A stretch of 64,000 nt of DNA from Methanolinea sp. (GTDB lineage Archaea > Halobacteriota > Methanomicrobia > Methanomicrobiales > Methanospirillaceae), in assembly GCA_018262855.1 (NCBI GenBank), contig JADFDO010000001.1:124001-188000 (forward strand), read 5' to 3'. The translations under genes were made by a program, and so were the position numbers. The stretch's first letter is position 1. Each line of letters starts with the position of its first letter. The notes below the pieces were generated by a model. It saw only the letters and a list, made by a program, of their open reading frames with translations, had not been told where the DNA came from and searched no databases. Positions 1 to 64,000 of this stretch are shown here, in pieces.

Positions 1-1103
1 TCATCCGGGGCCTGTGCGATCTCCCTTGTGAGATTGAGTATGGCCAGATCCTGGGTTCCCTCATCATCAATATCCGGGGTGTCGCCTTTACTTTCAGGAG
101 CCTTCTCTTCCCTGGTGACTACTGGGACTCCTCTCGCCGGGGTGGATGCCTCACCGCCAGCAGGGAGAGAATTCCCGGTGATCTCAGAGAAGATATCGAT
201 GGCACGTGAAAATTCTGCAATTGCCTCATCATACTTTCCAAGCCGGTTGTAGAGGACCCCCCTGTTGTTGTACGCCTCGACGAACCTCGGATTTATCTCG
301 AGAGCTTTTGCATAATGTTCAAGCGATGCGTCGATGAGCCCGAGATTGCTGTATTCCACACCTAGGTTATTGTATGCTTCGGCGAAGTGCGGGTCCTTTT
401 CAACACATGCAAGGTAATCTGCGATGGACTGCTCGGTCTGCCCCATTTTTCCAAGCACTATTCCCCGGTTGTAAAGGATATCGGTATTCCCTGGATCTAT
501 CTCAAGGGCCTTGGTGTAATCTGCAACCGCATCATCATACTTGCCGAGCCGCGAAAATTCGAGCCCTCTGTTGAACAGGGATTCGGTGGAGAGAGGATCA
601 ATCTCGAATGCACGTGAATATTCTGCGATAGCTTCGTCGTGCTGGCCTTTTCTCCCAAAGATAACCCCCCGGTTGTTATGTGCTGCAGCATAGTTGGGAT
701 CCAGTTGGAGTGCCTTTGAGAAGTCAGCCAGCGCCAGATCATCTTCTCCGAGCCGGGTATACTCAAGTCCCCTGTTGTAATAGGCTTCGGTAAAATCGGG
801 ATCCGATTCCAGTGCTGTGGTAAATTCCCGTATTGCCTGTTCCGGGTGGTGAAGAAGAGAGAACGCCACACCACGGTTATAGTATGCCTCGGTGAAGTGG
901 GGATTAAGGCGGATAGCAGTATGATAATCCTCTATTGCCCCGGAATAATCGCCCTTCCCGGCCTTTGCAACCCCCCTGTTGTGGTATGCCTCTGCATCCG
1001 AAGAATTGATCTCGATTGAGCGTGTATAATCTGCAATAGCTTCGTCAAATAAACCCTTTTTATGGAAGGAGACACCGCGGTTGTAAAAAATTTGGCCGTC
1101 CAT
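1..1103 (-). CDS. TPR-repeat protein, C-terminus cut by window edge
   Basis: At least 367 residues made almost wholly of 34-residue tetratricopeptide repeats. I count nine units, each with an [YHN]N[RL]G core followed by a second helix of the type 'YDEAIADYTKALEIDP'. After the ninth unit (about residue 315) comes a low-complexity Pro/Glu/Thr stretch, and the frame stays open to the window edge. TPRs are protein-interaction scaffolds; no enzyme domain is visible in the part seen, so the partner is unknown. The ATG at 1103 is preceded by a G-rich stretch; an in-frame ATG at 1115 is possible. It is divergent from the gene at 1427. Confidence 0.88.
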   Translation of the reverse strand, partial: MDGQIFYNRGVSFHKKGLFDEAIADYTRSIEINSSDAEAYHNRGVAKAGKGDYSGAIEDYHTAIRLNPHFTEAYYNRGVAFSLLHHPEQAIREFTTALESDPDFTEAYYNRGLEYTRLGEDDLALADFSKALQLDPNYAAAHNNRGVIFGRKGQHDEAIAEYSRAFEIDPLSTESLFNRGLEFSRLGKYDDAVADYTKALEIDPGNTDILYNRGIVLGKMGQTEQSIADYLACVEKDPHFAEAYNNLGVEYSNLGLIDASLEHYAKALEINPRFVEAYNNRGVLYNRLGKYDEAIAEFSRAIDIFSEITGNSLPAGGEASTPARGVPVVTREEKAPESKGDTPDIDDEGTQDLAILNLTREIAQAPD

Positions 1104-1426
1104 CAGGCCCCCCATTGAAGAGTGCAGCAGAAAACCACGCTTAATTATACCCCTTATACTCCATGTATGCCGTGATTATTAATTATATTGCTTCTTTACG
1201 GGAAACAGGTAGTATCACCATTTGAGTCCGGCCCTTTAAGGGATACAACGCGGTATAATTCCGTATGACAGGAAAGCATGCTGCGATATGTAATTAAAAT
1301 ATTAGACCAAAAGATCCTGTGCTGCAAGATTGAGGTAGATACGCCGAATCAGCGACCTTTCATATCCCGCAGGAACTGCTGCTCGAGAGTCAATTGAGAA
1401 TTGTAAAACGAGAGAGGAAATTTAGT
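1104..1426. other. Intergenic region between divergent genes
   Basis: About 320 bases without a credible gene. Two AT-rich patches (about 1140-1200 and 1290-1310) could hold the promoters of the leftward TPR gene and the rightward surface-protein gene. I see no RNA gene or long repeat here. Confidence 0.5.
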
Positions 1427-2329
1427 ATGCCTGAAATACCGATGCACCTGCTCCTGCTGGTCATTCTCATCAGTGCGGGAATCGCACTGCCTGCCCTTGG
1501 AGCTCAGATAACGGAGAAAACAACATTATATCAATCAGATTTCTCCACGAATCCTGACTGGACAACGAACAGCCCTTCACGGTATTTCTGGGATCCTTCC
1601 CTCCAGATGTATCACTTCAAGACAGAAGGAGGAACGAACGGTTATTCGTACACTCCAATCAGGTACGATGGACAATCTTTTGTACTGGATTATGACGTGA
1701 TTCTCCTTTCTTCTGACAAGAACAGTGCATTCCGCTTTGGCCTCATCAGCTCGGAGATGGATTTCTCGAGGGGCACAAATGTCCTCTCGGCCCTTGAGAA
1801 AGGAAAATATGGACCTATTTTCTCTTTGAGAGTGATTGACCAGAGCAACATGCTCCACGAAACCTCCAGTTATTATACCTCGTATTGCGGGGAGGTTCAG
1901 GGTTGCAATACGGTGGAATTCCAGGAAAATCTCACGTATCATGTTACCGTGAAGTACAACAAGGAACTGCAGAATGCCGATATCAAGGTTACCGAGAAGA
2001 AGACCGGCAACTACGTATGGGGCTACTTCGTCACCATCGGACGCGACCTCTATTTCATGGATCGCCTTGCAATCACAACACGAGGCGATTATACATTCGG
2101 TCCTTATGCCGAGGGGTACATTGATAATGTGGAGCTTGTGGCATTCGCTCTGGTCGATGAAACTCCCACAACCACTCCTCCCACTTCAGAGATCCCCACA
2201 AGACCACCAACTACGGTTCCCACAACGCCCACCCCGACACCGACTGCGGCATCCGTCTCAATCATCCCGATCATTACAGCATTCTGTGTTTCAGCCCTTC
2301 TCATGGGGTGGCTCCGGGAAAAGAAGTGA
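1427..2329 (+). CDS. Predicted surface-anchored protein, function unknown
   Basis: About 300 residues. A hydrophobic signal segment follows the start (LLLLVILISAGIALPAL). The body of about 220 residues is beta-rich, with two cysteines (SYCGEVQGC) that could form a disulfide, and resembles a concanavalin/LamG-like fold in its 'F..NP.W......FWD' opening; that resemblance is only by eye. A Thr/Pro-rich linker (about residues 242-275) leads to a C-terminal membrane helix ending GWLREKK, the usual architecture of an archaeal cell-surface protein. ATG 1427 has an AGAGAGGA ribosome site eight bases upstream; a TTG at 1394 would add 11 residues and is less likely. Confidence 0.75.
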   Translation: MPEIPMHLLLLVILISAGIALPALGAQITEKTTLYQSDFSTNPDWTTNSPSRYFWDPSLQMYHFKTEGGTNGYSYTPIRYDGQSFVLDYDVILLSSDKNSAFRFGLISSEMDFSRGTNVLSALEKGKYGPIFSLRVIDQSNMLHETSSYYTSYCGEVQGCNTVEFQENLTYHVTVKYNKELQNADIKVTEKKTGNYVWGYFVTIGRDLYFMDRLAITTRGDYTFGPYAEGYIDNVELVAFALVDETPTTTPPTSEIPTRPPTTVPTTPTPTPTAASVSIIPIITAFCVSALLMGWLREKK

Positions 2330-2423
2330 AAACACCAATCCGGGATACCTTTTTTATATCAAAATGGCTTCACCATGTTTATTGTGTTTGGATAGATGAT
2401 GAAGTGAGATAGAGAATGGGCTT

Positions 2424-2439
2424 TGGGGACCTGTCCCCA
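2424..2439. repeat. Short perfect hairpin after surface-protein gene
   Basis: TGGGGAC at 2424-2430 and GTCCCCA at 2433-2439 are perfect inverted repeats with almost no loop. It lies between the end of the gene at 2329 and the convergent gene ending at 2511. No T-run follows, so a bidirectional terminator role is uncertain. Confidence 0.35.
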
Positions 2440-2510
2440 TTCAACGGTAACTCTGTTCCGGGCCCAAATCAGGAACTGTTTTGATGGTTTGTTCCCCGGG
2501 GACTGGTGTT

Positions 2511-2768
2511 TTAGCCTTTTGCACTCCCGATTACAATTCCATTTTCAATTGTGTAATACCTCTTTGAATGCTTGACCTGGTAGGAGCGGAGCCCTGCCGC
2601 CTCGGCTTCATCCACCTGCTTTCTCATGCTCTGCTGTTCTTCCGCGGAGTGGTTGTGCACCATATTCTTGAACCGTTTTTCAGGCATCTTCAGTCCGCGC
2701 ACGTAGTTATCCTTGGCATCATATCCCGCTTCTTCAGCGGTGTGCTTTTTCGGGTCAAAATCTCCCAT
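2511..2768 (-). CDS. Small charged hypothetical protein
   Basis: 85 residues from the ATG at 2768, beginning MGDFDPKKHTAEEAGYDAKD. It is rich in Lys, Glu and His with a central predicted helix (KRFKNMVHNHSAEEQQSMRKQVDEAEAAG) and a C-terminal beta-like stretch (KRYYTIENGIVIG). No cysteine, signal peptide or membrane segment. I do not recognise the family. An upstream in-frame ATG at 2801 would add a hydrophobic 11-residue start and has no better ribosome site. The composition looks like a real small protein, but this is the weakest CDS of the first 10 kb. Confidence 0.5.
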   Translation of the reverse strand: MGDFDPKKHTAEEAGYDAKDNYVRGLKMPEKRFKNMVHNHSAEEQQSMRKQVDEAEAAGLRSYQVKHSKRYYTIENGIVIGSAKG

Positions 2769-3011
2769 GGTGAGAGATGATCCCTTCAATAATATAATCA
2801 TCTCGTATCCGGAATGAGTGCATCCCGGGGAGTGTTCCGTTGTTCATGAGATCCCCCTGGAGTATAAGAGAAACAGATAACCAATGTCGCACCCATCACT
2901 GAACCCGGAATTCTATCATTATTATTGTACCTGAAACCGCCCCCTTTCACTGCGAAGGAATCAGCCAGAAAACAGCATACCAATTCAACAGAATACAGAC
3001 AGAATGGAGAA

Positions 3012-3096
3012 TGCGAGGGATGGGATTTGAACCCAAGAACTCCTTCGAGACCAGCCCCTCAAGCTGGCGCCTTTGACCTGGCTCGGCAACCCTCGC
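3012..3096 (-). tRNA. tRNA-Leu (anticodon GAG)
   Basis: An 85-nt class II tRNA. The 7-bp acceptor stem GCGAGGG/CCCTCGC closes with discriminator A at 3012. The anticodon arm is CCAGC-TTGAGGG-GCTGG, giving anticodon GAG (Leu, codon CUC/CUU). A long variable arm lies between the anticodon and T arms, and the T loop contains GGTTCAAATCC. The 3' CCA is not encoded. Confidence 0.95.
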
Positions 3097-3229
3097 ACGT
3101 GCCATAATACTTGGATGCCGCTTCGAAATAAGGTTATCCATGTCCGGGAGGCGGGAAGACTCATGCTCCGTTCTGTTCCCAGGATAAAGAACTATAATGA
3201 CCACCATTGGACAGAATTGACCTGCGATG

Positions 3230-3238
3230 TATATAAAT
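3230..3238 (+). promoter_or_regulatory. TATA-box-like element upstream of ACT-domain gene
   Basis: TATATAAAT lies about 23-30 bases before the ATG at 3261. This spacing puts the transcript start at or very near the start codon, suggesting a leaderless or nearly leaderless mRNA; no ribosome site is seen before the ATG, which fits. Confidence 0.6.
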
Positions 3239-3260
3239 TACCAGAGCAAACATCTCACCC

Positions 3261-3761
3261 ATGTGGTCGGAGATACTCGGTGATTTTTCTGATTCCCCGT
3301 CCCAGACCCGTGTGATAAAATTTCTTCTTGAGAATGGGTTCGGAGTCAATGAAGACGGAAGGATCACCTGCAATGATATTGAGATCCCCTCTACTCAGGT
3401 GGCAAAAGCCCTCGGCACTGACCGGAGAGTGGTGGATACGACCGCCCAACGCATTCTCTCTCTCCCTCTTCATCGGGATATTTTCACCCATATGAGGGCG
3501 GCTCCCGATTTATCAAGGGTTGCTGAACACCTTGATCTCTCGGTCATGACTATCCTTCCCAGGGATGCAAGTGAAAAGGGTATTGTGAGCGCAGCAGTCA
3601 GGGTGATTGCAGAAGCAGGGGTGTCTATCCGCCAGATCTACGTGACGGACCCCCTTCTCTCGGAAGAACCGAGGCTGGTGGTTATCATCGATGGGGAATT
3701 CCCAACTCCGGTCATAGAAGGTCTCCGCCACCTTCCACAGGTCCGCCGGATCATTTTATAG
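3261..3761 (+). CDS. ACT-domain predicted regulator of amino acid metabolism
   Basis: 166 residues, matching in layout the archaeal COG2150-type proteins. The N-terminal half (residues 1-75) is helical and HTH-like (STQVAKALGTDRRVVDTTAQRIL), the C-terminal half (about 90-166) an ACT-like fold with 'ASEKGIVSAAVRVIAEAGVSIRQI', the typical loop-helix opening of ACT ligand-binding domains. ACT domains bind amino acids and change activity of the attached domain, so an amino-acid-responsive regulator is likely; the ligand cannot be told. The 3' end overlaps the convergent HD gene by 11 bases. Confidence 0.75.
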   Translation: MWSEILGDFSDSPSQTRVIKFLLENGFGVNEDGRITCNDIEIPSTQVAKALGTDRRVVDTTAQRILSLPLHRDIFTHMRAAPDLSRVAEHLDLSVMTILPRDASEKGIVSAAVRVIAEAGVSIRQIYVTDPLLSEEPRLVVIIDGEFPTPVIEGLRHLPQVRRIIL

Positions 3762-4257
3762 GAGATCTTCTGATGATCTCCATCTCAAGCCATAGGTGAA
3801 AAAGGCGCTTTTTCAAATGCCGGGGAAGGTGGAATGAGCGCATCATTCTCTCCTCGATGTGTATGATCCGCTCCCCGGCTACGAGGTTATCAGCATTCGC
3901 TACCATCTTCTCCTCGATGGTACGTGGTATGCAGTCAATGGGCAGGAGTCGAAGCAGTGTGCATTCATCGGCAGTAAGACCCGCGCCGAGATGGCATTCG
4001 ACGATCCTGGCGACGGCCTCGGGCAATCCCCTTCTCCGACAGTACATGGCCCCTGCCTGAGCATGGGCTATTCCATGGGTTATTCCCCGACCTATATCAT
4101 GGAGAAGTGCTCCTGCTTCAAGGAGCCCGGTCTCCGCGAAGGATCTCTTGTCATACCCGAGTACTGCATCCCGGACTGTCATGCAGTGGCGAATTACACT
4201 CCGGCTGCAACCGGCCTCCTGAAGGAGATCCAGCCATTGCCCGGACGGTTCACGCAT
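3751..4257 (-). CDS. HD-domain phosphohydrolase (TIGR00295-like)
   Basis: 168 residues. Metal-binding residues of the HD superfamily are visible: H24, the H53-D54 pair in [10 protein letters not shown]61/H65 in HGIAHAQAG, and a late Asp in VANADNLV. This is the layout of archaeal HDIG proteins of the TIGR00295 type, metal-dependent phosphohydrolases whose substrate is unknown. It is the last gene of the leftward operon and overlaps the 3' end of tfe by 8 bases, so it is probably translationally coupled to a transcription factor. Substrate prediction is not possible from sequence alone. Confidence 0.8.
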
Positions 4258-4762
4258 GCCCGAGCGACTCTTTCATGCTCCTGATACGCTTCTTGAGGGC
4301 TTTTAGGAGGATCTCATTGTCAAAGTGCTCCAGACCAAGATCGCAGGTCGGGCATTTGAATTCGCAGTCCATCGCCTGGCCAAACGTGAACATGAATCCG
4401 CACTCTTTGCAGATGTAGAAGTCGTTCTCTTCCTCGAACTTTTCCCGGGCTTCGAGCTTCTCCATGATCATTTCCATGTCTTCCGCGATCACATCGTATA
4501 CCCTGTCGATGCGGAGATGCCAGAGATAAGTAAGCCAGCCGGTCTCGTTGTTCTTTATCCGGCGGTACTCTGCAAGCCTCTTCTCATAAAGGGTATAGAG
4601 CGTGTGCCTGACCGAATTGAGGTTGATACCCGTCTGGGCGGCAAGTTCCTCATCGGAAAACTCTCCCTCGCGGGGGAAGCTCTCAAGAAGAGAGAGCCCC
4701 TCTTCACCGATCAGGCGTGCGAGATATGCGCTTATTGGACTATTTGCGAGGATCTCTTCCAT
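4250..4762 (-). CDS. tfe: Transcription initiation factor TFE, alpha subunit
   Basis: 170 residues, the usual length. The N-terminal winged helix (about 1-85) contains the [29 protein letters not shown] helix-turn-helix; an acidic helical linker (about 90-113) leads to a zinc ribbon with C118-x2-C121 and C137-x2-C140. TFE corresponds to the N-terminal half of eukaryotic TFIIE-alpha and helps open promoter DNA for RNA polymerase. It lies in an operon downstream of a tRNA methylase and an ATP-grasp protein, with 7 bases to the latter and an overlap with the HD gene. Confidence 0.95.
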
Positions 4763-4769
4763 AGGCTAT

Positions 4770-5846
4770 TCAACCCATATATTGTCGGACTCTCTTCATA
4801 TTCTTATCCAGACAGGTCATGGCCTGGTCTGCACTGTTACCCCACCCGAACACGCTGACAATCGCATGACCCTCCTCGAAGAAGGTTCCCGGCCATGGGA
4901 TGTCTGCGACTGCAGGCGTGAGAGGAGAGAGGTCTTTTCCAATCTCAACATCACGATCTGCAAAAAGGATCCTCCGCACGGAAAATCCACAACTCGAGGG
5001 TCTCGATCCGGGGAGCAGTCCCTGGCACGCATCAGCATGGACAGAGAAAAGGTTGATCCCGGTGGATGCTTCGACAGTATCAAGGGTTGCCTGGAACCGG
5101 GGGTTGACTTCGATAGCCCAGGGTTCATCCCCGAGAACAAAGTCAATACCAAGCGTACCCTTACAACCTGATGCCCCTGCAATCTTCTCAGCCATATCCA
5201 TCATCAGTGCTGTGCCATTCCCGGTATAGGGAGTCAAAGACCCTGAAAAACCAAAATTTCCGCATTCCTCTCCACGCAGGATCTGCCTGTTCGCAGCAAT
5301 AGCCCGTGCATTCCCTGCACCATCTGCGATGCAACACACCGAAGCGGCCGTCCCGGGAACAACCTGCTGGAGGATGTGAGGAGGGTAATCAAAATCCTCA
5401 AGCCAGCGGCTGAGCTCCTCATTATCCCGAACTATCCTGTTACGCCAGCCCCCGGAACCGTTCCTTGGTTTTATCATCGCCGGGAATTGGCCTGCCGGCA
5501 TGATCTTCGGAACAGGGATATCCAGGGATTCGAAGTATTCCTGGGTAAGGAGTTTATCCATGAACCGGTGGGCATGATTCGGAGGAGTACCGAGAAGGTG
5601 AGCTCGTCCGGGAAGCAATTCTGCACCGGATGTGGGTACCAGCCACTCTACCTTGTGACGCGAACATATCTCCCCGATTGCCCCCGGCAGGTCGTCGAGT
5701 TCATCGAACCGGATCCTATCCCGGGTATACCATGAAAGATCCTGATCGCAGAAGTGGTCAACGGCATAAACAGTATACCCGGCCCTGCGGGCCGATCTTG
5801 CCACGTGACGTGTTGAAAATCCGCAGACCAGCACTGATCCTTTCAT
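4770..5846 (-). CDS. ATP-grasp domain carboxylate ligase, substrate unknown
   Basis: 358 residues with the ATP-grasp order: an N-terminal Rossmann-like part ([20 protein letters not shown]), a central nucleotide-binding part ([16 protein letters not shown]) and a metal-binding C-terminal part ([25 protein letters not shown], with the catalytic E-x-N-x-R). Such enzymes join a carboxylate to an amine or similar nucleophile using ATP. It resembles the COG2232 archaeal group. MfnD, the tyramine-glutamate ligase of methanofuran synthesis, is also an ATP-grasp enzyme, but nothing here identifies that role. The start overlaps the end of the aTrm56 gene by 4 bases. Confidence 0.8.
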
Positions 5847-6367
5847 AGTTCCTCGGTAATCTTTCCGGAAGACGATGGGATTATCCTGATCTTCGCACCC
5901 GGGAAGTCTGAATCAAGTTCGCGGCCAGCGAAGAGGCGGTCGAGGAACACTGCAAGGCTGGATATCTCGGAATGGGGTTGTCCCGTCACTGCAATATTGT
6001 AATCAGCAAGGCCATAGATCTCTCCAGGGACCTTCTCTGCTCCCACGACCACAAGCATTCGCTCTGTTTCCCTGAGCGTCTCTTCGTGGAGCGGCAGGCG
6101 TTCGCCGTACATCGTGAGGTGGACAACAATTCCGCCGGATTTTTTCCATTCCCTGATACACCGCTTCCAGGACACCTCATCCTGGATGAGAAAGTCACCG
6201 CCCCACCTTGTAACCACGTCCTGGATGCTCGATACGACTCCCGAATCGCGCGATGCGAGGTACATCCCCCGTGCACCGAGCGCCCGCGCTGTGAGACCTA
6301 CATGGGTGGTAACCCTCTGGTCCCGTTCGGGCCGGTGCCCGAGGCGAAGGACGAACACCTCAGTCAT
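5843..6367 (-). CDS. tRNA (cytidine(56)-2'-O)-methyltransferase aTrm56
   Basis: 174 residues from the ATG at 6367, beginning [21 protein letters not shown], the characteristic opening of COG1303 proteins. These SPOUT enzymes methylate the ribose of C56 in the T loop of archaeal tRNAs using S-adenosylmethionine. The C-terminal knot region reads [41 protein letters not shown], with the VGAEKVP and [11 protein letters not shown] cofactor loops. The start overlaps the upstream HTH gene by 8 bases. An upstream extension to 6436 is open but has no family support. Confidence 0.92.
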
Positions 6368-6650
6368 CCGTGCTCCTTGGCTCCTGCTTGAGCCTGATGA
6401 TTCCACCATCGAAAGAAAAGGGACACCGTTCATCATACCTTTCCTGGCAGCGGAGCAGCATCTCCGGGATCGAGAGGACCCGGGTGCCTTCTGGAGAGTG
6501 CTCGATGAGAAGCGCCTTCTCCAGCCTTGAAAAAGAGTCCTGGATCTCCTCGACGGATACCTCCAGAAGCTCTGCCAGAGAATGCTCGTCCTTCCCGGGA
6601 TTTTCTGCCAGGATGTGGTAGATCTGCCAGTCGAGTTCTTCTTCTTTCAT
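6360..6650 (-). CDS. Small winged-helix protein, first gene of tfe operon
   Basis: 96 residues from the ATG at 6650 ([20 protein letters not shown]). Residues 7-60 form a predicted winged helix-turn-helix: [28 protein letters not shown] has the helix-turn-helix spacing and is followed by a wing-like EGTRVLSI. The C-terminal third is unclassified and contains two Cys residues that do not form a zinc motif. It overlaps the aTrm56 start by 8 bases and may regulate the operon, but that is inference from position. The open frame continues upstream to 6749 without family support. Confidence 0.65.
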
Positions 6651-6826
6651 ATTCACTTGCTGCCTAATGTATCGCGCATGGAGAAGATAATGCTCGTGTC
6701 CTGATGCCAGGATACATCCTGCCTGATGCAAAGGTTGGGCTCTCAGCACAATAGATCCACAGCCTTTGCAGGCTGATTGACACCGAATCCGCTAGGTTTA
6801 AACAACTCGAATTTCAATCATCACCT

Positions 6827-7237
6827 ATGCCTGATGAGGAGCGCGGGATCTCATACCGCGAGATGGCCTGCATTGCAGAAGAACTTCTTGAGAAGACTCA
6901 TGAAGATGAGACCCTGCTCGCAAGGGAGTTTACCGCGCTGCCCGATACCCTCCGGCGTGATCTTCTCGTGTCGGACTTTTTTAATGCCTACCAGGTGTTT
7001 TATTATTACTTCAAACAGACCCCGGGCGAACTCGAAAAGGAGCGTTTGATCCTCCAGCCCGCTTCTGCCCTTGTCCAGGGCGTTATGATCAACGAACGCG
7101 AACTTCTTGAGATCATATTCAGGATCGAGGATGACCAGCCGGTGATGAGCGTGAGTGATGGAGACCGGGTGCTGGTAAATTTCCGCGGGATTGATGCATA
7201 CGAGAGAGCCCTTCGTTTTATCGACGAGGCATTGTAA
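6827..7237 (+). CDS. Conserved-looking hypothetical cytosolic protein
   Basis: 136 residues, acidic, without signal peptide or membrane segment. An N-terminal helical part (EMACIAEELLEKTHEDETLLAREF) and an aromatic stretch (FFNAYQVFYYYF) are followed by a mixed C-terminal part ending FRGIDAYERALRFIDEAL. I do not recognise a domain. The gene is monocistronic, divergent from the operon starting at 6650, and its upstream region has an AT-rich GGTTTAAAC element about 30 bases before the ATG. Codon use resembles the neighbours, so it is likely a real gene of narrow distribution. Confidence 0.65.
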   Translation: MPDEERGISYREMACIAEELLEKTHEDETLLAREFTALPDTLRRDLLVSDFFNAYQVFYYYFKQTPGELEKERLILQPASALVQGVMINERELLEIIFRIEDDQPVMSVSDGDRVLVNFRGIDAYERALRFIDEAL

Positions 7238-7380
7238 CGTATCCCGAACGAACAGTCGATCTCCCGGGCTCCTTCATCACGAAGTCAAGGGAACAAAGGT
7301 GAACCTGTTGATCCTGTGAAAAGTGAGGAGCGGTGCTTTTGTATTTCCAGGAAGGAACCTCGCGGTAAATCCGGGTTTTT

Positions 7381-8091
7381 TTACCAGGGACCCCCCGTTA
7401 CTAGGTCTCTGTTGACCTTCGCCTTCACAACTGGTGGGAGGTCCCCGAAAGATTCCATCCATTCTCCGGCGATTACGAGGATTCCCTGAACGTCCTGCCA
7501 GGGAACTCTCTCCATTATGCGGGTATCTTCCTTTGTGATGGTATTACAAATCGAGGTTGCCCACGCATCCGCTACAGCTGGATTTTGGGAGAAGACTGTC
7601 ACAGCATCCGCGATCCCGAAAGAGATCGAAGGGCCGACGGTCGCTGAGGACGTGCAGATTCCAAGTATCCCTTCCTGTGGAGGAACCTCGAACGCCAGCG
7701 TATCGCTATGCGAAGATGCCCCCGCATGAATCCCGACATGAAGCACCCGATCCGAGCATAGCACGATATCACCCCCGTTGTCAATCACGGCTGTCTCTGC
7801 CCCGGCGCGCAGCATGTGTTCCACCCCGCTCCAGGCAATGGTCCCGGCAACAGCAGCCATGGGTCCCACCGATGCCGACATTCCGGCTTTTGCCATGCGA
7901 TTGATCACAGTACTCTTCGATTGAACCTGGTAGGGTTCCAGTGTTGCCTTGAAGAATGGATCCAGCGCGATGTGGTGCTCTATGTCGCGGCGTGCTTCGA
8001 TCATACCCTTCCTGGCGGCTTCAACATGTACTTCCTCCTCAGCGAGGATCGTGGCAATAGTCTCCCTGAAATGGAACCGCCGCCGTATCAT
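7381..8091 (-). CDS. UPF0280 (COG2122) protein linked to homocysteine biosynthesis
   Basis: 236 residues from the ATG at 8091 (MIRRRFHFRETIATILAEEE), the family's usual opening. Features include GMSASVGPMAAVAGTIAWSGVEHML, the VIDNGGDIVL strand-turn and a C-terminal GIADAVTVFSQNPAVADAWAT that recalls ApbE flavin transferases. In Methanosarcina, COG2122, COG1900 (DUF39) and a NIL-ferredoxin protein were linked genetically to making homocysteine from aspartate semialdehyde and sulfide. The other two are encoded 0.8 kb away on the same strand, supporting the same role. The biochemical activity of this member is unsettled. An alternative ATG at 8106 adds five residues. Confidence 0.85.
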   Translation of the reverse strand: MIRRRFHFRETIATILAEEEVHVEAARKGMIEARRDIEHHIALDPFFKATLEPYQVQSKSTVINRMAKAGMSASVGPMAAVAGTIAWSGVEHMLRAGAETAVIDNGGDIVLCSDRVLHVGIHAGASSHSDTLAFEVPPQEGILGICTSSATVGPSISFGIADAVTVFSQNPAVADAWATSICNTITKEDTRIMERVPWQDVQGILVIAGEWMESFGDLPPVVKAKVNRDLVTGGPW

Positions 8092-8192
8092 TGAGAAGGT
8101 GTGCATCGGGATTGGAGAAAAACAGCATGGGTCGTCCCTGCGGGTGTTTCATCACCTTTTTCATCGCCGCGATCCTAGCGATCTCCTGAAAC

Positions 8193-8888
8193 ATGCCGCA
8201 ACCAAAAACACCCGGTCACAGGAACCGCAGGATTGGAATCCATCTCCTGCCCTCTTACCTTGTAACAGTGCCTGTCGAAAACCAGGGAATACAAATGTGC
8301 ATGTCAGATCTTGCGGCATACTTCCACCTTGGAGAACATGAGCGGCATGCGCCACACATCACACTGCTGGGTCCTTTTCGTCTCTTTGCCGGCTGTGATC
8401 CAGTATCCATCATCAACAATTGCCAGGCTCTCGAGGATACACTTCACTCAGTCCGGGCGACGCTGGGAGCACCACTCATGCTCAGGGGGAGGAAGGGATT
8501 TGCGGTGGTGATCAGCGCGGAGCCTCAACACGCGCTCTCCAGGTGCGCTGCGGGTATCAGAAAATGCCTTCTCCCGCACTTCCTTGACGGTACCTGGATA
8601 GACAGTACCCCCGGAACGCGAATCTACCATATCAGCATCGCGTTCGGATTGCATCGCACGCGAGCAGAATTGATCCTTCATGGGCTTGAGCAGCGGCCCG
8701 GATGTTCCGAAGTACCCCCACTAGTCAGCAGGTTACCAGGAGGCATCGCGAGTTCATCCCGGATTGCGGTTATCAGGCGAGGAGCCCTTTGGATGGCTTT
8801 TGATCTGCACATGAGGAGATGGCTCTCACGTGGGGAGATATTCAGGAAAAGTGTGGAGAGGTTTCCCTTAAATTCTCCCACTGCATGA
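8193..8888 (+). CDS. 2H phosphoesterase (2'-5' RNA ligase-like)
   Basis: 231 residues carrying the paired H-x-[TS] motifs of the 2H superfamily: HITLLGP around residue 55 and YHISIAFG around residue 145. Such proteins hydrolyse or form 2'-5' and cyclic phosphodiester bonds in RNA or nucleotides, with both histidines catalytic. Between the motifs lie helices rich in Cys and Arg. The ATG at 8193 puts the first strand (YLVTVPVE) about 24 residues in, a little later than usual; no strong ribosome site decides the start. It sits on the opposite strand between homocysteine genes and has no obvious functional tie to them. Confidence 0.7.
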   Translation: MPQPKTPGHRNRRIGIHLLPSYLVTVPVENQGIQMCMSDLAAYFHLGEHERHAPHITLLGPFRLFAGCDPVSIINNCQALEDTLHSVRATLGAPLMLRGRKGFAVVISAEPQHALSRCAAGIRKCLLPHFLDGTWIDSTPGTRIYHISIAFGLHRTRAELILHGLEQRPGCSEVPPLVSRLPGGIASSSRIAVIRRGALWMAFDLHMRRWLSRGEIFRKSVERFPLNSPTA

Positions 8889-8934
8889 TGGGTTTTCGGT
8901 AGATGCATGGAGCCTTTGCTTCAAGCCCTGGATA

Positions 8935-9336
8935 TCATGCTTCGGATTTCCGGGAAAGTGCCCTGTGGGGACATATCTCGATGCACCTTCCGCAGAGGAC
9001 ACATTTTTCTGCATCCATATGAAGTTTTGATTCTTCATCAAACGAGAAGACTTCCTGCGGGCAGATGCTGATGCAGGCACCGCAATCAACACACTCGCTC
9101 TCGTCGAGTGCTATCTCCTCTTCGAGGAACCGGACCGCTGCTCCGAGATCCGCCAGCTTGTCCCTGACAATCCGGCACGTATCGTCCGGAATGTCGATGA
9201 GGGCTTCTCCTTCAGATGAATCGATGAGAGCCCGTTCCACACTCACCAGCACGCCGGTATCCCTGACCACCTGGGCAATGATGGGTTTTTTACCCTCCTT
9301 TCTCGAGAACGTGACCAGGAGCTTCATTTCAGCCAC
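8935..9336 (-). CDS. NIL-domain ferredoxin of homocysteine biosynthesis
   Basis: 133 residues. Residues 1-75 are a NIL domain (ligand-binding fold first seen in methionine importer ATPases). Residues 82-92 (C82, C85, C88, C92) and 112-122 (C112, C115, C118, C122) are two complete CxxCxxCxxxCP motifs for two [4Fe-4S] clusters. In methanogens this protein pairs with the DUF39 protein and probably supplies electrons or sulfide handling when aspartate semialdehyde is turned into homocysteine. Its start overlaps the end of the DUF39 gene by 13 bases, so the two are co-translated. Confidence 0.9.
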   Translation of the reverse strand: MAEMKLLVTFSRKEGKKPIIAQVVRDTGVLVSVERALIDSSEGEALIDIPDDTCRIVRDKLADLGAAVRFLEEEIALDESECVDCGACISICPQEVFSFDEESKLHMDAEKCVLCGRCIEICPHRALSRKSEA

Positions 9337-10832
9337 CTCCCCCCGAAGAGCTTCCCGAGATCCATGGCAGTGAGCATCCCGGCGACCCTGAAATCCCTGT
9401 CTACTACAGGAAGGGCGCTGATGTTGTGTTTCTCAAGCTTCTGGACCGCGATATCCACCGCCTCGTCAGCCGTCGTGGTGACCACCTTGCGGCGCATGAT
9501 ATCCCTGACGAGGGTTCCTTTTCCCGGATTGACAACTGCCTTTGAGATGTCGTAGGTCGTCACGATGCCGACAAGCACCCCCTCGCTGTTGATCACCGGG
9601 AGGTGGTTCGTCTCCCCTTTCAGGAGTTTCCGGGCAGCGTCCCTTATCGGCTCATCTTCTGATATGGTGATAATCCGGCGATCCATGATCTCGAGCACCC
9701 TCGGGCCCTGGACTGTCTCTCTCATGGGACTGGCCTTTTTTGTATAATCTATCGGTCGTGTGGGGAGGCAGAGGGTCATCTTTCCGGATTCAATCCAGCC
9801 CTTCAACTCGGACGCAATCCGCCGTGCCCTGCGCAGGCTGGAAAGGGACGATGTACGAACCTCCTCCCCGTTCATCTCGAACCGACCGCTCTTGAGCATC
9901 GCATAGTTCACCTTCATCATCGAAGGCCTGTTCCTCACGGGAATCCCATAATCGATCACGTCAACCCAGATATCCTCGTCCTTTACCGCGCAACTCCGCA
10001 CCGTCTCTATGTCAAGGACCGGGATCGGGATCCCAAGACCAACGTAGAGTGTGACCCCGTATCCTTTCATGGTTGCTGCCCTCAAGTACTCCGAATCCAT
10101 CTGTTTCATATCGCCTGTTACCATAAGGGTCCCGAATCCACCGCCGGGAGATGCCTGTGTCCCTTCGCCTATCACCATACCTGCAGCACCTCCCAGGAAA
10201 CAGGGAACACCCGAACCGATACACCGGAAGTGGGGATCGTTCGAGATGGGATTAAGGAGTCCAGATCCCGAATAGGTCACGTTCCCGCAGGATGGAAGGA
10301 GCATTCCCATGTATGTGTAAAACACCCGATCGGTCGAATTACAGGCAGCATTGTATCTCTGATAGCCGTTCCTCGGGTTGCACATGATTGCCTGGTTGAG
10401 GTTCTCAAGAAGGAGTTCGGTGGTAATCGTCCTCCTTGGATAGCAATCGGTCCCCCGTGATATCGCCCGAAGCTCCACTGACTTTCCGGTGATAAAATCC
10501 TCTATCACGTGCGCTCCGCCATATTGATCCTCGCGGGTAGTCGACTGCTGTGTCGCACCGATATAGGCATCCACCGCTGCCAGCCCGGCATATGCCTCAA
10601 CATCGTTCAGCCAGACCCTTTCCATCCTGATGGGGGGATCGGCGTGTCCGAAATTGAAAAAACTGCCGGACGAGCACATCGCCCCAAAGGTCCCTGTGGT
10701 AACCACGTCGACTTCGGCAAGGGCATCTTTCTCGCCAAGTTCGGCGACAAGACCGGGCATCTCTTCGGCTGTGACCACCCGGGCATTCCCATCCCGAATC
10801 CGTTCATTTACCTGATGGATGGTCTTCTTCAT
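9324..10832 (-). CDS. Homocysteine biosynthesis protein (DUF39) with CBS pair
   Basis: 502 residues. Residues 1 to about 370 are the DUF39/COG1900 domain, with conserved Cys-bearing stretches GAMCSSGSFFNFGHADPP and CNPRNGYQRYNAACNST. Residues about 385-500 are two CBS motifs (IMDRRIITISEDEPIRDAA and IMRRKVVTTTADEAVD), a module that binds adenosyl ligands such as AMP or SAM. Methanogen homologues are needed to convert aspartate semialdehyde plus sulfide to homocysteine. The CBS pair may let SAM or adenylates control the reaction; that is inference. The NIL-ferredoxin gene follows with a 13-base overlap. Confidence 0.9.
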   Translation of the reverse strand: MKKTIHQVNERIRDGNARVVTAEEMPGLVAELGEKDALAEVDVVTTGTFGAMCSSGSFFNFGHADPPIRMERVWLNDVEAYAGLAAVDAYIGATQQSTTREDQYGGAHVIEDFITGKSVELRAISRGTDCYPRRTITTELLLENLNQAIMCNPRNGYQRYNAACNSTDRVFYTYMGMLLPSCGNVTYSGSGLLNPISNDPHFRCIGSGVPCFLGGAAGMVIGEGTQASPGGGFGTLMVTGDMKQMDSEYLRAATMKGYGVTLYVGLGIPIPVLDIETVRSCAVKDEDIWVDVIDYGIPVRNRPSMMKVNYAMLKSGRFEMNGEEVRTSSLSSLRRARRIASELKGWIESGKMTLCLPTRPIDYTKKASPMRETVQGPRVLEIMDRRIITISEDEPIRDAARKLLKGETNHLPVINSEGVLVGIVTTYDISKAVVNPGKGTLVRDIMRRKVVTTTADEAVDIAVQKLEKHNISALPVVDRDFRVAGMLTAMDLGKLFGGRWLK

Positions 10833-10851
10833 GCAACAATATTTTATAATG

Positions 10852-10861
10852 TATATTTATA
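10852..10861 (-). promoter_or_regulatory. TATA-like element for the homocysteine operon
   Basis: On the minus strand this reads CTATAAATAT, about 20-30 bases before the ATG at 10832, the archaeal TATA-box distance for a near-leaderless transcript. The 90-base space to the divergent Nif3-like gene is very AT-rich and should hold both promoters. Confidence 0.55.
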
Positions 10862-10922
10862 GATGTTTCGTATTACTAGAGGTAATATATGATTAATAAA
10901 CCCGGCCATTGATACTCTCTTC

Positions 10923-11651
10923 ATGAAGATCGGGGTTTTCATCCGTGAAATGGAATGCCTGGCACCCCCGGCCCTCGCAGAGGAATGGGACAGGGAGAGA
11001 ATCGGACTTGTTGTCGAAGGAAAGGACGATCTTACACGCATTTGCTGTGCACTTGATGCAACCCCCAGGGTGATTCGAGAGGCGATTCGACAGAGGGCAG
11101 ATATGCTTGTCGTGCATCATACCCCCATTTGGGATCCTGTCACCTCGTTCCGGGGTTCACTGGCAACCCTGCTCAAAGATGTCCTCACATCAGAGATGAA
11201 TATCTACGTGATGCATACCAACCTTGATCACGCTCCGGGCGGTGTCAACGATGCACTTGCCGATCTGCTGGAGATCGGGAATCCTGCTCCCCTCTCGCTC
11301 GGGATTGTCGGCGAATGCAGTCTTGGTCTCCAGGAACTGGCAAACAGGCTGAACAGCGGAATCCGGACCTGGGGCAGGCCCAAGCTCCCTGGCAGGCTTG
11401 CGGTGGTCGGGGGTTCCGGATTCATCCCTGAACTTATCGAAGAGGCAAGAGCCGGTGGTGCCTGTGCAATTCTCTCCTCCGAAGCACGCCACTCCGTTGC
11501 CCGCTCCTCTCCTCTCCCCATGATCGAGGCAACGCACTATGCGCTCGAATCCCCGGTAATGAGAAATCTCTCGCAGCAGATGGACTGGATCTATATCGAA
11601 GATATCCCCGATATGCAGACATGGACGCCAAGGAATTCTGGGACACACTGA
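10923..11651 (+). CDS. Nif3-like dinuclear metal centre protein
   Basis: 242 residues, the usual length of the short Nif3 family. Metal-binding residues are visible: H65-H66 in MLVVHHTPIWDP, D102-H103 in HTNLDHAPGGVND, and the late H..E pair in ATHYALE. The family is annotated as GTP cyclohydrolase 1 type 2, but its reaction in archaea is not established; it is a cytosolic protein that binds two metal ions. The 3' end overlaps the SWIM-protein gene by 31 bases in another frame, implying coupled translation. Confidence 0.88.
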   Translation: MKIGVFIREMECLAPPALAEEWDRERIGLVVEGKDDLTRICCALDATPRVIREAIRQRADMLVVHHTPIWDPVTSFRGSLATLLKDVLTSEMNIYVMHTNLDHAPGGVNDALADLLEIGNPAPLSLGIVGECSLGLQELANRLNSGIRTWGRPKLPGRLAVVGGSGFIPELIEEARAGGACAILSSEARHSVARSSPLPMIEATHYALESPVMRNLSQQMDWIYIEDIPDMQTWTPRNSGTH

Positions 11652-11950
11652 AAGGAGAGGGATGCCTCACTCCCCGATTCCGGGAAGAACTCATACACCT
11701 GTATGGAGAGCGGGGTGAGAAGGCTGCCCTTTCCCTTGAAAAGAAAATGGTAAAAAAATATCGTGACTTCATGGTTGTCGTCGGTGCTTCAGGGGAATAC
11801 ATTGTGGAAGGGGACTTCTGTACCTGCCATGACTTCATGTTCAGGGGAAGATGCTGCTGGCATATTCTTGCGGTCAGGCTGGCATTATTATGCGGCGGGG
11901 TCGAAGAGTATGACCTCTGGTACCAGGATACCTGGGCAGGGCCGGAGTAG
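11621..11950 (+). CDS. SWIM-type zinc-finger protein
   Basis: 109 residues. C67-x-C69 ... C79-x-H81 (within FCTCHDFMFRGRCCWHILA) is a SWIM motif, a zinc-binding module that contacts DNA or protein and is found in recombination-linked proteins as well as others. The rest is a short helical N-terminus (EFWDTLKGEG, REELIHLYGERG). The first ATG lies inside the Nif3-like gene, 31 bases before its stop, with no gap between them. Archaeal SWIM proteins can accompany RadA paralogues, but no recombinase is near here; the role is open. Confidence 0.72.
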   Translation: MDAKEFWDTLKGEGCLTPRFREELIHLYGERGEKAALSLEKKMVKKYRDFMVVVGASGEYIVEGDFCTCHDFMFRGRCCWHILAVRLALLCGGVEEYDLWYQDTWAGPE

Positions 11951-12007
11951 GGGAATCCAACAATTTTTATCGTTAAAAACCGAATAGAATGGAAACTGTG
12001 TGGTTTT

Positions 12008-14752
12008 ATGCTCGAAGATGAATACCAGCTCGAATATTTTAAGACACACGGGCTGACCCGGAAGACATGCACCAAGTGCGGGGCAGCGTTCTGGACACGT
12101 GATCCAGGGATGGAGACGTGCGGGGATGCGCCATGCGAGACATACCACTTCATAGGGGCTCCAGTATTCCGGCGTCATACCGTAGACGAAATGCGTGAAG
12201 CGTTCCTCTCATTCTTCGAGCACAACAGCCACACCAGGATCAGCAGGTACCCTGTTGCAGCACGATGGCGGGATGATATTTACCTTACTATCGCCTCCAT
12301 CGCCGACTTCCAGCCATGGGTGACCGGGGGTATCGTCCCTCCCCCTGCGAACCCGCTCACGATCTCGCAGCCGTGCATAAGGCTCAATGATCTTGATTCC
12401 GTAGGCCGTTCCGGTCGCCATCTCACTCTCTTCGAGATGATGGCCCACCATGCATTCAACTCCGATATCGAGGAGATCTACTGGAAGGAGCATACCCTCG
12501 AGCTCTGCGAACAGTTCCTCTCGTCAATCGGCGGTGATCTCAACCGGGTCACCTACAAGGAACACCCGTGGATAGGTGGGGGAAATGCGGGCCCGAGTGT
12601 TGAGGTATTGATCGGCGGTCTCGAGGTCGCAACACTGGTATTCATGAATCTCGGGAAGCAGAAGACAGGAAAACCACCGGTTGAACTCTCCGGTGAGAAA
12701 TATTATCCCATGTCCAACTGGATCGTCGATACCGGGTATGGGCTGGAACGGTTCGTGTGGGCATCAACGGGCTCACCCACCATCTATGATGCAGTATTCC
12801 CCGAGATGGTTAGCAGGGTTATGGAATCAGCGGGACTTGCTCATGCCCTCGAAGACAAGGAATATACCAAGATCCTCTCTCTCAACGCAAGGTTTTCCGG
12901 GGTCATGGACATCTCCGGGACCAACCTTTACCAGCTGCGCAAGAAGGTGGCAGCTGCAATTGATGTGCCCATTGAGCGGCTTGACAGGATGATAACCCCA
13001 ATCGAGAAGGTATATGCTATTGTTGACCACACGCGGTGCCTTGCCTATATGCTCGGCGACTGCATCGTACCATCCAATGTGAGGGAGGGTTACCTGGTCC
13101 GGCTCGTATTACGCAGGACGCTCAGGATGATGAACGAACTGGGAATCAAGGAGCCTCTGGCAGACCTTATCGAACAGCAAATGCGGATCATAGGAACCCA
13201 GTCATTCGAACAGGACATGCTGATTGTCCATGAAATTGTCGAGCGTGAGGTGGAGAAGAGCAATGCCACCATGCAGCGTGGCACAAAGATTGTCCAGAGG
13301 ATCGCCAGGAATTACAAGAACAAGCGGGAAAGGGTCCCCTTGAAGGAGATCATCACCCTCTATGATTCTCACGGTATTCCTCCTGAGATCATCAAGGAAG
13401 TCGCGGTATCAGAAGGAGCCGTGGTCGAGCTTCCCGATAACTTTTACTCTCTCATCGCCGACATGCATTCCGAGTCCGGGCCCCAGGAGACTGAAGATCC
13501 GTTCGCAAAGCACCACGACAGAATCAGCGCCCTGCCTGCAACAAGGAAACTCTTCTACGAGCAGCCCTGTGACATGGAATTCGATGCAATGGTGATTGAT
13601 TTCTTCGACGGCAACGTCGTGATGGACCAGACACTCTTCTATCCCGAGGGGGGCGGGCAGCCATCTGACAGTGGCATGCTGATCACTGCTGAAAACATGG
13701 TCCGGGTTGATGATGTCCGGAAGGTGGGGGATGTGATTGTCCACCACGTCAACGGTGGGACCCTGCGGAGGGGCGACCGTGTGAAGGGAATCGTCGATGA
13801 AGAACGGCGCTGGTCTCTCATGCGCCATCACACCGCCACTCATCTCCTCCTTCACGCGGCAAAAGAAGTGCTCGGGGCACATATCCACCAGGCAGGGGCC
13901 CAGAAAGGTCTGGAGAGTTCAAGGCTCGACCTCCGTCATTACAAGCATATCACCCCTGATGAACTGCGCAAGATTGAGATTGCCGCCAACAGGATGGTAA
14001 TGTCCGACCAGATGGTCGACGTAACGCATCTCGACCGTACAAAGGCCGAACAGGCCTATGGTTTCGCCCTGTACCAGGGAGGCGTACCTCCGGGAAAAGA
14101 TATCCGTATCGTGCAGGTGGCAGGTGACGTGGAAGCATGTGCGGGCACACACTGCCGGAGTACTGGAGACATCGGACTCATCAAGATCATCAGAGTCGAA
14201 CATATCCAGGACGGGATCGAGCGCATTGAGTTCGCTGCGGGCATGGCCGCAGTGGAATATGTTCACCGCCTTGAAGGACTGGTGAGCCAGTCAGCTGAAA
14301 CCCTCTCCGTACAGCATGAGAATCTACCCTCGACGGTGACCAGGTTCTTCTCGGAATGGAAGAACCAGAAGAAAGAGATAGAACGACTCCGTGAGAGGCT
14401 TGCCGAGCTGGAGATGAAGAACCTTACCCCGGAGATGGTAGGAAAAACCCCGATCCTCATCAAAAAGATAGATCTTTCCGGCAAGGAACTTGCCGCCATT
14501 GGTGGAGAGATTTCAGGAAAGGGCGGTGTTGCCCTCCTCGCCAGCGGGTCGGAGCGTGTCACGGTCATCCTCATGTCAGGGACCGGCAGGGTAAACGCGG
14601 GAGAGATTATCGGGCAGGTCTGTTCACTTCTTGGGGGAAAGGGTGGAGGCTCGGCGACGATGGCGCAGGGAGGCGGACCTGACGTCCAGCACCTGGATCT
14701 TGCATTGAAGGTCGGGAGAGATCGGATTGTGGAGGCATTATCAGGGGGATAA
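12008..14752 (+). CDS. alaS: Alanyl-tRNA synthetase (archaeal type)
   Basis: 914 residues. The N-terminus carries the archaeal zinc-binding insertion (KTCTKCGAAFWTRDPGMETCGDAPC) before the class II catalytic core, where motif 2 and 3 regions (TLFEMMAHHAF, GYGLERFVW) are visible. The editing domain has the HTATHLLLHAAKEVLG and CAGTHCRSTGDIG zinc/editing motifs that clear mischarged Ser- or Gly-tRNA. A coiled coil (about 775-810) leads to the glycine-rich DHHA1 C-terminal domain (GKGGGSATMAQGGG). It charges tRNA-Ala. It is followed at 19 bases by a membrane-bound HTH protein. Confidence 0.97.
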   Translation: MLEDEYQLEYFKTHGLTRKTCTKCGAAFWTRDPGMETCGDAPCETYHFIGAPVFRRHTVDEMREAFLSFFEHNSHTRISRYPVAARWRDDIYLTIASIADFQPWVTGGIVPPPANPLTISQPCIRLNDLDSVGRSGRHLTLFEMMAHHAFNSDIEEIYWKEHTLELCEQFLSSIGGDLNRVTYKEHPWIGGGNAGPSVEVLIGGLEVATLVFMNLGKQKTGKPPVELSGEKYYPMSNWIVDTGYGLERFVWASTGSPTIYDAVFPEMVSRVMESAGLAHALEDKEYTKILSLNARFSGVMDISGTNLYQLRKKVAAAIDVPIERLDRMITPIEKVYAIVDHTRCLAYMLGDCIVPSNVREGYLVRLVLRRTLRMMNELGIKEPLADLIEQQMRIIGTQSFEQDMLIVHEIVEREVEKSNATMQRGTKIVQRIARNYKNKRERVPLKEIITLYDSHGIPPEIIKEVAVSEGAVVELPDNFYSLIADMHSESGPQETEDPFAKHHDRISALPATRKLFYEQPCDMEFDAMVIDFFDGNVVMDQTLFYPEGGGQPSDSGMLITAENMVRVDDVRKVGDVIVHHVNGGTLRRGDRVKGIVDEERRWSLMRHHTATHLLLHAAKEVLGAHIHQAGAQKGLESSRLDLRHYKHITPDELRKIEIAANRMVMSDQMVDVTHLDRTKAEQAYGFALYQGGVPPGKDIRIVQVAGDVEACAGTHCRSTGDIGLIKIIRVEHIQDGIERIEFAAGMAAVEYVHRLEGLVSQSAETLSVQHENLPSTVTRFFSEWKNQKKEIERLRERLAELEMKNLTPEMVGKTPILIKKIDLSGKELAAIGGEISGKGGVALLASGSERVTVILMSGTGRVNAGEIIGQVCSLLGGKGGGSATMAQGGGPDVQHLDLALKVGRDRIVEALSGG

Positions 14753-14771
14753 GGCCAGGTGACCAGGCAGT

Positions 14772-15434
14772 ATGGATACGGTGACTGACGATTCAGTGGA
14801 TCCCGGGAACGTTATAAAGGCAGGCGAGGTAGTCGTTCTCCAGCCCGGGGATGAACGGGCTCAGAAGATAGGGAAGGCCATTGCTAGCCAGTCCGCAACC
14901 GATATCCTCAATGCACTCCAGGAGCGTCCAAGCACGGCGGGAGACCTAACATCAATTCTCAGCATGCCAATGGGCACCGTCAAATATCACCTGGAAAACC
15001 TCCTGGAGGCCGGGCTCGTCGAGGTCAGGCAGATTCGTTACAGTGTGAAAGGCAGGGAGATCAAGGTGTATGGCCTTAAAGACCAGCTCCTTATTGTTGC
15101 TCCCAGGGTCCAGAATATCCGTTCAATACTGCTCAAGTATGCTGCACTGTTTGCCATTGTTTCCCTGGCAACACTCGTCGCATATTCCATGATGCCGATC
15201 ATGACAGCACCCCCGGGCATGGGCGGTGGCATGGCCGGGAATGGTGCTATAGCAACGATGCAGGCAGAAAAAGATGCAGGGACACTGGCTGCACCACCGA
15301 TTCCTGAAACCCGCATTGCCGGTGGAGTGTCTGGAATTGCCTTTGATCCCTTCCTTGCATTCTTCCTTGGAGGCAGCCTGGTCATCCTCATACTGCTTGC
15401 ATATGAAGTCCTGACCTGGCGGAAACATTCCTGA
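14772..15434 (+). CDS. Membrane-anchored winged-helix regulator
   Basis: 220 residues. Residues about 30-105 form an ArsR-like winged helix (QSATDILNALQERPSTAGDLTSILSMPMGTVKYHLENLLEAGLVEV). Two membrane helices follow (about 119-140 and 193-212) with a Gly/Met/Ala-rich loop between them that would face outside. This layout suggests a one-component sensor in which a membrane or external signal alters DNA binding, known as a type in Methanomicrobiales but with unknown targets. It begins 19 bases after alaS and is probably co-transcribed. Confidence 0.75.
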   Translation: MDTVTDDSVDPGNVIKAGEVVVLQPGDERAQKIGKAIASQSATDILNALQERPSTAGDLTSILSMPMGTVKYHLENLLEAGLVEVRQIRYSVKGREIKVYGLKDQLLIVAPRVQNIRSILLKYAALFAIVSLATLVAYSMMPIMTAPPGMGGGMAGNGAIATMQAEKDAGTLAAPPIPETRIAGGVSGIAFDPFLAFFLGGSLVILILLAYEVLTWRKHS

Positions 15435-15561
15435 TAGTGATATTCACTCATCCATGACGGCGTATCGATCGCCTATGTCAGGTTCTCAAAGAAAAGAATG
15501 GTATTGATATAAACAATCCAGAATGGCATGTGGAGGGTGGTTTCGAGGGGTTGCATCCGCG

Positions 15562-15569
15562 TTTTTTTT
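15562..15569 (+). terminator. T-run terminator after alaS / HTH gene
   Basis: Eight consecutive T residues on the plus strand, 128 bases after the HTH-protein stop and directly before the convergent gene ending at 15575. Archaeal RNA polymerase ends transcription at such T-tracts. No strong stem precedes it. Confidence 0.4.
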
Positions 15570-15574
15570 GAGAC

Positions 15575-15823
15575 TCAATAGCTCACCTGTCCCTGCTCGT
15601 AGATCTCTGACATGTGCACCGTCTCCATTGGGGGATATACGAGTCGTATCCATTCCCTCTGGATATGCGGATTCTCTTTTCGTGCGGCGCAGGAGGTACG
15701 GTAGGCCATCCACGTGTTCGAGGCTTCAACGGACTGAAGGTACTCGCGATCGATGGCTTCGGTAAGGGAATCAATGTCTGCCATGATGTCTCCCATCGTG
15801 TTGAGAGAAGGAAGATTAATCAT
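15575..15823 (-). CDS. Small hypothetical protein, second of a coupled pair
   Basis: 82 residues from the ATG at 15823 (MINLPSLNTMGDIMADIDSL). The start is supported by GGGAGAG seven bases upstream and by an 8-base overlap with the stop of the preceding gene. The protein is helical with one central Cys (AYRTSCAARKEN) and no membrane segment. I do not recognise it. A longer reading from 15901 would overlap the upstream gene by 86 bases and is less likely. Confidence 0.55.
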   Translation of the reverse strand: MINLPSLNTMGDIMADIDSLTEAIDREYLQSVEASNTWMAYRTSCAARKENPHIQREWIRLVYPPMETVHMSEIYEQGQVSY

Positions 15824-16082
15824 GGCACATCTCTCCCACAGGGTGACATGAGACCGGCGATGAAATCCCACCACATAACCTTCTGTAATGGAGAGAGACA
15901 TCTTCGCGGATGATCTCCTTGATCCTGGCGACCAGCGCCATGCTTATCTCACCGGGATCTTCTCCCGTTTTTTCTGCGAGCATGCGGGAGATTGAAGGAA
16001 GAAGATCGCTGTGGTAACGGCAGGAAAACCCTGTGATTTTCCAGATTGCGTATTCAATCTCACCTTCAAGAGTCAGTCTCAT
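15816..16082 (-). CDS. Small hypothetical protein, first of a coupled pair
   Basis: 88 residues from the ATG at 16082 (MRLTLEGEIEYAIWKITGFS), preceded by GGGAAAGGTG about seven bases upstream. The body is helical (SISRMLAEKTGEDPGEISMALVARIKEIIRED); the last 20 residues hold Cys and His (CGGISSPVSCHPVGEMCHD), which could bind metal. I do not recognise the family. It is translationally coupled to the gene ending at 15575 and divergent from the histidine-kinase gene at 16308. Confidence 0.55.
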   Translation of the reverse strand: MRLTLEGEIEYAIWKITGFSCRYHSDLLPSISRMLAEKTGEDPGEISMALVARIKEIIREDVSLHYRRLCGGISSPVSCHPVGEMCHD

Positions 16083-16223
16083 TGGAACACCTTTCCCTGT
16101 GCACCAGTGCACCGGATTCATTCCCCGTCAGGGATGTGTAACCTGCTCTCACACCCGCTGAAGGTTCCTGTAAAACTACATTGGCACTAATAGTATAAAT
16201 AATTTATGTGTAATGAAAATTAA

Positions 16224-16250
16224 TATTGGTTTTTATTAATATTTTCTATC
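16224..16250. promoter_or_regulatory. AT-rich repeated element before HTH histidine kinase
   Basis: The 9-mer ATTAATATT occurs twice, separated by seven bases, in a stretch from about 16190 to 16295 that is almost all A and T. The region separates the kinase gene (start 16308) from the divergent small genes. Repeated near-palindromic sites of this sort can be operators, for example for the kinase's own HTH domain; this is inference. Confidence 0.35.
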
Positions 16251-16307
16251 AAAACTTTTTATCGGAGATAATTATTATATAATAAAAAACAGACTTTAAT
16301 AATATCC

Positions 16308-17981
16308 ATGGCTCCGGAAGAGAATGAACTGGAGAAAATTCGAGATCTTCTCTCCCAGAACCCTAAAGGCCTCACCATTGAAGAAGTGTCACAGTCAGTC
16401 CCGATGAGCAGGCCATCTGCTGCAAAGTATCTCAATATTATGGTTGCCCGTGGCCTGGCGGAGATGCGACAATACGGACGAGCTAAAGTCTTTTCCCTTT
16501 GTGAAAGGGTCTCGTTCACGGATATGATCAGCCTTACCTCCGATCTCATCGTGATCATGGATAAGAACCTCTTTGTGACCCAGGCAAACGACCAGTTTCT
16601 CTCCTTCTTCCGGTGCGACAGGAAGGATGTCATTGATAAATCCCTCGAGTTCACCCCGGTGGGCGCATACCTTCCGCTACGGACTGAGATGATCAGGGAT
16701 GTGATTGGCGGTCAGATCGTGGCTCGTGACCTTGAGGTGTCCCTTGAAGGTGCGACACATTACCTCCGCACACGAATTGTCCCTCTCGTCTTTGAATCGG
16801 GAGACCAGGGTGTTGCAATGGTCATGCAAGATATTACTCTCCTCAAAAGATCGCAGTACGAGCTCGAAAAAAGGGTTCAGATGAGGACCAAGGAACTCGT
16901 TGCCACCAACAGGAGCCTGCAACGGGAGATCCAGGATCACAAGAGAGCGGAGAAGAACCTTGCATTAAGCGAGAGCAGGTACAGGACGCTGATTGAGACA
17001 ATCCACGAGGGCATCTGGGTCATGGATCACGAAGGAATCACGACATTTGTGAATCCCACGATGGCCTCGATGCTCGGCTACCTTCCTGGTGAAATTGTGG
17101 GAAGGCACCTCTTTTCATTTCTTGACGAGGAGGGAATCACTGGGTTGCGAGGAGCGTTGGCCGACACACAGCATGGTGCTTCCCGATACGACTCGAGGTT
17201 GATCTGCAAAGACGGAACAAGGATTCACGTGCTCTTCTCATTCTCCCATCTCCCGGGGAACGGGAACGGACATTCTGGTATTATTGCAGGTGTTATGGAT
17301 ATCAGCGATAGGATTATGCTCGAAAAGGCTCTCTTCCAGACCGGGAAGAAACTGAGTCTTATCACCAGCGTGACACGTCATGACGTCCTCAACCTCCTAA
17401 ACGGTCTGCAGATGACAGTCGGGATGCTTGAAGACTCGCTCACAGAACCCGGGAACTTGAAACTGCTGGAGAAGATAAAAAATACTGCATCCGGGATCGA
17501 GATGCAGATGCTTTTTTCAAGGGAATTTAAGGAAGCTGGTGTGAATCCCCCGGGATGGGTCGATCTCGATGATACACTCCACCAGTCCCTTCTCACGACC
17601 GAACTTGACGGTGTGAACGTAGAGAATGACCTCACCGGCCTTGAGGTGTATGCAGATCCCCTTATCAGGAAAGTATTCTCGAACCTTGTCGACAATGCAA
17701 TCCGGCATGGCAATGGCGTATCCAGGATCAGGTTCTCTTACGAGACCCGCGGAGAGGATGTTGTGATCATCTGTGAAGATGACGGGGCCGGTGTTCCTGA
17801 AGGAATCAAGAAACAGATATTTAATAAGTATTTTGGGAGAAATCACGGTCTTGGGCTCTACCTGATCCGTGAAATACTCTCGATCTATGGCATGACAATC
17901 TCCGAAACGGGAAAGCCTGGAAAAGGAGCCACCTTCGAAATTTTTGTTCCCGGGGGAACTTTCAGGGTTATTCGGGGATAG
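16308..17981 (+). CDS. HTH-PAS histidine kinase (cytosolic)
   Basis: 557 residues. Residues 1-65 are a winged helix (KGLTIEEVSQSVPMSRPSAAKYLNIMVARGLAEMRQYG), 70-180 a first PAS-like domain, about 185-220 a coiled coil, and 224-340 a second PAS domain. The kinase core has H358 in TRHDVLNLLNGL, the archaeal HDVLN H-box, N463 in SNLVDNAIRHG, EDDGAGVP and HGLGLYLIREIL. There is no membrane segment, so it senses an internal signal. The HTH suggests direct DNA binding or use as an interaction module. No receiver gene is adjacent, so its partner is unknown. Confidence 0.88.
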   Translation: MAPEENELEKIRDLLSQNPKGLTIEEVSQSVPMSRPSAAKYLNIMVARGLAEMRQYGRAKVFSLCERVSFTDMISLTSDLIVIMDKNLFVTQANDQFLSFFRCDRKDVIDKSLEFTPVGAYLPLRTEMIRDVIGGQIVARDLEVSLEGATHYLRTRIVPLVFESGDQGVAMVMQDITLLKRSQYELEKRVQMRTKELVATNRSLQREIQDHKRAEKNLALSESRYRTLIETIHEGIWVMDHEGITTFVNPTMASMLGYLPGEIVGRHLFSFLDEEGITGLRGALADTQHGASRYDSRLICKDGTRIHVLFSFSHLPGNGNGHSGIIAGVMDISDRIMLEKALFQTGKKLSLITSVTRHDVLNLLNGLQMTVGMLEDSLTEPGNLKLLEKIKNTASGIEMQMLFSREFKEAGVNPPGWVDLDDTLHQSLLTTELDGVNVENDLTGLEVYADPLIRKVFSNLVDNAIRHGNGVSRIRFSYETRGEDVVIICEDDGAGVPEGIKKQIFNKYFGRNHGLGLYLIREILSIYGMTISETGKPGKGATFEIFVPGGTFRVIRG

Positions 17982-18057
17982 ACTGCCATATCCGAAGAGG
18001 ATATGAAAAAACCCAGGGAATCCTGAGTGGAGGATTTCTTAAAAGAAAAATCAAAAT

Positions 18058-18861
18058 TTATCTTTTCAAGCCTCTTCTGTGACAGAGAATTGCACCTGCA
18101 CCAAGAATCCCCGCCATGCAACCCGCAAGGGGTGCTGAAGCCCGGGGCAAAACCGGCACATCAGATGAAGCATTGGGAGAATCCGGTACTTGAGAAACGG
18201 TGGCAGTTGCCGGATAATCAACCATGAATTGTATCGTTGCCATGAATCCCTTGATGTCATAAAAATCAACATAGTAATTGCCCCTTTCTTCAACCTTGAT
18301 TGTTTTTGAAAAATATCCGTCATCCTTTCCGAGCTGTGTGGTTGTACGGATGTCCTGCGGGGGAACAACCGCTCCCTGGGGTCCGTTTATTTTCATGGTT
18401 ATCGTAGTCACTCCTGCTTTGGGAATGTACCCCTCTATCCTGAGCGCTTCTCCAAGTTCCTGTTCCGTATCAACAGTAAGAACAATCTCCCCTGACCTGT
18501 CAGAGATCTTGATGGTTCGTAGCGTCACGGAATCTGATGAGAGTTTTTGCCCTGGATCGGTGGAGAATTTTACTTCGGCCTTGTAATTTCCCGATTCAAG
18601 CCCGGTCGTTGGGAAAGAGACCTGGAACGACTTGGAATCATCAATGACAACCATCCTTCTTGCCACTTCACTGGGTGTGGATGGTTGCAACTTATAGAGG
18701 ACGATATCGAATTGCGTTCCAACCGGGAACGTGGTGTCCCCGGTCACTTCCAGGGGTGCTCCGGCGGTGATCTCGGATGGGGCAGATATAGTAAGCACGT
18801 ACGCCTGGACGCTTCCTGCAAGGCAGAAAAGGCAAAGCAGGAGAATAACTGCTGATTTCAT
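18058..18861 (-). CDS. Predicted surface protein with beta-sandwich domains
   Basis: 267 residues from the ATG at 18861 (MKSAVILLLCLFCLAGSVQA), a clear signal peptide cleaved after about residue 20. Two Ig-like beta repeats follow ('TISAPSEITAGAPLEVTGDTTFPVGTQFDIVL' and 'LTVDTEQELGEALRIEGYIPKAGVTTITM'). A Ser/Pro-rich spacer leads to a C-terminal membrane helix (APLAGCMAGILGAGAILCHRRGLKR) with a basic end. It has the layout of methanogen cell-surface proteins; the ligand is unknown. It is convergent with the histidine kinase. Confidence 0.7.
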   Translation of the reverse strand: MKSAVILLLCLFCLAGSVQAYVLTISAPSEITAGAPLEVTGDTTFPVGTQFDIVLYKLQPSTPSEVARRMVVIDDSKSFQVSFPTTGLESGNYKAEVKFSTDPGQKLSSDSVTLRTIKISDRSGEIVLTVDTEQELGEALRIEGYIPKAGVTTITMKINGPQGAVVPPQDIRTTTQLGKDDGYFSKTIKVEERGNYYVDFYDIKGFMATIQFMVDYPATATVSQVPDSPNASSDVPVLPRASAPLAGCMAGILGAGAILCHRRGLKR

Positions 18862-19227
18862 GTCATGCATTCAGATGGCTGAAGATAATTAGTTTCTCCT
18901 CACCAGGTAGATTGCACCCCATTCACAGGGTAAAAACCTCTCCATTCGCTTACCCTGACCTGTTTATGGCCATAACATGGGATTAGCCGACGGTTGGGGA
19001 GCCCTTCCATGAGGAGCCGCCCTTACGTGATGTCCTGACAATAACTCCTGCCTGAACCTGTATGGCGCAATAAAACTGTTGTGAACGGGGGGGTAATAGA
19101 GAATATCTACAGCTTTTTTTAAACAAACACTGAAAAACGATTCTTTTCCCTTTTAAACTGATTATTATATTTTTTTACACCGGTTTTAAGAATAACTATA
19201 TAAATTGACAGCGCATGTTTCTCTCAT
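18862..19227. other. Intergenic region before CDC48-N-like cluster
   Basis: About 365 bases without a credible gene between divergent units. The last 120 bases are very AT-rich and contain a clear TATA element (19197-19205). The first 250 bases show no open frame with a ribosome site, no RNA fold that I recognise and no long repeat. Confidence 0.5.
19197..19205 (+). promoter_or_regulatory. TATA box of the 19.2-21.2 kb cluster
   Basis: TATATAAAT ends 22 bases before the ATG at 19228, the spacing expected for a near-leaderless archaeal transcript. The six following genes are on the same strand with overlaps or short gaps, so this is probably the promoter of the whole cluster. Confidence 0.65.
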
Positions 19228-19689
19228 ATGGATTCCGTACAGTTGAAAATTCAGGAAAGGGCATTTCCCAGCAGGGGGCGGGCGAGGCTCAATGAGGTAT
19301 ACCTCAAACAGCTTGGTATCAGTGAGGGAGACGAGGTTGATCTCTTCAAAGATCCCTCTGCAAAGCCTGTTGCCGTCACAGTGTTTGCAGACACCCTTGT
19401 CGAAGAGGGGCATATCCGGCTCAGTACCGAAGACATCGCGAGTATCGGTGTTGCACCGGGAACCACCATCACGGTAAAGAAGAGGCCCCCGCTCGCTGAC
19501 AGGGTCAAGAAGGGGGCAAAAGACTCAGCGGAGAGTGTCAGGGCAGGCGCGAAAGGGGCCGCAGAGACCATCAGGGGGAAAGCGAAAGGAGCTGAGAAAG
19601 ACCTGCAAGAGAGTGCATCAACGGCAAAAGAAACCCTCGAAAAAAGTTCCGAGGCTCTGAAGAAGAAACTCTCCGAGAAAGACCTGTGA
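19228..19689 (+). CDS. Stand-alone CDC48-N-like domain with LEA-like tail
   Basis: 153 residues. Residues 1-88 resemble the double-psi beta barrel that starts CDC48/VAT ATPases: 'GRARLNEVYLKQLGISEGDEVDLF' and 'GHIRLSTEDIASIGVAPGTTITVKK' match in pattern. There is no AAA ATPase domain. Residues about 92-153 are an Ala/Lys/Glu tail with 11-residue-like periodicity (AKDSAESVRAGAKGAAETIRG), like LEA or apolipoprotein amphipathic helices that coat membranes or protein surfaces. The fusion is unusual. It opens a cluster of small coiled-coil proteins and may be an adaptor between them and a protein-quality-control ATPase; that is inference. Confidence 0.7.
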   Translation: MDSVQLKIQERAFPSRGRARLNEVYLKQLGISEGDEVDLFKDPSAKPVAVTVFADTLVEEGHIRLSTEDIASIGVAPGTTITVKKRPPLADRVKKGAKDSAESVRAGAKGAAETIRGKAKGAEKDLQESASTAKETLEKSSEALKKKLSEKDL

Positions 19690-19705
19690 TACCCGGAGCA
19701 ATACC

Positions 19706-20089
19706 ATGGTTGACATTTGGGTGAACCTCAGCAACTCACTTCCAATTATCTTCCTCCTGATTGGGCTGATCGTCGTGTATTTCATTATCCGTGAGATCCG
19801 TCTCACGTATACGAAAACGAGGATGGCGCAGCTGGATCTTGAGAAGGAGAAACTCCAGGTGATCAAGGCTGATTTCGAGAGAAAAGAGAATCCCTTCTTC
19901 AGGATCTCTCCGGGAAAAATGGAGGAACTTAAAAGTCTCGATGACGAGAACTCCCTGCTTGAAACCGACATATACGCCCAGCAGAACGCAGTGGAGAAGA
20001 GGATCCAGAGACTGGAAAGCAAGGTGAGGCTGAACAAGCTCGATCACATGATCGAGAAGATTAAAAAAGAAGAGGATCGACTGAAGTGA
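19706..20089 (+). CDS. Membrane-anchored coiled-coil protein
   Basis: 127 residues. One N-terminal membrane helix (about 12-30, LPIIFLLIGLIVVYFII) is followed by a long helix with heptad character (residues 32-127), likely a coiled coil on the cytosolic side. No enzyme motif. Start ATG 19706 has GGAG eight bases upstream. It lies 16 bases after the CDC48-N-like gene and 6 bases before the next, so it is part of the same transcript. I do not recognise it; an anchor or scaffold is the simplest guess. Confidence 0.68.
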   Translation: MVDIWVNLSNSLPIIFLLIGLIVVYFIIREIRLTYTKTRMAQLDLEKEKLQVIKADFERKENPFFRISPGKMEELKSLDDENSLLETDIYAQQNAVEKRIQRLESKVRLNKLDHMIEKIKKEEDRLK

Positions 20090-20095
20090 TGCAGA

Positions 20096-20404
20096 ATGAC
20101 CACGTTTGAAACACCTGGAATTACCGGCGAGAGGCATTCGTTCTTCGACTCGTTGAAGGAGATACCTGGCTACATCGACCAGCGGCTCCCGACGATGGAC
20201 AAGGATCTTGACCGGTATTTCGACCAGAACCTGCCGGCAGTGATCGACGAATGGGGCCTCGTCAGCAGGGTTCACCTCACCGAGCTGGAAAGGAGGCTCT
20301 CAAGGGTGCACATGCAGATTGATTTCCTGGAAAAGGAGCGAGTAACCCTTGAAGCGAGAGCGGACCGGTTGGAGAAAGAACTGCGAAAACTGGAGGATAT
20401 ATGA
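20096..20404 (+). CDS. EW-motif coiled-coil protein A
   Basis: 102 residues. The core motif 'YFDQNLPAVIDEWGLVSR' at about 41-58 is shared with the next two genes. Before it lies a degenerate half-copy (YIDQRLPTMDKDLDRY). After it comes a coiled coil (LTELERRLSRVHMQIDFLEKERVTLEARADRLEKELRKLE). No membrane segment. The gene overlaps the following one by 4 bases (ATGA). I know of no described family with this motif; it looks like one member of a set of paralogues that may assemble with each other. Confidence 0.66.
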   Translation: MTTFETPGITGERHSFFDSLKEIPGYIDQRLPTMDKDLDRYFDQNLPAVIDEWGLVSRVHLTELERRLSRVHMQIDFLEKERVTLEARADRLEKELRKLEDI

Positions 20405-20622
20405 ACCGGGTTGACTACATGGGGGGGTACCTTGATCGGCGCATGAAATACCTGATTGAGGAATGGAACCTTGCAACTCGAAACGACCTTGGCGATCTTT
20501 ATATCCGTCTCCATTCAATAGAGGACGAATCCAGGGCTTGTGCCGGATTTGAGGCCACAGCATCTGCAAAGCTCACGGAGCTTGAGAAGAGACTGGAGTA
20601 CCTGAAGGGGATGAGAAGATGA
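20401..20622 (+). CDS. EW-motif coiled-coil protein B
   Basis: 73 residues, the shortest of three paralogues. It starts with MNRVDYMGGYLDRRMKYLIE, giving the motif 'YLDRRMKYLIEEWNLATR' at residues 10-27, then a coiled coil (LGDLYIRLHSIEDES ... LTELEKRLEYLKGMRR). No membrane helix, so it should be soluble. Both ends overlap neighbours by 4 bases, which implies tightly coupled, near-stoichiometric translation with proteins A and C. Function unknown. Confidence 0.66.
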   Translation: MNRVDYMGGYLDRRMKYLIEEWNLATRNDLGDLYIRLHSIEDESRACAGFEATASAKLTELEKRLEYLKGMRR

Positions 20623-20957
20623 CCCTTGTTGAAGCGCTTCTGTTCCTTGTCCTTATTTTCCTCGTGGGTTTCGTTCTCTACTACTACTTCAGGGGATCTC
20701 TGGGCAGGGTAGAGATCTCCCGGCCTGTGGAGAGCCGTCTTGACGAGTACCTTGACCGGCGTTTCGATGCCATGATCGAGGAATGGTCCCTTGTCAGGAG
20801 ACCCGAAGCGCAAAAATTCCGCGATGAGAAACTTGCGGATCTCTCGCAGGACGAGAAGAGAATGGCTGAGTTGAAGGGATTTGAGAAAAATTTCGGCGAG
20901 CATCTCACCAGCATGGAGGAAAGGCTTGAGGCTCTGGAAAAGCAGGTCATCAGGTAA
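20619..20957 (+). CDS. EW-motif coiled-coil protein C, membrane-anchored
   Basis: 112 residues. An N-terminal membrane helix (about 5-25, EALLFLVLIFLVGFVLYYYF) precedes the motif 'YLDRRFDAMIEEWSLVRR' (about 44-61) and a C-terminal coiled coil (DEKRMAELKGFEKNFGEHLTSMEERLEALEKQ). The motif matches proteins A and B at the D, I, E-W, L and R positions. It may hold the soluble paralogues at the membrane. The start overlaps protein B by 4 bases. Function unknown. Confidence 0.68.
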   Translation: MTLVEALLFLVLIFLVGFVLYYYFRGSLGRVEISRPVESRLDEYLDRRFDAMIEEWSLVRRPEAQKFRDEKLADLSQDEKRMAELKGFEKNFGEHLTSMEERLEALEKQVIR

Positions 20958-21237
20958 CCAGCAGAACAGACTACGGAAAGAGGACCTGGTATCCCGTATC
21001 AGGAAAGATATTCCACAAATACGGAAACAGGGGGAAAATCCGGACAAGGATACCGGAAGTTTCTCCCGGTACCTCTGCGATCTCTGCAGCAGCCCATATC
21101 CGAATACCGATCTCCGGCAGTGCACCCTTTGCGGCAGATGGGCCTGCCCCTCCTGCTGGACAGAGGAGTATTACGTTTGTAATTCCTGCAAAGGAATGAT
21201 AACTCTCCATACGCTGCCCGAGAAGAACCCAAAGTAA
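20881..21237 (+). CDS. Zinc-finger protein, last gene of EW-motif cluster
   Basis: Up to 118 residues. The C-terminal half holds a run of CxxC pairs (CDLCSSPYPNTDLRQC, CTLCGRWACPSC, CNSCKG) that would bind two zinc ions in a cross-brace or ribbon fold. The start is uncertain: the only standard start codon in the frame near the junction is a TTG at 20881, which would overlap protein C by 77 bases; no ATG or GTG occurs before the zinc region. Either a rare start or coupling by the upstream gene is needed. Such folds usually bind proteins or nucleic acid. Confidence 0.55.
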   Translation: MRKISASISPAWRKGLRLWKSRSSGNQQNRLRKEDLVSRIRKDIPQIRKQGENPDKDTGSFSRYLCDLCSSPYPNTDLRQCTLCGRWACPSCWTEEYYVCNSCKGMITLHTLPEKNPK

Positions 21238-21391
21238 CATTACAGTCCAGGGAAAACAACGCAGGTCTCCAGCGACCTTCATCCCCCCACGAATATTTTT
21301 TATTCATGATCCTTTTTCCGGGACCCGCCATCCAACCACCTCGCCCCGCGACACGATACCTTCATGTACGCCGGTGATGAAGAGATCCCAC

Positions 21392-21964
21392 ATGGAAGAA
21401 TCGGTTGTGATACTGAATCCGTGCGACAGGGGGTGGGGAGCACTCGTGATCCTTGGGGTAATATCTCTCCTCTTCGGTTTTCTCATGATGCTATTTCCGG
21501 AGACCACGGCGATTGCTGTCCTCACTCTTGTGGGCGTACTCCTCATCATCCTAGGGGTCATTATGCTTCTCTCCTCACTTCTTATGCCAGCCGGCGCACC
21601 CCATTCGCTCCTTCTCCTGGTTGGAGGTATCGTGGGTATCCTTGCCGGGGTGGGAGTAATTCTCTACCCAATAGTTGCCGGGTCTGTTATAGTCGAGATC
21701 CTCGGTGCTGCGATCATCATTATCGGGATGATGCAACTGCTCTTCGGGCTGGTCCATGAGAGTGATCCGCGCCGGGTCATCTACATTGTATCAGGGATAA
21801 TATCCATTCTATTCGCACTCCTGATCGTGTTCTATCCCTGGCTTGGCGGTATCATCCTCTTTGGGTTCCTTGTCGGTGTTTATTTCATGCTGCTGGGCAT
21901 CCTTATCATTGCTGCCGGATACCTCAGTCACCGTATCTGTTCCGGGATGCTCTCCCGGACCTGA
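21392..21964 (+). CDS. HdeD-like (DUF308) membrane protein
   Basis: About 190 residues with six predicted membrane helices in three pairs, each pair of the DUF308 type (for example ALVILGVISLLFGFLMMLFPETTAIAVLTLVGVLLIILGVIML). The PxxxxxxxxxLxG spacing repeats three times. In enterobacteria HdeD is linked to acid stress; in archaea the role is unknown. The start is uncertain: ATG 21392 has GGTGATG eleven bases upstream, and in-frame ATG 21377 or GTG 21374 would add a few residues. Confidence 0.8.
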   Translation: MEESVVILNPCDRGWGALVILGVISLLFGFLMMLFPETTAIAVLTLVGVLLIILGVIMLLSSLLMPAGAPHSLLLLVGGIVGILAGVGVILYPIVAGSVIVEILGAAIIIIGMMQLLFGLVHESDPRRVIYIVSGIISILFALLIVFYPWLGGIILFGFLVGVYFMLLGILIIAAGYLSHRICSGMLSRT

Positions 21965-22226
21965 ACCATGAACCCTTTTTTATTCCATCAATCCCGTTAT
22001 TTCCGGCATGAGTGAAGAGCAAGAAAGGATCCCTTACTACCGAATGATAAGAAAAAGAAGAAGAACCGGGTAGATATTCCCCGGATGCAAAACGAACCGT
22101 TCCGGACCGTCTGCGAGATTGGGGATATGCGACCCTGTACACTTTGAATGAAACCGCATCCGGTTTTCCAATGGCAGGTAACACAGTTCCCAGCCATCGT
22201 ATCAAGGAGTGAGAATCAGGAGGACT

Positions 22227-22850
22227 TCATGCTCTCCTTTGCCTGAATTTCCCGAGTAAGACTATTGTGACAACAACAGCTGCCGCCACAAAGGCAAGAA
22301 TAAGCACATCCTGTACATTGTGAATACTGTTTACGACGAACATTACGAACGCGGCAGCGATGACAAAACCAGCCGTGGTGAAAAGGACCGTGAGATACCT
22401 GTTCCATCCCAGGATCCAGGCAATGATCGGAGTCCCATAGAGACCGATTCCTGGAATCCATGCAATCATGATGCACGAGATCGCCCCGTACTTTTTGGTG
22501 ACGGGGTATTTCTCCATCTTATTTCCGACATTTTCAATCCACCGGGATACCCGGCCTGAGGTGAGGGCCAGACTCTCGCACAATTCCAGTATCGTGAGGA
22601 TGATCCCGACAGCAAAGGATGCCATGATGGCGAGGATGACAATCCGGGGGATCCCGAGGGGCCCTCCCAGGGGAGGAGCTGCGGCCTGGAGGACGAATGT
22701 TGAGGCGATGTAACTCAGGATTTTTGCCACCGGGACACCCGCCACCATTCCTATGAGGACCGGTACTATCACGACAAAAAGGGCGAAAAAGATGAGCGAT
22801 TTTGAGAGCTCCTTCAGAATCCTGATCCCTGTCCGGACTCTGGTTTGCAT
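22227..22850 (-). CDS. Putative small multidrug export protein (COG2426-like)
   Basis: 207 residues with five or six membrane helices. A conserved-looking middle part (GNKMEKYPVTKKYGAISCIMIAWIPGIGLYGTPIIAWILGW) matches the pattern of the Sm_multidrug_ex family, whose transport role is assumed rather than shown. It ends RQRRA, a positive C-terminus expected inside the cell. It stands alone, with no ribosome site stronger than the AT-rich leader, and is convergent with the DUF308 gene. Substrate unknown. Confidence 0.7.
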   Translation of the reverse strand: MQTRVRTGIRILKELSKSLIFFALFVVIVPVLIGMVAGVPVAKILSYIASTFVLQAAAPPLGGPLGIPRIVILAIMASFAVGIILTILELCESLALTSGRVSRWIENVGNKMEKYPVTKKYGAISCIMIAWIPGIGLYGTPIIAWILGWNRYLTVLFTTAGFVIAAAFVMFVVNSIHNVQDVLILAFVAAAVVVTIVLLGKFRQRRA

Positions 22851-23008
22851 AGTGCTATATTTCCGTGAAGAGGGTTATCTCTTTTGATAAGCCGGCAAAA
22901 TCCTGGTTGGAACGTACTTTAGACCATCTCTTCAGGCTGCAACCTGTTAAACCTGTTTCCACCAACAGACACACGAGCCAATGCGGCTCCGCAACGTCCC
23001 TTGCATCT

Positions 23009-23944
23009 CTATTCCCGGGCTTCGGTATTCATCTTTACCCGTAACCGCCATCCTCCGGCACAGAGGACAATTCCCAGCAGGAGAACCAGGATACCAAAAA
23101 TTTCCATGAGCAGGGCTACCATTGCATCCGGTATCAGCAGTATCAGGAGTGCAAGAAGGAGCGAGAAGATCCCGGTCATCAAACGGCGGTAAAATCCCTC
23201 AGGTACAGAGTCTTTTCCCCTTGCCACCTGGGAAAAAGACATCCAGGCGCTCCCGAATGCCCAGAACGAGAGAACAAGAAGGACGATCTGGACAAAGATA
23301 TCGAGCGGGAGATAAAATGATACAATCCCCATCAGGAATACCGACACACCGATGAACAGGCTCCCCCGGGAAACAATCCCTGTGAAGTCCGGGCTGATTC
23401 CCTTCCGGCTGATGATTATTCCGAGGACCATGATCAGCAAGGGGACCATAATGCGCAGTATTCCACCAAACGTGAGAAGCGGATTGAGAATAATCCAGGT
23501 CGCAACCAGGAAAAGAGCGAATCCAACCATGATAAGGATCTGCCAGGTCCTCTTCTGCTCTTTCAGGAGTAAGCCGGTTTTTATCTCCGCGCTTTTTCGC
23601 GCACTTGCAACAAGGGCGGTAAAGGTGTCAGCAATCATGAGAAGGAGTGGTGCATCGTCGACGAGGTGAAGAAACGGATGGGTCTTTGGATCATAACGAT
23701 CCAGATGGACGGAAAAGGCCGTTTGTTTCTCATGGATATGGTAGTGCCCTTTCCGGTAACTCGCAAGGGTTCCCGGTGAGGGGATATTGAGGAGGGATCG
23801 CTCCCACCCAGGCCCAAGAGGTTCCGTAACCGAGCTTTTTGGTATGGTTATCTCCCAGATACCTTCATGCAGTGGTCCCAGGAAGTCATCAATTCTGGAA
23901 ATAACCCTCACACCTAATTGGTATTGGACCAGTTTCAGTATCAA
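23009..23944 (-). CDS. Membrane protein with soluble head and DUF308-like tail
   Basis: 311 residues. Residues 1-125 form a soluble part of mixed strands and helices without a recognised motif. The remainder has about seven membrane helices, the last pairs resembling HdeD/DUF308 (GIFSLLLALLILLIPDAMVALLMEIFGILVLLLGIVLCAGGW). It may be distantly related to the protein encoded at 21392, two genes away. Start ATG 23944 was chosen as the only good one. No function can be assigned. Confidence 0.62.
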   Translation of the reverse strand: MILKLVQYQLGVRVISRIDDFLGPLHEGIWEITIPKSSVTEPLGPGWERSLLNIPSPGTLASYRKGHYHIHEKQTAFSVHLDRYDPKTHPFLHLVDDAPLLLMIADTFTALVASARKSAEIKTGLLLKEQKRTWQILIMVGFALFLVATWIILNPLLTFGGILRIMVPLLIMVLGIIISRKGISPDFTGIVSRGSLFIGVSVFLMGIVSFYLPLDIFVQIVLLVLSFWAFGSAWMSFSQVARGKDSVPEGFYRRLMTGIFSLLLALLILLIPDAMVALLMEIFGILVLLLGIVLCAGGWRLRVKMNTEARE

Positions 23945-23973
23945 AGTAATCGATCGCTTCCCGTGACTCTTGC

Positions 23974-24021
23974 AAGCAATACCTTACCATTGGTTCCTCT
24001 GGTAAGCAATACCTTATCATT
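23974..24021. repeat. Two near-identical 18-bp direct repeats before META lipoprotein
   Basis: AAGCAATACCTTACCATT at 23974-23991 and AAGCAATACCTTATCATT at 24004-24021 differ at one base and start 30 bp apart, about three helical turns. They lie between divergent genes; the second copy ends 21 bases before the ATG at 24043. The regular spacing suggests protein-binding sites rather than chance, but no regulator can be named. Confidence 0.55.
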
Positions 24022-24042
24022 TCATGCTGCGAGTAATCCAGC

Positions 24043-24555
24043 ATGAATCAGGCTGCCACGATCATTGTCTGTGCAGCCCTCATCGCTCTGCTTGTTACCT
24101 GCGGATGCAGTATTCCATCAGATGGAGTCAGTGGTTCCACCGAAGGGAAGTCCCCAGTTCCGGCATCTCCCCATATCCATGAAGGTACGCTTGAAGGTAC
24201 GACCTGGTATCTGGTCGCGTTTCACACCGCTTCAGGTCGATCCTCCGAAGTCATCCCAGGTTCCGAGATAACAATTTTTCTCGATGGTAATGGACGGATA
24301 ACTGGCAATGCCGGATGCAACCGGTATACCGCATCATATACCCTCTCTTCGGACCTTCTTTCGATCGGCAGTCCTGACATAACACAGAATTACTGTGCAT
24401 CGACCCCGGGCATCATGGTGCAGGAGAGCGTGTTCCTTTCCGATCTGCAGAGGGTTACCCGATCAACGATCGATGAAAACATCCTTACAATGATTGGAAG
24501 GAATGGTGCTCCGCTCCTCACCTACAGCAACATCAAATCCCCTTCTGCCCAGTGA
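24043..24555 (+). CDS. META-domain (HslJ-like) lipoprotein
   Basis: 170 residues. A signal peptide ends in a lipobox-like LLVTCGC, so the protein is probably a lipid-anchored extracellular protein. The META domain spans about 50-160 with the family hallmarks 'LEGTTWYLVAF', 'ITGNAGCNRYTASY' and the paired Cys in NYCASTPGIM. Bacterial META proteins such as HslJ are linked to heat shock and novobiocin resistance; no archaeal function is known. A tandem META relative is encoded at 53069. Upstream 18-bp direct repeats may control it. Confidence 0.82.
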   Translation: MNQAATIIVCAALIALLVTCGCSIPSDGVSGSTEGKSPVPASPHIHEGTLEGTTWYLVAFHTASGRSSEVIPGSEITIFLDGNGRITGNAGCNRYTASYTLSSDLLSIGSPDITQNYCASTPGIMVQESVFLSDLQRVTRSTIDENILTMIGRNGAPLLTYSNIKSPSAQ

Positions 24556-24688
24556 ACCTTTTTACAATGGATTATCTCACGCGGAATTTCACCAAAAGGA
24601 GCGGGGGATCAGAAACCTGCCTTTATGGAGCACCCTTCACTATGAGGAGGCCAGGGTTTTCAAATGAGGGGCGGTGAATTATTCCCGC

Positions 24689-25297
24689 TTACACCATGTC
24701 GAGAAAATTTTTCAGAAGCCGTAAGCCAACAGCGCCGCTCTTTTCCGGGTGGAACTGAACCCCAAAGACGCGGTCGCGGTTCCAGATAACGGACGAGAAG
24801 GGACAGACATACTCGGTCTCAGCCATGGTATATGCGGCTTGTGTGTCTGCATAATAGGAATGGACAAAGTACATGAATTCGCCGGACTGTATCCCCTCAA
24901 AGAGCGGATTGTCGGGGATGGTGAGGGAGAGCGTGTTCCAGCCCATGTGCGGGATTTTGTACCCTTCCCGCCTGGGGAACTTCCGCACAAAGCCTGGAAC
25001 CAGCCCCAGGCCCCGGTGGATACCATGCTCTTCGCTCCATTCCATCAACATCTGCATGCCAAGACATATCCCGAGCACAGGAACAGAGTGTGAGATATCC
25101 ACGAGCACCTCCTGCAGTTCCCCAAGTTGCTGCATACCATCCCGGAATGCGCCCACACCCGGCAGCACAATCCCCTCTGCAGATGAAATTTCCTGCATAT
25201 CCGTCGAGATGACCGGCACTCCCCCGGACTTCTCAATACCTCTCCTCACCGACCGCAGGTTGCCGAGACCATAATCAACAATTATAATCTTCTTCAA
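24689..25297 (-). CDS. hisH: Imidazole glycerol phosphate synthase, glutaminase subunit
   Basis: 202 residues, the usual length. The class I glutaminase triad is complete: C78 in VLGICLGMQ, and the His and Glu of FHPEKS near residue 185. The oxyanion strand LPGVGAFRDGM is present. HisH makes ammonia from glutamine and channels it to HisF for imidazole glycerol phosphate in histidine synthesis. HisF is not in the window. The start overlaps the PAPS-reductase-like gene by 23 bases, an odd partner for a histidine gene. Confidence 0.95.
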   Translation of the reverse strand: MKKIIIVDYGLGNLRSVRRGIEKSGGVPVISTDMQEISSAEGIVLPGVGAFRDGMQQLGELQEVLVDISHSVPVLGICLGMQMLMEWSEEHGIHRGLGLVPGFVRKFPRREGYKIPHMGWNTLSLTIPDNPLFEGIQSGEFMYFVHSYYADTQAAYTMAETEYVCPFSSVIWNRDRVFGVQFHPEKSGAVGLRLLKNFLDMV

Positions 25298-26684
25298 CAG
25301 GCACCCCCTTCATCCTCCAGCGTGCCTCTCCTCTCCATGAATCAGGGAGGCCTTTCTCTTTCTGCCACTCTTCCAGACGGGAACTCCACTGCTTCCAGAG
25401 CGCAGGGTGGCTCACCTCGATCTGCCTGAGGACAGCCACATCGCTTGACGGACACATGAAGCACCCGATCCTGTCAAGCCCTGATTCATACAGCGGATTA
25501 TAAGGCGCATTTTCCCTGAAAAGGTATAACCAGACCTGCAATGCCGTCCAGTGGTGGATCGGAGCTGCAGAGAGTTGTCTTTTAAGGTGCGGGTTCCTCC
25601 ATACCCTTCCGCTTGCCATCCTTCGGAACGATTCATATTTCCTCTGTCCTATGAAGGAGAGGCATTCACCCCAGTGTTCCCTGATCACCGACTCAACCGG
25701 GTTCAGCTTGGCAGTGCGGCAGCACCACCTGAAGTCGACTGCGGGTGGTCCGTGCTCCTCGAAAGCCTTCCAGAAGGCGTCTCCTCCGTATGCCCGCACG
25801 ACAGGACTGCCGAATGCTTGGGATACTTCCTCGATATTATGGCAGGTTTCAGGAAATTCGAGTCCGGTATCTGCAAAGAGCATGGGAACCGGGCCGAGCG
25901 CCTTTGTGACAAGGATGAGCGTGGCGAGGCTGTCCTTGCCACCCGAGTATGAGACATTGACAGGAAGGGGATTTCTTGCGGTAACGTCCCGGATGAACGA
26001 GATCGCTTCTGCCTCCTGTTCTTCCAGAACCCCCAAAGAGGCTCCCACTGCATCATCCCACGTCGCTTCTCCCCTCGTGCAGGTTGAAGGGAAGTTCCGC
26101 CGTGTTCGGACGACTGCACCCCGCTCCATCTGTTCGGCCTCGTGTGCGTCAACCTTTGCCCGCCCGACCGCAACCACGGCGTACTTCTCGTCGAGAACGA
26201 ATACTTCGTCTCCCCTGGCGACGGATTGTTCGATCTCGATGAGCCCTGGCGCAAGGACGCTTGCCCCCTCCTGCTGTATTGACGGGATCGCGCCGTTGTC
26301 AACAACCACAAACTTTTTCCGCGGTGCCATGAAGACGGAAGCCTGGGGGCGGGGAATGGCTTCCCACCTTGATTCCGCGGGGAGATACTTGATTGACCCG
26401 ACCACGCCTCCACCAACGATGATCTCTTCCATGCGATCAGGGTCTGGCACCTTGTTCATCAGCGCCAGGTGCCCGGGAGGAACGAGTGATTCTCCGAAGT
26501 GGTCCGAGTATATCCTGTTTATACGAGCTATGTCGGCAGGAAAAGCAGGCCTTATATCCGCAGGGGGGGTGATCATGACCTCGCGGGTACGGGTGCTGCA
26601 GCGGGAGCAGACCCTTGCCAGGACAGGGGTATGGCAGGAATCGCACCACCAGAGCATGCCCCTGCGGAGTGATAGCGAGCGCAT
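25275..26684 (-). CDS. PAPS-reductase-like protein with Zn ribbon and PUA-like domain
   Basis: 469 residues from the ATG at 26684. A zinc ribbon (CDSCHTPVLARVCSRC) opens the protein. Residues about 110-185 look PUA-like (FVVVDNGAIPSIQQEGASVLAPGLIEIEQSVARGDEVFV), an RNA-binding fold. The C-terminal half is the adenylyl-transfer PP-loop (NVSYSGGKDSLATLIL) of the PAPS reductase superfamily, with further Cys pairs (RWCCRTAKL, CFMCPSSD) that may bind a cluster or zinc. The combination suggests sulfur or nucleotide chemistry on RNA rather than sulfate reduction, as for archaeal relatives of unknown role. An open frame to 26774 has no support. Confidence 0.75.
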   Translation of the reverse strand: MRSLSLRRGMLWWCDSCHTPVLARVCSRCSTRTREVMITPPADIRPAFPADIARINRIYSDHFGESLVPPGHLALMNKVPDPDRMEEIIVGGGVVGSIKYLPAESRWEAIPRPQASVFMAPRKKFVVVDNGAIPSIQQEGASVLAPGLIEIEQSVARGDEVFVLDEKYAVVAVGRAKVDAHEAEQMERGAVVRTRRNFPSTCTRGEATWDDAVGASLGVLEEQEAEAISFIRDVTARNPLPVNVSYSGGKDSLATLILVTKALGPVPMLFADTGLEFPETCHNIEEVSQAFGSPVVRAYGGDAFWKAFEEHGPPAVDFRWCCRTAKLNPVESVIREHWGECLSFIGQRKYESFRRMASGRVWRNPHLKRQLSAAPIHHWTALQVWLYLFRENAPYNPLYESGLDRIGCFMCPSSDVAVLRQIEVSHPALWKQWSSRLEEWQKEKGLPDSWRGEARWRMKGVPVEEDYNC

Positions 26685-27015
26685 TGGGGGTATATTTTGC
26701 AGATAATTCCATAAATATCCACAGGTAGACTCCTTCCCTTTCCGCCCGTCAATTGGTGAAACAGGCCGCCACACCTGTGTGTAAATCCTGTTTTAATTCA
26801 ATGAAATCACGTAAAAATCGTTTTAGGCACTGCTGCAAACAGCATTGTTTATCTCTCTTGATTTACATAATCGATCATGATAAATTACTCATGATAGGCA
26901 TGTAAAACACGGGTCTCCTCAACCCGGTACTCATATTCTGATTCAGGCATCCTGTGATATCCATGAAGATTGGTACACGTGAAGAACACCGGGGCAACGG
27001 GTGCAGGAGATACCG
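26685..27015. other. Divergent promoter region of mbh operon
   Basis: About 330 bases without a gene. The stretch 26790-26910 is AT-rich and includes two ATGATA-containing blocks (about 26874-26882 and 26889-26897, each CATGATA). A minus-strand ATATTTAT near 26708-26715 could be the TATA element for the leftward gene. I could not fix a TATA box for the hydrogenase operon, whose leader would be long if it starts in the AT-rich part. Confidence 0.4.
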
Positions 27016-27543
27016 ATGATACCATTCCTGCTCACGTTCATTCTTGCCCTTCTGCTGTATCTCCTGCTCACCGCCGGAAGCGGGAGTATGCTGCTCTGGT
27101 CCCCCTCAGAACTGGTGGCCGGAATCGCGCTCTCGCTTCTTGCCGCTGCTGTCGCAAGAAACTTCCTTTGCCGCTCGGGCAGTTTCCGGATGGCGAATCC
27201 GCTCAGGCTTCTCCTCATCCCGCTCTATCTCCTGGGGCCATTCCTCCTCGAAGTGACAAAAGCAAACCTTGATGTGGCCTACCGCGTGATTACCGGGAAT
27301 ATCCGGCCCGGGATAATCAGGGTGCAGTCGGGCTTGAAGACCGATCTCGGCATCTTTATGCTAGCAAACTCCATCACCCTCACCCCCGGCACTATCACTG
27401 TTGATATTGACGAGAAGAGCCACGACCTCTACGTTCACAACATCAATATCCCGGATGGGTGGGAGGGAAGGTCCGGGGTTGAGGACAGAGAACTCTTTTC
27501 CATTGCGAACCTCCCCGCCTGGATACGGAGGATTGCGGAATGA
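27016..27543 (+). CDS. mbhA: Mbh hydrogenase subunit A (MnhE/MrpE-like)
   Basis: 175 residues. ATG 27016 follows GGAGAT at a good distance; a GTG at 27001 is less likely. Two or three membrane helices in the first 75 residues are followed by a soluble MrpE-type domain (GIIRVQSGLKTDLGIFMLANSITLTPGTITVDI, the family hallmark). In Mrp antiporters and Mbh this subunit belongs to the ion-translocating module. It is the first gene of a 14-gene operon with Pyrococcus mbh order, most genes overlapping by 4 bases. Confidence 0.9.
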   Translation: MIPFLLTFILALLLYLLLTAGSGSMLLWSPSELVAGIALSLLAAAVARNFLCRSGSFRMANPLRLLLIPLYLLGPFLLEVTKANLDVAYRVITGNIRPGIIRVQSGLKTDLGIFMLANSITLTPGTITVDIDEKSHDLYVHNINIPDGWEGRSGVEDRELFSIANLPAWIRRIAE

Positions 27544-27797
27544 TCGACCCCTGGTATATTGCAGTGTGTATCCTGGTCATCCTGGTCTGCCTTGCCCTGA
27601 TACGGCTGTTCCTGGGACCGACCGCTGCCGACCGTGCCGTGGCAGTCGACACCGTCAACACGCTCTCCGTGGCTGCCTTGGTTCTCCTCGGTGTGGCCTA
27701 CCAGCAGATCATATTCATCGATGTGGCAATTGTCTATGCATTGCTCTCCTTCGTGAGCACGCTCTATATTGCCAAGTACCTGGGAGGCGAGCTGTGA
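27540..27797 (+). CDS. mbhB: Mbh hydrogenase subunit B (MnhF/MrpF-like)
   Basis: 85 residues with three membrane helices and the MrpF loop 'RLFLGPTAADRAVAVDTVN' between the first and second. Its size and this loop match MrpF/MnhF. It is part of the membrane ion-transport module of the hydrogenase. The start overlaps mbhA by 4 bases; the end overlaps mbhC by 4 bases through GTGA. Confidence 0.9.
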   Translation: MIDPWYIAVCILVILVCLALIRLFLGPTAADRAVAVDTVNTLSVAALVLLGVAYQQIIFIDVAIVYALLSFVSTLYIAKYLGGEL

Positions 27798-28150
27798 TCG
27801 CGGATATTCTTATCCTGGCCTGCCTTGTAATCGGGCTGTTCTTCAATACGCTCGGGATCGTGGGATTGCTCCGGTTCCCCGACGTCTATACGAGGATGCA
27901 TGCCACGACCAAGATGACCACGTTCGGGTCCATGTTCACCGCCCTCTCGGTGATCATCTACGGTGCGGCGCTTTTCCTTTCGAGCGGGGACGGCCAGTAT
28001 GTGACGCTCTCTGTTCATGCCCTGATCGCTGCAGTCTCACTGGCATTCACAAACGCCGTCGGGTCTCATGCTATCGCCCGCGGCGCTCACAAGGCCGGGA
28101 TAAAACCATCACCCGCGATCGTAGATCGGCTGGAGGAGTATACACCATGA
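27794..28150 (+). CDS. mbhC: Mbh hydrogenase subunit C (MnhG/MrpG-like)
   Basis: 118 residues from a GTG at 27794 that overlaps the mbhB stop (GTGA). The MrpG signature 'NTLGIVGLLRFPDVYTRMHATTKMTTFG' is complete, with three membrane helices and a short basic C-terminus. It belongs to the Mrp-like ion-translocating part of the complex. No ATG exists near the junction, and the coupling overlap supports the GTG start. Confidence 0.9.
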   Translation: MIADILILACLVIGLFFNTLGIVGLLRFPDVYTRMHATTKMTTFGSMFTALSVIIYGAALFLSSGDGQYVTLSVHALIAAVSLAFTNAVGSHAIARGAHKAGIKPSPAIVDRLEEYTP

Positions 28151-28401
28151 TCGACATGGTCATCCACACCCTGGTCATTGCCGGGCTTATCGCCTCTGCA
28201 CTGATGGTCTTTTATTTCCGTGACCTGCTTGCAGCTGCACTTGCCGCAGGTTTCTTCAGTTTCCTCATCTCGCTCGAGTTCTATATCCTGCAGGCCCCTG
28301 ACGTGGCAATCTCACAGGCTGCCATCGGGGCAGGACTGACCACGGCAATCTTCATCATTGCTATCAGGGCTACCACGAGGTACGAGGGAGGCCAGCCATG
28401 A
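28147..28401 (+). CDS. mbhD: Mbh hydrogenase subunit D (DUF4040)
   Basis: 84 residues, three membrane helices. The sequence '[38 protein letters not shown]' is the DUF4040 core that in Mrp antiporters is fused into MrpA and in Mbh is a separate subunit. The acidic residues in the second helix are expected to take part in ion movement. The ATG at 28147 overlaps the mbhC stop by 4 bases. Confidence 0.9.
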
Positions 28402-28673
28402 AGAAGATACTGACCGCGATCATATTCCTGGTGCTTGTTGCAGGGCTCTGTGCGATCCCTGCTTTCCTGGCGTTTGGCGAGCCTGCGGGGTCCGACATGG
28501 ACCAGTACTTCATCGCGCACGGGCAGTCAGAAGCCGCGGCGAACAACATCGTCACCTCGATCGTCTTCGACTACAGGGGTTTTGATACGCTCGGGGAGTC
28601 TGTCGTCCTCTTCACCGCTGTGGTGGGGGTGGGACTTATGTTCCGTTCAATGAAAGGAGGGAATGAGGAATGA
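28398..28673 (+). CDS. mbhE: Mbh hydrogenase subunit E
   Basis: 91 residues. A first membrane helix is followed by an extracytosolic loop ([26 protein letters not shown]) and a second helix preceded by [25 protein letters not shown], the hallmark of the MbhE/C-terminal MrpA segment, where the Asp and Glu are conserved. It has 4-base overlaps with both neighbours. It is a membrane subunit of the ion-transport module. Confidence 0.9.
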
Positions 28674-29137
28674 GGATGAGCAAGATCGTCCGCACGGGGG
28701 CCAACCTTCTCTACCCCTTCATCCTCATCTTCGGCCTCTACGTGATCATGCACGGGCATCTCACCCCGGGCGGGGGGTTCCAGGGCGGTGCAGTGGTAGC
28801 GACCGCAGCAGCCCTTGTCATTGTTGCCTATTCCTATGATGAGGTTGCCGGTATGCTGAAGAAGACAGCGATGAAAGCCCGTGAGTCGATAGGACTCCTG
28901 CTCTTCATAGGTGCCGGGATCGCCGCACTGGTGGTGGGCGCTCCGTTCTTCTATAACTTCCTCGCAAACAGTGGCCTCCTCTTCGGTATGCCCGTTATAC
29001 CCGGTCCCAACCCGGGCGATCTGAACACCGCAGGAGTCATCCCCATTATGAACATTGCAGTGGGGATCGAGGTCTGGGGAGGTCTTGCAATTATCCTTCT
29101 CTACATGCTCTCCGGCATCAGGAAGGAGGAATCCTGA
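28670..29137 (+). CDS. mbhF: Mbh hydrogenase subunit F (MnhB/MrpB-like)
   Basis: 155 residues with four membrane helices. '[33 protein letters not shown]' is the MrpB signature, and the loop with [27 protein letters not shown] is also typical. It is part of the Mrp-like membrane arm. It overlaps mbhE by 4 bases and is 2 bases from mbhG. Confidence 0.92.
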
Positions 29138-29139
29138 CC

Positions 29140-29484
29140 ATGTTCTGGAACCTTCCCCTCATCGCTGTGGTCGCGCTGACCATCATTGCGCTCGCAACCA
29201 TCGTGTTCAAGAAGAACCTGATCAAGGTCTTCCTTGGGATTGTAATCCTTGAATCAGCGGTCAACCTCTTCCTCATATCCCTTGGGTACCGGGAGGGGGG
29301 GATCGCCCCCATCTATACAAATGCGCCATCGTCTGCAATGGTGCTTCCCACTCCCCAGGCCCTTACCCTGACCTCGATCGTGATCGGCGTGGCCACGAGC
29401 GCCCTGTTGCTCTCGTTTGCGATCATCATATGGAAGAAGTACGGGAGTATTGATATCGAGATGATCCGGAGGCTGAAGGAATGA
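29140..29484 (+). CDS. mbhG: Mbh hydrogenase subunit G (MnhC/NuoK-like)
   Basis: 114 residues with three membrane helices. The conserved Glu of NuoK/MrpC in the second helix is present (GIVILESAVNLFLISLG), and the segment PTPQALTLTSIVIGVATSALLLSFAI matches the third helix, where 'PQALTLTAIVI' is the family hallmark. It helps form the proton or sodium path of the complex. Overlaps mbhH by 4 bases. Confidence 0.92.
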   Translation: MFWNLPLIAVVALTIIALATIVFKKNLIKVFLGIVILESAVNLFLISLGYREGGIAPIYTNAPSSAMVLPTPQALTLTSIVIGVATSALLLSFAIIIWKKYGSIDIEMIRRLKE

Positions 29485-31055
29485 TCCCCCAGTTCATCGT
29501 TGAGAACTCCCCGGCTCTGATGGTTATCGTGCCGCTCGTCGCAGCCTTCATCACCCCGTTCATCGGTCGCATATCCTCAGGCATCCGCTCGATCTGGGTC
29601 GGCGGTGCCATGGCAGTCACGTCAGCCATCACCCTCATCCTGGCATTCGACGTGTACTCGGCCGGAACCAGGCTGTACGTCTTCGGCGCCAGAGCCGCAT
29701 CGGCGGCGATCCCACCCGATTCGGGGGGCATTCCCATCAGGATCATATTCGAGGTCGACCCTATGAGCGCCCTCATGCTCGTGATCACCGCGATCTCGGG
29801 CTTTGCGATCATCCTCTACTCGCTCTCGAGCGAGCGGTCTCACACAGGTCTTGAGAGTTACTATACCCTCTTTCTCCTGATGATTACCGGGATCCTCGGG
29901 ATGGTCTCCACGGGTGACATCTTCAACTTCTTCGTCTTCCTCGAGATCCTCTCGCTGGCATCCGCAGGGCTTATCGCGTATCGCATTGACGGCGGAGTGG
30001 CGGTAGAAGCTGCTCTCAAATATTTCGTTTTGAGCACCATCGGGGCGCTGGCAATCCTTGTCGCAATTGGGATTTACTACGGGGAGTATAACGCCCTGAA
30101 CATGGCCATGATCGCTTCGAGGATGCAATTCTCCCTCCTCGATCAGGTGGCGCTCGTGCTGATCATTGCTGCACTCGCGATGAAATGCGGGGCAGTCCCT
30201 ATGCATTTCTGGACCCCCGATGCGTACTCGATGGCTCCCTCCTCCATCACTGCACTCCTGGTAGTCGCAAGCCAGGCGAGTCTCTACGGACTCTTCAGGA
30301 TTGTCTTTTCACTTTACAGCGTCACCCTGAACGCGGTGATGGTCGGGTGGCTGATCATCATCCTCGGAGTCCTCTCGATGGTGGTCGGCGTGACGATGGC
30401 AATCCCCCAGAAGAACGTGAAGCGCCTCATGGCCTACCACGCGGTCTCCCAGACCGGGTACATGCTCCTTGGGGTTGGCGTGGGCCTCGCAGTCCTCGGA
30501 AACCAGCCGCTCCTCGATGCGTTCGGGTACCTTGCCATGGAAGGGGGCATCTTCCACATCATCAACCATGCCATGTATAAGGGGCTTCTCTTCCTCACCG
30601 CGGGGGCAATCTTCCTCCGCGTTGGAACATACAACCTGAACAAGATGGGTGGCCTCGGCCATTCGATGAAATGGACAATGGTCTTCTTCATCATTGGCGC
30701 CCTGGCAATTGCAGGGATTCCGCCATTCAACGGGTTTGCATCGAAGCTTATGATTTATGAATCCGTCTTCATGTTCAACCCGGTCCTTGCAGTGATTGCG
30801 ATGGTGGTGAGCATCCTGACCCTGGCATCCTTCGTGAAGGTCTTCCATTCCATCTTTATGGGTCCTAAACTCCCCGAGTTTGCTGATGTGAAGGAGGCTC
30901 CGCTGGCAATGCTCCTCGGTATGGGCATCTTAGCTCTGGTAGTGGTACTCTTTGGCCTCTTCCCGGGGATCGTGGTGGAGAATCTGATCACGCCGGCGGC
31001 CCATGCCCTGGTGGACCAGGGTGCCTATATCAGCACAGTCCTTGGAGGTGCATGA
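29481..31055 (+). CDS. mbhH: Mbh hydrogenase subunit H (MnhD/NuoN-like)
   Basis: 524 residues with about 14 membrane helices. It contains the antiporter-like core: 'DPMSALMLVITAISGFAIILYSLS', 'TGDIFNFFVFLEILSLASAGLIA' with the conserved Glu, 'MKCGAVPMHFWTPDAYSMAPSSITALL' with the Lys-x-x-x-PxHxWxPDA motif, and 'KRLMAYHAVSQTGYMLLGVGVG'. It is the main ion-pumping subunit, related to complex I NuoL/M/N and MrpD. In Pyrococcus Mbh the pumped ion is probably Na+; which ion is used here cannot be read from sequence. Confidence 0.95.
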   Translation: MIPQFIVENSPALMVIVPLVAAFITPFIGRISSGIRSIWVGGAMAVTSAITLILAFDVYSAGTRLYVFGARAASAAIPPDSGGIPIRIIFEVDPMSALMLVITAISGFAIILYSLSSERSHTGLESYYTLFLLMITGILGMVSTGDIFNFFVFLEILSLASAGLIAYRIDGGVAVEAALKYFVLSTIGALAILVAIGIYYGEYNALNMAMIASRMQFSLLDQVALVLIIAALAMKCGAVPMHFWTPDAYSMAPSSITALLVVASQASLYGLFRIVFSLYSVTLNAVMVGWLIIILGVLSMVVGVTMAIPQKNVKRLMAYHAVSQTGYMLLGVGVGLAVLGNQPLLDAFGYLAMEGGIFHIINHAMYKGLLFLTAGAIFLRVGTYNLNKMGGLGHSMKWTMVFFIIGALAIAGIPPFNGFASKLMIYESVFMFNPVLAVIAMVVSILTLASFVKVFHSIFMGPKLPEFADVKEAPLAMLLGMGILALVVVLFGLFPGIVVENLITPAAHALVDQGAYISTVLGGA

Positions 31056-31059
31056 GACC

Positions 31060-31407
31060 ATGGACCTGACATCCACTCTCATCACAGGGGCCGGATCCTG
31101 GAACCCTCTCGCCTGGATCCTCGGTATCGTGGTAGCCGCTATCATTGCCTGGTTGATCTATTCGGTGGGAGAGAAAGGCTACAAACCGGGAACCGCGCAG
31201 ACTGAACCGTTCATTTCCGGCAACCCTGAACCCGAGAAGGGCATGGTCCATGTCCGTTCTGGAAACCTGTACTGGGGATACCTCGAGGCGCTCAAGGGTT
31301 ACTACGCACGCCTCGTCCCCCTTCATACCGGAGACCTCCATGACTATGTCCTGTGGTACCTTGGGATAACCGCACTCTTCCTCGTGCTGGTGGTGATCTC
31401 CGCATGA
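31060..31407 (+). CDS. mbhI: Mbh hydrogenase subunit I
   Basis: 115 residues from the ATG at 31060. Two membrane helices (about 17-36 and 95-113) enclose a soluble loop (EKGYKPGTAQTEPFISGNPEP) like that of MbhI, the small subunit that links the Mrp-like and complex-I-like arms. It lies 4 bases after mbhH and overlaps mbhJ by 4 bases. The assignment rests on position, length and topology more than on a motif. Confidence 0.85.
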   Translation: MDLTSTLITGAGSWNPLAWILGIVVAAIIAWLIYSVGEKGYKPGTAQTEPFISGNPEPEKGMVHVRSGNLYWGYLEALKGYYARLVPLHTGDLHDYVLWYLGITALFLVLVVISA

Positions 31408-31838
31408 GACTGAGCCCTTCATTCAACCGGTCCCTCTGGGTCTACCACTTCAACTCGGGGTCCTGTAACGGCTGCGAGATCGAGATTGTGGCTACCATCA
31501 CCCCAAGGTACGATCCTGAGCGGTTCGGCATCAAACTGGTGGGAAGCCCCAGGCATGCCGATGTGATGCTCGTCACCGGGCCGGTAGTCCACAAGATGAA
31601 GGATCGCCTGCTCCGGGTCTACGCCCAGATGCCGGAACCCAAACTGGTGATGTGCATCGGGGCCTGCGGTATCTCAGGGGGAGTGTTCTATGATTCATAC
31701 AACCTTGAAGGGCCTGTCGATGAGGTGATCCCGGTAGATGTGTACATCCCGGGTTGCCCTCCACGCCCCGAGGCAATCATCCACGGAGTGGTAAAAGCGC
31801 TGCAGAAACTTGAGCGAATCCAGGGAGGAGAGTCATGA
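31404..31838 (+). CDS. mbhJ: Mbh hydrogenase small subunit J (NuoB-like)
   Basis: 144 residues from the ATG at 31404. The proximal [4Fe-4S] cluster Cys are in place: C21/C24 in SGSCNGCEIE, C84/C88 in MCIGACGISGG, and C118 in IPGCPPRPE. It carries electrons between the NiFe site in MbhL and the ferredoxin-like MbhN. There is no twin-arginine signal, in line with a complex facing the cytosol. The start overlaps mbhI by 4 bases. Confidence 0.94.
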   Translation: MRLSPSFNRSLWVYHFNSGSCNGCEIEIVATITPRYDPERFGIKLVGSPRHADVMLVTGPVVHKMKDRLLRVYAQMPEPKLVMCIGACGISGGVFYDSYNLEGPVDEVIPVDVYIPGCPPRPEAIIHGVVKALQKLERIQGGES

Positions 31839-32485
31839 CCCACGCATTCCTGACACCCGATCAGGTGGTGGAACGGTTCACCACGAAGTTCGGTGCTGCA
31901 ATAAAGGGTACCCGGGTAGGCGAGAGGAGGGAAGGGAAGAGAAAGGAGCCCAGTTACAACATATGGATCGACCTTGAGCGGGATCTCCTGAAACCTGCCA
32001 TCAGCACGCTGATGGAACTTGATTACCCGCACCTCTCTGTGATCTCAGGGAGTGACCTCGGTGATTCTGTCCTTCTCCTCTATCACCTCACCATTTACTA
32101 CGGAAGGGTGAAAGGGGAATATACGGTCACATTCTCCGTGCTCATTCCCAAGGACGATCTTACCATCCCGACGATCTCTGACCTGATACCTGGAGCAGTC
32201 TTTTCTGAGCGGGAGAAGCAGGAGTTCCTCGGTGTGAGGGTCTCCGGTATCCCCGATGACCGGCGGCTCTTCCTCCCAGAGGACTTTCCAGAGGGCATCT
32301 ACCCCTGGAGAAAAGACGGCACTGGCATCCCTGACAGCATGGTAAAGGATCTGTGGGCTATGAAGAGGCCGACCGACAGGCCGGCACCCCCTCTCCCGGA
32401 GGCACCGGCATGTGAAGTGGATACTGGGGAGGCCACGAATTCGCCCAGAGACCAGGACTCCCGAAAGGAGGGCAGTCAATCATGA
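31835..32485 (+). CDS. mbhK: Mbh hydrogenase subunit K (NuoC-like)
   Basis: 216 residues. The 30-kDa complex I signature is visible: 'FSVLIPKDDLTIPTISDLIPGAVFSEREKQEFLGVRVSGIPDDRRLFLPEDFPEGIYPWRKD'. The last 40 residues (after about 175) are a Pro/Ala/Glu-rich tail with no counterpart I recognise in Pyrococcus MbhK, probably disordered. It sits on the cytosolic arm next to the large subunit. 4-base overlaps on both sides. Confidence 0.92.
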   Translation: MTHAFLTPDQVVERFTTKFGAAIKGTRVGERREGKRKEPSYNIWIDLERDLLKPAISTLMELDYPHLSVISGSDLGDSVLLLYHLTIYYGRVKGEYTVTFSVLIPKDDLTIPTISDLIPGAVFSEREKQEFLGVRVSGIPDDRRLFLPEDFPEGIYPWRKDGTGIPDSMVKDLWAMKRPTDRPAPPLPEAPACEVDTGEATNSPRDQDSRKEGSQS

Positions 32486-33711
32486 GCGACGAATCGAAAA
32501 AAGCCCCCTACATCGTCCCCATCGGACCGAACCACCCTGCATTGAAGGAACCCGTGATGTTCACCTTCGAGATGGAAGGGGAGATGGTCAGAGATGTGGA
32601 CTTTGCCCCCGGCCAGGCACACAGGGGGATCGAGTGGATGGGAATGCGCCGGAATCCAGTCCAGATTGTCCACCTCACTGACCGGATATGCGGTATCTGC
32701 GGGGTCTCCCATACGTTCGCATTCGCCCGCGCAGTCGAACAGATAGCCGGAATCGAGGTGCCGGAGAGGGCGGATTATATCCGCACCATCATTGCCGAGT
32801 TCGAGCGTATCCAGTCTCACCTCCTGTGGGCAGGAGTTGCCGCCCACGAGCTTGGCTTTGACTCGCTTCTTCATCTCACATGGAGGGTTCGGGAACAGTC
32901 GATGGACGTGATAGAGAACCTGACCGGAAACCGGGTGAACTACGGCATCGTGCAGGTCGGGGGCGTCCGCCGGGATATCGTCCCGGAGCAGCATCAGGTA
33001 ATTGAGGACTGCCTCACCACATACGAGGGCCTGCTCGGAAAACTGCTGAACCTTTTCCTTGACGATAAAACCATCACGATGCGGTGCAGGGACTGCGGGG
33101 TGCTCTCAAAGAAAGAAGCACTTGAACTCTGTACTGTAGGGCCAACTGCGAGGGCCTCGGGAGTCAACGTCGACCTTCGCCAGGATTATCCGTACGCAGC
33201 CTACGGGGATCTCGATGTGAAAGCGATTCTCCCCGACCAGCACCTGGGCGAGACTCACGGCGACGTCTACGACAGGATCGTCGTACGACTGCTCGAAGTT
33301 GGCCAGTCCTGCGGGATTATCCGGCAGTGCCTCTCGGAGATGCCGCCAGGGCCGGTTACTGCCGAAGAGAAACTCGCAAAGCTCCTTGCCGTCTGCAAGA
33401 AGGCGACCGGCGAGGCGATCGGGAGAGTCGAAGCCCCCCGCGGAGAGTGTTTCCATTATGTCAGGATGGATGGGAAGGAGGCCCCTCATACCTGGAAGGT
33501 GAAGGCATCCTCATACAGCAACCTTATGTCCTGGATCCCGATGCTTCGGGGCGAGCAGATCGCTGACATCCCCATCATCGTTGCTTCTATCGACCCCTGC
33601 CTCTCCTGTACTGACCGGGTTGCGGTGATCAGGCGCGGCGAGAAGAGCATTCTCACGAAGGAGGACCTCCATCGCCTGTCCGTCGGAAAGACCAGGAGGC
33701 TGCAGCGATGA
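32482..33711 (+). CDS. mbhL: Mbh hydrogenase large subunit L ([NiFe] site)
   Basis: 409 residues. Both nickel-ligating pairs are present: C70-x2-C73 in RICGICGVSH and C373-x2-C376 in DPCLSCTDR, so this is a catalytic hydrogenase and not a NuoD. About 30 residues follow DPCxxCTDR, a C-terminal peptide that maturation proteases remove after the nickel is inserted. It makes or uses H2 with electrons from ferredoxin. A candidate protease is encoded just downstream at 35261. 4-base overlaps with mbhK and mbhM. Confidence 0.96.
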   Translation: MSDESKKAPYIVPIGPNHPALKEPVMFTFEMEGEMVRDVDFAPGQAHRGIEWMGMRRNPVQIVHLTDRICGICGVSHTFAFARAVEQIAGIEVPERADYIRTIIAEFERIQSHLLWAGVAAHELGFDSLLHLTWRVREQSMDVIENLTGNRVNYGIVQVGGVRRDIVPEQHQVIEDCLTTYEGLLGKLLNLFLDDKTITMRCRDCGVLSKKEALELCTVGPTARASGVNVDLRQDYPYAAYGDLDVKAILPDQHLGETHGDVYDRIVVRLLEVGQSCGIIRQCLSEMPPGPVTAEEKLAKLLAVCKKATGEAIGRVEAPRGECFHYVRMDGKEAPHTWKVKASSYSNLMSWIPMLRGEQIADIPIIVASIDPCLSCTDRVAVIRRGEKSILTKEDLHRLSVGKTRRLQR

Positions 33712-34727
33712 GTCCTGTCGATCTTGCTGCTATGCTTGGCTGGCTGGTACTGCTCTCCCTCTTTGCGCTGGCAGGGGGTCTCTTCCTTCTTGGCGTGGAC
33801 CGGAAACTCGCCGCCCACATGCAGGCCCGGATCGGACCTCCTCTCCGCCAGCCATTCATCGACGTCGCCAAACTCCTTCAGAAGGAGAATGTGGTCCCGG
33901 TCAACGCGATCTCGGCCGTTTTCCACCTGGCACCGGTGATCGCGCTATCATCAAGCATTGTCATTCTCTTCTACCTCCCGGTAGGAAGCCTCCTCCCGGT
34001 GCTCGGCATGTACGGAGACCTGGTGCTGGTCATGTATCTTCTGACCGTACCCGCACTCGCGATGGTCGCAGGCGGTTTTGCGTCAGGTTCTCCCTATGCA
34101 ACGGTCGGAGCCCAGCGTGAGATGGTGACCATGATCGCCTACGAATTCCCGCTCGCGATCGTTGTGATTGGGATCGCATGGCGCCTTGGGGCGGCCGGCT
34201 TCTCATCGCCCTTTGCATTGGGGACCATGGCAGCAAACCCCATCTGGACCATCGTCGGACCGCTGGGAATAGCCGGGCTGCTGCTCCTTCTCCTGGTGCT
34301 CGTGGTGGTTACGCCAGCCGAGCTCTCCCGGATTCCCTTCGACACCCAGGAGGCAGAGACCGAACTTGCCGGGGGGCTGCTCGTGGAGTATTCGGGCAGG
34401 AACCTTGCCATGTTCTACCTTGCCCAGGGTGTAAAGACACTCGTACTCGCTGCCGTAATCGTGGCAATCTTCTTTCCATGGAACCTCTCGGGATTCCTCG
34501 CGATGCCCCCGTGGCTGGCTCTGCCCGCGGATATCCTGTTCTTCCTCGTAAAAGCAATCCTGGTGCTGTTCTTCTCGGTCACCCTCGTCCGGGTGGGAAT
34601 GGCAAGGTTCCGTATCAGTCAGGTGGTCTCGATTTACTGGATGTACCTCACCGTCATAGGGCTTGCAGGTCTCCTCCTCCTGATGGCCGATGCCGCACTT
34701 CCCGCACTGCTGGGGGTGGGGGTATGA
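33708..34727 (+). CDS. mbhM: Mbh hydrogenase subunit M (NuoH-like)
   Basis: 339 residues with eight membrane helices. The NuoH hallmark loops are present: 'GVDRKLAAHMQARIGPPLRQPFIDVAKLLQKENVVP', 'GAQREMVTMIAYEFPLAI' and 'LSRIPFDTQEAETELAGGLLVEYSGRNLAMFYLA'. The subunit ties the peripheral arm to the membrane arm and its Glu-rich loops carry the coupling in complex I. Overlaps mbhL and mbhN by 4 bases each. Confidence 0.95.
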   Translation: MSPVDLAAMLGWLVLLSLFALAGGLFLLGVDRKLAAHMQARIGPPLRQPFIDVAKLLQKENVVPVNAISAVFHLAPVIALSSSIVILFYLPVGSLLPVLGMYGDLVLVMYLLTVPALAMVAGGFASGSPYATVGAQREMVTMIAYEFPLAIVVIGIAWRLGAAGFSSPFALGTMAANPIWTIVGPLGIAGLLLLLLVLVVVTPAELSRIPFDTQEAETELAGGLLVEYSGRNLAMFYLAQGVKTLVLAAVIVAIFFPWNLSGFLAMPPWLALPADILFFLVKAILVLFFSVTLVRVGMARFRISQVVSIYWMYLTVIGLAGLLLLMADAALPALLGVGV

Positions 34728-35128
34728 AGTTCCTTCCCCTTTTCCCCGAGCTCCTCCGCCAGATACTCCGTGAGCCTGCGACCAACCGATTCCCGGCCAA
34801 GTACCTCCCGCGGACGGTAACGGGTTTCCTGAAGGCCGTGGGGGAAGGAAAGGCCACAATTGTCCCGCCGGTCCCCACTCCACCGAACTTCCGGGGTAAG
34901 ATCACCTACAAGATCGATTGCTGCATCGGGTGCGGCCTCTGTGCAAAAGTCTGCCCGGCCCATGCAATAGAACTCATTCCTGGAACAAAACAGATACGGA
35001 TCTGGGTAGGCCAGTGCATCTTCTGCTCCCAGTGTACAGGCATCTGTCCGAAGGGCGGCCTCTCCATGAGTGATGAGTTCCTCCTTGCCGACGAGAACCG
35101 GTACTCTGAAAACCTGATCGTGGAGTGA
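34724..35128 (+). CDS. mbhN: Mbh hydrogenase subunit N (NuoI-like ferredoxin)
   Basis: 134 residues from the ATG at 34724. Two full [4Fe-4S] motifs: C67, C70, C73, C77 (CIGCGLCAKVCP) and C98, C101, C104, C108 (CIFCSQCTGICP). It should take electrons from soluble ferredoxin, or give them in reverse, and pass them to MbhJ. The basic N-terminal part binds the membrane subunits. Last gene of the operon; a run of eight T residues follows. Confidence 0.95.
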   Translation: MKFLPLFPELLRQILREPATNRFPAKYLPRTVTGFLKAVGEGKATIVPPVPTPPNFRGKITYKIDCCIGCGLCAKVCPAHAIELIPGTKQIRIWVGQCIFCSQCTGICPKGGLSMSDEFLLADENRYSENLIVE

Positions 35129-35136
35129 GGGAATTC

Positions 35137-35144
35137 TTTTTTTT
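35137..35144 (+). terminator. T-run terminator after mbh operon
   Basis: Eight consecutive T residues begin 9 bases after the mbhN stop. With no stem needed in archaea, this is a likely terminator of the hydrogenase transcript. The convergent protease gene ends at 35261. Confidence 0.55.
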
Positions 35145-35260
35145 CTATCCGGGACTGCATCTTCCCGGAAATCAGGCCGGGCCGGTTGAGGTTTGACTTG
35201 AGGATTTATGGAAGGCACCAATTCTGCAGATGGGAAACCTGTATTCACCTGCAATAATAT

Positions 35261-35713
35261 TCAGGACTCCCCGCAAAACACCGGAATACTCCCAACCTTC
35301 CCACTCTCAAGGATCCTGATGAGCCGGTCCGTGCCTTCCTGTACTGCAGGGGTCAGGCCTTCACCTGTCGTAACCACCGTCGGTTGAATTCCGATAATCA
35401 GGATTACGTTCACCGCATCGCCGAGAAAGTCTATGAAGGTATCAAGCGGAAGCTGGTGGGTCCCAATCCCCACATCCCTGATCTTCTCCTTCGGAACGAT
35501 CATAAACTCCCCGGGGGCGAGACCCATATCCGCAGCGTCCACAATAACCAGGATCTCGGGGTGTTCGCGTTTCACCACGCCGGAGAAATTTTCAGGGGCG
35601 GTGCCGCAGTCGAATACTTTCCAGCCTTCTTTCCGGAATCTTGATGCGACATAGTTTCCGGCTCCGTCATCCTTCCTGAGGGTATTGCCAACGCCGAAGA
35701 GAAGGTTTACCAT
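35261..35713 (-). CDS. Hydrogenase maturation protease (HycI-type)
   Basis: 150 residues. Hallmarks of the M52 peptidase family: 'LLFGVGNTLRKDDGAGNYVA' (conserved Gly-Asn and Asp), 'ILVIVDAADMG' (metal-binding Asp) and 'GTHQLPLDTFIDFL' (metal-binding His). These proteases cut the C-terminal peptide of a hydrogenase large subunit after nickel insertion. The gene faces the Mbh operon, whose large subunit carries an uncut 30-residue extension, so MbhL is the likely substrate. It could also serve another hydrogenase elsewhere in the genome. Confidence 0.9.
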   Translation of the reverse strand: MVNLLFGVGNTLRKDDGAGNYVASRFRKEGWKVFDCGTAPENFSGVVKREHPEILVIVDAADMGLAPGEFMIVPKEKIRDVGIGTHQLPLDTFIDFLGDAVNVILIIGIQPTVVTTGEGLTPAVQEGTDRLIRILESGKVGSIPVFCGES

Positions 35714-35755
35714 GGTTGCTTCAATGGAGGGAGAAGTCCGAAACGCGATGCTTGC

Positions 35756-36424
35756 TCAATCATTCCCGTCGCCGGCACCAGGCTCTCCCTGCCGTCCTGT
35801 CATCATGGAAGGCACATGTTTCCTGATTTCCTGGAGGCGCCCGATCATCTCATTCTGCGTGCCTTCCATCCGGGCGATCGTCTCCAGGAAAGCTGGCTTC
35901 CTGGAATCGTCATCATCGGTGGTCCGGTACACGTTCCACATAAGGAGAAGGAGACGTTTATGCACCTCGATATCACGTGAGAGCCGCCTGAACTCGGCAA
36001 GAACCTGTTCGTCAGCACCGCCAACCCTCGCTTTCTGTACTTCGCCATCGATCTCCTGTTCTTTCCTGAAGAATTGCCTGATAACTTTACAGAGGTTTCT
36101 GCGGGTGATCGGTTTCTGGATGTAGTCTTCAAAAAGTGCACTGTATTCCTGGACTTCCCCTGGATCGAGAGTTTTGCCGGTGATCATCATTACCGGGATA
36201 TCCCGGGTTGATGCATCCTGCTTTATCTTCTCAAGTGTCTCCCATCCATCTATCGGTTCCATGATGATATCCAGAAAGATGAGATCGGGGCGTTCGTCCC
36301 TGATCAGGGAGAGGGCTTCTTCGCCTGAGTGTGCGACAGTCGCTTTCAATCCCTCCTGCCTGACAATCCTGGCGAGGATATCTGTGATTGCAGCATTATC
36401 ATCGACAATAAGGATGTGATGCAT
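35756..36424 (-). CDS. Response regulator with helical output domain
   Basis: 222 residues from the ATG at 36424, which has GGAGGGATG upstream and is 4 bases from the preceding stop. Residues 1-120 are a receiver domain: D8-D9 acid pair, phosphoacceptor D52 in LIFLDII, and K104-like Lys in IQKPITR. The C-terminal 100 residues are helical (EVQKARVGGADEQVLAEFRRLSRDIEVHKRLLLLMWNVY) with no DNA-binding motif that I recognise. It is the last gene of a four-gene leftward operon with two roadblock proteins and a HAMP protein. No histidine kinase is adjacent. Confidence 0.82.
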   Translation of the reverse strand: MHHILIVDDNAAITDILARIVRQEGLKATVAHSGEEALSLIRDERPDLIFLDIIMEPIDGWETLEKIKQDASTRDIPVMMITGKTLDPGEVQEYSALFEDYIQKPITRRNLCKVIRQFFRKEQEIDGEVQKARVGGADEQVLAEFRRLSRDIEVHKRLLLLMWNVYRTTDDDDSRKPAFLETIARMEGTQNEMIGRLQEIRKHVPSMMTGRQGEPGAGDGND

Positions 36425-36428
36425 CAGG

Positions 36429-37289
36429 TCACATCCCTCCGGCATCCGATGCGGAGGGGATATCCTTCAGGATCTTCCTGATCTGGCCCAGGTTTACTTC
36501 GGGGCTCGTGAGGATGCAAAGGTACTCGTTGAAATACGGGGCGATGATGACCTTTCCAGCAGGGATCTGGAGCGTCAGGTGGACAAATTGGCCTGTTCGC
36601 ATGACGGAACTTATTTCCTTTGCCGCTTCGAGCATATCCTCGGCGAGAATCACAAGCGAATCAAGTTCAACATCCCCGATAGAGAGGACAGAGGACCCTC
36701 TCCCGAAGATTGATACTGCCTGAACACCGGGGAGCCTGAGCATGCGGCCAAGCAGAAGGTGTGCCAGGTTCTCGGTATCGAGACCGCTGGGCAGTACAAC
36801 CGCTTTCTCTTCCACGGTCTGAGGAGAACCTTCCCTGGACTTCCGGGCGGGGATTTTTACTGAACCACCTTTCACAGCGGTCGCCCCTGCCTGCCCATTG
36901 ATTTTTTCTTTTCCAGACCCTCCCTGCGTTGGTACATGATCGGCAGGTTGACCTGAAATGGCAGCGGGTTCTGCCAAGTGATATTCAGTCCCTTCTGACT
37001 GAACGAGCCTGGCTGCAGATTCCATCTCTTCTCCTGAATACCGAAGGATTGAGAGATTCACGACAGGGTAGCTGGTGATATGAGAATATGCCTTCTTTCC
37101 CTTGAGCAGATCATCCTTTCTCTGGAACATGCAGCCCATCGGTTCACCCTTCCTGACCATGACATAGCCCTCACCATCACTCGCATTCACCCTGATGATT
37201 CCCTGAAAGCGGGCGGCATGGATGAGGATCCACTTGAACGGGGCCTGCATCTCGCCAATAAAGGTACCGGGAGGGAATGATTCCATCAT
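36429..37289 (-). CDS. Two-domain protein: DUF2226-like plus roadblock/LC7
   Basis: 286 residues. Residues 1-110 (PPGTFIGEMQAPFKWILIHAARFQGIIRVNASDGEGYVMVRKGEPMGCMFQR) resemble the archaeal DUF2226 fold. Residues about 110-160 are a Gly/Lys/Pro linker. Residues about 165-280 form a roadblock/LAMTOR domain (LLLGRMLRLPGVQAVSIFGRGSSVLSIGDVELDSLVILAEDML). Roadblock proteins dimerise and regulate small GTPases in other organisms. It overlaps the preceding roadblock gene by 4 bases, so the two may form a heterodimer. No GTPase gene is next to them. Confidence 0.72.
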   Translation of the reverse strand: MMESFPPGTFIGEMQAPFKWILIHAARFQGIIRVNASDGEGYVMVRKGEPMGCMFQRKDDLLKGKKAYSHITSYPVVNLSILRYSGEEMESAARLVQSEGTEYHLAEPAAISGQPADHVPTQGGSGKEKINGQAGATAVKGGSVKIPARKSREGSPQTVEEKAVVLPSGLDTENLAHLLLGRMLRLPGVQAVSIFGRGSSVLSIGDVELDSLVILAEDMLEAAKEISSVMRTGQFVHLTLQIPAGKVIIAPYFNEYLCILTSPEVNLGQIRKILKDIPSASDAGGM

Positions 37290-37663
37290 TGCATAGCTCC
37301 TGCAGATTCCTGGCTCTTTTTCAACTCGTAGCTGATCTGACCGACATTGGCAGAAGGATCGGTGAGCAGCAGGAGGAAATATCCCTCATCCAGGGGCAGC
37401 GAGAGGAGCGCAATATCGCGAAACTCAACGAAGACCATGGATATCTGATCGTCGCCGAGTCGTGTCGCCATCGCTCTCGATTCGGCCATAACGAATGACA
37501 CAACCGCGGCGAGCTGGTCGCCGTCGATATTCTCGGCGCCCATCTCCTCCTCAACCTCCCCCTCGGGATCGATGACAAGGGACATCCTCACTCCATCGAG
37601 GGAGAAGATCCTTTTCAAGTCAACGTTTGGCTTGCGTCCAGATGCTTCTCTGCCCGTACTCAT
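37286..37663 (-). CDS. Roadblock/LC7-domain protein (MglB-like)
   Basis: 125 residues. The single domain (about 12-115) has the roadblock pattern: 'DLKRIFSLDGVRMSLVIDPEGEVEEEMGAENIDGDQLAAVVSFVMAESRAMATRLG ... MVFVEFRDIALLSLPLDEGYFLLLLTDPSANVGQISYEL'. Such proteins are dimeric scaffolds or GTPase-activating partners, as MglB is for MglA. It lies 11 bases after the HAMP gene and overlaps the next gene by 4 bases. The natural reading is a signalling platform beneath a membrane receptor. Confidence 0.8.
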   Translation of the reverse strand: MSTGREASGRKPNVDLKRIFSLDGVRMSLVIDPEGEVEEEMGAENIDGDQLAAVVSFVMAESRAMATRLGDDQISMVFVEFRDIALLSLPLDEGYFLLLLTDPSANVGQISYELKKSQESAGAMQ

Positions 37664-37674
37664 TCCTCATCCCC

Positions 37675-38133
37675 TCACTGTTCCGTCTCGGCTTCTTCCT
37701 TCGCAAGGGTATCCAGAATCCGGTATGTATTGACCATCTTGTTGAAGGCGATGACGAGTTCCCCGATCTCGTCGTTGGATCTGACCTCGATCTCTCCTTC
37801 AGGCACATACCCCCTGCTGATTCGGGTAGCAATCGACGAGAGCTCAACGATGGGCTGGGTCACGTGGTGGGCGACAAAATAACTCCACATGAACACTACC
37901 AGAATCGTTCCTATTGTCAGGATCAGAACCGTGGCAGATGTCCCGATTGTACCGATGAAACTCTCTGTTCCACCCATAGAGACCACCAGGAGCAGGATCA
38001 CAGGAATCATCGCTACGAAGATCATGCTCACCAGTACCTGGTAAAAAATGGGGATTATGACCCCTTTTCTGAACAGTGATTGTTTACCCTCCCCGGGAGA
38101 CTGTTCCATACATGAGTGTTCCAGTTGAACCTC
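37675..38133 (-). CDS. HAMP-domain membrane protein, no kinase or MCP domain
   Basis: 152 residues from the ATG at 38133; a GTG at 38157 would add eight. Two membrane helices (about 25-50 and 62-85) are joined by a very short external loop (SMGGTESFIGTIGT). A HAMP domain follows (VTQPIVELSSIATRISRGYVPEGEIEVRSNDEIGELVIAFNKMVNTYRIL), then the protein ends. No sensor domain or output domain is attached, so signals must pass to other proteins, most simply to the two roadblock proteins encoded next. Confidence 0.78.
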   Translation of the reverse strand, partial: EVQLEHSCMEQSPGEGKQSLFRKGVIIPIFYQVLVSMIFVAMIPVILLLVVSMGGTESFIGTIGTSATVLILTIGTILVVFMWSYFVAHHVTQPIVELSSIATRISRGYVPEGEIEVRSNDEIGELVIAFNKMVNTYRILDTLAKEEAETEQ

Positions 38134-38198
38134 CATTAAACCTTTCTTGCAGTCCACTTCCGTTGAACATCATGAGTCCTGAAATGCCAGATGCCATC

Positions 38199-38206
38199 TG
38201 TATATA
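38199..38206 (-). promoter_or_regulatory. TATA box of the HAMP/roadblock operon
   Basis: On the minus strand this reads TTTATATA, a perfect archaeal TATA box. It lies 66 bases before the ATG at 38133 and about 42 before the alternative GTG at 38157, so the transcript would start with a leader of about 40 bases for the ATG. Confidence 0.6.
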
Positions 38207-38305
38207 AAAATACCAGGCTGGAGCTCTTTCGTTATTTCTGCCGGGATACCTTCAACAGGATTCTATGAAAAAGGGGTACAAAAAGATGATGTATGGATAC
38301 CCGCT

Positions 38306-39673
38306 TCATGGCGCAAACCCGGCACGCTGGTACGCTGTATAGCCACCGCCAAGGTTTGAAACCTGGGAAAAGCCATGCATTTTCAGGATACTCGCTGAGA
38401 TACTTGCCCTCTGCCCTCCCCTGCACATTACGATATAGTGTAGCGAGGAATCAAGCTCGGTATAGCGATTCCTGAGATCGTGCCACGGGATGTGAACTGA
38501 AGGATCTGCATGGGCTGAATTCCATTCTTCATCTGACCTGACATCGACGAGAACGGCCTTGCCTGTTTTTATTAAGGTACCTGCCTCTGCGGGTGAAAGG
38601 ACAGGAACCCTCCCTGTGGGGAGTCCGGCAACGCCCCATACGAGCATTCCGCCTTCAAGGAATCCCGGCACTCGATCAAACCCGACCCGGTGGAGCTGGA
38701 GTGCAGCCTCTTCCGCCTGTGGCCATGTATCCGCAACAAGGAGAATATCACGGCCCGGTGGGAGGATCCATCCCGCCTGCGTGGCAAAGTTCCCGGAGAG
38801 ATCGATGTGCCATGATCCAGGAATGTGAAGGCCGGAAAAGGCGGGGTAACTCCGGATATCCAGGAGGACCGCATCACCCCCTTTTATCCGTTCCGAAATA
38901 GTCTTCGGATCGATTGCGGAGGTCTGCGGGAGAGTTCGCATAAGGGCCGGGCCTGCCCGGTTGATCTCGGAACACCGGGCAAAGTGATCAGGTGCTGCAG
39001 GCATATCGGTCGTGAGTGCCTTTACGAAATCACTGCGGTTGCCGATACGGAGAGCATAATTGAACTTCTTCTCGTATCCGATGGTGCTTGTCCGCTTTGC
39101 TGCCATAGCCCTCCCGCAGAGGGAGCCCATCCCGTGGGCGGGATAGACCTCGCATTCGTCAGGGAGGGTCATGATCTTGGTATGGAGGTTGTCATAGAGG
39201 GATCCTGCGAGCGCCTCTGCCTTTCCCGGGAAGAGATCGGGACGGCCGACATCACCGACAAAGAGCGTATCACCGGGGAAGATGGCCACGGGAGTTGGCC
39301 CTCTTGCGAGATCGCTCGCGACATACGAAATGTGCTCGGGAGTATGACCGGCCGTCTCGATTACGCGAAAGCGGATATCTTCCAGCGTGATTTCGTCGCC
39401 TTCTGTGAGAGGCCTGTGGGGAAAAATGCAGTTCCCCGACGCTGGTGCATAGATCGTGGCCCCGGTGACTTCCGCAAGATCAAGATGCCCGGATACAAAG
39501 TCCGCATGCAGGTGGGTCTCCAGGATGTGCGTAATCCGGAGCCCCATCTCCCGTGCTGCACCTGTATACCGTGCGATATCACGGGATGGATCGATGACCG
39601 CACATGCCTTGTTCCCGGCAACGATGTATGAACTGTGCGCGATGCCGGGAATGAAAAACTGGTTGATTATCAT
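38306..39673 (-). CDS. MBL-fold/rhodanese fusion, persulfide dioxygenase-like
   Basis: 455 residues. Residues 1 to about 240 are a metallo-beta-lactamase fold of the ETHE1/persulfide-dioxygenase kind: 'ETHLHADFVSGH' (H54, H56, D58, H63; Phe in place of the second His of HxHxDH, as in some relatives), 'ETAGHTPEH' and 'YPAHGMG'. Two rhodanese domains follow; the first lacks the catalytic Cys (LLVADTWPQ) and the second has it (C417 in VMCRGGQRAS). The family uses O2 to oxidise glutathione persulfide, which is odd in an anaerobe. It begins 6 bases after the SLC13 gene, so it may handle a sulfur compound brought in by that transporter. Confidence 0.8.
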   Translation of the reverse strand: MIINQFFIPGIAHSSYIVAGNKACAVIDPSRDIARYTGAAREMGLRITHILETHLHADFVSGHLDLAEVTGATIYAPASGNCIFPHRPLTEGDEITLEDIRFRVIETAGHTPEHISYVASDLARGPTPVAIFPGDTLFVGDVGRPDLFPGKAEALAGSLYDNLHTKIMTLPDECEVYPAHGMGSLCGRAMAAKRTSTIGYEKKFNYALRIGNRSDFVKALTTDMPAAPDHFARCSEINRAGPALMRTLPQTSAIDPKTISERIKGGDAVLLDIRSYPAFSGLHIPGSWHIDLSGNFATQAGWILPPGRDILLVADTWPQAEEAALQLHRVGFDRVPGFLEGGMLVWGVAGLPTGRVPVLSPAEAGTLIKTGKAVLVDVRSDEEWNSAHADPSVHIPWHDLRNRYTELDSSLHYIVMCRGGQRASISASILKMHGFSQVSNLGGGYTAYQRAGFAP

Positions 39674-39679
39674 ACCTTC

Positions 39680-41467
39680 TTACCCTTGTAACTGCACCAT
39701 AGCATAGATGAGTGTTACGGCAACAGCAATGAATATCAGTGTCATGACACCCCCCGCCTTCAGGTAATCAGAGGTAGTGTATCCCCCAGGTTCCATAAGG
39801 AGGGCATTGACCTGGTGAGTAGGGAGAATGAACGAGTTCTGTGAGCAGATTGCGACCAGGAGGGCAAGAGCACGGGGATCGACCCCGGTGTTGAAGCCGG
39901 TGAGCATCACAAGCGGGACGAGGAGCACCGTTGCTGCAACGTTCGAGATTACCAGCGAAAGCCCGGTTGCAAGGAGTGCGACTGCAAAGAGTAAAAATAC
40001 CGGGTGTGCACCGCCAACTGCTCCGGTCAGTCCATTCGCAAGCATTTCAGCCGCTCCGCTCTTTTCCATGGCGATGCCGAGCGGGATAAGGCCACCAAGG
40101 AGCATGACTGTCTTCCAGTCGATCGCCCGGTATGCTTCATCGATCTTAAGCACGCCTGTAAGCACCATCGCAACTACCCCTGTAAGAAGCGCCAACGAGA
40201 GTAGAATACCTGCCATACTAAGAATGAGAGATGCAGCAAAGATCAGGACTGCCAGGTGCCCCTTGTCATACCTTATGGAAACCCCTTCAGGGGGTGTTAT
40301 CAGAAGAAGGTCCCGGTGCCCGGCCAGAATTTTCAGACTATCCCAGGCCCCAAATGCAACGATAATATCTCCGGCAGTGAGTCTCATATCAGAGAAGTCG
40401 GCCCTATTTTCTATATCCCCGTGCTGGTGAACGATCGGTTCCAGGGAATACTCTTTCCTGAACATGATCTCACGGGGTGTTTTGCCGATTATTGAGGAAT
40501 TGGGGCGTACCACCAGCTCGGCGAAACCGAACCCGCCGCTATCCAGGATCTCGAGAAATGAATTTCCATCATGGGAGAGAATGCAACCTGATTCCCTGAT
40601 GAACTGGAGGTAGCCGTCTTCAGGACCGATACAGGCAAGCTCCTGCCCTGCTTCGAACCGCGTCCACCGGGATGGAGCGATAGTGATATCCGCTCCTGCA
40701 CGGACCGCGAGGAGATCAAGACCGTAGCGGTTCTTTGAGAATGCCTCGTCACGGGTCTTTCCCGCGAGGTGGGATGTGGGAGGAATACTGCACACCCTTA
40801 TTGGCTGGTTTATTCCCCAGATATCAGCGACGCTGGTGCTCTGATCGCCTTCTGACTTCCCCGGGAGAATTCTATTCCCCGCGAGCGCAAAGAATAAAAC
40901 CCCCGCAACGAGGAGTGAAAGACCGATAGGTGTGACCGCAAAGAGTGGGAATGGCGCAGCCTGCCCCTGGCGGAGAAGATCGTTCAATATGATCAAGGGA
41001 CCGGAGCCGATCATCGTCACAGTCCCACCAAGGATTGCCGCAAATCCCATAGGCATCATAAGCCTCGACACAGGGATACGGGTCTGTTTCGCAATTCTCC
41101 TGGTTGCCGGCAGGAACAGGGCAGCAGCCCCTACATTATTCATAAATGCAGAGATGAGACCAACTGTGGTCGAGACAGCTGTGGTAACCCTCCTCTCTCC
41201 AGTTCCGGCATACCTGATGAGGGCATTGGCAAGCCGTGACGTGACCCCAGTCCTCTCGATACCATACCCGAGAACCATCACCGAGGCTATCGCAACCACT
41301 GCGTTTGAGGCAAACCCGGAGATGGCATCGATGGGGGTGATGACCCCAAGCCAGGCGAGGGAGAGCGCTGCGAGTATTGCTACGAGATCAATCCTTATCC
41401 TTTCACTAATGAAGAGAAGAATAGTGACTGCAAGAACGATCGCGACGAAGAGAATGCCAGTCTCCAT
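39680..41467 (-). CDS. SLC13/ArsB-type permease with two TrkA-C domains
   Basis: 595 residues. The N-terminal and C-terminal membrane halves (about 1-210 and 400-595) share ion-transporter superfamily features: 'FASNAVVAIASVMVLGYGIERTGVTSRLANALI', 'GLISAFMNNVGAAALFLPATRRIA' and 'LVISNVAATVLLVPLVML'. Between them lie two TrkA-C (RCK_C) domains (VCSIPPTSHLAGKTRDEAF and ELVVRPNSSIIGKTPREIMF). Relatives carry dicarboxylates, sulfate or other anions with Na+. The adjacent persulfide-type gene suggests a sulfur oxyanion, by inference only. The ATG at 41467 was preferred over a TTG two codons upstream. Confidence 0.82.
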   Translation of the reverse strand: METGILFVAIVLAVTILLFISERIRIDLVAILAALSLAWLGVITPIDAISGFASNAVVAIASVMVLGYGIERTGVTSRLANALIRYAGTGERRVTTAVSTTVGLISAFMNNVGAAALFLPATRRIAKQTRIPVSRLMMPMGFAAILGGTVTMIGSGPLIILNDLLRQGQAAPFPLFAVTPIGLSLLVAGVLFFALAGNRILPGKSEGDQSTSVADIWGINQPIRVCSIPPTSHLAGKTRDEAFSKNRYGLDLLAVRAGADITIAPSRWTRFEAGQELACIGPEDGYLQFIRESGCILSHDGNSFLEILDSGGFGFAELVVRPNSSIIGKTPREIMFRKEYSLEPIVHQHGDIENRADFSDMRLTAGDIIVAFGAWDSLKILAGHRDLLLITPPEGVSIRYDKGHLAVLIFAASLILSMAGILLSLALLTGVVAMVLTGVLKIDEAYRAIDWKTVMLLGGLIPLGIAMEKSGAAEMLANGLTGAVGGAHPVFLLFAVALLATGLSLVISNVAATVLLVPLVMLTGFNTGVDPRALALLVAICSQNSFILPTHQVNALLMEPGGYTTSDYLKAGGVMTLIFIAVAVTLIYAMVQLQG

Positions 41468-41720
41468 GAGCAATAGTAGGCAGTTGAGGGCGAAGAGAGC
41501 AAAAAGGTTCCCTTCGTGGAGGGGTTGTCCAAGAAGAGTCCGGGATGTTTCCTTATCCTGATCCGGGCGGGCAAAGAGATCTCATCGATGTTGTTCCGTT
41601 GGAAAAGATTCATTTCCTCATCGTTTCAGGGAGAAATTCGTAATGATAAGTCAGGAAAAATTGATCGGGATGGTATTGTGCCTTTTTTAGGGATGAGGGT
41701 GGATTCACTGTGAGACTTAT

Positions 41721-42416
41721 TCATCCCGGCACATTACTCCAGTATTCCTCTTTCCATTTTTTTGCTGAACAGGGCCTGTCCGTCGCAAAACCATCAACCC
41801 CGCTACCCGCGGCTCTTTCCCACTCACCGGTATCATTCAGTGTCCAGGGAACGACCGTTATATCAGAGGAATGGGCTGAAGCCACCAGTTCAGGCTCAGC
41901 AATATCGAATCTCGGGAGGATACCATGGATTTTTTTCCTGCGTGCAATTTCAACCACACCTGGTATCGGGCGAGGAAAAATGAGGCCTGTCGGAGTTCCC
42001 GGTAAAAGTTCGGAGACTGTCTCAAGGACTGACGAATGGAATGATACCACCCATGCTGGGGATATTGATTCATGATCAAGCACTGCACAAATCTCCATCT
42101 CTGTTCCAGGTTCCTTGACCTCTATGAACAGCCCGCATTCACCATTTACAAGGCGGCAGACTTCAGAGAGTGAGGGGACGCGCTCGCCATCCCCTGCATT
42201 AAGATTGTGGAGTTCTTCATATGTCATGTCACGAACCAGCCCCTCGCCATCCGTCGTTCGATCCACTCCGGGATCATGCATGATCACAGGAATCCTGTCA
42301 AGTGTGAGCCTTACATCCACCTCAATGAATTCGGCACATCTCATACCAATGCGGATAGCCTTGAGGGTATTCTCGGGTGCCTCCATTTTTGCCCCCCTGT
42401 GCCCGACAATGAACAT
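41721..42416 (-). CDS. Glycerophosphodiester phosphodiesterase
   Basis: 231 residues, TIM-barrel GDPD family. Key motifs: 'VGHRGAKMEAPENT' (catalytic His, metal-binding Glu), 'EVDVRLTLDRIPVIMHDPGVDRTTDGEG' (E-x-D metal ligands and catalytic His), 'LFIEVKEPG' and the late 'GVDGFATDRP'. It cleaves glycerophosphodiesters to glycerol-3-phosphate or glycerol-1-phosphate and an alcohol; in archaea it may act on polar headgroups of ether lipids. No signal peptide, so it is cytosolic. It stands alone. Confidence 0.92.
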   Translation of the reverse strand: MFIVGHRGAKMEAPENTLKAIRIGMRCAEFIEVDVRLTLDRIPVIMHDPGVDRTTDGEGLVRDMTYEELHNLNAGDGERVPSLSEVCRLVNGECGLFIEVKEPGTEMEICAVLDHESISPAWVVSFHSSVLETVSELLPGTPTGLIFPRPIPGVVEIARRKKIHGILPRFDIAEPELVASAHSSDITVVPWTLNDTGEWERAAGSGVDGFATDRPCSAKKWKEEYWSNVPG

Positions 42417-42691
42417 GGATACGTCTTTGAGCGGGAATTATTCTTAAAAGTAGAGGATCGAACGATGGCTGGCTTCTTATCAAGGTCATTTTTTCGCTGC
42501 TCATTATGAGATGAACCGCTGAATTCTCATAACTTGATATGAGATCCCGGGCCTGGCAGGCAGGAGATCTACCAGTCATGAGGCGCCTAATCAGACCGTT
42601 CCCTGTCTAGACTGGTTTACCATTCCGGAACGATCTTTTTATGCAGTCAAGAGGGTGAGATCAACCTGTCAATGGGAGATGGGAGGGAATC

Positions 42692-43264
42692 GTGAGCCTC
42701 GTGATGGCATTTTCAGGTGTACGGGGTGCAGTCATGGCAGGTGACCATCGCGAGATTCTCTTCAGGGGGGATGATGGGGGTATCTCGATGCTGGAAAATG
42801 CCCTTTATACCAACGAGATCTGTACTGATGTGCAATTGAAGGATCGCGCCGCAGAACTCGGTGTTGCGGTCATAATAAGGGACAATAAATGCAAAGTACG
42901 GGAGGCAGATGGTCTCCTCATCGGCGAGGTCACCGAGACCGATGGAACCAGAATAAAACGGAGGCGTCTCTGCGTCTCCTGTGGGGTCTATGCGATTGGG
43001 GAAAAGGTCTCCCGATCATGGACAATCCATTCACGAGGAGAAGGCAGTCATTTCCTTATCCTGGGCAACCAGACAACCAGGGAAATCGCGGGTCGATGTA
43101 TCCGTGATTACTGGAAACCTAAGGGAGGAACACTTGAGGATGCAGTAAGAGTGATTATCCTTTCAATGCAGGAAGCCGCGAAGACCACCGCCACGGTGAG
43201 CACATCCTACACCATAATCCAGACCAGGAAAAGGGTCAGGACCCCGGAATTGAACAATCCATAA
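42692..43264 (+). CDS. DUF2121-like (COG4029) conserved archaeal protein
   Basis: 190 residues from a GTG at 42692, supported by GGGAGGGAATC directly upstream. It opens with 'SLVMAFSGVRGAVMAGDHREILF', a pattern seen at the start of DUF2121 proteins and similar to the first strand-turn of proteasome-like Ntn hydrolases (VMAGD). The C-terminal part is helical (GTLEDAVRVIILSMQEAAKTTATVS). The function is unknown. No Thr or Ser follows the start in a way that would make it a clear Ntn hydrolase. It is divergent from the GDPD gene. Confidence 0.7.
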   Translation: MSLVMAFSGVRGAVMAGDHREILFRGDDGGISMLENALYTNEICTDVQLKDRAAELGVAVIIRDNKCKVREADGLLIGEVTETDGTRIKRRRLCVSCGVYAIGEKVSRSWTIHSRGEGSHFLILGNQTTREIAGRCIRDYWKPKGGTLEDAVRVIILSMQEAAKTTATVSTSYTIIQTRKRVRTPELNNP

Positions 43265-43523
43265 TCAAGGTCCGGGATTTTGAACGAACTCCCTTTGAAA
43301 ATGTATTGCGACTAAAAACAGATTCCCCGAAAAATGTGTGTAAAATCCGGTTTTCCATGGTTTATTCCATTGTGTTCACCAAATCATACACGATCGTGAG
43401 ATCCAGACCGGGGACGACCTGGCCCATACACCAGACGTGACAGCCCGCAAAACACGATTCCCGCAACGTGACATTCATTATGTGGGAACTATGAATGAGA
43501 ACCGACATATACATGGGGAAGAC

Positions 43524-43817
43524 ATGAATCCGAAAGTCAGGATAATAATCGAGGAATTTTTTCCGAAGATCGTTGAGACCCATATACGCACACGTTCGCC
43601 GGTTGACGCGACCAGGAAAAGCCTCGAGCGTTACCGGGCCATGGGGCTCCAGGCATTACGGGGTCTTACTAAAGAGGCAGAGGAGGAGAACCTCCAGGCC
43701 CTTGAACTGGCATATCAGGCAGCGCTCAAGCGGATTGAGGAATTCCATAGTCGGGAATCCTCCCCCGGATCATCCATTGCCGGGGCTGAATCCGACGGAT
43801 ACCCGCGGAAAGGGTAA
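43524..43817 (+). CDS. Small helical hypothetical protein
   Basis: 97 residues from the ATG at 43524, with GGGGAAG upstream. The protein (MNPKVRIIIEEFFPKIVETH ...) is almost wholly helical, charged, with a coiled-coil-like middle (KSLERYRAMGLQALRGLTKEAEEENLQALELAYQAALKRIEEF) and a low-complexity Ser/Gly/Pro tail. I do not recognise a family. Longer in-frame starts exist at 43491 (ATG) and 43437 (GTG) but lack ribosome sites. It is monocistronic. Confidence 0.55.
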   Translation: MNPKVRIIIEEFFPKIVETHIRTRSPVDATRKSLERYRAMGLQALRGLTKEAEEENLQALELAYQAALKRIEEFHSRESSPGSSIAGAESDGYPRKG

Positions 43818-44012
43818 CTCTCGCACGATATTTTTTAAAGGGTTCTGTCACCATTTTACCTTAAAGCAAGGATACACCTGGCATGCAACACAGAGAGAAT
43901 ATCCGGATATTCATAAGAACCCCCTGGTATGCAAAGGGGGTTCTCATCGTCCTTGAAGATTACAACAATATCGGAAATCCTATTATCTAATCCTGCCAAG
44001 CTGTAGATATGT

Positions 44013-44031
44013 CATGCTATATCATAGCATG
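44013..44031. promoter_or_regulatory. Inverted repeat before first liv binding-protein gene
   Basis: CATGCTAT-atc-ATAGCATG is a perfect 8-bp inverted repeat ending 10 bases before the ATG at 44042. Its core TGCTA-N5-TAGCA (44015-44029) recurs with the same spacing at 48814-48828, upstream of livG and the second binding-protein gene. It lies where a repressor would block polymerase or the transcript start. Confidence 0.6.
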
Positions 44032-44041
44032 GTGAGGATTC

Positions 44042-45370
44042 ATGAAACGCACGAATGTAATCTCTGTATTTCTGGCGGCCTGTCTGATCCTTCTGGTGTT
44101 GGGCACGGGCTGTACGCAGCAGCAGGCTCCTTCTGCTCAAAGTGGAGAAGTCAAGATCGGTGTGGTTGCATCGATGACCGGGGCTGCAAGCACCACAGGA
44201 AAGGACATCTGGCAATCGGCCGAACTGGCTGCCGATGAGATCAATGCGATGGGAGGAGTGAGGATCGATTCCCTTGGAAAATCGGTACCTATTCGTCTCA
44301 TCCAGGGCGATGATGAATCAACCCGCGAGGGTGGCATGAAAGCGGTCTCCAAGCTCATCACGCAGGATAATGTCGATCTCCTTGTCGGGGGCTATTCAAG
44401 CGCCGTCGTCTCTGCACACCAGTCAATTGTCGCGGAGAACAAAGTACCCTATATCATATCGGGTGGATCAAGTTCTTCGGTCTCCCACAGGAATGACCTT
44501 GATACCAGTTACATGTTCTTCCACCGCCCGAATACGGACGATTCAGGAGAGGCAAGTATTCTCTTCATTGATGAGGTGGTCAGGCCGGCAGTCAATGCGA
44601 AGTTCGGATTCCCTGCTGAAAGGCCATTGAAAGTTGCTGTCATCTACCAGGACAGTCCTTTTGGGAAAGGTCAGCTCGATGCCGTAAAGAATGTCATCAA
44701 GGCCAAGTCCCTTCCAATCGAAGTGGTTGCAGAGGAGCCATTCAAGATGGGGGAGTCCGATTTCAGGACAGTGTTGACATCAGTCAAGGCAAAGAACCCT
44801 GACATGATCTACTCTGTGACGTTCCTGAACGAGCTTGTGCCTCTTACCCAGCAGGCACGGAGGGATGTGAACTTCAATACCCTTATCATGGCCATTGAGA
44901 ACAATGACGATCCGGATTATTACAAGGGTGTCGGCACCTACGGGGATGGCATGGTAATGGAGAGCAGGTTCTCCCCATACGCGGTGCCAAAGGGATCCAC
45001 TGAAGTCGCAACCAGGCAGTTCCTCTCCAACTTTGACAAGAAGTACGGAGGTTTCGCCGGTATGATGGGAGCGGCAACCTATGAATCGATCTACATCGCA
45101 AAAGAGGCAATTGAGAAGGCAGGCAGTCTTGAGAAGGCAAAGGTCAGGGATTCCCTCGCAAACCTCGCCATGCCCCAGATGATGGAGATCATGAAAGGCG
45201 GGACAATACAATTTTCACCTGACTTCCGGGAGAGCAAGTTCGACCTCTATGTGGTACAACTCTCAATGGACCAGGCATCCGGCGAACCACGCCCTGAGAT
45301 CGTCTGGCCAAAGAACCTGGAAGCACGAGGGTTTGTACTACCTGATTGGTATACTCCCGGAACCTCCTAA
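44042..45370 (+). CDS. Branched-chain-amino-acid-type ABC binding lipoprotein 1
   Basis: 442 residues. A signal peptide ends in a lipobox-like LVLGTGC, giving a lipid-anchored extracellular protein. It is a periplasmic-binding type I fold of the LivJ family: 'VKIGVVASMTGAASTTGKDIWQSAELAADEINAMGG', 'LIQGDDESTREGGMKAVSKLI', 'LLVGGYSSAVVSAHQ'. The genuine ligand could be a branched-chain amino acid, an amide or another small acid; family members are varied. It is followed at 30 bases by livH and livM. A close paralogue is encoded at 48884. Confidence 0.9.
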   Translation: MKRTNVISVFLAACLILLVLGTGCTQQQAPSAQSGEVKIGVVASMTGAASTTGKDIWQSAELAADEINAMGGVRIDSLGKSVPIRLIQGDDESTREGGMKAVSKLITQDNVDLLVGGYSSAVVSAHQSIVAENKVPYIISGGSSSSVSHRNDLDTSYMFFHRPNTDDSGEASILFIDEVVRPAVNAKFGFPAERPLKVAVIYQDSPFGKGQLDAVKNVIKAKSLPIEVVAEEPFKMGESDFRTVLTSVKAKNPDMIYSVTFLNELVPLTQQARRDVNFNTLIMAIENNDDPDYYKGVGTYGDGMVMESRFSPYAVPKGSTEVATRQFLSNFDKKYGGFAGMMGAATYESIYIAKEAIEKAGSLEKAKVRDSLANLAMPQMMEIMKGGTIQFSPDFRESKFDLYVVQLSMDQASGEPRPEIVWPKNLEARGFVLPDWYTPGTS

Positions 45371-45400
45371 TTTTTTAAGGAACGGGAGAAAGATTTTGGT

Positions 45401-46282
45401 ATGGACGTGAGCATCAGCATACTCAGCCAGGTAGCTTTCTGGGGTCTTTATTCGGGTTGCATTTACATCCTGCTCGCGACGGGGCTTAACCTGATCTTCG
45501 GGGTGATGAAGATCGTGAACTTCGCCCATGGGGAGTTCCTGATGCTCGGGACATACATCACATTCTTCCTCTTCGTGATTACGGGTTTCAATCCATATGT
45601 CCTCCTGATAGGCTCGATCCCAATTCTCATCGGAATAGGTGTCATTGTCGAGCGCCTCTGTTTCAGGCCAATCCTTGGCACAGGAAAATTGAACGAGATA
45701 TTCATCAGTCTTGGACTGATCTACATCTTCCAGAACCTGGTGGCCATGGTATGGACGGATGAATGGAGGTCGATAAAAAGCCCGTTTGCCGATATGACAA
45801 TTGATCTGGGTCCGCTCCAGCTGCCCCTTGATTACCTGATCATAATCGTCGTTACGATTGTGATCCTTGTATCTCTCTACATATTCCTGCAGAAGACACC
45901 GATAGGGAAGGCCATACGCGCGACCAGCCAGAACCGGAAGGGAGCGATGCTGATGGGGATCGATGTGGAGAAGATAAACATGCTCACCTTCGGGATAGGA
46001 GCTGGCCTTGCAGGCGCTGCAGGTACCCTCTGGGCAGTGAGCGGGCAGGTCTTCAACCCATACATGGGATCCATCCCGGCCATCAAGGGATTCGCGATAA
46101 TCATTCTCGGAGGCCTTGGAAGTATTCCGGGTGCCATCGTGGGGGGCCTCGCCATCGGCATGGTCGAGAATTTCACAGCGTTTACCCTTGGGGGATCATG
46201 GAAGGATGCAGTATCCTTTATCCTGCTGATCGTAGTCCTTGTTCTGAGACCGACCGGCCTGTTCGGGGAGGAAGAGGAATGA
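45401..46282 (+). CDS. livH: Branched-chain-amino-acid-type ABC permease LivH
   Basis: 293 residues with eight membrane helices. The LivH hallmarks are 'SGCIYILLATGLNLIFGVMKIVNFAHGEFLMLG' and the ATPase-contact loop 'IGKAIRATSQNRKGAMLMGIDVEKINMLTFGIGAGLAGAAG', with a Gly-rich late segment 'AIIILGGLGSIPGAIVGGLAIGMVENF'. It forms half of the membrane channel. Overlaps livM by 4 bases. A plausible ribosome site GGGAG lies upstream of the ATG at 45401. Confidence 0.93.
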   Translation: MDVSISILSQVAFWGLYSGCIYILLATGLNLIFGVMKIVNFAHGEFLMLGTYITFFLFVITGFNPYVLLIGSIPILIGIGVIVERLCFRPILGTGKLNEIFISLGLIYIFQNLVAMVWTDEWRSIKSPFADMTIDLGPLQLPLDYLIIIVVTIVILVSLYIFLQKTPIGKAIRATSQNRKGAMLMGIDVEKINMLTFGIGAGLAGAAGTLWAVSGQVFNPYMGSIPAIKGFAIIILGGLGSIPGAIVGGLAIGMVENFTAFTLGGSWKDAVSFILLIVVLVLRPTGLFGEEEE

Positions 46283-47244
46283 ACTTCTCCCTACTTCGTA
46301 ATCCCAATACCCTTCTAGCCGCAACGGTGGTTCTCATCGCTTTTCTCATACCGCTTTTTATCGGTTCGAACCTGTATTACCTGACGGTGCTTGTCCTGAT
46401 GCTTATCTTCATTATTTACGCATCGGCCTGGAATTTCCTCACGTTTTCCGGGCAGGGATCCCTCGGGCATGCGGCATTCTTCGGTCTCGGGGCCTATTCA
46501 GCATCCCTCATTGCCGTACGGATGGGCCTCCCGTCACTTGTAACTCTGCTCTTTGGTGGGATCTTCGCTGCGGTGATCGGTGTCCTCATCGGTCTTACCT
46601 GCGTCAGGCTGAGAGAGTGGTTCCTTGCCATGGTGACATTCGGATTTGCAGTGATCATCCAGACACTGGTCGTAAGCCAGCTTGCCCCGGTTACAGGCGG
46701 ATGGGATGGCTTCCCGGTCCCGAAACTCGTCCCTTCAGGTATCCAGGGATCTCTGATGATCGAATATTACCTGATCCTGATCATCACCATCGCGACGATA
46801 CTCCTCTTCCGGTGGCTGCTGAAATCCAGGATCGGCCTTGCACTTGCAGCCATCCGTGAGAACGAGATCGAGGCCAGGGCTGCCGGGATAAATCCTGTTC
46901 CCTTCAAATTATTCGCGTTCGGCATCAGTGCCTTCTTTGCCGGGATCGCAGGAAGCCTTGAGATCTCCCACTTCGGATATGTCACCCCTGAGATCTTCGG
47001 CATCGATCTCTCGTTCTGGCCGATCATCTATTCAATCACGGGCGGATTGGGAACCCTGGCCGGCCCTGTCATCGGGACCATTGTTGTCACGCTTCTCTGG
47101 GACGGACTGAACGCGGCAGGCCTCACCTATGCCCGTTTCATTATCATCGGGGTTCTGCTGGTCCTTATCATCATCTTCCTCCCAAAAGGTCTCGTCTCGC
47201 TCCCTGCCGAGATCACGAAGAGGTTGAGAAGGAAGGATGCCTGA
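46279..47244 (+). CDS. livM: Branched-chain-amino-acid-type ABC permease LivM
   Basis: 321 residues from the ATG at 46279, which overlaps the livH stop by 4 bases. About nine membrane helices, with 'ASAWNFLTFSGQGSLGHAAFFGLGAYSASLIAV' and the coupling loop 'SRIGLALAAIRENEIEARAAGINPVPFKLFAFGISAFFAGIAGSLE'. It is the second channel subunit. The gene is convergent with livF. Confidence 0.93.
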   Translation: MNFSLLRNPNTLLAATVVLIAFLIPLFIGSNLYYLTVLVLMLIFIIYASAWNFLTFSGQGSLGHAAFFGLGAYSASLIAVRMGLPSLVTLLFGGIFAAVIGVLIGLTCVRLREWFLAMVTFGFAVIIQTLVVSQLAPVTGGWDGFPVPKLVPSGIQGSLMIEYYLILIITIATILLFRWLLKSRIGLALAAIRENEIEARAAGINPVPFKLFAFGISAFFAGIAGSLEISHFGYVTPEIFGIDLSFWPIIYSITGGLGTLAGPVIGTIVVTLLWDGLNAAGLTYARFIIIGVLLVLIIIFLPKGLVSLPAEITKRLRRKDA

Positions 47245-47364
47245 ACACTCATCCCTTCCCGGTTTAAAATTAAAAGTTCCCGGAAAATCGTGGTAAAAAG
47301 GGAATATCCCGAAAATCACACTGATTTATTTTTCTTTTACAAAGAGAGGAGCGGGGAAGTTCCA

Positions 47365-48057
47365 CTACATCCCCAGGTATGCCTCGCGGATCAGATCGTC
47401 GTGGAGAAGCTCCTGGGCGTTCCCGGTTCTCGTGATCCTTCCTGTCTCGAGGACATATGCCCTGTGCGAGATCTCAAGGGCACGCCGGACATTCTGCTCC
47501 ACAAGGAGAATTGTCAGGCCTTCCCTGTTGAGTTGCTGTACAGTCTCAAGCACCGTGTGCACCATCTTTGGCGAGAGCCCAAGCGAGGGTTCATCAAGAA
47601 CCAGCATCTCGGGATCAGCCATCAGGCAGCGTGCGATTGCAAGCATCTGCTGCTCTCCACCGCTGAGCGTCCCGGCATACTGGTCTTCTCTCTCTTTCAG
47701 TATCGGGAAGAGCTCAAGGACATGCGCGAGTGCGCTCCTGTCTTTCCGCGCATATCCCCCGAGTTCCAGGTTTTCATGGACAGTCATCCTTGGGAAGAGC
47801 TCCCTTTTTTCAGGAACCAGTGAAAGCCTGCGGCGGACTATCTCGTAGGGGGGGAGGCCCAGGATGTTCTCGTCATGCAATGCAATCCTGCCCCTGGCGG
47901 TGGGGTTTAAGCCAAAAATTGATGAGACCAGGGTGCTCTTTCCCGCACCATTCGAGCCAATCAGCGTTACGATCTCTCCCTTGGTCACGTCAAGGGAGAC
48001 ATCCCACAATACCTGGAGGTGGGAATAGGATACATTCAGGTTCTCTATGCGAAGCAA
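47365..48057 (-). CDS. livF: Branched-chain-amino-acid-type ABC ATPase LivF
   Basis: 230 residues. Walker A GSNGAGKST, Q-loop, signature 'LSGGEQQMLAIARCLMADPEMLVLDEPSLGL' with Walker B, and the His switch (VEQNV) are present. Its size and the 'DVTKGEIVTLIGSNGAGKST' pattern fit LivF. It drives the LivHM channel together with LivG. It is encoded on the strand opposite to livHM, 16 bases after livG. Confidence 0.93.
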   Translation of the reverse strand: MLRIENLNVSYSHLQVLWDVSLDVTKGEIVTLIGSNGAGKSTLVSSIFGLNPTARGRIALHDENILGLPPYEIVRRRLSLVPEKRELFPRMTVHENLELGGYARKDRSALAHVLELFPILKEREDQYAGTLSGGEQQMLAIARCLMADPEMLVLDEPSLGLSPKMVHTVLETVQQLNREGLTILLVEQNVRRALEISHRAYVLETGRITRTGNAQELLHDDLIREAYLGM

Positions 48058-48073
48058 GGTTATACTACCCCGG

Positions 48074-48802
48074 TTAAAAGTGGTAGCGCTCGCCGAGATA
48101 TGAATCTATTACTTTTTCGTTTTGTGCGATCTCCTCAGGAGTCCCTTCGGCGATCTTCTCGCCATGGTCGAGGACAACGATACGATCGGAAACCCCCATG
48201 ATGATCCGCATCACATGCTCGATCATGAGTATGGTCAGTCCATCGCCCCGTATCTCCTGGATCAATCGCATCGCTTCCTTTCCTTCGCTCGGCGTAAGAC
48301 CGGTGGTCAGCTCGTCCAGCAGGAGAATCTTTGGATGGGACGCAAGGGCTCTCGCAAGCTGTGACCTGCGCAGTTCTATGGTATTGAGGCTGCTGATCGG
48401 ACTGTCAATCTTCGCTTCCGGGAAACCCACCCGGATAAGACATTCCTCTGCCTCGGCATGGGCTTCACGGACCGTGGGACGACGGCCGTTTCCATACAGG
48501 GCGCTGATCATCACCGCTTCTCTGGCAGTCAGGCCCGGGAATGAGCGGGGGTGCTGGAATGTCTTTGATATCCCCTTCTTGCAGACTGCGTCGAGCGAAA
48601 GCCGGGTAATATCTTCTCCTCCAAGGATGATTCCTCCGGAGTCGGGGCGGTAAATTCCGGATATGAGGTTGAGGAGCGTGGTCTTGCCTGCACCGTTCGG
48701 TCCGACAAGCCCGAGGATCTCCCCCTTCTGGAGAGAGAGATCCACATTGTTGACTGCAGTCAGCCCCCCGAACGATTTGGTCACCCCATTGACTGTGAGC
48801 AT
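48074..48802 (-). CDS. livG: Branched-chain-amino-acid-type ABC ATPase LivG
   Basis: 242 residues from the ATG at 48802. Walker A GPNGAGKTT, the LivG-type 'GIYRPDSGGIILGGEDITRLSLDAVCKKGISKTFQHPRSFPGLTAREAVM', signature 'LRRSQLARALASHPKILLLDELTTGL' and the His switch IEHVM. The signature has LRRSQ in place of the classic LSGGQ, as LivG proteins often vary; still, this is a notable change. It starts 81 bases from the divergent binding-protein gene, with shared promoter elements between. An upstream extension to 48844 would cover those elements and is unlikely. Confidence 0.9.
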   Translation of the reverse strand: MLTVNGVTKSFGGLTAVNNVDLSLQKGEILGLVGPNGAGKTTLLNLISGIYRPDSGGIILGGEDITRLSLDAVCKKGISKTFQHPRSFPGLTAREAVMISALYGNGRRPTVREAHAEAEECLIRVGFPEAKIDSPISSLNTIELRRSQLARALASHPKILLLDELTTGLTPSEGKEAMRLIQEIRGDGLTILMIEHVMRIIMGVSDRIVVLDHGEKIAEGTPEEIAQNEKVIDSYLGERYHF

Positions 48803-48813
48803 CCTGTGCACCC

Positions 48814-48848
48814 TGCTAACAAATAGCATGATATATGTTAGCATATAA
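48814..48848. promoter_or_regulatory. Repeated TAGCAT elements between livG and second binding protein
   Basis: TGCTA (48814-48818), five bases, TAGCA (48824-48828) is the same inverted repeat with the same spacing as at 44015-44029. A further TTAGCATA lies at 48838-48845, giving TAGCAT twice in direct order. An AT-rich TATA-like AATATAAG follows at about 48850-48857, about 30 bases before the ATG at 48884. A single regulator probably controls all three liv transcription units. Confidence 0.6.
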
Positions 48849-48883
48849 CAATATAAGTGTATCTTTCGGGGTGAAGATTCACG

Positions 48884-50197
48884 ATGAGATCATACTATCT
48901 GGTGGCAGCTCTGGTACTTGCGCTTGTGCTCTGCGCTGCATGTACTGAACAGCAGCCTGTATCAAAGGAGACGCTGAAGATTGGCGTGGTGGCCTCGATG
49001 ACTGGCGCAGCAAGCACCACAGGGAAAGATATCTGGCAGTCCGCGGTCATTGCTGCAGATGAGATCAATGCAAAGGGTGGAGTCCAGGTGAAGGACCTGA
49101 ATGCGAAGATTCCCATCACCCTCATCCAGGGCGACGATGAATCGACGCGGGAAGGTGGACAGAAGGCGGTCTCCAGGATGATCACGCAGGACAAGGTTGA
49201 CATACTGGTAGGCGGGTTCTCCAGTGCCGTGGTCTCTGCACACCAGTCAATTGTGTCGGAGAACCGGATCCCCTATATCATCACCGGTGCATCGACTCCG
49301 ACCATTACGCAAAGGACTGATCTCGACACAAGCACCATGTTCCACTATTGCCCGACAACCGATGATTATGGGGAGCAGACGACACTCTTTGCTGACGATG
49401 TGATCAGGAAGGCAGTCAATGCAAAGTTCGGATTCCAGGATTCCCGCCCGCTGCGCATGGCACTTATCATCCAGGACAGTCCGTATGGAAAGGGAGTCCA
49501 GAAGGCAGTGAAGGATACCATTGAGAAGCGTGGACTCAACATCGAGATTGTCGCCGAGGAGACGTTCAAGATGGGAGAGACCGATTTCCGGACAATGCTC
49601 ACCTCGATTAAGTCCGCCAAACCCGATGTGGTGTATCCAGCCGCATTCTTAAACGAGCAGATACCCATGGTCACCCAGGCACGCAGGGATGTGAGCCTGA
49701 ACACCATATTCCTCGCAGTGGAATGCAATGATGATCCAGATTATTATGAAGGGCTTGACAAGTACGGGGAATACTCAATTATCGAGAGTCGGTTCAGTCC
49801 ATACGCGATCCCGAGGGGTGCTATTGCTGACGATATGAAAGCGTTCCGTGAAAATTACTACAAGAAGTGGGGATCGTATCCCGGGATGATGGGAGCGTCA
49901 ACCTACGAAGGGATTTACATAGCGGCAAAGGCAGTCGAGAATGCTGGGACCAGGGACAAGATACAGGTCGCCAGCGCACTCGATACGCTTACCATGCCCC
50001 AGATGATCGAGGCTATGAAGAACGGGGTGATCACGTTCACGGATAATTACCGGGAAGCGAAGTTCGACCTCTTCATGGAACAGCTTAAATGGGATAATAC
50101 AGCGGGAGGCCTTCGTCCGGTTATTGTCTGGCCGGATCACATGAAGGATACCAATTTCGTACTTCCTGACTGGTACGAGCCGGGATCATCTTCCTGA
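48884..50197 (+). CDS. Branched-chain-amino-acid-type ABC binding lipoprotein 2
   Basis: 437 residues, a close paralogue of the protein encoded at 44042: nearly the same 'KIGVVASMTGAASTTGKDIWQSAVIAADEINAKGG', 'LIQGDDESTREGGQKAVSRMI', and 'FVLPDWYEPGSSS' at the end. The signal peptide ends LVLCAAC (lipobox). The two proteins differ most around the pocket region (TGASTPTITQRTDLDTSTMFHY against SGGSSSSVSHRNDLDTSYMFFH), suggesting different ligands for one shared channel. It is divergent from livG. Confidence 0.9.
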   Translation: MRSYYLVAALVLALVLCAACTEQQPVSKETLKIGVVASMTGAASTTGKDIWQSAVIAADEINAKGGVQVKDLNAKIPITLIQGDDESTREGGQKAVSRMITQDKVDILVGGFSSAVVSAHQSIVSENRIPYIITGASTPTITQRTDLDTSTMFHYCPTTDDYGEQTTLFADDVIRKAVNAKFGFQDSRPLRMALIIQDSPYGKGVQKAVKDTIEKRGLNIEIVAEETFKMGETDFRTMLTSIKSAKPDVVYPAAFLNEQIPMVTQARRDVSLNTIFLAVECNDDPDYYEGLDKYGEYSIIESRFSPYAIPRGAIADDMKAFRENYYKKWGSYPGMMGASTYEGIYIAAKAVENAGTRDKIQVASALDTLTMPQMIEAMKNGVITFTDNYREAKFDLFMEQLKWDNTAGGLRPVIVWPDHMKDTNFVLPDWYEPGSSS

Positions 50198-50434
50198 ACC
50201 CAAAGTCCCATTCCATTTTTTCCATCCCCTCTCGTCCCGAGTCCTCCCGATTATCGGGAACCCCTGACTCATATGATGAGAGTGAAGGCAGAGGAGTATA
50301 GTGTCACAGCCGTGGGAATTGGTCCCGGCCAGTGGCAATCACGCTGCCCTTCGCTTCTTTGATTCAACCTCAGCCAATGCAGAATGAGTGAAGATCTTCT
50401 TCCTTCAAAGAAACACGTACAGGCTCTATTTTCC

Positions 50435-52174
50435 CTATTTTCCGGGTATCCGGAAAAAGCCCTTTGGAATGCGCAGTTCAAACCTCGCACCCTGTCCAGG
50501 GATGCCATTTTCCCTTATACTGATATTGGAAATCGCAAGGATGCCCCTCGTAAGAAAGAGCCCCAGGCCCTTGTGTTTCCCGAATCCTTTCATGAAGATA
50601 TGTTCTTTCTCTTCATACGGTATCCCGATCCCGTCATCCTCGTACGTCAGTACTCCCTCTTCACCCTCACTCCTGAAAAGAAAACGGATGCGGGTTACTT
50701 TCTCACCGTGACTGAGCGAATTATCCACGAGGTTGTAGACGATTCGATGGAAGAGAGGGTCGGTGAAGATCTCGAGATCCCCGCATTCGTCCTCAACCTT
50801 CACAGCTCCAAGAGGCATCTTCAATGTCACCCTCCTGACGAGTTCGCTGACATTGAACCATGCCGGGGCTGATTCCGAGCCCCCGATAAGATACTCGCGG
50901 GTAAATCCCAGCTGATCCTCGATCGATATTGAAGCTTCTGCAATTCGATCAAGATAGCGGATTGCGGGTGCTCCCACGGGTAGCGAATCTCTCGTTAAAT
51001 CGGTAAATCCACGAATAACTGTCACCTGGTTCAGGACATCATGGCTGGTAATCTTGGAGAGGAGCGTAAGTTTCTCATTTGCCATCCAGGCACTCTGGAC
51101 AGCACCCCGTTCGGAGCGGATGTGTTCTTCAAGCGCAATCAGCGTGAGATTGATCCCGGAAGAGAGGCTTGTGACCTCATCATCCCCGGATGATTCGATC
51201 CTCTTCGAGAAATCCCGGCTCTCTGCAATATCTTTCATGCTTCGTTCCAGGTACGAGAGCCTTGAAAAGATATCCCGGTCGAGAATGAACAGCACAGCCA
51301 GGACTGCCGCGCATCCGATTCCCGCAATTATCACCACGAACAGAATCATGCTTTGTTGGGATGCCTGATATGTCAGTCTTTCACTGTCGACCTTCAGGAT
51401 TATCGCGGGTTTATCAAATACATCCCGCATCAGTCCATATGAGAATATTCGGTTGTTATCGTCAGATATTTCCACGAATGATGGAGATTTTCCTTCAAGG
51501 AGTGCCTGGGGAACCGGATAGAGGGAGGACTCTTCGTCCATTGCGTTGAAAATGGTGAGATTCGTTGAAGTCAGCGTGGCGATTTTGTCCACTTCGGTCT
51601 CATCAAGATACCTCCCGATAAGGAGATACCCTGCCACAGGGCCAGTGTAATCGCTCTTGATGATCGGGTTCAATGAGAAGAGGAGTACGCCCTCAGGAAG
51701 GGAAAGGATACCCTGTACGTCGGAATACGTCGAGTCCTCCGGCAGATCATGTATCTGCCCTATTATGGATTCTGCAGAATTCAGGGATTCTGGCGTATCA
51801 AATGGCCGGAGCTCAATATAATCGTATCCCTTCCCATAAAAGAGCGTCCCATTCAGATCGTAATACATCATCAGATCGACTTTCAGGGATGTGAAAGTAT
51901 TGTTCATCAGGTTGTTGTCGATATACGGCTGCGAATGGTCCTGGATAAAATAATACGTATCGTCCCACGCAGACCAGTCAAGGCCTGTCGCCCTCAGCGA
52001 ATCCAGTTCATATTCGACCACATGCATTGCGTTGGATACTTTCTCTTCCGCTTCAATCGCTTCAATCCGGTCCCTTGTCGGGATGAGGACCAGTTGCATG
52101 CTGCCGAGAATGGCAAGACCTAGTATGAGAACAAGGAGAATAATGGCGGCTATAACTTTCTTACGAATAAGCAT
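50435..52174 (-). CDS. CHASE4-HAMP membrane histidine kinase
   Basis: 579 residues from the ATG at 52174. Membrane helices at about 5-30 and 275-298 flank an external domain of the CHASE4 kind (LDWSAWDDTYYFIQDHSQPYIDNNL is the CHASE4 hallmark). A HAMP domain and coiled coil follow. The kinase core has H378 in TSHDVLNQVTVIRGF, an HDVLN H-box as in the kinase at 16308, then YNLVDNSLSHG, EDDGIGIP and HKGLGLFLTRGIL. It senses an outside signal. No receiver gene is adjacent, so the partner is unknown. Confidence 0.88.
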   Translation of the reverse strand: MLIRKKVIAAIILLVLILGLAILGSMQLVLIPTRDRIEAIEAEEKVSNAMHVVEYELDSLRATGLDWSAWDDTYYFIQDHSQPYIDNNLMNNTFTSLKVDLMMYYDLNGTLFYGKGYDYIELRPFDTPESLNSAESIIGQIHDLPEDSTYSDVQGILSLPEGVLLFSLNPIIKSDYTGPVAGYLLIGRYLDETEVDKIATLTSTNLTIFNAMDEESSLYPVPQALLEGKSPSFVEISDDNNRIFSYGLMRDVFDKPAIILKVDSERLTYQASQQSMILFVVIIAGIGCAAVLAVLFILDRDIFSRLSYLERSMKDIAESRDFSKRIESSGDDEVTSLSSGINLTLIALEEHIRSERGAVQSAWMANEKLTLLSKITSHDVLNQVTVIRGFTDLTRDSLPVGAPAIRYLDRIAEASISIEDQLGFTREYLIGGSESAPAWFNVSELVRRVTLKMPLGAVKVEDECGDLEIFTDPLFHRIVYNLVDNSLSHGEKVTRIRFLFRSEGEEGVLTYEDDGIGIPYEEKEHIFMKGFGKHKGLGLFLTRGILAISNISIRENGIPGQGARFELRIPKGFFRIPGK

Positions 52175-52341
52175 CGATACGTATGCTCCCTTGCATCTGT
52201 GGATGATCAGTCCGTCAGGGTGGTGCCGGTTCCGAAAGTGCTTCTGCAAGAGAAGTCGGAAATCATTTCAACTACTATGGGTTTTTCGGCATGAATTATC
52301 ATCAAAATTGCTATTTGGTACCATCCGCTAAACTATACACT

Positions 52342-52941
52342 ATGAGGATTACTGCGAAGACCCGGATGGTATTGCCCGCCTGTCTCATGATCCTTGTTTT
52401 TTTTGCCGGTTGCACGGTCCCGGACTCCCTGGTCTCATCTTCCAGGGTGCCGGAAGGCGCCTCCCCTGGCCAGGGATCTGTGGATTCTGCATATCTCCTG
52501 ATGTATGAGAACTCCCAGAATGACATTGCAGCAAAGATGAAGATAATGAACCGCTGCTTCCCCGCCAGCACAGCGATCAGAAATGCTCCCTACATGGCAA
52601 CAGACCTTCGCACCGCTGCACAGGAACTGAAGATGGCTGCGGACTCCTACCACACCTCCATGATCAAGGTTGAATCTTTCGAGAAGAAGGAGAATGAACT
52701 TCAAAGGAATGAATACCTCAAATACCTCGCAGTGATAAGGAAATCAGCTGCGGATATCGAAGGGGCAGCGGAGGGTGAACTGAACGGCGAATTTGCCCTG
52801 GCCCAGACCTATGCGGAGTCAGCCCAGAATTCACTGAAGAATATCGAGGGCATCCCCGGGACATCACATGAATACCTGCTGAAAGAGATACGTGCTTCGC
52901 TTGATGATTATATCCAGAAGATGCGGGAGAGAAGAACATGA
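52342..52941 (+). CDS. Predicted helical lipoprotein
   Basis: 199 residues from the ATG at 52342. A signal peptide ends in a lipobox-like LVFFAGC. After a Ser/Pro linker the protein is almost all helix (NDIAAKMKIMNRCFPASTAIRNAPYMATDLRTAAQELKMAADSYHTSMIKVESF ... EYLLKEIRASLDDYIQKM), possibly a four-helix bundle on the cell surface. No known motif. It lies between two membrane kinases and 127 bases before the tandem META gene; an external accessory or ligand-binding role is a guess. Confidence 0.7.
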   Translation: MRITAKTRMVLPACLMILVFFAGCTVPDSLVSSSRVPEGASPGQGSVDSAYLLMYENSQNDIAAKMKIMNRCFPASTAIRNAPYMATDLRTAAQELKMAADSYHTSMIKVESFEKKENELQRNEYLKYLAVIRKSAADIEGAAEGELNGEFALAQTYAESAQNSLKNIEGIPGTSHEYLLKEIRASLDDYIQKMRERRT

Positions 52942-53068
52942 CAAAAATACCCCCACCTTGTGCTGCCGGCCGGGTCGTGAACCCGGTGCCGGATCACCGG
53001 GAGAATAGCACAGATGATCCCTCTGCGCTGGACCGGGAATTTGGTTTTCTTTCGGGGTGGTCGACAGT

Positions 53069-53959
53069 ATGATCTCGAAGAGGATGGGGCCAGCATTCAT
53101 ATTTACCTGTATGGTACTTGCTGCATTCATCACCGGGGCAGGCTGCATATCTCAACCCACGGACCAGGGCAATCCTTCCCTCACTGCAACTGAATCGCCC
53201 ACACTGACGATGCAGGCAACGGGTGCACCAGTTACACTGAAAGGAATCACATGGGAGCTTGTCTCGTACGACAGCGGGAGGATCGCCCAAGAGAGCGTGA
53301 CCCTCGGAAGTACTGTGACAGCCCGGTTCGAACCGGGGGGGATTCTCTATGGATCCTCGGGGTGCAACCAGTATTTTGCTTCGTATGAGACGAAGGGATC
53401 GAATCTCCTTATTTCTGCCCCCCAGCACACCCGATTGAGATGCCAATCACCCCCTGGCGTGGAATCACAAGAAAAGGCCTACCTCATTGACCTTGAGAAG
53501 GTGCGGACCTTTTCAATAGATGGGGATATTCTCCGGCTCTCGGATGAAACAGGAAGGGTCGTTCTCCTCTTCAGGAGAGGGGAGATCCCTCCAGGCATTC
53601 CAGGAATCTCTTGGAAGACCTGGCACCTTTCCTCTTACCGGGATAATTCTGGAATCGTTGTCGGGATTCCGGATACCATGGTCATGACCACACGATTCCT
53701 TGACGGGACCATATCAGGATTTTCAGGGTGTAACTGCTACCTTGGTCAGTACCAGGAGGATGGCGGGGCTATGGCAATCAAAGATCTCGTGGTCACGGAC
53801 ATGAATTGCAGGAATGATACCGTCATGGGAGCGGAACGGGCATTCCTCAACAACCTGAAGGGAACAACTGCCTATATTCAATCTGATGACAAGCTTCTTC
53901 TTGTCAATGACCGGGGGGATTCGCTGCTTACCTACGATACGAAGGCTGTTTTTCCCTGA
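53069..53959 (+). CDS. Tandem META-domain lipoprotein
   Basis: 296 residues from the ATG at 53069, with GGGGTGG as ribosome site; a GTG at 53057 is less likely. A signal peptide ends in ITGAGC (lipobox). Two META-like domains follow: about 60-165 ('LKGITWELVSYDSG', 'LYGSSGCNQYFASYET', 'RLRCQSPPGVESQEKAYLIDL') and about 180-290 ('ISWKTWHLSSYRDN', 'ISGFSGCNCYLGQYQ', 'DMNCRNDTVMGAERAFLNNL'). It is a two-domain relative of the single-domain lipoprotein at 24043. Role unknown; each domain keeps its Cys pair. Confidence 0.82.
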   Translation: MISKRMGPAFIFTCMVLAAFITGAGCISQPTDQGNPSLTATESPTLTMQATGAPVTLKGITWELVSYDSGRIAQESVTLGSTVTARFEPGGILYGSSGCNQYFASYETKGSNLLISAPQHTRLRCQSPPGVESQEKAYLIDLEKVRTFSIDGDILRLSDETGRVVLLFRRGEIPPGIPGISWKTWHLSSYRDNSGIVVGIPDTMVMTTRFLDGTISGFSGCNCYLGQYQEDGGAMAIKDLVVTDMNCRNDTVMGAERAFLNNLKGTTAYIQSDDKLLLVNDRGDSLLTYDTKAVFP

Positions 53960-54224
53960 ACCATGCTCCTGAAGGCAGGGTAATATCCCTGCTTTTTATC
54001 AGTTCTGGGTCTATTTTTCCATCGATTCATGAATAAAAAAAATTGCACAAAAAATACGTGGAGCCAGGAATCCGCATAAATTTTCGAAAATTCTATCCCA
54101 CGGCATTCATCGGGATCAGGCATCCCGGTCATACCTCCTGTCTATCCATTCCGCATCAAAAAAGGTCGGGAAAACCTCGACACCTTTATTGCGACGCTCA
54201 AAGACACAAGAACATACAGTAGTT

Positions 54225-56876
54225 ATGGCTTCATCGCAATCGCGTAAATTCCCAGGAAATCTCCCTTTTTCATATTATCTCCTCGGAGTACTCTGCCTGC
54301 TCATCATATGCATCATCTTCTCCATCATCATGGTCAATTCGCAGGGCAGTGTCGAGAACCAGAAACGACAGCAGCAGATGACCATGGATCAGACCGAAGA
54401 TGAGATAATCCGAACCATCACTCTCATTGATTCAGGCAGGAAGCTGGGTGAAGAGGCCTACTACCCTTCAATGGTGTCGGTGACAGACGAAGCTCTTTTA
54501 CTCTACCAATCAGGCGGGAGCAGAATCAGACCTGGTTCTCTTGAGGAAATTCTGAACCAGACTGGTAGCCAGATGGATATCTCGTTCGTGAACAGGCGAG
54601 GAATCATTGAGAGTTCGACACGACCAAACCTTGAGGGAAAGAACGCATCCCAGGTTTTCGCCTTGATTTCCCAACTGGATGAACCGGATTTATGGAATGA
54701 TTCCTTCACTCTGAAAAGGGCATTCCGGGATCATGATTCAGGTGAGGTTTCCATCACTTCCACGAAACCCACCCAGGACAAAAATTTCTTAGTCTTCGTA
54801 ACCCTGACCAATCCCCAACTAATCAGGGATTGGGAAATTTTGAATTATTCGCGGAGCATGAAGGAGATCATCTCATCACATCCAGCGATTATAAATGTGC
54901 AGCTTTTTTCTTCAGACGGGAAATTCATTGCAGGTACGAAAAACCAGACCCAGGATGATCTGAAACAGGATGTCTTCAGGAAGATTGTCGGCACGAAGAG
55001 TAACCTTGATATTGAGATCAAGGACAAGGGATTGACCTCCAGATACCTCTACATTGATCTGGGAGAGACAGAATATTCTGGAACCCGTGATGTAATTGCC
55101 GAGATCACGCTTGATCCGGGGAGGTCAGCGGGTCATTTCCAGTCGCTGTGGGTCTCGAACATCCTTGCGGGGATCGTCCTTTTTATTCTCTCCGTTCTCG
55201 TCCTCATACCCCTTGTCCACGCGCTCACCCACCCGCTCCGCCAGATCACAGACGATGTCGACACAATTGCACGCGGTGACCTGGAGCACCCCATACGGGA
55301 TACCCAGGGGAGAGAGTTGAGTATCCTGAAAGAGAGCATCAGCAGCATGGTAGATACACTCAGGGCTACTATTCACAATCTCAGGGAAAGTGAAGATCTC
55401 TACAGGGAGGTGGTCGAGAGCCAGAATGAGCTTATCTGCCGCAGGACTTCTGACGGGACCTGCATTTTTGCGAATGCTGCATTCTGTCGATACTACAAAA
55501 AAACCTGCGATGAGATTATTGGAAAAAAATTCTTCCCGGAAACCCCGGGAAATACTGAATCACTCCATGCACAGATTATACACATGCTCTCCCCTGAAAA
55601 ACCATCATTGCACCTCCATCACCGCGTGATCGTGCATAATGGCATTGTCCGCTGGCATAGTTGCCAGGTAAGGGGATTCTTTTCCATCGACGGAACACTC
55701 ACCGAGACCCAGGAGGTGTGCCAGGATATTTCAGAGCGAATCGAGTTTGAGAATGCGCTCAAAGAAAGTGAAGGCAGATTCAGGAATCTTATCGAGAAAT
55801 CTCCTATCAACATAGCAATCCTCCGTGCCGGAGAGATAGTCTATGCGAATCCGGCGCTGGGCTCGCTGCTGGGATATGAGGCAGATGGTTCGCCGGTTGG
55901 ATCGTCCTTTCTCACATTTATTCCGGAAGAACAGCGTAAGACCCTTGCAGAAAGAAATTCCATGCGGAATGCGGGTGCCCCTGTTCCGAATGAATACGAA
56001 ACCCTCGTCACAAGGATCGATGGGAGTATGTTTCACTGCCACGTGCTTGTATCGGAGATCGAACTCTCTGATGGTCCTGCTACGATTGCATACCTCACAG
56101 ATATCACCAGGAGAAAGGTCGCCGAAGAGGAAGTAAGCACCCTCTATGCTGATATGGAGCAGAAGGTCAGAGTTCGTACTGCAGAACTCTCGAGGGCAAA
56201 CAAGGAACTCGAATCGTTCAGTTACTCTGTCTCCCATGACCTGAAATCGCCACTCCGGGCAATCGATGGATATTCAAGCATTCTCTCCCAGAAATATGCT
56301 GCGCAATTGCCGGACGACGCGAAGATCTACCTGACCAAGATCCGGCAGAATACGCTGTATATGGCAGATCTCATCAATGACGTGCTTGAACTGTCGCGTA
56401 TAGGAAGGGTATCTTTAAAGAAAGAGCATATTGACATCGGGAAAATTGTAAGGGAAGTCATTGATGAATTCTCTTCTGACATCACTGACAGAAACGTGAG
56501 CGTGAAGATCGCACAAATGCCTCCATGTGCTGCAGATCCACTCCTTGTGCACCTGGTCTACTCAAATCTTATTTCGAATGCTCTCAAGTTCTCAAGGAAC
56601 AGAGCACATCCTCTCATAGAATTTGGATCATATTCCAAAGATGGTCAGGTTGTCTATTTCGTAAAAGACAATGGGATAGGCTTTGACATGAAATATGCAG
56701 ACACTTTATTCAAGGTATTCACGAGACTCCATAATACGGCGGAATATGAGGGAACCGGGATAGGACTCGCCATTGTATCGCGTATTATTGAGAAACATGG
56801 CGGAAAAATATGGGTCGATGCAGAACCTGGCGTGGGTGCAACATTCTTCTTCACCTTCGGCCCGGAACCAGGATAA
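54225..56876 (+). CDS. Membrane PAS-PAS histidine kinase
   Basis: 883 residues from the ATG at 54225; a TTG at 54189 is the longer option. Membrane helices at about 15-37 and 310-332 flank a Cache-like external domain. HAMP follows (ALTHPLRQITDDVDTIARGDLEHPI), then two PAS domains (about 390-505 and 515-635) and a coiled coil. The kinase core has H671 in SVSHDLKSPLRAIDGY, NLISNALKFS, VKDNGIGFD and GTGIGLAIVSRII. It is of the usual bacterial-like HisKA type, unlike the two HDVLN kinases in this window. No receiver gene lies next to it. Confidence 0.9.
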   Translation: MASSQSRKFPGNLPFSYYLLGVLCLLIICIIFSIIMVNSQGSVENQKRQQQMTMDQTEDEIIRTITLIDSGRKLGEEAYYPSMVSVTDEALLLYQSGGSRIRPGSLEEILNQTGSQMDISFVNRRGIIESSTRPNLEGKNASQVFALISQLDEPDLWNDSFTLKRAFRDHDSGEVSITSTKPTQDKNFLVFVTLTNPQLIRDWEILNYSRSMKEIISSHPAIINVQLFSSDGKFIAGTKNQTQDDLKQDVFRKIVGTKSNLDIEIKDKGLTSRYLYIDLGETEYSGTRDVIAEITLDPGRSAGHFQSLWVSNILAGIVLFILSVLVLIPLVHALTHPLRQITDDVDTIARGDLEHPIRDTQGRELSILKESISSMVDTLRATIHNLRESEDLYREVVESQNELICRRTSDGTCIFANAAFCRYYKKTCDEIIGKKFFPETPGNTESLHAQIIHMLSPEKPSLHLHHRVIVHNGIVRWHSCQVRGFFSIDGTLTETQEVCQDISERIEFENALKESEGRFRNLIEKSPINIAILRAGEIVYANPALGSLLGYEADGSPVGSSFLTFIPEEQRKTLAERNSMRNAGAPVPNEYETLVTRIDGSMFHCHVLVSEIELSDGPATIAYLTDITRRKVAEEEVSTLYADMEQKVRVRTAELSRANKELESFSYSVSHDLKSPLRAIDGYSSILSQKYAAQLPDDAKIYLTKIRQNTLYMADLINDVLELSRIGRVSLKKEHIDIGKIVREVIDEFSSDITDRNVSVKIAQMPPCAADPLLVHLVYSNLISNALKFSRNRAHPLIEFGSYSKDGQVVYFVKDNGIGFDMKYADTLFKVFTRLHNTAEYEGTGIGLAIVSRIIEKHGGKIWVDAEPGVGATFFFTFGPEPG

Positions 56877-56949
56877 TGAGAGGGAATCGCAGGCTGGATA
56901 GCATGGTACTTTCAGGTATCGACATTCAATTTTAAAAAAAAGGATATCA

Positions 56950-57021
56950 TGCGCCGACCGGGACTCGAACCCGGGTTTAGGCGTTGGCAACGCCTAGTGA
57001 TAACCACTACACTATCGGCGC
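56950..57021 (-). tRNA. tRNA-Gly (anticodon GCC)
   Basis: A 72-nt tRNA. Acceptor stem GCGCCGA/TCGGCGC with discriminator A at 56950. Anticodon arm AGGCG-TTGCCAA-CGCCT gives anticodon GCC (Gly). The T arm contains GGGTTCGAGTCCC. The 3' CCA is not encoded; a T-rich tract on the minus strand follows and should end transcription. Confidence 0.96.
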
Positions 57022-57194
57022 GGTTTTTGCTCTAGACAATATGAGGTACTCGCTAATAAGGATATCGAATTCCCGGCAATACGGGCAGGTTTTATCCTCT
57101 TTTCAGCAAGGGCCGGAAGATCTTCACGGAAATAAAAGAGGAACCCGAGATGGTTCCAACACCTTAATCAAAACGAGGTACCACACCTATAGTG

Positions 57195-57815
57195 ATGATC
57201 CCTCTCGTGGTTGACGTCACCGGAAAAACCGTTGTAATATTCGGTGGCGGAGAGGTTGGGGCAAGGAAAGCCGCATATTTTTCTCCCGATGCACGGGTGC
57301 AGGTCTACAGCAGATCCTTCTCTCCATCATTCTCTGATCTCCAGGTGGAGTGCATACCCCTGGATCTTGATACCTCCGGAGACGAGCAGTTGCAGTCATT
57401 GCTGGATGGAGCTTTTCTCGTCATTGCTGCGACATCCGACCAGGAACAGAACAACAGGATCGGAAGGCTCTCTTCTGCGAAGGGTATACTCTTCAATAGT
57501 GCCGTCGGAGAGGCAGGAGACCTCCTGATACCTTCAGTGATTCAGGGCGAACGATTTGTCCTTGCGGTCAGCACGCTTGGCTCAAGTCCCGGAGTCTCCC
57601 GGTTCCTTCGGGAATACCTGGAGTCCACACTCCCGGACCTTGACCGGATGATTGAACTCCAGGAGAGGCTTCGTGTATACCTGAAGGAGTGCCTCTCCGA
57701 TCAGCAGGAGAGAAAAGAGATCGTCTGGAAAGTGCTGAAGGACCGGGACGTGTGGTCGGCACTCCGGGAGGGAGAAGTCACTGCATGGTCCCTCATCTCC
57801 CGGAGGTACCTTTAA
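57195..57815 (+). CDS. Precorrin-2 dehydrogenase / sirohydrochlorin synthase
   Basis: 206 residues from the ATG at 57195 (a GTG one codon upstream is possible). The NAD-binding fold starts 'VVDVTGKTVVIFGGGEVGARKAAYF', and the CysG-N/Met8 hallmark 'NSAVGEAGDLLIPSVIQGERFVLAVSTLGSSPGVSRFLREYLE' is complete. It oxidises precorrin-2 to sirohydrochlorin, the branch point to siroheme, cobamides and coenzyme F430. It is the first gene of the tetrapyrrole operon; its stop overlaps the hemA start (TAATG). Confidence 0.92.
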   Translation: MIPLVVDVTGKTVVIFGGGEVGARKAAYFSPDARVQVYSRSFSPSFSDLQVECIPLDLDTSGDEQLQSLLDGAFLVIAATSDQEQNNRIGRLSSAKGILFNSAVGEAGDLLIPSVIQGERFVLAVSTLGSSPGVSRFLREYLESTLPDLDRMIELQERLRVYLKECLSDQQERKEIVWKVLKDRDVWSALREGEVTAWSLISRRYL

Positions 57816-59098
57816 TGAATACCTCTGATAGCTGTCTCTTTACTCCCCTGGCAATCGCCGGAATCAGCCACCATAACGCCTCCGTTGACACGCTTGAACA
57901 GGCACGGTTTCCGGATGAAACGGCATTCCTTGAAAAGGTGCGGGACCGTTTCCGGGGTGTGATGCTCCTCCAGACCTGCAACAGGGTTGAGATCTTCGTG
58001 CATGGCGATAATGAAACACTCCGGGCATTCCTTGACGATGAGGGATGCGGGCAGTTCTCGATCTGCTCGGGGATCGACGCCATGCGGCATCTCCTGCAAC
58101 TGGCATGCGGCATGGACTCAATGATTGTCGGTGAGGACCAGATCCTTGGGCAGCTCAAGAGATCGATCCAGCTCTCGAAGGAGGCAGGATGCTCAAGCCC
58201 GGTCCTCGAACTCTGTGTGAATAAAGCGATTCACACCGGTATTGAAGCAAGGAGAAGGACCCAGATCAATAAGGGTGCCATCTCCATCGGTTCAGCGGCA
58301 GTCCTGCTTGCAGAGCAGGAGCTGTGCACGCTCAAGGGCAAGCATATCCTGGTCATAGGATCCGGCGAGATGGGAATGCTCGTCGCACAGGCTCTTGCGG
58401 CAAAGGATCTCACCGCAATTTATGTCGCGAATCGTACATTCTCGAGGGCTGAAACGCTCGCGAAAAAGATCAACGGGAGAGCGGTCAGGTTTGATGATCT
58501 CAAAAACTACATGGTCCAGTCAGATGTTATTATCTCCTGCACCTCTGCCCCCCATCCTGTCATCCACTGCGACCATTTGAGGGAAGTGATGAAAGCACGG
58601 TGTTGGCCGAATGACAACACCCCAAGACCCCTCATTATCATCGATATTGCACAGCCGAGGGATGTGGAAGAAGGTGCAGGAGATATCCCGGGTATCACAC
58701 TCTTCTCCATCGACAACCTCCGGCATATCAACGAGATGACCATGGATACCAGGCGGTGCGAAGCAGAAAAAGCAGGCGAGTATCTCGAAGGGGAGCTGCT
58801 CCAGTTTACCAGGCTCCTCAACAGCCGGGCAGCTGACGATATCCTAGCAACGCTCCACACCTGGGCAGAAGCAATCCGGACCCGTGAACGGGAAAAAGCG
58901 CTCTCGATGCTTGGATCGGGAGATGAGAAGACCCGCGAGATAATCGATGATCTCACCCGCGTGCTCGTGAAAAAGATCCTCACTGATGCGACCATGTCGA
59001 TAAGGCTCTGCGCCGAGCAGGGCGATCTCGAATTCGCAGAATCACTCGTAGCAGCGATAACAAGAGGTGAAAGACTGTGTTTCCGCAACGAAGAATGA
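57815..59098 (+). CDS. hemA: Glutamyl-tRNA reductase
   Basis: 427 residues from the ATG at 57815, with GGAGG nine bases upstream. The catalytic Cys is C55 in LLQTCNRVEIF; GISHHNASVDTLEQARF opens the domain. The NADPH site is 'ILVIGSGEMGMLVAQALAAK' and the C-terminal dimerisation helix ends the protein. It reduces Glu-tRNA to glutamate-1-semialdehyde, the first step of the C5 route. Overlaps hemB by 22 bases. Confidence 0.96.
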   Translation: MNTSDSCLFTPLAIAGISHHNASVDTLEQARFPDETAFLEKVRDRFRGVMLLQTCNRVEIFVHGDNETLRAFLDDEGCGQFSICSGIDAMRHLLQLACGMDSMIVGEDQILGQLKRSIQLSKEAGCSSPVLELCVNKAIHTGIEARRRTQINKGAISIGSAAVLLAEQELCTLKGKHILVIGSGEMGMLVAQALAAKDLTAIYVANRTFSRAETLAKKINGRAVRFDDLKNYMVQSDVIISCTSAPHPVIHCDHLREVMKARCWPNDNTPRPLIIIDIAQPRDVEEGAGDIPGITLFSIDNLRHINEMTMDTRRCEAEKAGEYLEGELLQFTRLLNSRAADDILATLHTWAEAIRTREREKALSMLGSGDEKTREIIDDLTRVLVKKILTDATMSIRLCAEQGDLEFAESLVAAITRGERLCFRNEE

Positions 59099-60060
59099 GA
59101 AGGCTTCGGGGAAGGCTTATCCAGCCTCTCTTACGTGAGCAGGTTCTCCAGAAGACAGACCTCGTAGCTCCCCTTTTCATCGATGAGACTGCTCGAATAA
59201 AAAAGCCGATTGCCTCGATGCCCGGCCAGTTCCGTTACCCTCCCGATGAAGTGGTGAAAACATGCAGGAACCTCATGGATAAGGGAATAAGGGCAATCCT
59301 TCTCTTCGGTATCCCGAAGGAAAAAGATGCGAATGCATCCGGAGCCTTTGCACCTGACGGAGTGGTGCAGAAAACGGTGGCCATGATAAAAAAGCAGGTC
59401 CCGGGGATGCTTGTCATCACGGATGTCTGTGCGTGCGAATATACCGATCACGGGCACTGCGGTATTGTCGGTGACACGCAGTGCGGCCCCGATCTTCTCA
59501 ATGATCCCTCTCTAGACCTGATGGACCGGATTGCCGTCAGCCACGCACGCTCAGGTGCTGATATCGTGGCACCATCCTGCATGATCGATGGTGTGGTCCA
59601 GTCAATCCGTCATGCCCTTGACCGCGAAGGATTTTCCGACGTGCTCATCATGTCATACTCAACAAAGTTTGCAAGTGCCCTGTATGGTCCGTTCAGGGAG
59701 GCTGCAGACTCAGGATTCCAGTTCGGGGACCGCACAACGTACCAGCTCCATCCCGGTAATGCAAGGGAGGCAATCATGGAGTCGATGCTCGATCTTGATG
59801 AGGGTGCGGACATCCTGATGGTAAAACCGGCAGGGTTTTATCTTGACCTTCTCGCAGAGGTCCGCACACTTGGAATCCCTGTCGCAGCGTTTCAGGTTAG
59901 TGGGGAGTATGCCATGATCAAAGCTGCTGCAGAGAAGGGATGGCTGAAGGAGAGAGATGTCGTGATGGAATCCTTAACCTGCATCAAACGCGCAGGGGCC
60001 GACCTGATCATCACCTATTTTGCAGTTGACGTTGCGGGGTGGCTTGATGAAGAGCCTTGA
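59077..60060 (+). CDS. hemB: Delta-aminolevulinic acid dehydratase
   Basis: 327 residues from a GTG at 59077. That start gives the typical '[12 protein letters not shown]' opening and has AGAGGTG upstream; an ATG at 59095 would remove six family-typical residues. Zinc-site Cys are in [13 protein letters not shown], and the two Schiff-base lysines in SYSTKFASA and [10 protein letters not shown]. It joins two aminolevulinates into porphobilinogen. Overlaps hemA and hemL. Confidence 0.96.
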
Positions 60061-61294
60061 GTTATACAAAAAGGCCAAGATCCTGATGCCCGGTGGGGTC
60101 AGCAGCCCGGTCCGGGCGATCAAACCCTATCCATTCTTCACGAAGCAGGCATCAGGTTCGCACATCACCACGGTCGATGGAGACGACCTGATCGATTGCT
60201 GCATGGCATACGGCCCCCTGATCCTCGGTCATGCCCACCCGGATGTCAGGAGCGCTGTACAGGAACAGCTGGAAAAGGGATGGCTCTACGGGACACCCTC
60301 CCCGATCGAACCTGCATTCGCTTCTCTCCTCACAGGAGATCATCCGGGAATGGACATGATCCGGTTCGTGTCGACCGGGAGCGAAGCGACGATGGCAGCA
60401 ATTCGCCTTGCCAGGGGTTTTACGGGGAAGAAGGAGATAGTCAAGATTGAGGGGGGGTTCCATGGTGCCCATGATGCGGTTCTCGTCAAAGCAGGATCAG
60501 GTGCCACGACGCTGGGTATCCCGGATTCTGCCGGTGTTCTTCCCGATCTGGCGGCAAAGACCCGGCAGGTTCCTTACAATGACCTTCAATCCCTTGAAGC
60601 ACTTCTCTCAAAGAGCGAGGATGTGGCTGCATTTATCCTTGAGCCCGTGATGGGAAATATCGGTCCGATCCTCCCCGATCGCGGATACCTTGAAGGAGTT
60701 CGTGAGATCACGAAAGCCCATGACGTACTCCTGATATTCGATGAAGTAATCACGGGATACAGGCTTGGAATCGGTGGAGCACAGGTATACTACAATATCA
60801 GGCCGGATCTCACCACCCTGGGGAAGATCATTGGCGGAGGTCTTCCTATCGGTGCGTTTGGCGGTCGGAAGGAGATCATGGAGCTCGTCGCCCCCGCAGG
60901 CCCCGTCTACAATGCAGGGACATTCTCCGGGAACCCTCTCTCGCTCTCCGCCGGAATGACAGTGATACAACTGCTCCACCGCAATAAAAAAATCTATACG
61001 GATCTTGCGGCAAAGGCTGGCCAGGTTGCCGAATTATCCGGCATGTCACGGTCCGGTTCCATGGTTGCACTTGGCTCGATGTTCAAGTTCTTTTTCCGGC
61101 CATCCCCCCCGAAAAATTACACCGAGGCGAAAGAGTGTGATACCACGGCATTCAGAAAATTTTGGGAGAGGATGCTTGCACTGGGGGTATTCCTGCCACC
61201 ATCCCAGTTTGAGACGAACTTCCTCTCAACCGCACATGGTCAGAAGGAGATTGAACACATTAGCACGGCGTACCGCCAATGCCTCTCCGGATAG
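60047..61294 (+). CDS. hemL: Glutamate-1-semialdehyde 2,1-aminomutase
   Basis: 415 residues from the ATG at 60047, inside the last codons of hemB. PLP enzyme: the opening '[20 protein letters not shown]' and '[21 protein letters not shown]' are family hallmarks, and the PLP lysine is in [18 protein letters not shown]. It turns glutamate-1-semialdehyde into aminolevulinate. Gene order A-B-L-C places it after hemB though its step comes before. Overlaps hemC by 16 bases. Confidence 0.96.
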
Positions 61295-62163
61295 GGACCC
61301 GGGGCAGTGCGCTCGCGCTGGCCCAGGCAGACAGGGTTGTATCACTTCTCGAGCGGGCGGGGACAGAATGTGAAAAGGTGATCATCAACACCCAGGGAGA
61401 TACTGCCACGGGAGTTCCTCTCCACGAGATTGGCGGGCAGGGTGTATTCGTCAGGGCACTCGACGATGCGATCCTTCGTGGCGAGATAGATGCCGCAGTT
61501 CACAGTATGAAGGATATTCCCGCAAAGAGGCCTGACGGTCTTGTTACAAGTGCAATACTGCCCCGGGATTCTCCCGCAGATTTCCTGGTTCATTCAGAAC
61601 AGTTTCTGAAGCTCAGAACTGTCGGGACATCCAGCACCCGGAGGAAAGCCCAACTGCTCATGCACCATCCCGACTGGAAAATAGAGCCGCTCCGGGGAAA
61701 CGTGGACACCCGGCTCAGGAAACTGGAGGCAGGTGTGTATGACGCTGTGGTGCTTGCCGAGGCCGGCCTCCAGAGGCTCGGGCTGTTCGTTCCGGGGACG
61801 AGGCTCTCCCCGGAGATGTTCATCCCATCCCCGAACCAGGGAACGATCGCGGTGGTCTGTCGGGAGGGGGAACATGCTGCCTTGCTCTCTCGCTCGCTCG
61901 ACCACCAGAATACACGGAGGGATGTGACATTCGAACGCGTGGTCATGGAGGAGGTGGGGGGCGGATGTTTCACACCGCAGGGCATTTATTGCCGGAATGG
62001 GCATGTCAAGGCAGAGATCCTGTCACTTGACGGGTGCAGGAGAGTGAGAAGGGAAGGGGATCTCTCGTCATTTGAAGATGCCAGCACATTCGGCAGAGAG
62101 CTGAGGCGGGATGCTCTCGAACTCATTCAGGAAGCATACATGACACTGGGGTTGAAAGAATGA
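61279..62163 (+). CDS. hemC: Hydroxymethylbilane synthase
   Basis: 294 residues. The start '[20 protein letters not shown]' and the arginine-rich '[13 protein letters not shown]' and '[15 protein letters not shown]' are family hallmarks. The dipyrromethane cofactor Cys is in [12 protein letters not shown]. It polymerises four porphobilinogens into hydroxymethylbilane. It overlaps hemL by 16 and the next gene by 4 bases. Confidence 0.96.
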
Positions 62164-62912
62164 AAGGGAAAGTGTACCTTGTAGGATCAGGCCCGGGTGG
62201 CCTTGGTCTCCTTACGCAGCGGGCCCGCCAGGTAATCGATCAGGCTGATGTTGTACTTTACGACCAGCTTCCGGGAGAGGAGGTATTGGCAACCTTACCG
62301 GAAAAAGCTGAGAAGATCGATTGCGGAAAGTTCGGCGGAACACATACCCTTGAGCAGGAGACCATAGAAGCCCTCATGATCAAGAAAGCAAAGGAAGGAA
62401 AACGGGTGGTCCGGCTCAAAGGCGGTGATCCGTTTCTCTTCGGCCGAGGGGGCGAGGAACTGGAAGTGTTGCGGGAGCACAACATCCCGGTAGAACTCGT
62501 TTCGGGTGTCACCAGCGCCCTCGCGGTCCCCGGCGCTGTCGGTATCCCCCTTACCCACCGGAAATATGCCTCGCAGGTCACCATCATTACAGGGCATGAG
62601 GAGCCGGGAAAACCAATATCCGGTCTTGACTGGGAGAACCTTGCGAAAAATCCCGGGACTCTCGTGATACTGATGGGAGTAAAGAACATCCCTGTTATCA
62701 CGCAGAACCTTGTCTCCCATGGAAAGGATTCCGAGACCCCTGTGGCAATCATCGAACGTGGCTTAAGGCCTGACCAGCGTGTGACGGCAGGGACGCTTAG
62801 GACTATCGCAGATCTTGTGAAATTACGAGGTGTGAGACCCCCCGCGATTATCGTCATCGGTGACGTGGTAAAGCTATACCGGGAAGACGGGCCAGGTCTT
62901 GTCCCTTTCTGA
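62160..62912 (+). CDS. cobA: Uroporphyrinogen-III C-methyltransferase
   Basis: 250 residues, single-domain SUMT. 'VYLVGSGPGGLGLLTQRARQVI', 'KGGDPFLFGRGGEELEVL' and 'GVTSALAVPGAVGIPLTHR' are the hallmark SAM- and substrate-binding loops. It adds two methyl groups to uroporphyrinogen III to give precorrin-2, the substrate of the first gene in this operon. Overlaps hemC by 4 bases and is the last gene before a T-run. A uroporphyrinogen-III synthase (hemD) is not next to it. Confidence 0.95.
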   Translation: MKGKVYLVGSGPGGLGLLTQRARQVIDQADVVLYDQLPGEEVLATLPEKAEKIDCGKFGGTHTLEQETIEALMIKKAKEGKRVVRLKGGDPFLFGRGGEELEVLREHNIPVELVSGVTSALAVPGAVGIPLTHRKYASQVTIITGHEEPGKPISGLDWENLAKNPGTLVILMGVKNIPVITQNLVSHGKDSETPVAIIERGLRPDQRVTAGTLRTIADLVKLRGVRPPAIIVIGDVVKLYREDGPGLVPF

Positions 62913-62919
62913 TTTTTTT
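62913..62919 (+). terminator. T-run terminator after tetrapyrrole operon
   Basis: Seven T residues directly after the last stop (TGATTTTTTTC) form a likely archaeal terminator. The following 270 bases to the radA stop contain no convincing gene. Confidence 0.5.
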
Positions 62920-63170
62920 CGGATTTGTTCAGGTTGCTCTCTGATCCTTTCACAGGGTGAGAAAAGAACGGTCCAGATCAGTGCAGATCCAACGGATCGC
63001 TTGGGGCATAATTGTGAGAAGTGCGGTATTGATCTGGCGGGATGATGAGAAACCCCAGGGGCGCTATCCAGTATTGAGTGCAGCATTGAGAATAACCGTA
63101 GGAGAAGAATTCCAATTCTTTGGATCTCCGGGCAGGGTTCTTAACTGTTTGAAAAGTTCTCTTCTGCGTG

Positions 63171-63178
63171 AAAAAAAA
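63171..63178 (-). terminator. T-run terminator after radA
   Basis: On the minus strand eight T residues lie about 12 bases after the radA stop at 63190, a typical archaeal terminator position. Confidence 0.5.
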
Positions 63179-63189
63179 GCGAGTGAAAA

Positions 63190-64000
63190 TTATACCGGTT
63201 TCAGACCGGCCTCTTCCACCATGAACGCTGCTTCTCCCTCGGGGAGGTTGGGGCTGTCCACCAGTCGGGCAATACGCTTTCCGCCCTTACTCTTCCTGAG
63301 ATAAATCCGGAAGGTGGCGGTGTGGCCTACGATGTTGCCCCCGATAGGCTTTGTGGGGTCCCCGAAGAAGACTGCCGGATTCGAGAGAACCTGGTTGGTC
63401 ACGAGCCCCACAGCATTATGCTCGTCGACCAGCCGGAAAATATCGTGGAGGTGCCGGTTCAGTTTCTGCTGCCGGGCGGCAAGGGTGCCGCGGCCTGCGT
63501 ACTCTGCCCTGAAGTGTGCAGTCAGCGAATCCACGATGATCAGGCGGAGCGGGTGATCTGAGTCTTTCAGTTCCTGGGCCTTCTCCTTCGCACTCTCGAT
63601 CATCAGCATCTGGTGATCGGAGGTGTGAGCCCTTGCTACATGGATATTCTCGAGGAAATCCTGCGGATCGGCGTCGATGCCGAGGCCGATCACCATCTGT
63701 TCAATACGCTCCGGCCGGAAAGTGTTCTCAGTATCGATGAAGATTGCCGATCCGGACAGCCCTCCCTCGTCTTCGGGGAGTTGCACGTTTACCGCTGCCT
63801 GGTGCGCCACCTGGCTTTTTCCCGACCCGAATTCACCATAGAGTTCGGTAATCGCCTGTGTCTCGATCCCTCCTCCAAGGAGGGCATCCAGTTCGGGAAC
63901 CCGGGTCCGGAGTTTCCGGACCTCCTTCCTCTGCTCGAAGACGTCCTTCCCCGTCCGGAAGCCCCCGAGATCCACCAGCTCGCGGGCTGCCTTGATCATC
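63190..64000 (-). CDS. radA: DNA repair and recombination protein RadA, N-terminus cut
   Basis: At least 269 residues; about 55 N-terminal residues, including the helix-hairpin-helix domain, lie beyond the right edge. The RecA core is complete: Walker A in [14 protein letters not shown], Walker B in [17 protein letters not shown], the DNA-binding loop region '[62 protein letters not shown]'. It forms filaments on single-stranded DNA and carries out strand exchange. The internal ATG near 63999 is not the true start. Confidence 0.95.

Follow-up and report, generated by a model that had tools for sequence, protein, structure and literature searches.

The N domains of CDC48 and VAT (PF02359) bind client proteins or adaptors. 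FYVE domains bind lipid through a basic RHHC patch, and helices of 11/3 periodicity are typical of proteins that bind lipid surfaces, such as apolipoproteins and synucleins. Burroughs, Iyer and Aravind are said to have surveyed prokaryotic RING fingers in 2011. The Pfam entry for one such family, Prok-RING_2 (PF14445), covers the zinc domain only and describes no six-gene unit.

The locus considered here lies in a 64-kb stretch of DNA (the window), in which six small ORFs, A-M-E1-E2-E3-Z, occupy positions 19228-21237 (Table 1). A first-pass annotation of the window had reported this six-gene cluster, and all six ORFs were found where it placed them. It had also stated that no described system has these parts. 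In the literature covered, which lies outside the survey of prokaryotic RING fingers, we found no published account of the six-gene unit or of PF14445, and the EW family (E1, E2 and E3), the architecture and the unit as a whole were without a match. Within that scope these three appear to be new; the Prok-RING_2 domain and the CDC48-N barrel were already known.

Layout and strict co-inheritance of the six genes

The upstream TATA box, described at first pass as clear, has similar AT-rich counterparts, at comparable distances before the ATG, in a majority of the 38 orthologous loci. This spacing implies a leaderless message, and the cluster mRNA is therefore probably leaderless. For gene Z the most likely start is the TTG at 20926, in a frame open from 20881. 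The three junctions expected to overlap by at least 4 bases do so: E1/E2 and E2/E3 by 4 bases, in the window as in 30 and 28 of the 38 loci, respectively, and E3/Z by 32 bases, a length found equally in 19 of the 38.

Table 1. Positions in the window of the cluster promoter, the six genes and the adjacent DUF308 gene.
Feature	Position	Strand	Description
TATA box CTATATAAATT	19196-19206	+	Cluster promoter; box starts 32 bases 5' of the ATG of A
Gene A, 153 aa	19228-19689	+	Predicted CDC48-N-type double-psi barrel and 11-residue-repeat tail; C-terminus EKDL
Gene M, 127 aa	19706-20089	+	Predicted N-terminal membrane helix and cytoplasmic coiled coil; trimer motif RIQRLE
Gene E1, 102 aa	20096-20404	+	EW paralogue 1, predicted soluble long helix; motif at 20222-20269
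Gene E2, 73 aa	20401-20622	+	EW paralogue 2; motif at 20434-20481
Gene E3, 112 aa	20619-20957	+	EW paralogue 3, predicted N-terminal membrane helix; motif at 20754-20801; trimer motif RLEALE
Gene Z, 103 aa	20926-21237	+	Predicted eight-cysteine cross-brace zinc domain, Prok-RING_2; FYVE-like core CxxCGRWxCxxC
DUF308 (HdeD-type) membrane protein	21374-21964	+	PF03729, E=1.2e-13; outside the invariant core

Gene order is identical in 38 of 38 loci, drawn from 38 genomes that span three families of the order and 16 genera; those loci that bear names belong to Methanolinea sp. and Methanoregulaceae archaea. In a search of 61 relatives, A and E1 matched one identical set of 31 genomes, and Prok-RING_2 was present in those 31 and in two more in which the gene stands at a contig end. 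When 393 genomes of the phylum were searched, strong EW and strong Prok-RING_2 matches again fell in an identical 31 genomes, 28 of which hold exactly three EW copies, and no strong EW match lay outside the cluster. The six genes are a strictly co-inherited unit, and the earlier claim that they stay together in related genomes is borne out. Some species have none of the six although their genera otherwise have the cluster. Since the absences include species inside cluster-bearing genera, the unit is gained or lost whole. Within our survey it is confined to one order of methanogens, and the genes that flank it vary from genus to genus.

Patchy presence of the whole unit, missing in some members of genera that otherwise bear it, is what an anti-virus or mobile accessory system might leave behind. 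Such a system is nevertheless highly improbable here. Across eight pairs, dN/dS for the six genes is 0.03-0.32 (dS of E2 being saturated in one pair), and purifying selection on the cluster, together with the single copy per genome that is the rule, argues against it. The block holds neither enzyme nor toxin and has no clear relative on plasmids. PADLOC gave no match of note and IMG/VR held no cluster copy, and on these two results a defence system was rejected.

Two departures from the common pattern were observed. One genome (G027) has cluster copies on two contigs: in the first (L075) Z is absent and a membrane protein gene follows, and the second (L101) begins within E2 and has both Z and a DUF308 gene. 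Separately, two 71-aa frames with a weak Prok-RING_2 match (E about 1e-7; L102:5618-5833 and L103:5630-5845, both on the minus strand) belong to another family of the phylum, and there the other five genes are missing.

The barrel and tail of A and the zinc domain of Z

Gene A matches PF02359 (CDC48_N) with E=8.6e-7 over positions 9-82 of 85. The score of 29.5 bits does not reach the curated cut-off of 35.1, but the family was matched by 24 of 24 A orthologues scanned, and a profile of the barrel alone found only CDC48-type or designed double-psi barrels in the PDB (18 of 18 matches). These matches assign residues about 1-88 of A to a lone CDC48-N-type double-psi barrel, as the first-pass annotation had supposed. 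A can be aligned with the N domains of CDC48 and VAT along almost the entire double-psi barrel; it differs from them in having neither ATPase domains nor a second N subdomain, and carries an amphipathic tail instead. With 153 residues and no AAA ATPase match, A is thus not a CDC48 family ATPase.

Hydrophobicity along the tail of A repeats with a period of 3.667 (z=48), and residue identity rises to 0.26 at lag 11 and to 0.25 at lag 22, from about 0.10 elsewhere. Lengths of A orthologues within the genus are 120, 142, 153, 164 and 175 residues, in steps that are multiples of 11. The tail had been described as LEA-like; a closer description is an 11-residue amphipathic repeat of the apolipoprotein and synuclein type. 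A's tail has this repeat and the 11/3 periodicity in common with apolipoproteins, synucleins and group 3 LEA proteins, and unlike theirs it is fused to a CDC48-N-type barrel. The likeness is one of repeat type and does not imply homology. Short versions of A end in [DE]-L in 26 of 33 cases. In five orthologues (L070, L072, L076, L093 and L095), a TrkA_C (RCK_C) domain scoring above cut-off takes the place of this usual C-terminus, an addition that the first pass had missed.

Gene Z had been called a CxxC-rich zinc protein, which was right as to the zinc domain but missed the named family. Z is a full-length member of Prok-RING_2, matching it over positions 1-56 of 56 with E=1.5e-26 and 92.8 bits, far over the cut-off of 22.4. 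Its cysteines are laid out as C2C-11-C2C-4-C2C-7-C2C; among 30 orthologues seven of the eight are invariant and the eighth is nearly so. This cysteine pattern establishes Z as a predicted two-zinc cross-brace domain. Z also resembles FYVE (PF01363) and FYVE_2 (PF02318) in its core CxxCGxxxCxxC and its eight-cysteine layout. Most members match these families when scanned singly (11 of 12 for FYVE and 10 of 12 for FYVE_2), all of them below cut-off; the Z of the window scores 14.4 bits for FYVE (cut-off 27.8) and 18.7 bits for FYVE_2 (cut-off 27.2), and it has LRQC where FYVE has RHHC. The AlphaFold2 model of Z is of low confidence (pLDDT 60) and gave no Foldseek match. A profile of the Z core found PHD fingers as its best matches in the PDB (E=0.03). 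A TFIIE-alpha-like assignment was rejected: the full-length PDB matches came partly from the linker, and the core alone gave E=1.1. By its place in the cluster, the poorly understood Prok-RING_2 family gains a fixed set of partners and hence a testable role.

A CDC48-N-type barrel in A, a Prok-RING_2 protein in Z and two full CDC48 ATPases encoded in the same genome together fit the main rival to the scaffold that we propose below, an ERAD-like CDC48 adaptor for membrane proteins. The barrel of A would then copy the CDC48 N domain, collecting adaptors or competing for them, and Z would be a RING-like receptor, with the membrane coils gathering clients for CDC48 and the proteasome. We consider such an adaptor rather unlikely. 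The six-gene block contains no UBX, JAB or ubiquitin-like gene, and a search of 61 relatives for ubiquitin E2 (UQ_con), itself without any control match, gave no match. Besides its RING name, Z is weakly FYVE-like, and its model is too poor for the fold to be placed.

The EW trio, the membrane helices and the likeness to phasins

A search of the whole window in six frames for the exact EW motif found three occurrences, all in E1, E2 and E3. Profiles of the orthologues of E1, E2 and E3, restricted to the motif segment, match one another with hhalign probabilities of 97.7-98.4%, whereas the motif profile matches M, a coiled-coil protein, at 0.3% at most. These values indicate that the EW likeness is not a matter of coiled-coil composition, an explanation that was accordingly rejected. 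The first-pass annotation had described three EW proteins with a common motif; they are true paralogues, and their likeness lies in the motif segment. In a tree of 114 proteins, E1, E2 and E3 form one clade each (97-99% bootstrap). By this phylogeny they are separately kept paralogues of ancestral origin, and one clade per paralogue implies a single ancient triplication with all three copies kept. AlphaFold2 predicts a single helix at residues 31-101 of E1 (pLDDT 85-97 over residues 41-100), and a PDB search with E1 found coiled coils only.

A match of the trio to a characterised family would have counted against the first reading. The EW family is absent from Pfam, and comparison with characterised families gave nothing above threshold and only one weak match, to the phasin family PF05597, which leaves that reading standing. 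The phasin match was obtained at E<0.01 with 11 of 27 E1 proteins (best E 1.9e-5), and an E1 profile scored 18.1 bits against a real Acinetobacter phasin (L107) where the highest of 500 shuffles scored 7.8. Of the 31 cluster genomes, 15 have PF05597 matches within the cluster itself; among the other genomes a match anywhere was found in 4 of 30. The bacterial phasins PhaF and PhaI thus have a helix signature in common with E1, as far as the point where the zipper begins. They differ from the EW proteins, which form three paralogues, one of them membrane-anchored. The best PF05597 score, 23.4 bits, is under the curated cut-off of 28.8, which was exceeded in 0 of 61 genomes.

These matches, along with a match of A's tail to apolipoprotein A-IV, are what a storage-granule or lipid-body coat would lead one to expect, with phasin-like E proteins and apolipoprotein-like A covering a hydrophobic surface. 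A coat of this kind is very unlikely. Every phasin score is under the curated cut-off, and two of the products, M and E3, are membrane proteins. A search of 31 genomes for class III PHA synthase, in which the control matched, found the enzyme in none of the cluster genomes among them and in one relative that lacks the cluster. A PHA granule coat is therefore not supported, and the EW proteins are phasin-like by sequence signature but, by these tests, not phasins.

In both M and E3 a hydrophobic N-terminal helix is followed by positive residues, from which the C-terminal part of each is predicted to be cytoplasmic. For M this agrees with the first reading, which had called it a membrane coiled-coil protein. 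The pattern R-h-x-x-h-E is a trimer motif of parallel coiled coils (PMC3653964). It is present in 38 of 38 orthologues of M, 38 of 38 of E3 and 33 of 38 of E2, compared to an expectation of 1-2 of 38 from shuffled sequences (2 for M). E1 mostly lacks it (2 of 38), which counts against the scaffold reading.

M is laid out like ZapG, and within its one order the cluster has a patchy distribution; both might suit a scaffold for cell shape or division in rod- and filament-forming methanogens, comparable to single-pass coiled-coil division proteins. The resemblance is in layout only, as the sequence similarity to ZapG (PF06295, E=0.17) is not significant, and no division gene is among the recurrent neighbours. 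We regard a division scaffold as quite unlikely.

A proposed membrane scaffold and its neighbours

The anatomy and conservation of the cluster are well supported, and its function is what we infer. Our tentative proposal is that the six products may form one membrane-anchored complex, a scaffold for stress or quality control from which clients pass to CDC48 or the proteasome. M would assemble as a parallel trimer and E1, E2 and E3 as a heteromeric, probably trimeric, helical bundle, with the anchors of M and E3 holding both at the inner face of the membrane. The tail of A would run along the bundle or on the membrane and present the barrel, which would bind clients or adaptors in the manner of CDC48 and VAT N domains, and Z would dock either a partner or a site linked to lipid. 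Acting as a stress or quality-control scaffold at the membrane surface, the assembly would pass clients on to the proteasome or the CDC48 of the cell itself; the presence of two full CDC48 ATPases in the genome fits this reading too. The TrkA_C domain of some A proteins might be an added switch for a small ligand.

The membrane-linked scaffold suggested at first pass is partly supported by the two membrane-helix proteins, the conserved trimer motifs and the amphipathic tail; the absence of any enzyme-coding gene from the six-gene block counts against it, as do the CDC48_N score of A, which is under the cut-off, and its missing second N subdomain. The domain types of the cluster (CDC48-N, RING/FYVE-like zinc and apolipoprotein-like repeats) are those of eukaryotic membrane quality control and traffic, and with the recurrent DUF308 neighbours they would point to a role in envelope stress or protein quality control. 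Should the parts assemble as outlined, they would provide a ubiquitin-free, membrane-bound presentation of clients to CDC48. The full version, in which a heterotrimeric coiled coil of three paralogues and a trimeric partner make a membrane platform that displays both a free barrel of CDC48-N-like type and a zinc domain of FYVE/RING-like type, and delivers stressed membrane clients to CDC48 and the proteasome without ubiquitin, is unlikely to hold in every part.

A DUF308 gene lies within 600 bases of the cluster at 15 loci in four genera, where it may be downstream, upstream or divergent. At about 3 such genes per genome, the chance of finding one in four genera is an estimated ~1e-6, a figure in which shared descent partly remains. 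Evidence from neighbouring genes is weak and in part reflects common descent, and this too counts against the scaffold reading. META-domain lipoproteins and a VTT/DedA protein are likewise recurrent neighbours, less tightly so than DUF308.

Several other genes stand near the cluster. A membrane protein homologous to the DUF308 neighbour, with a weaker score, is encoded 1.8 kb further on (23009-23944, minus strand). META-domain (HslJ-like) lipoprotein genes are found near the cluster in three genera, at 24043-24555 on the plus strand of the window, at L069:5743-6249 and at L073:11178-11684. Divergent from the cluster, the gene at 18058-18870 on the minus strand encodes a secreted or surface protein that has a membrane anchor at its C-terminus. 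Most members of the genus to which the window belongs keep this protein beside the cluster, and it stands there once in another family, in that case on the same strand (L079).
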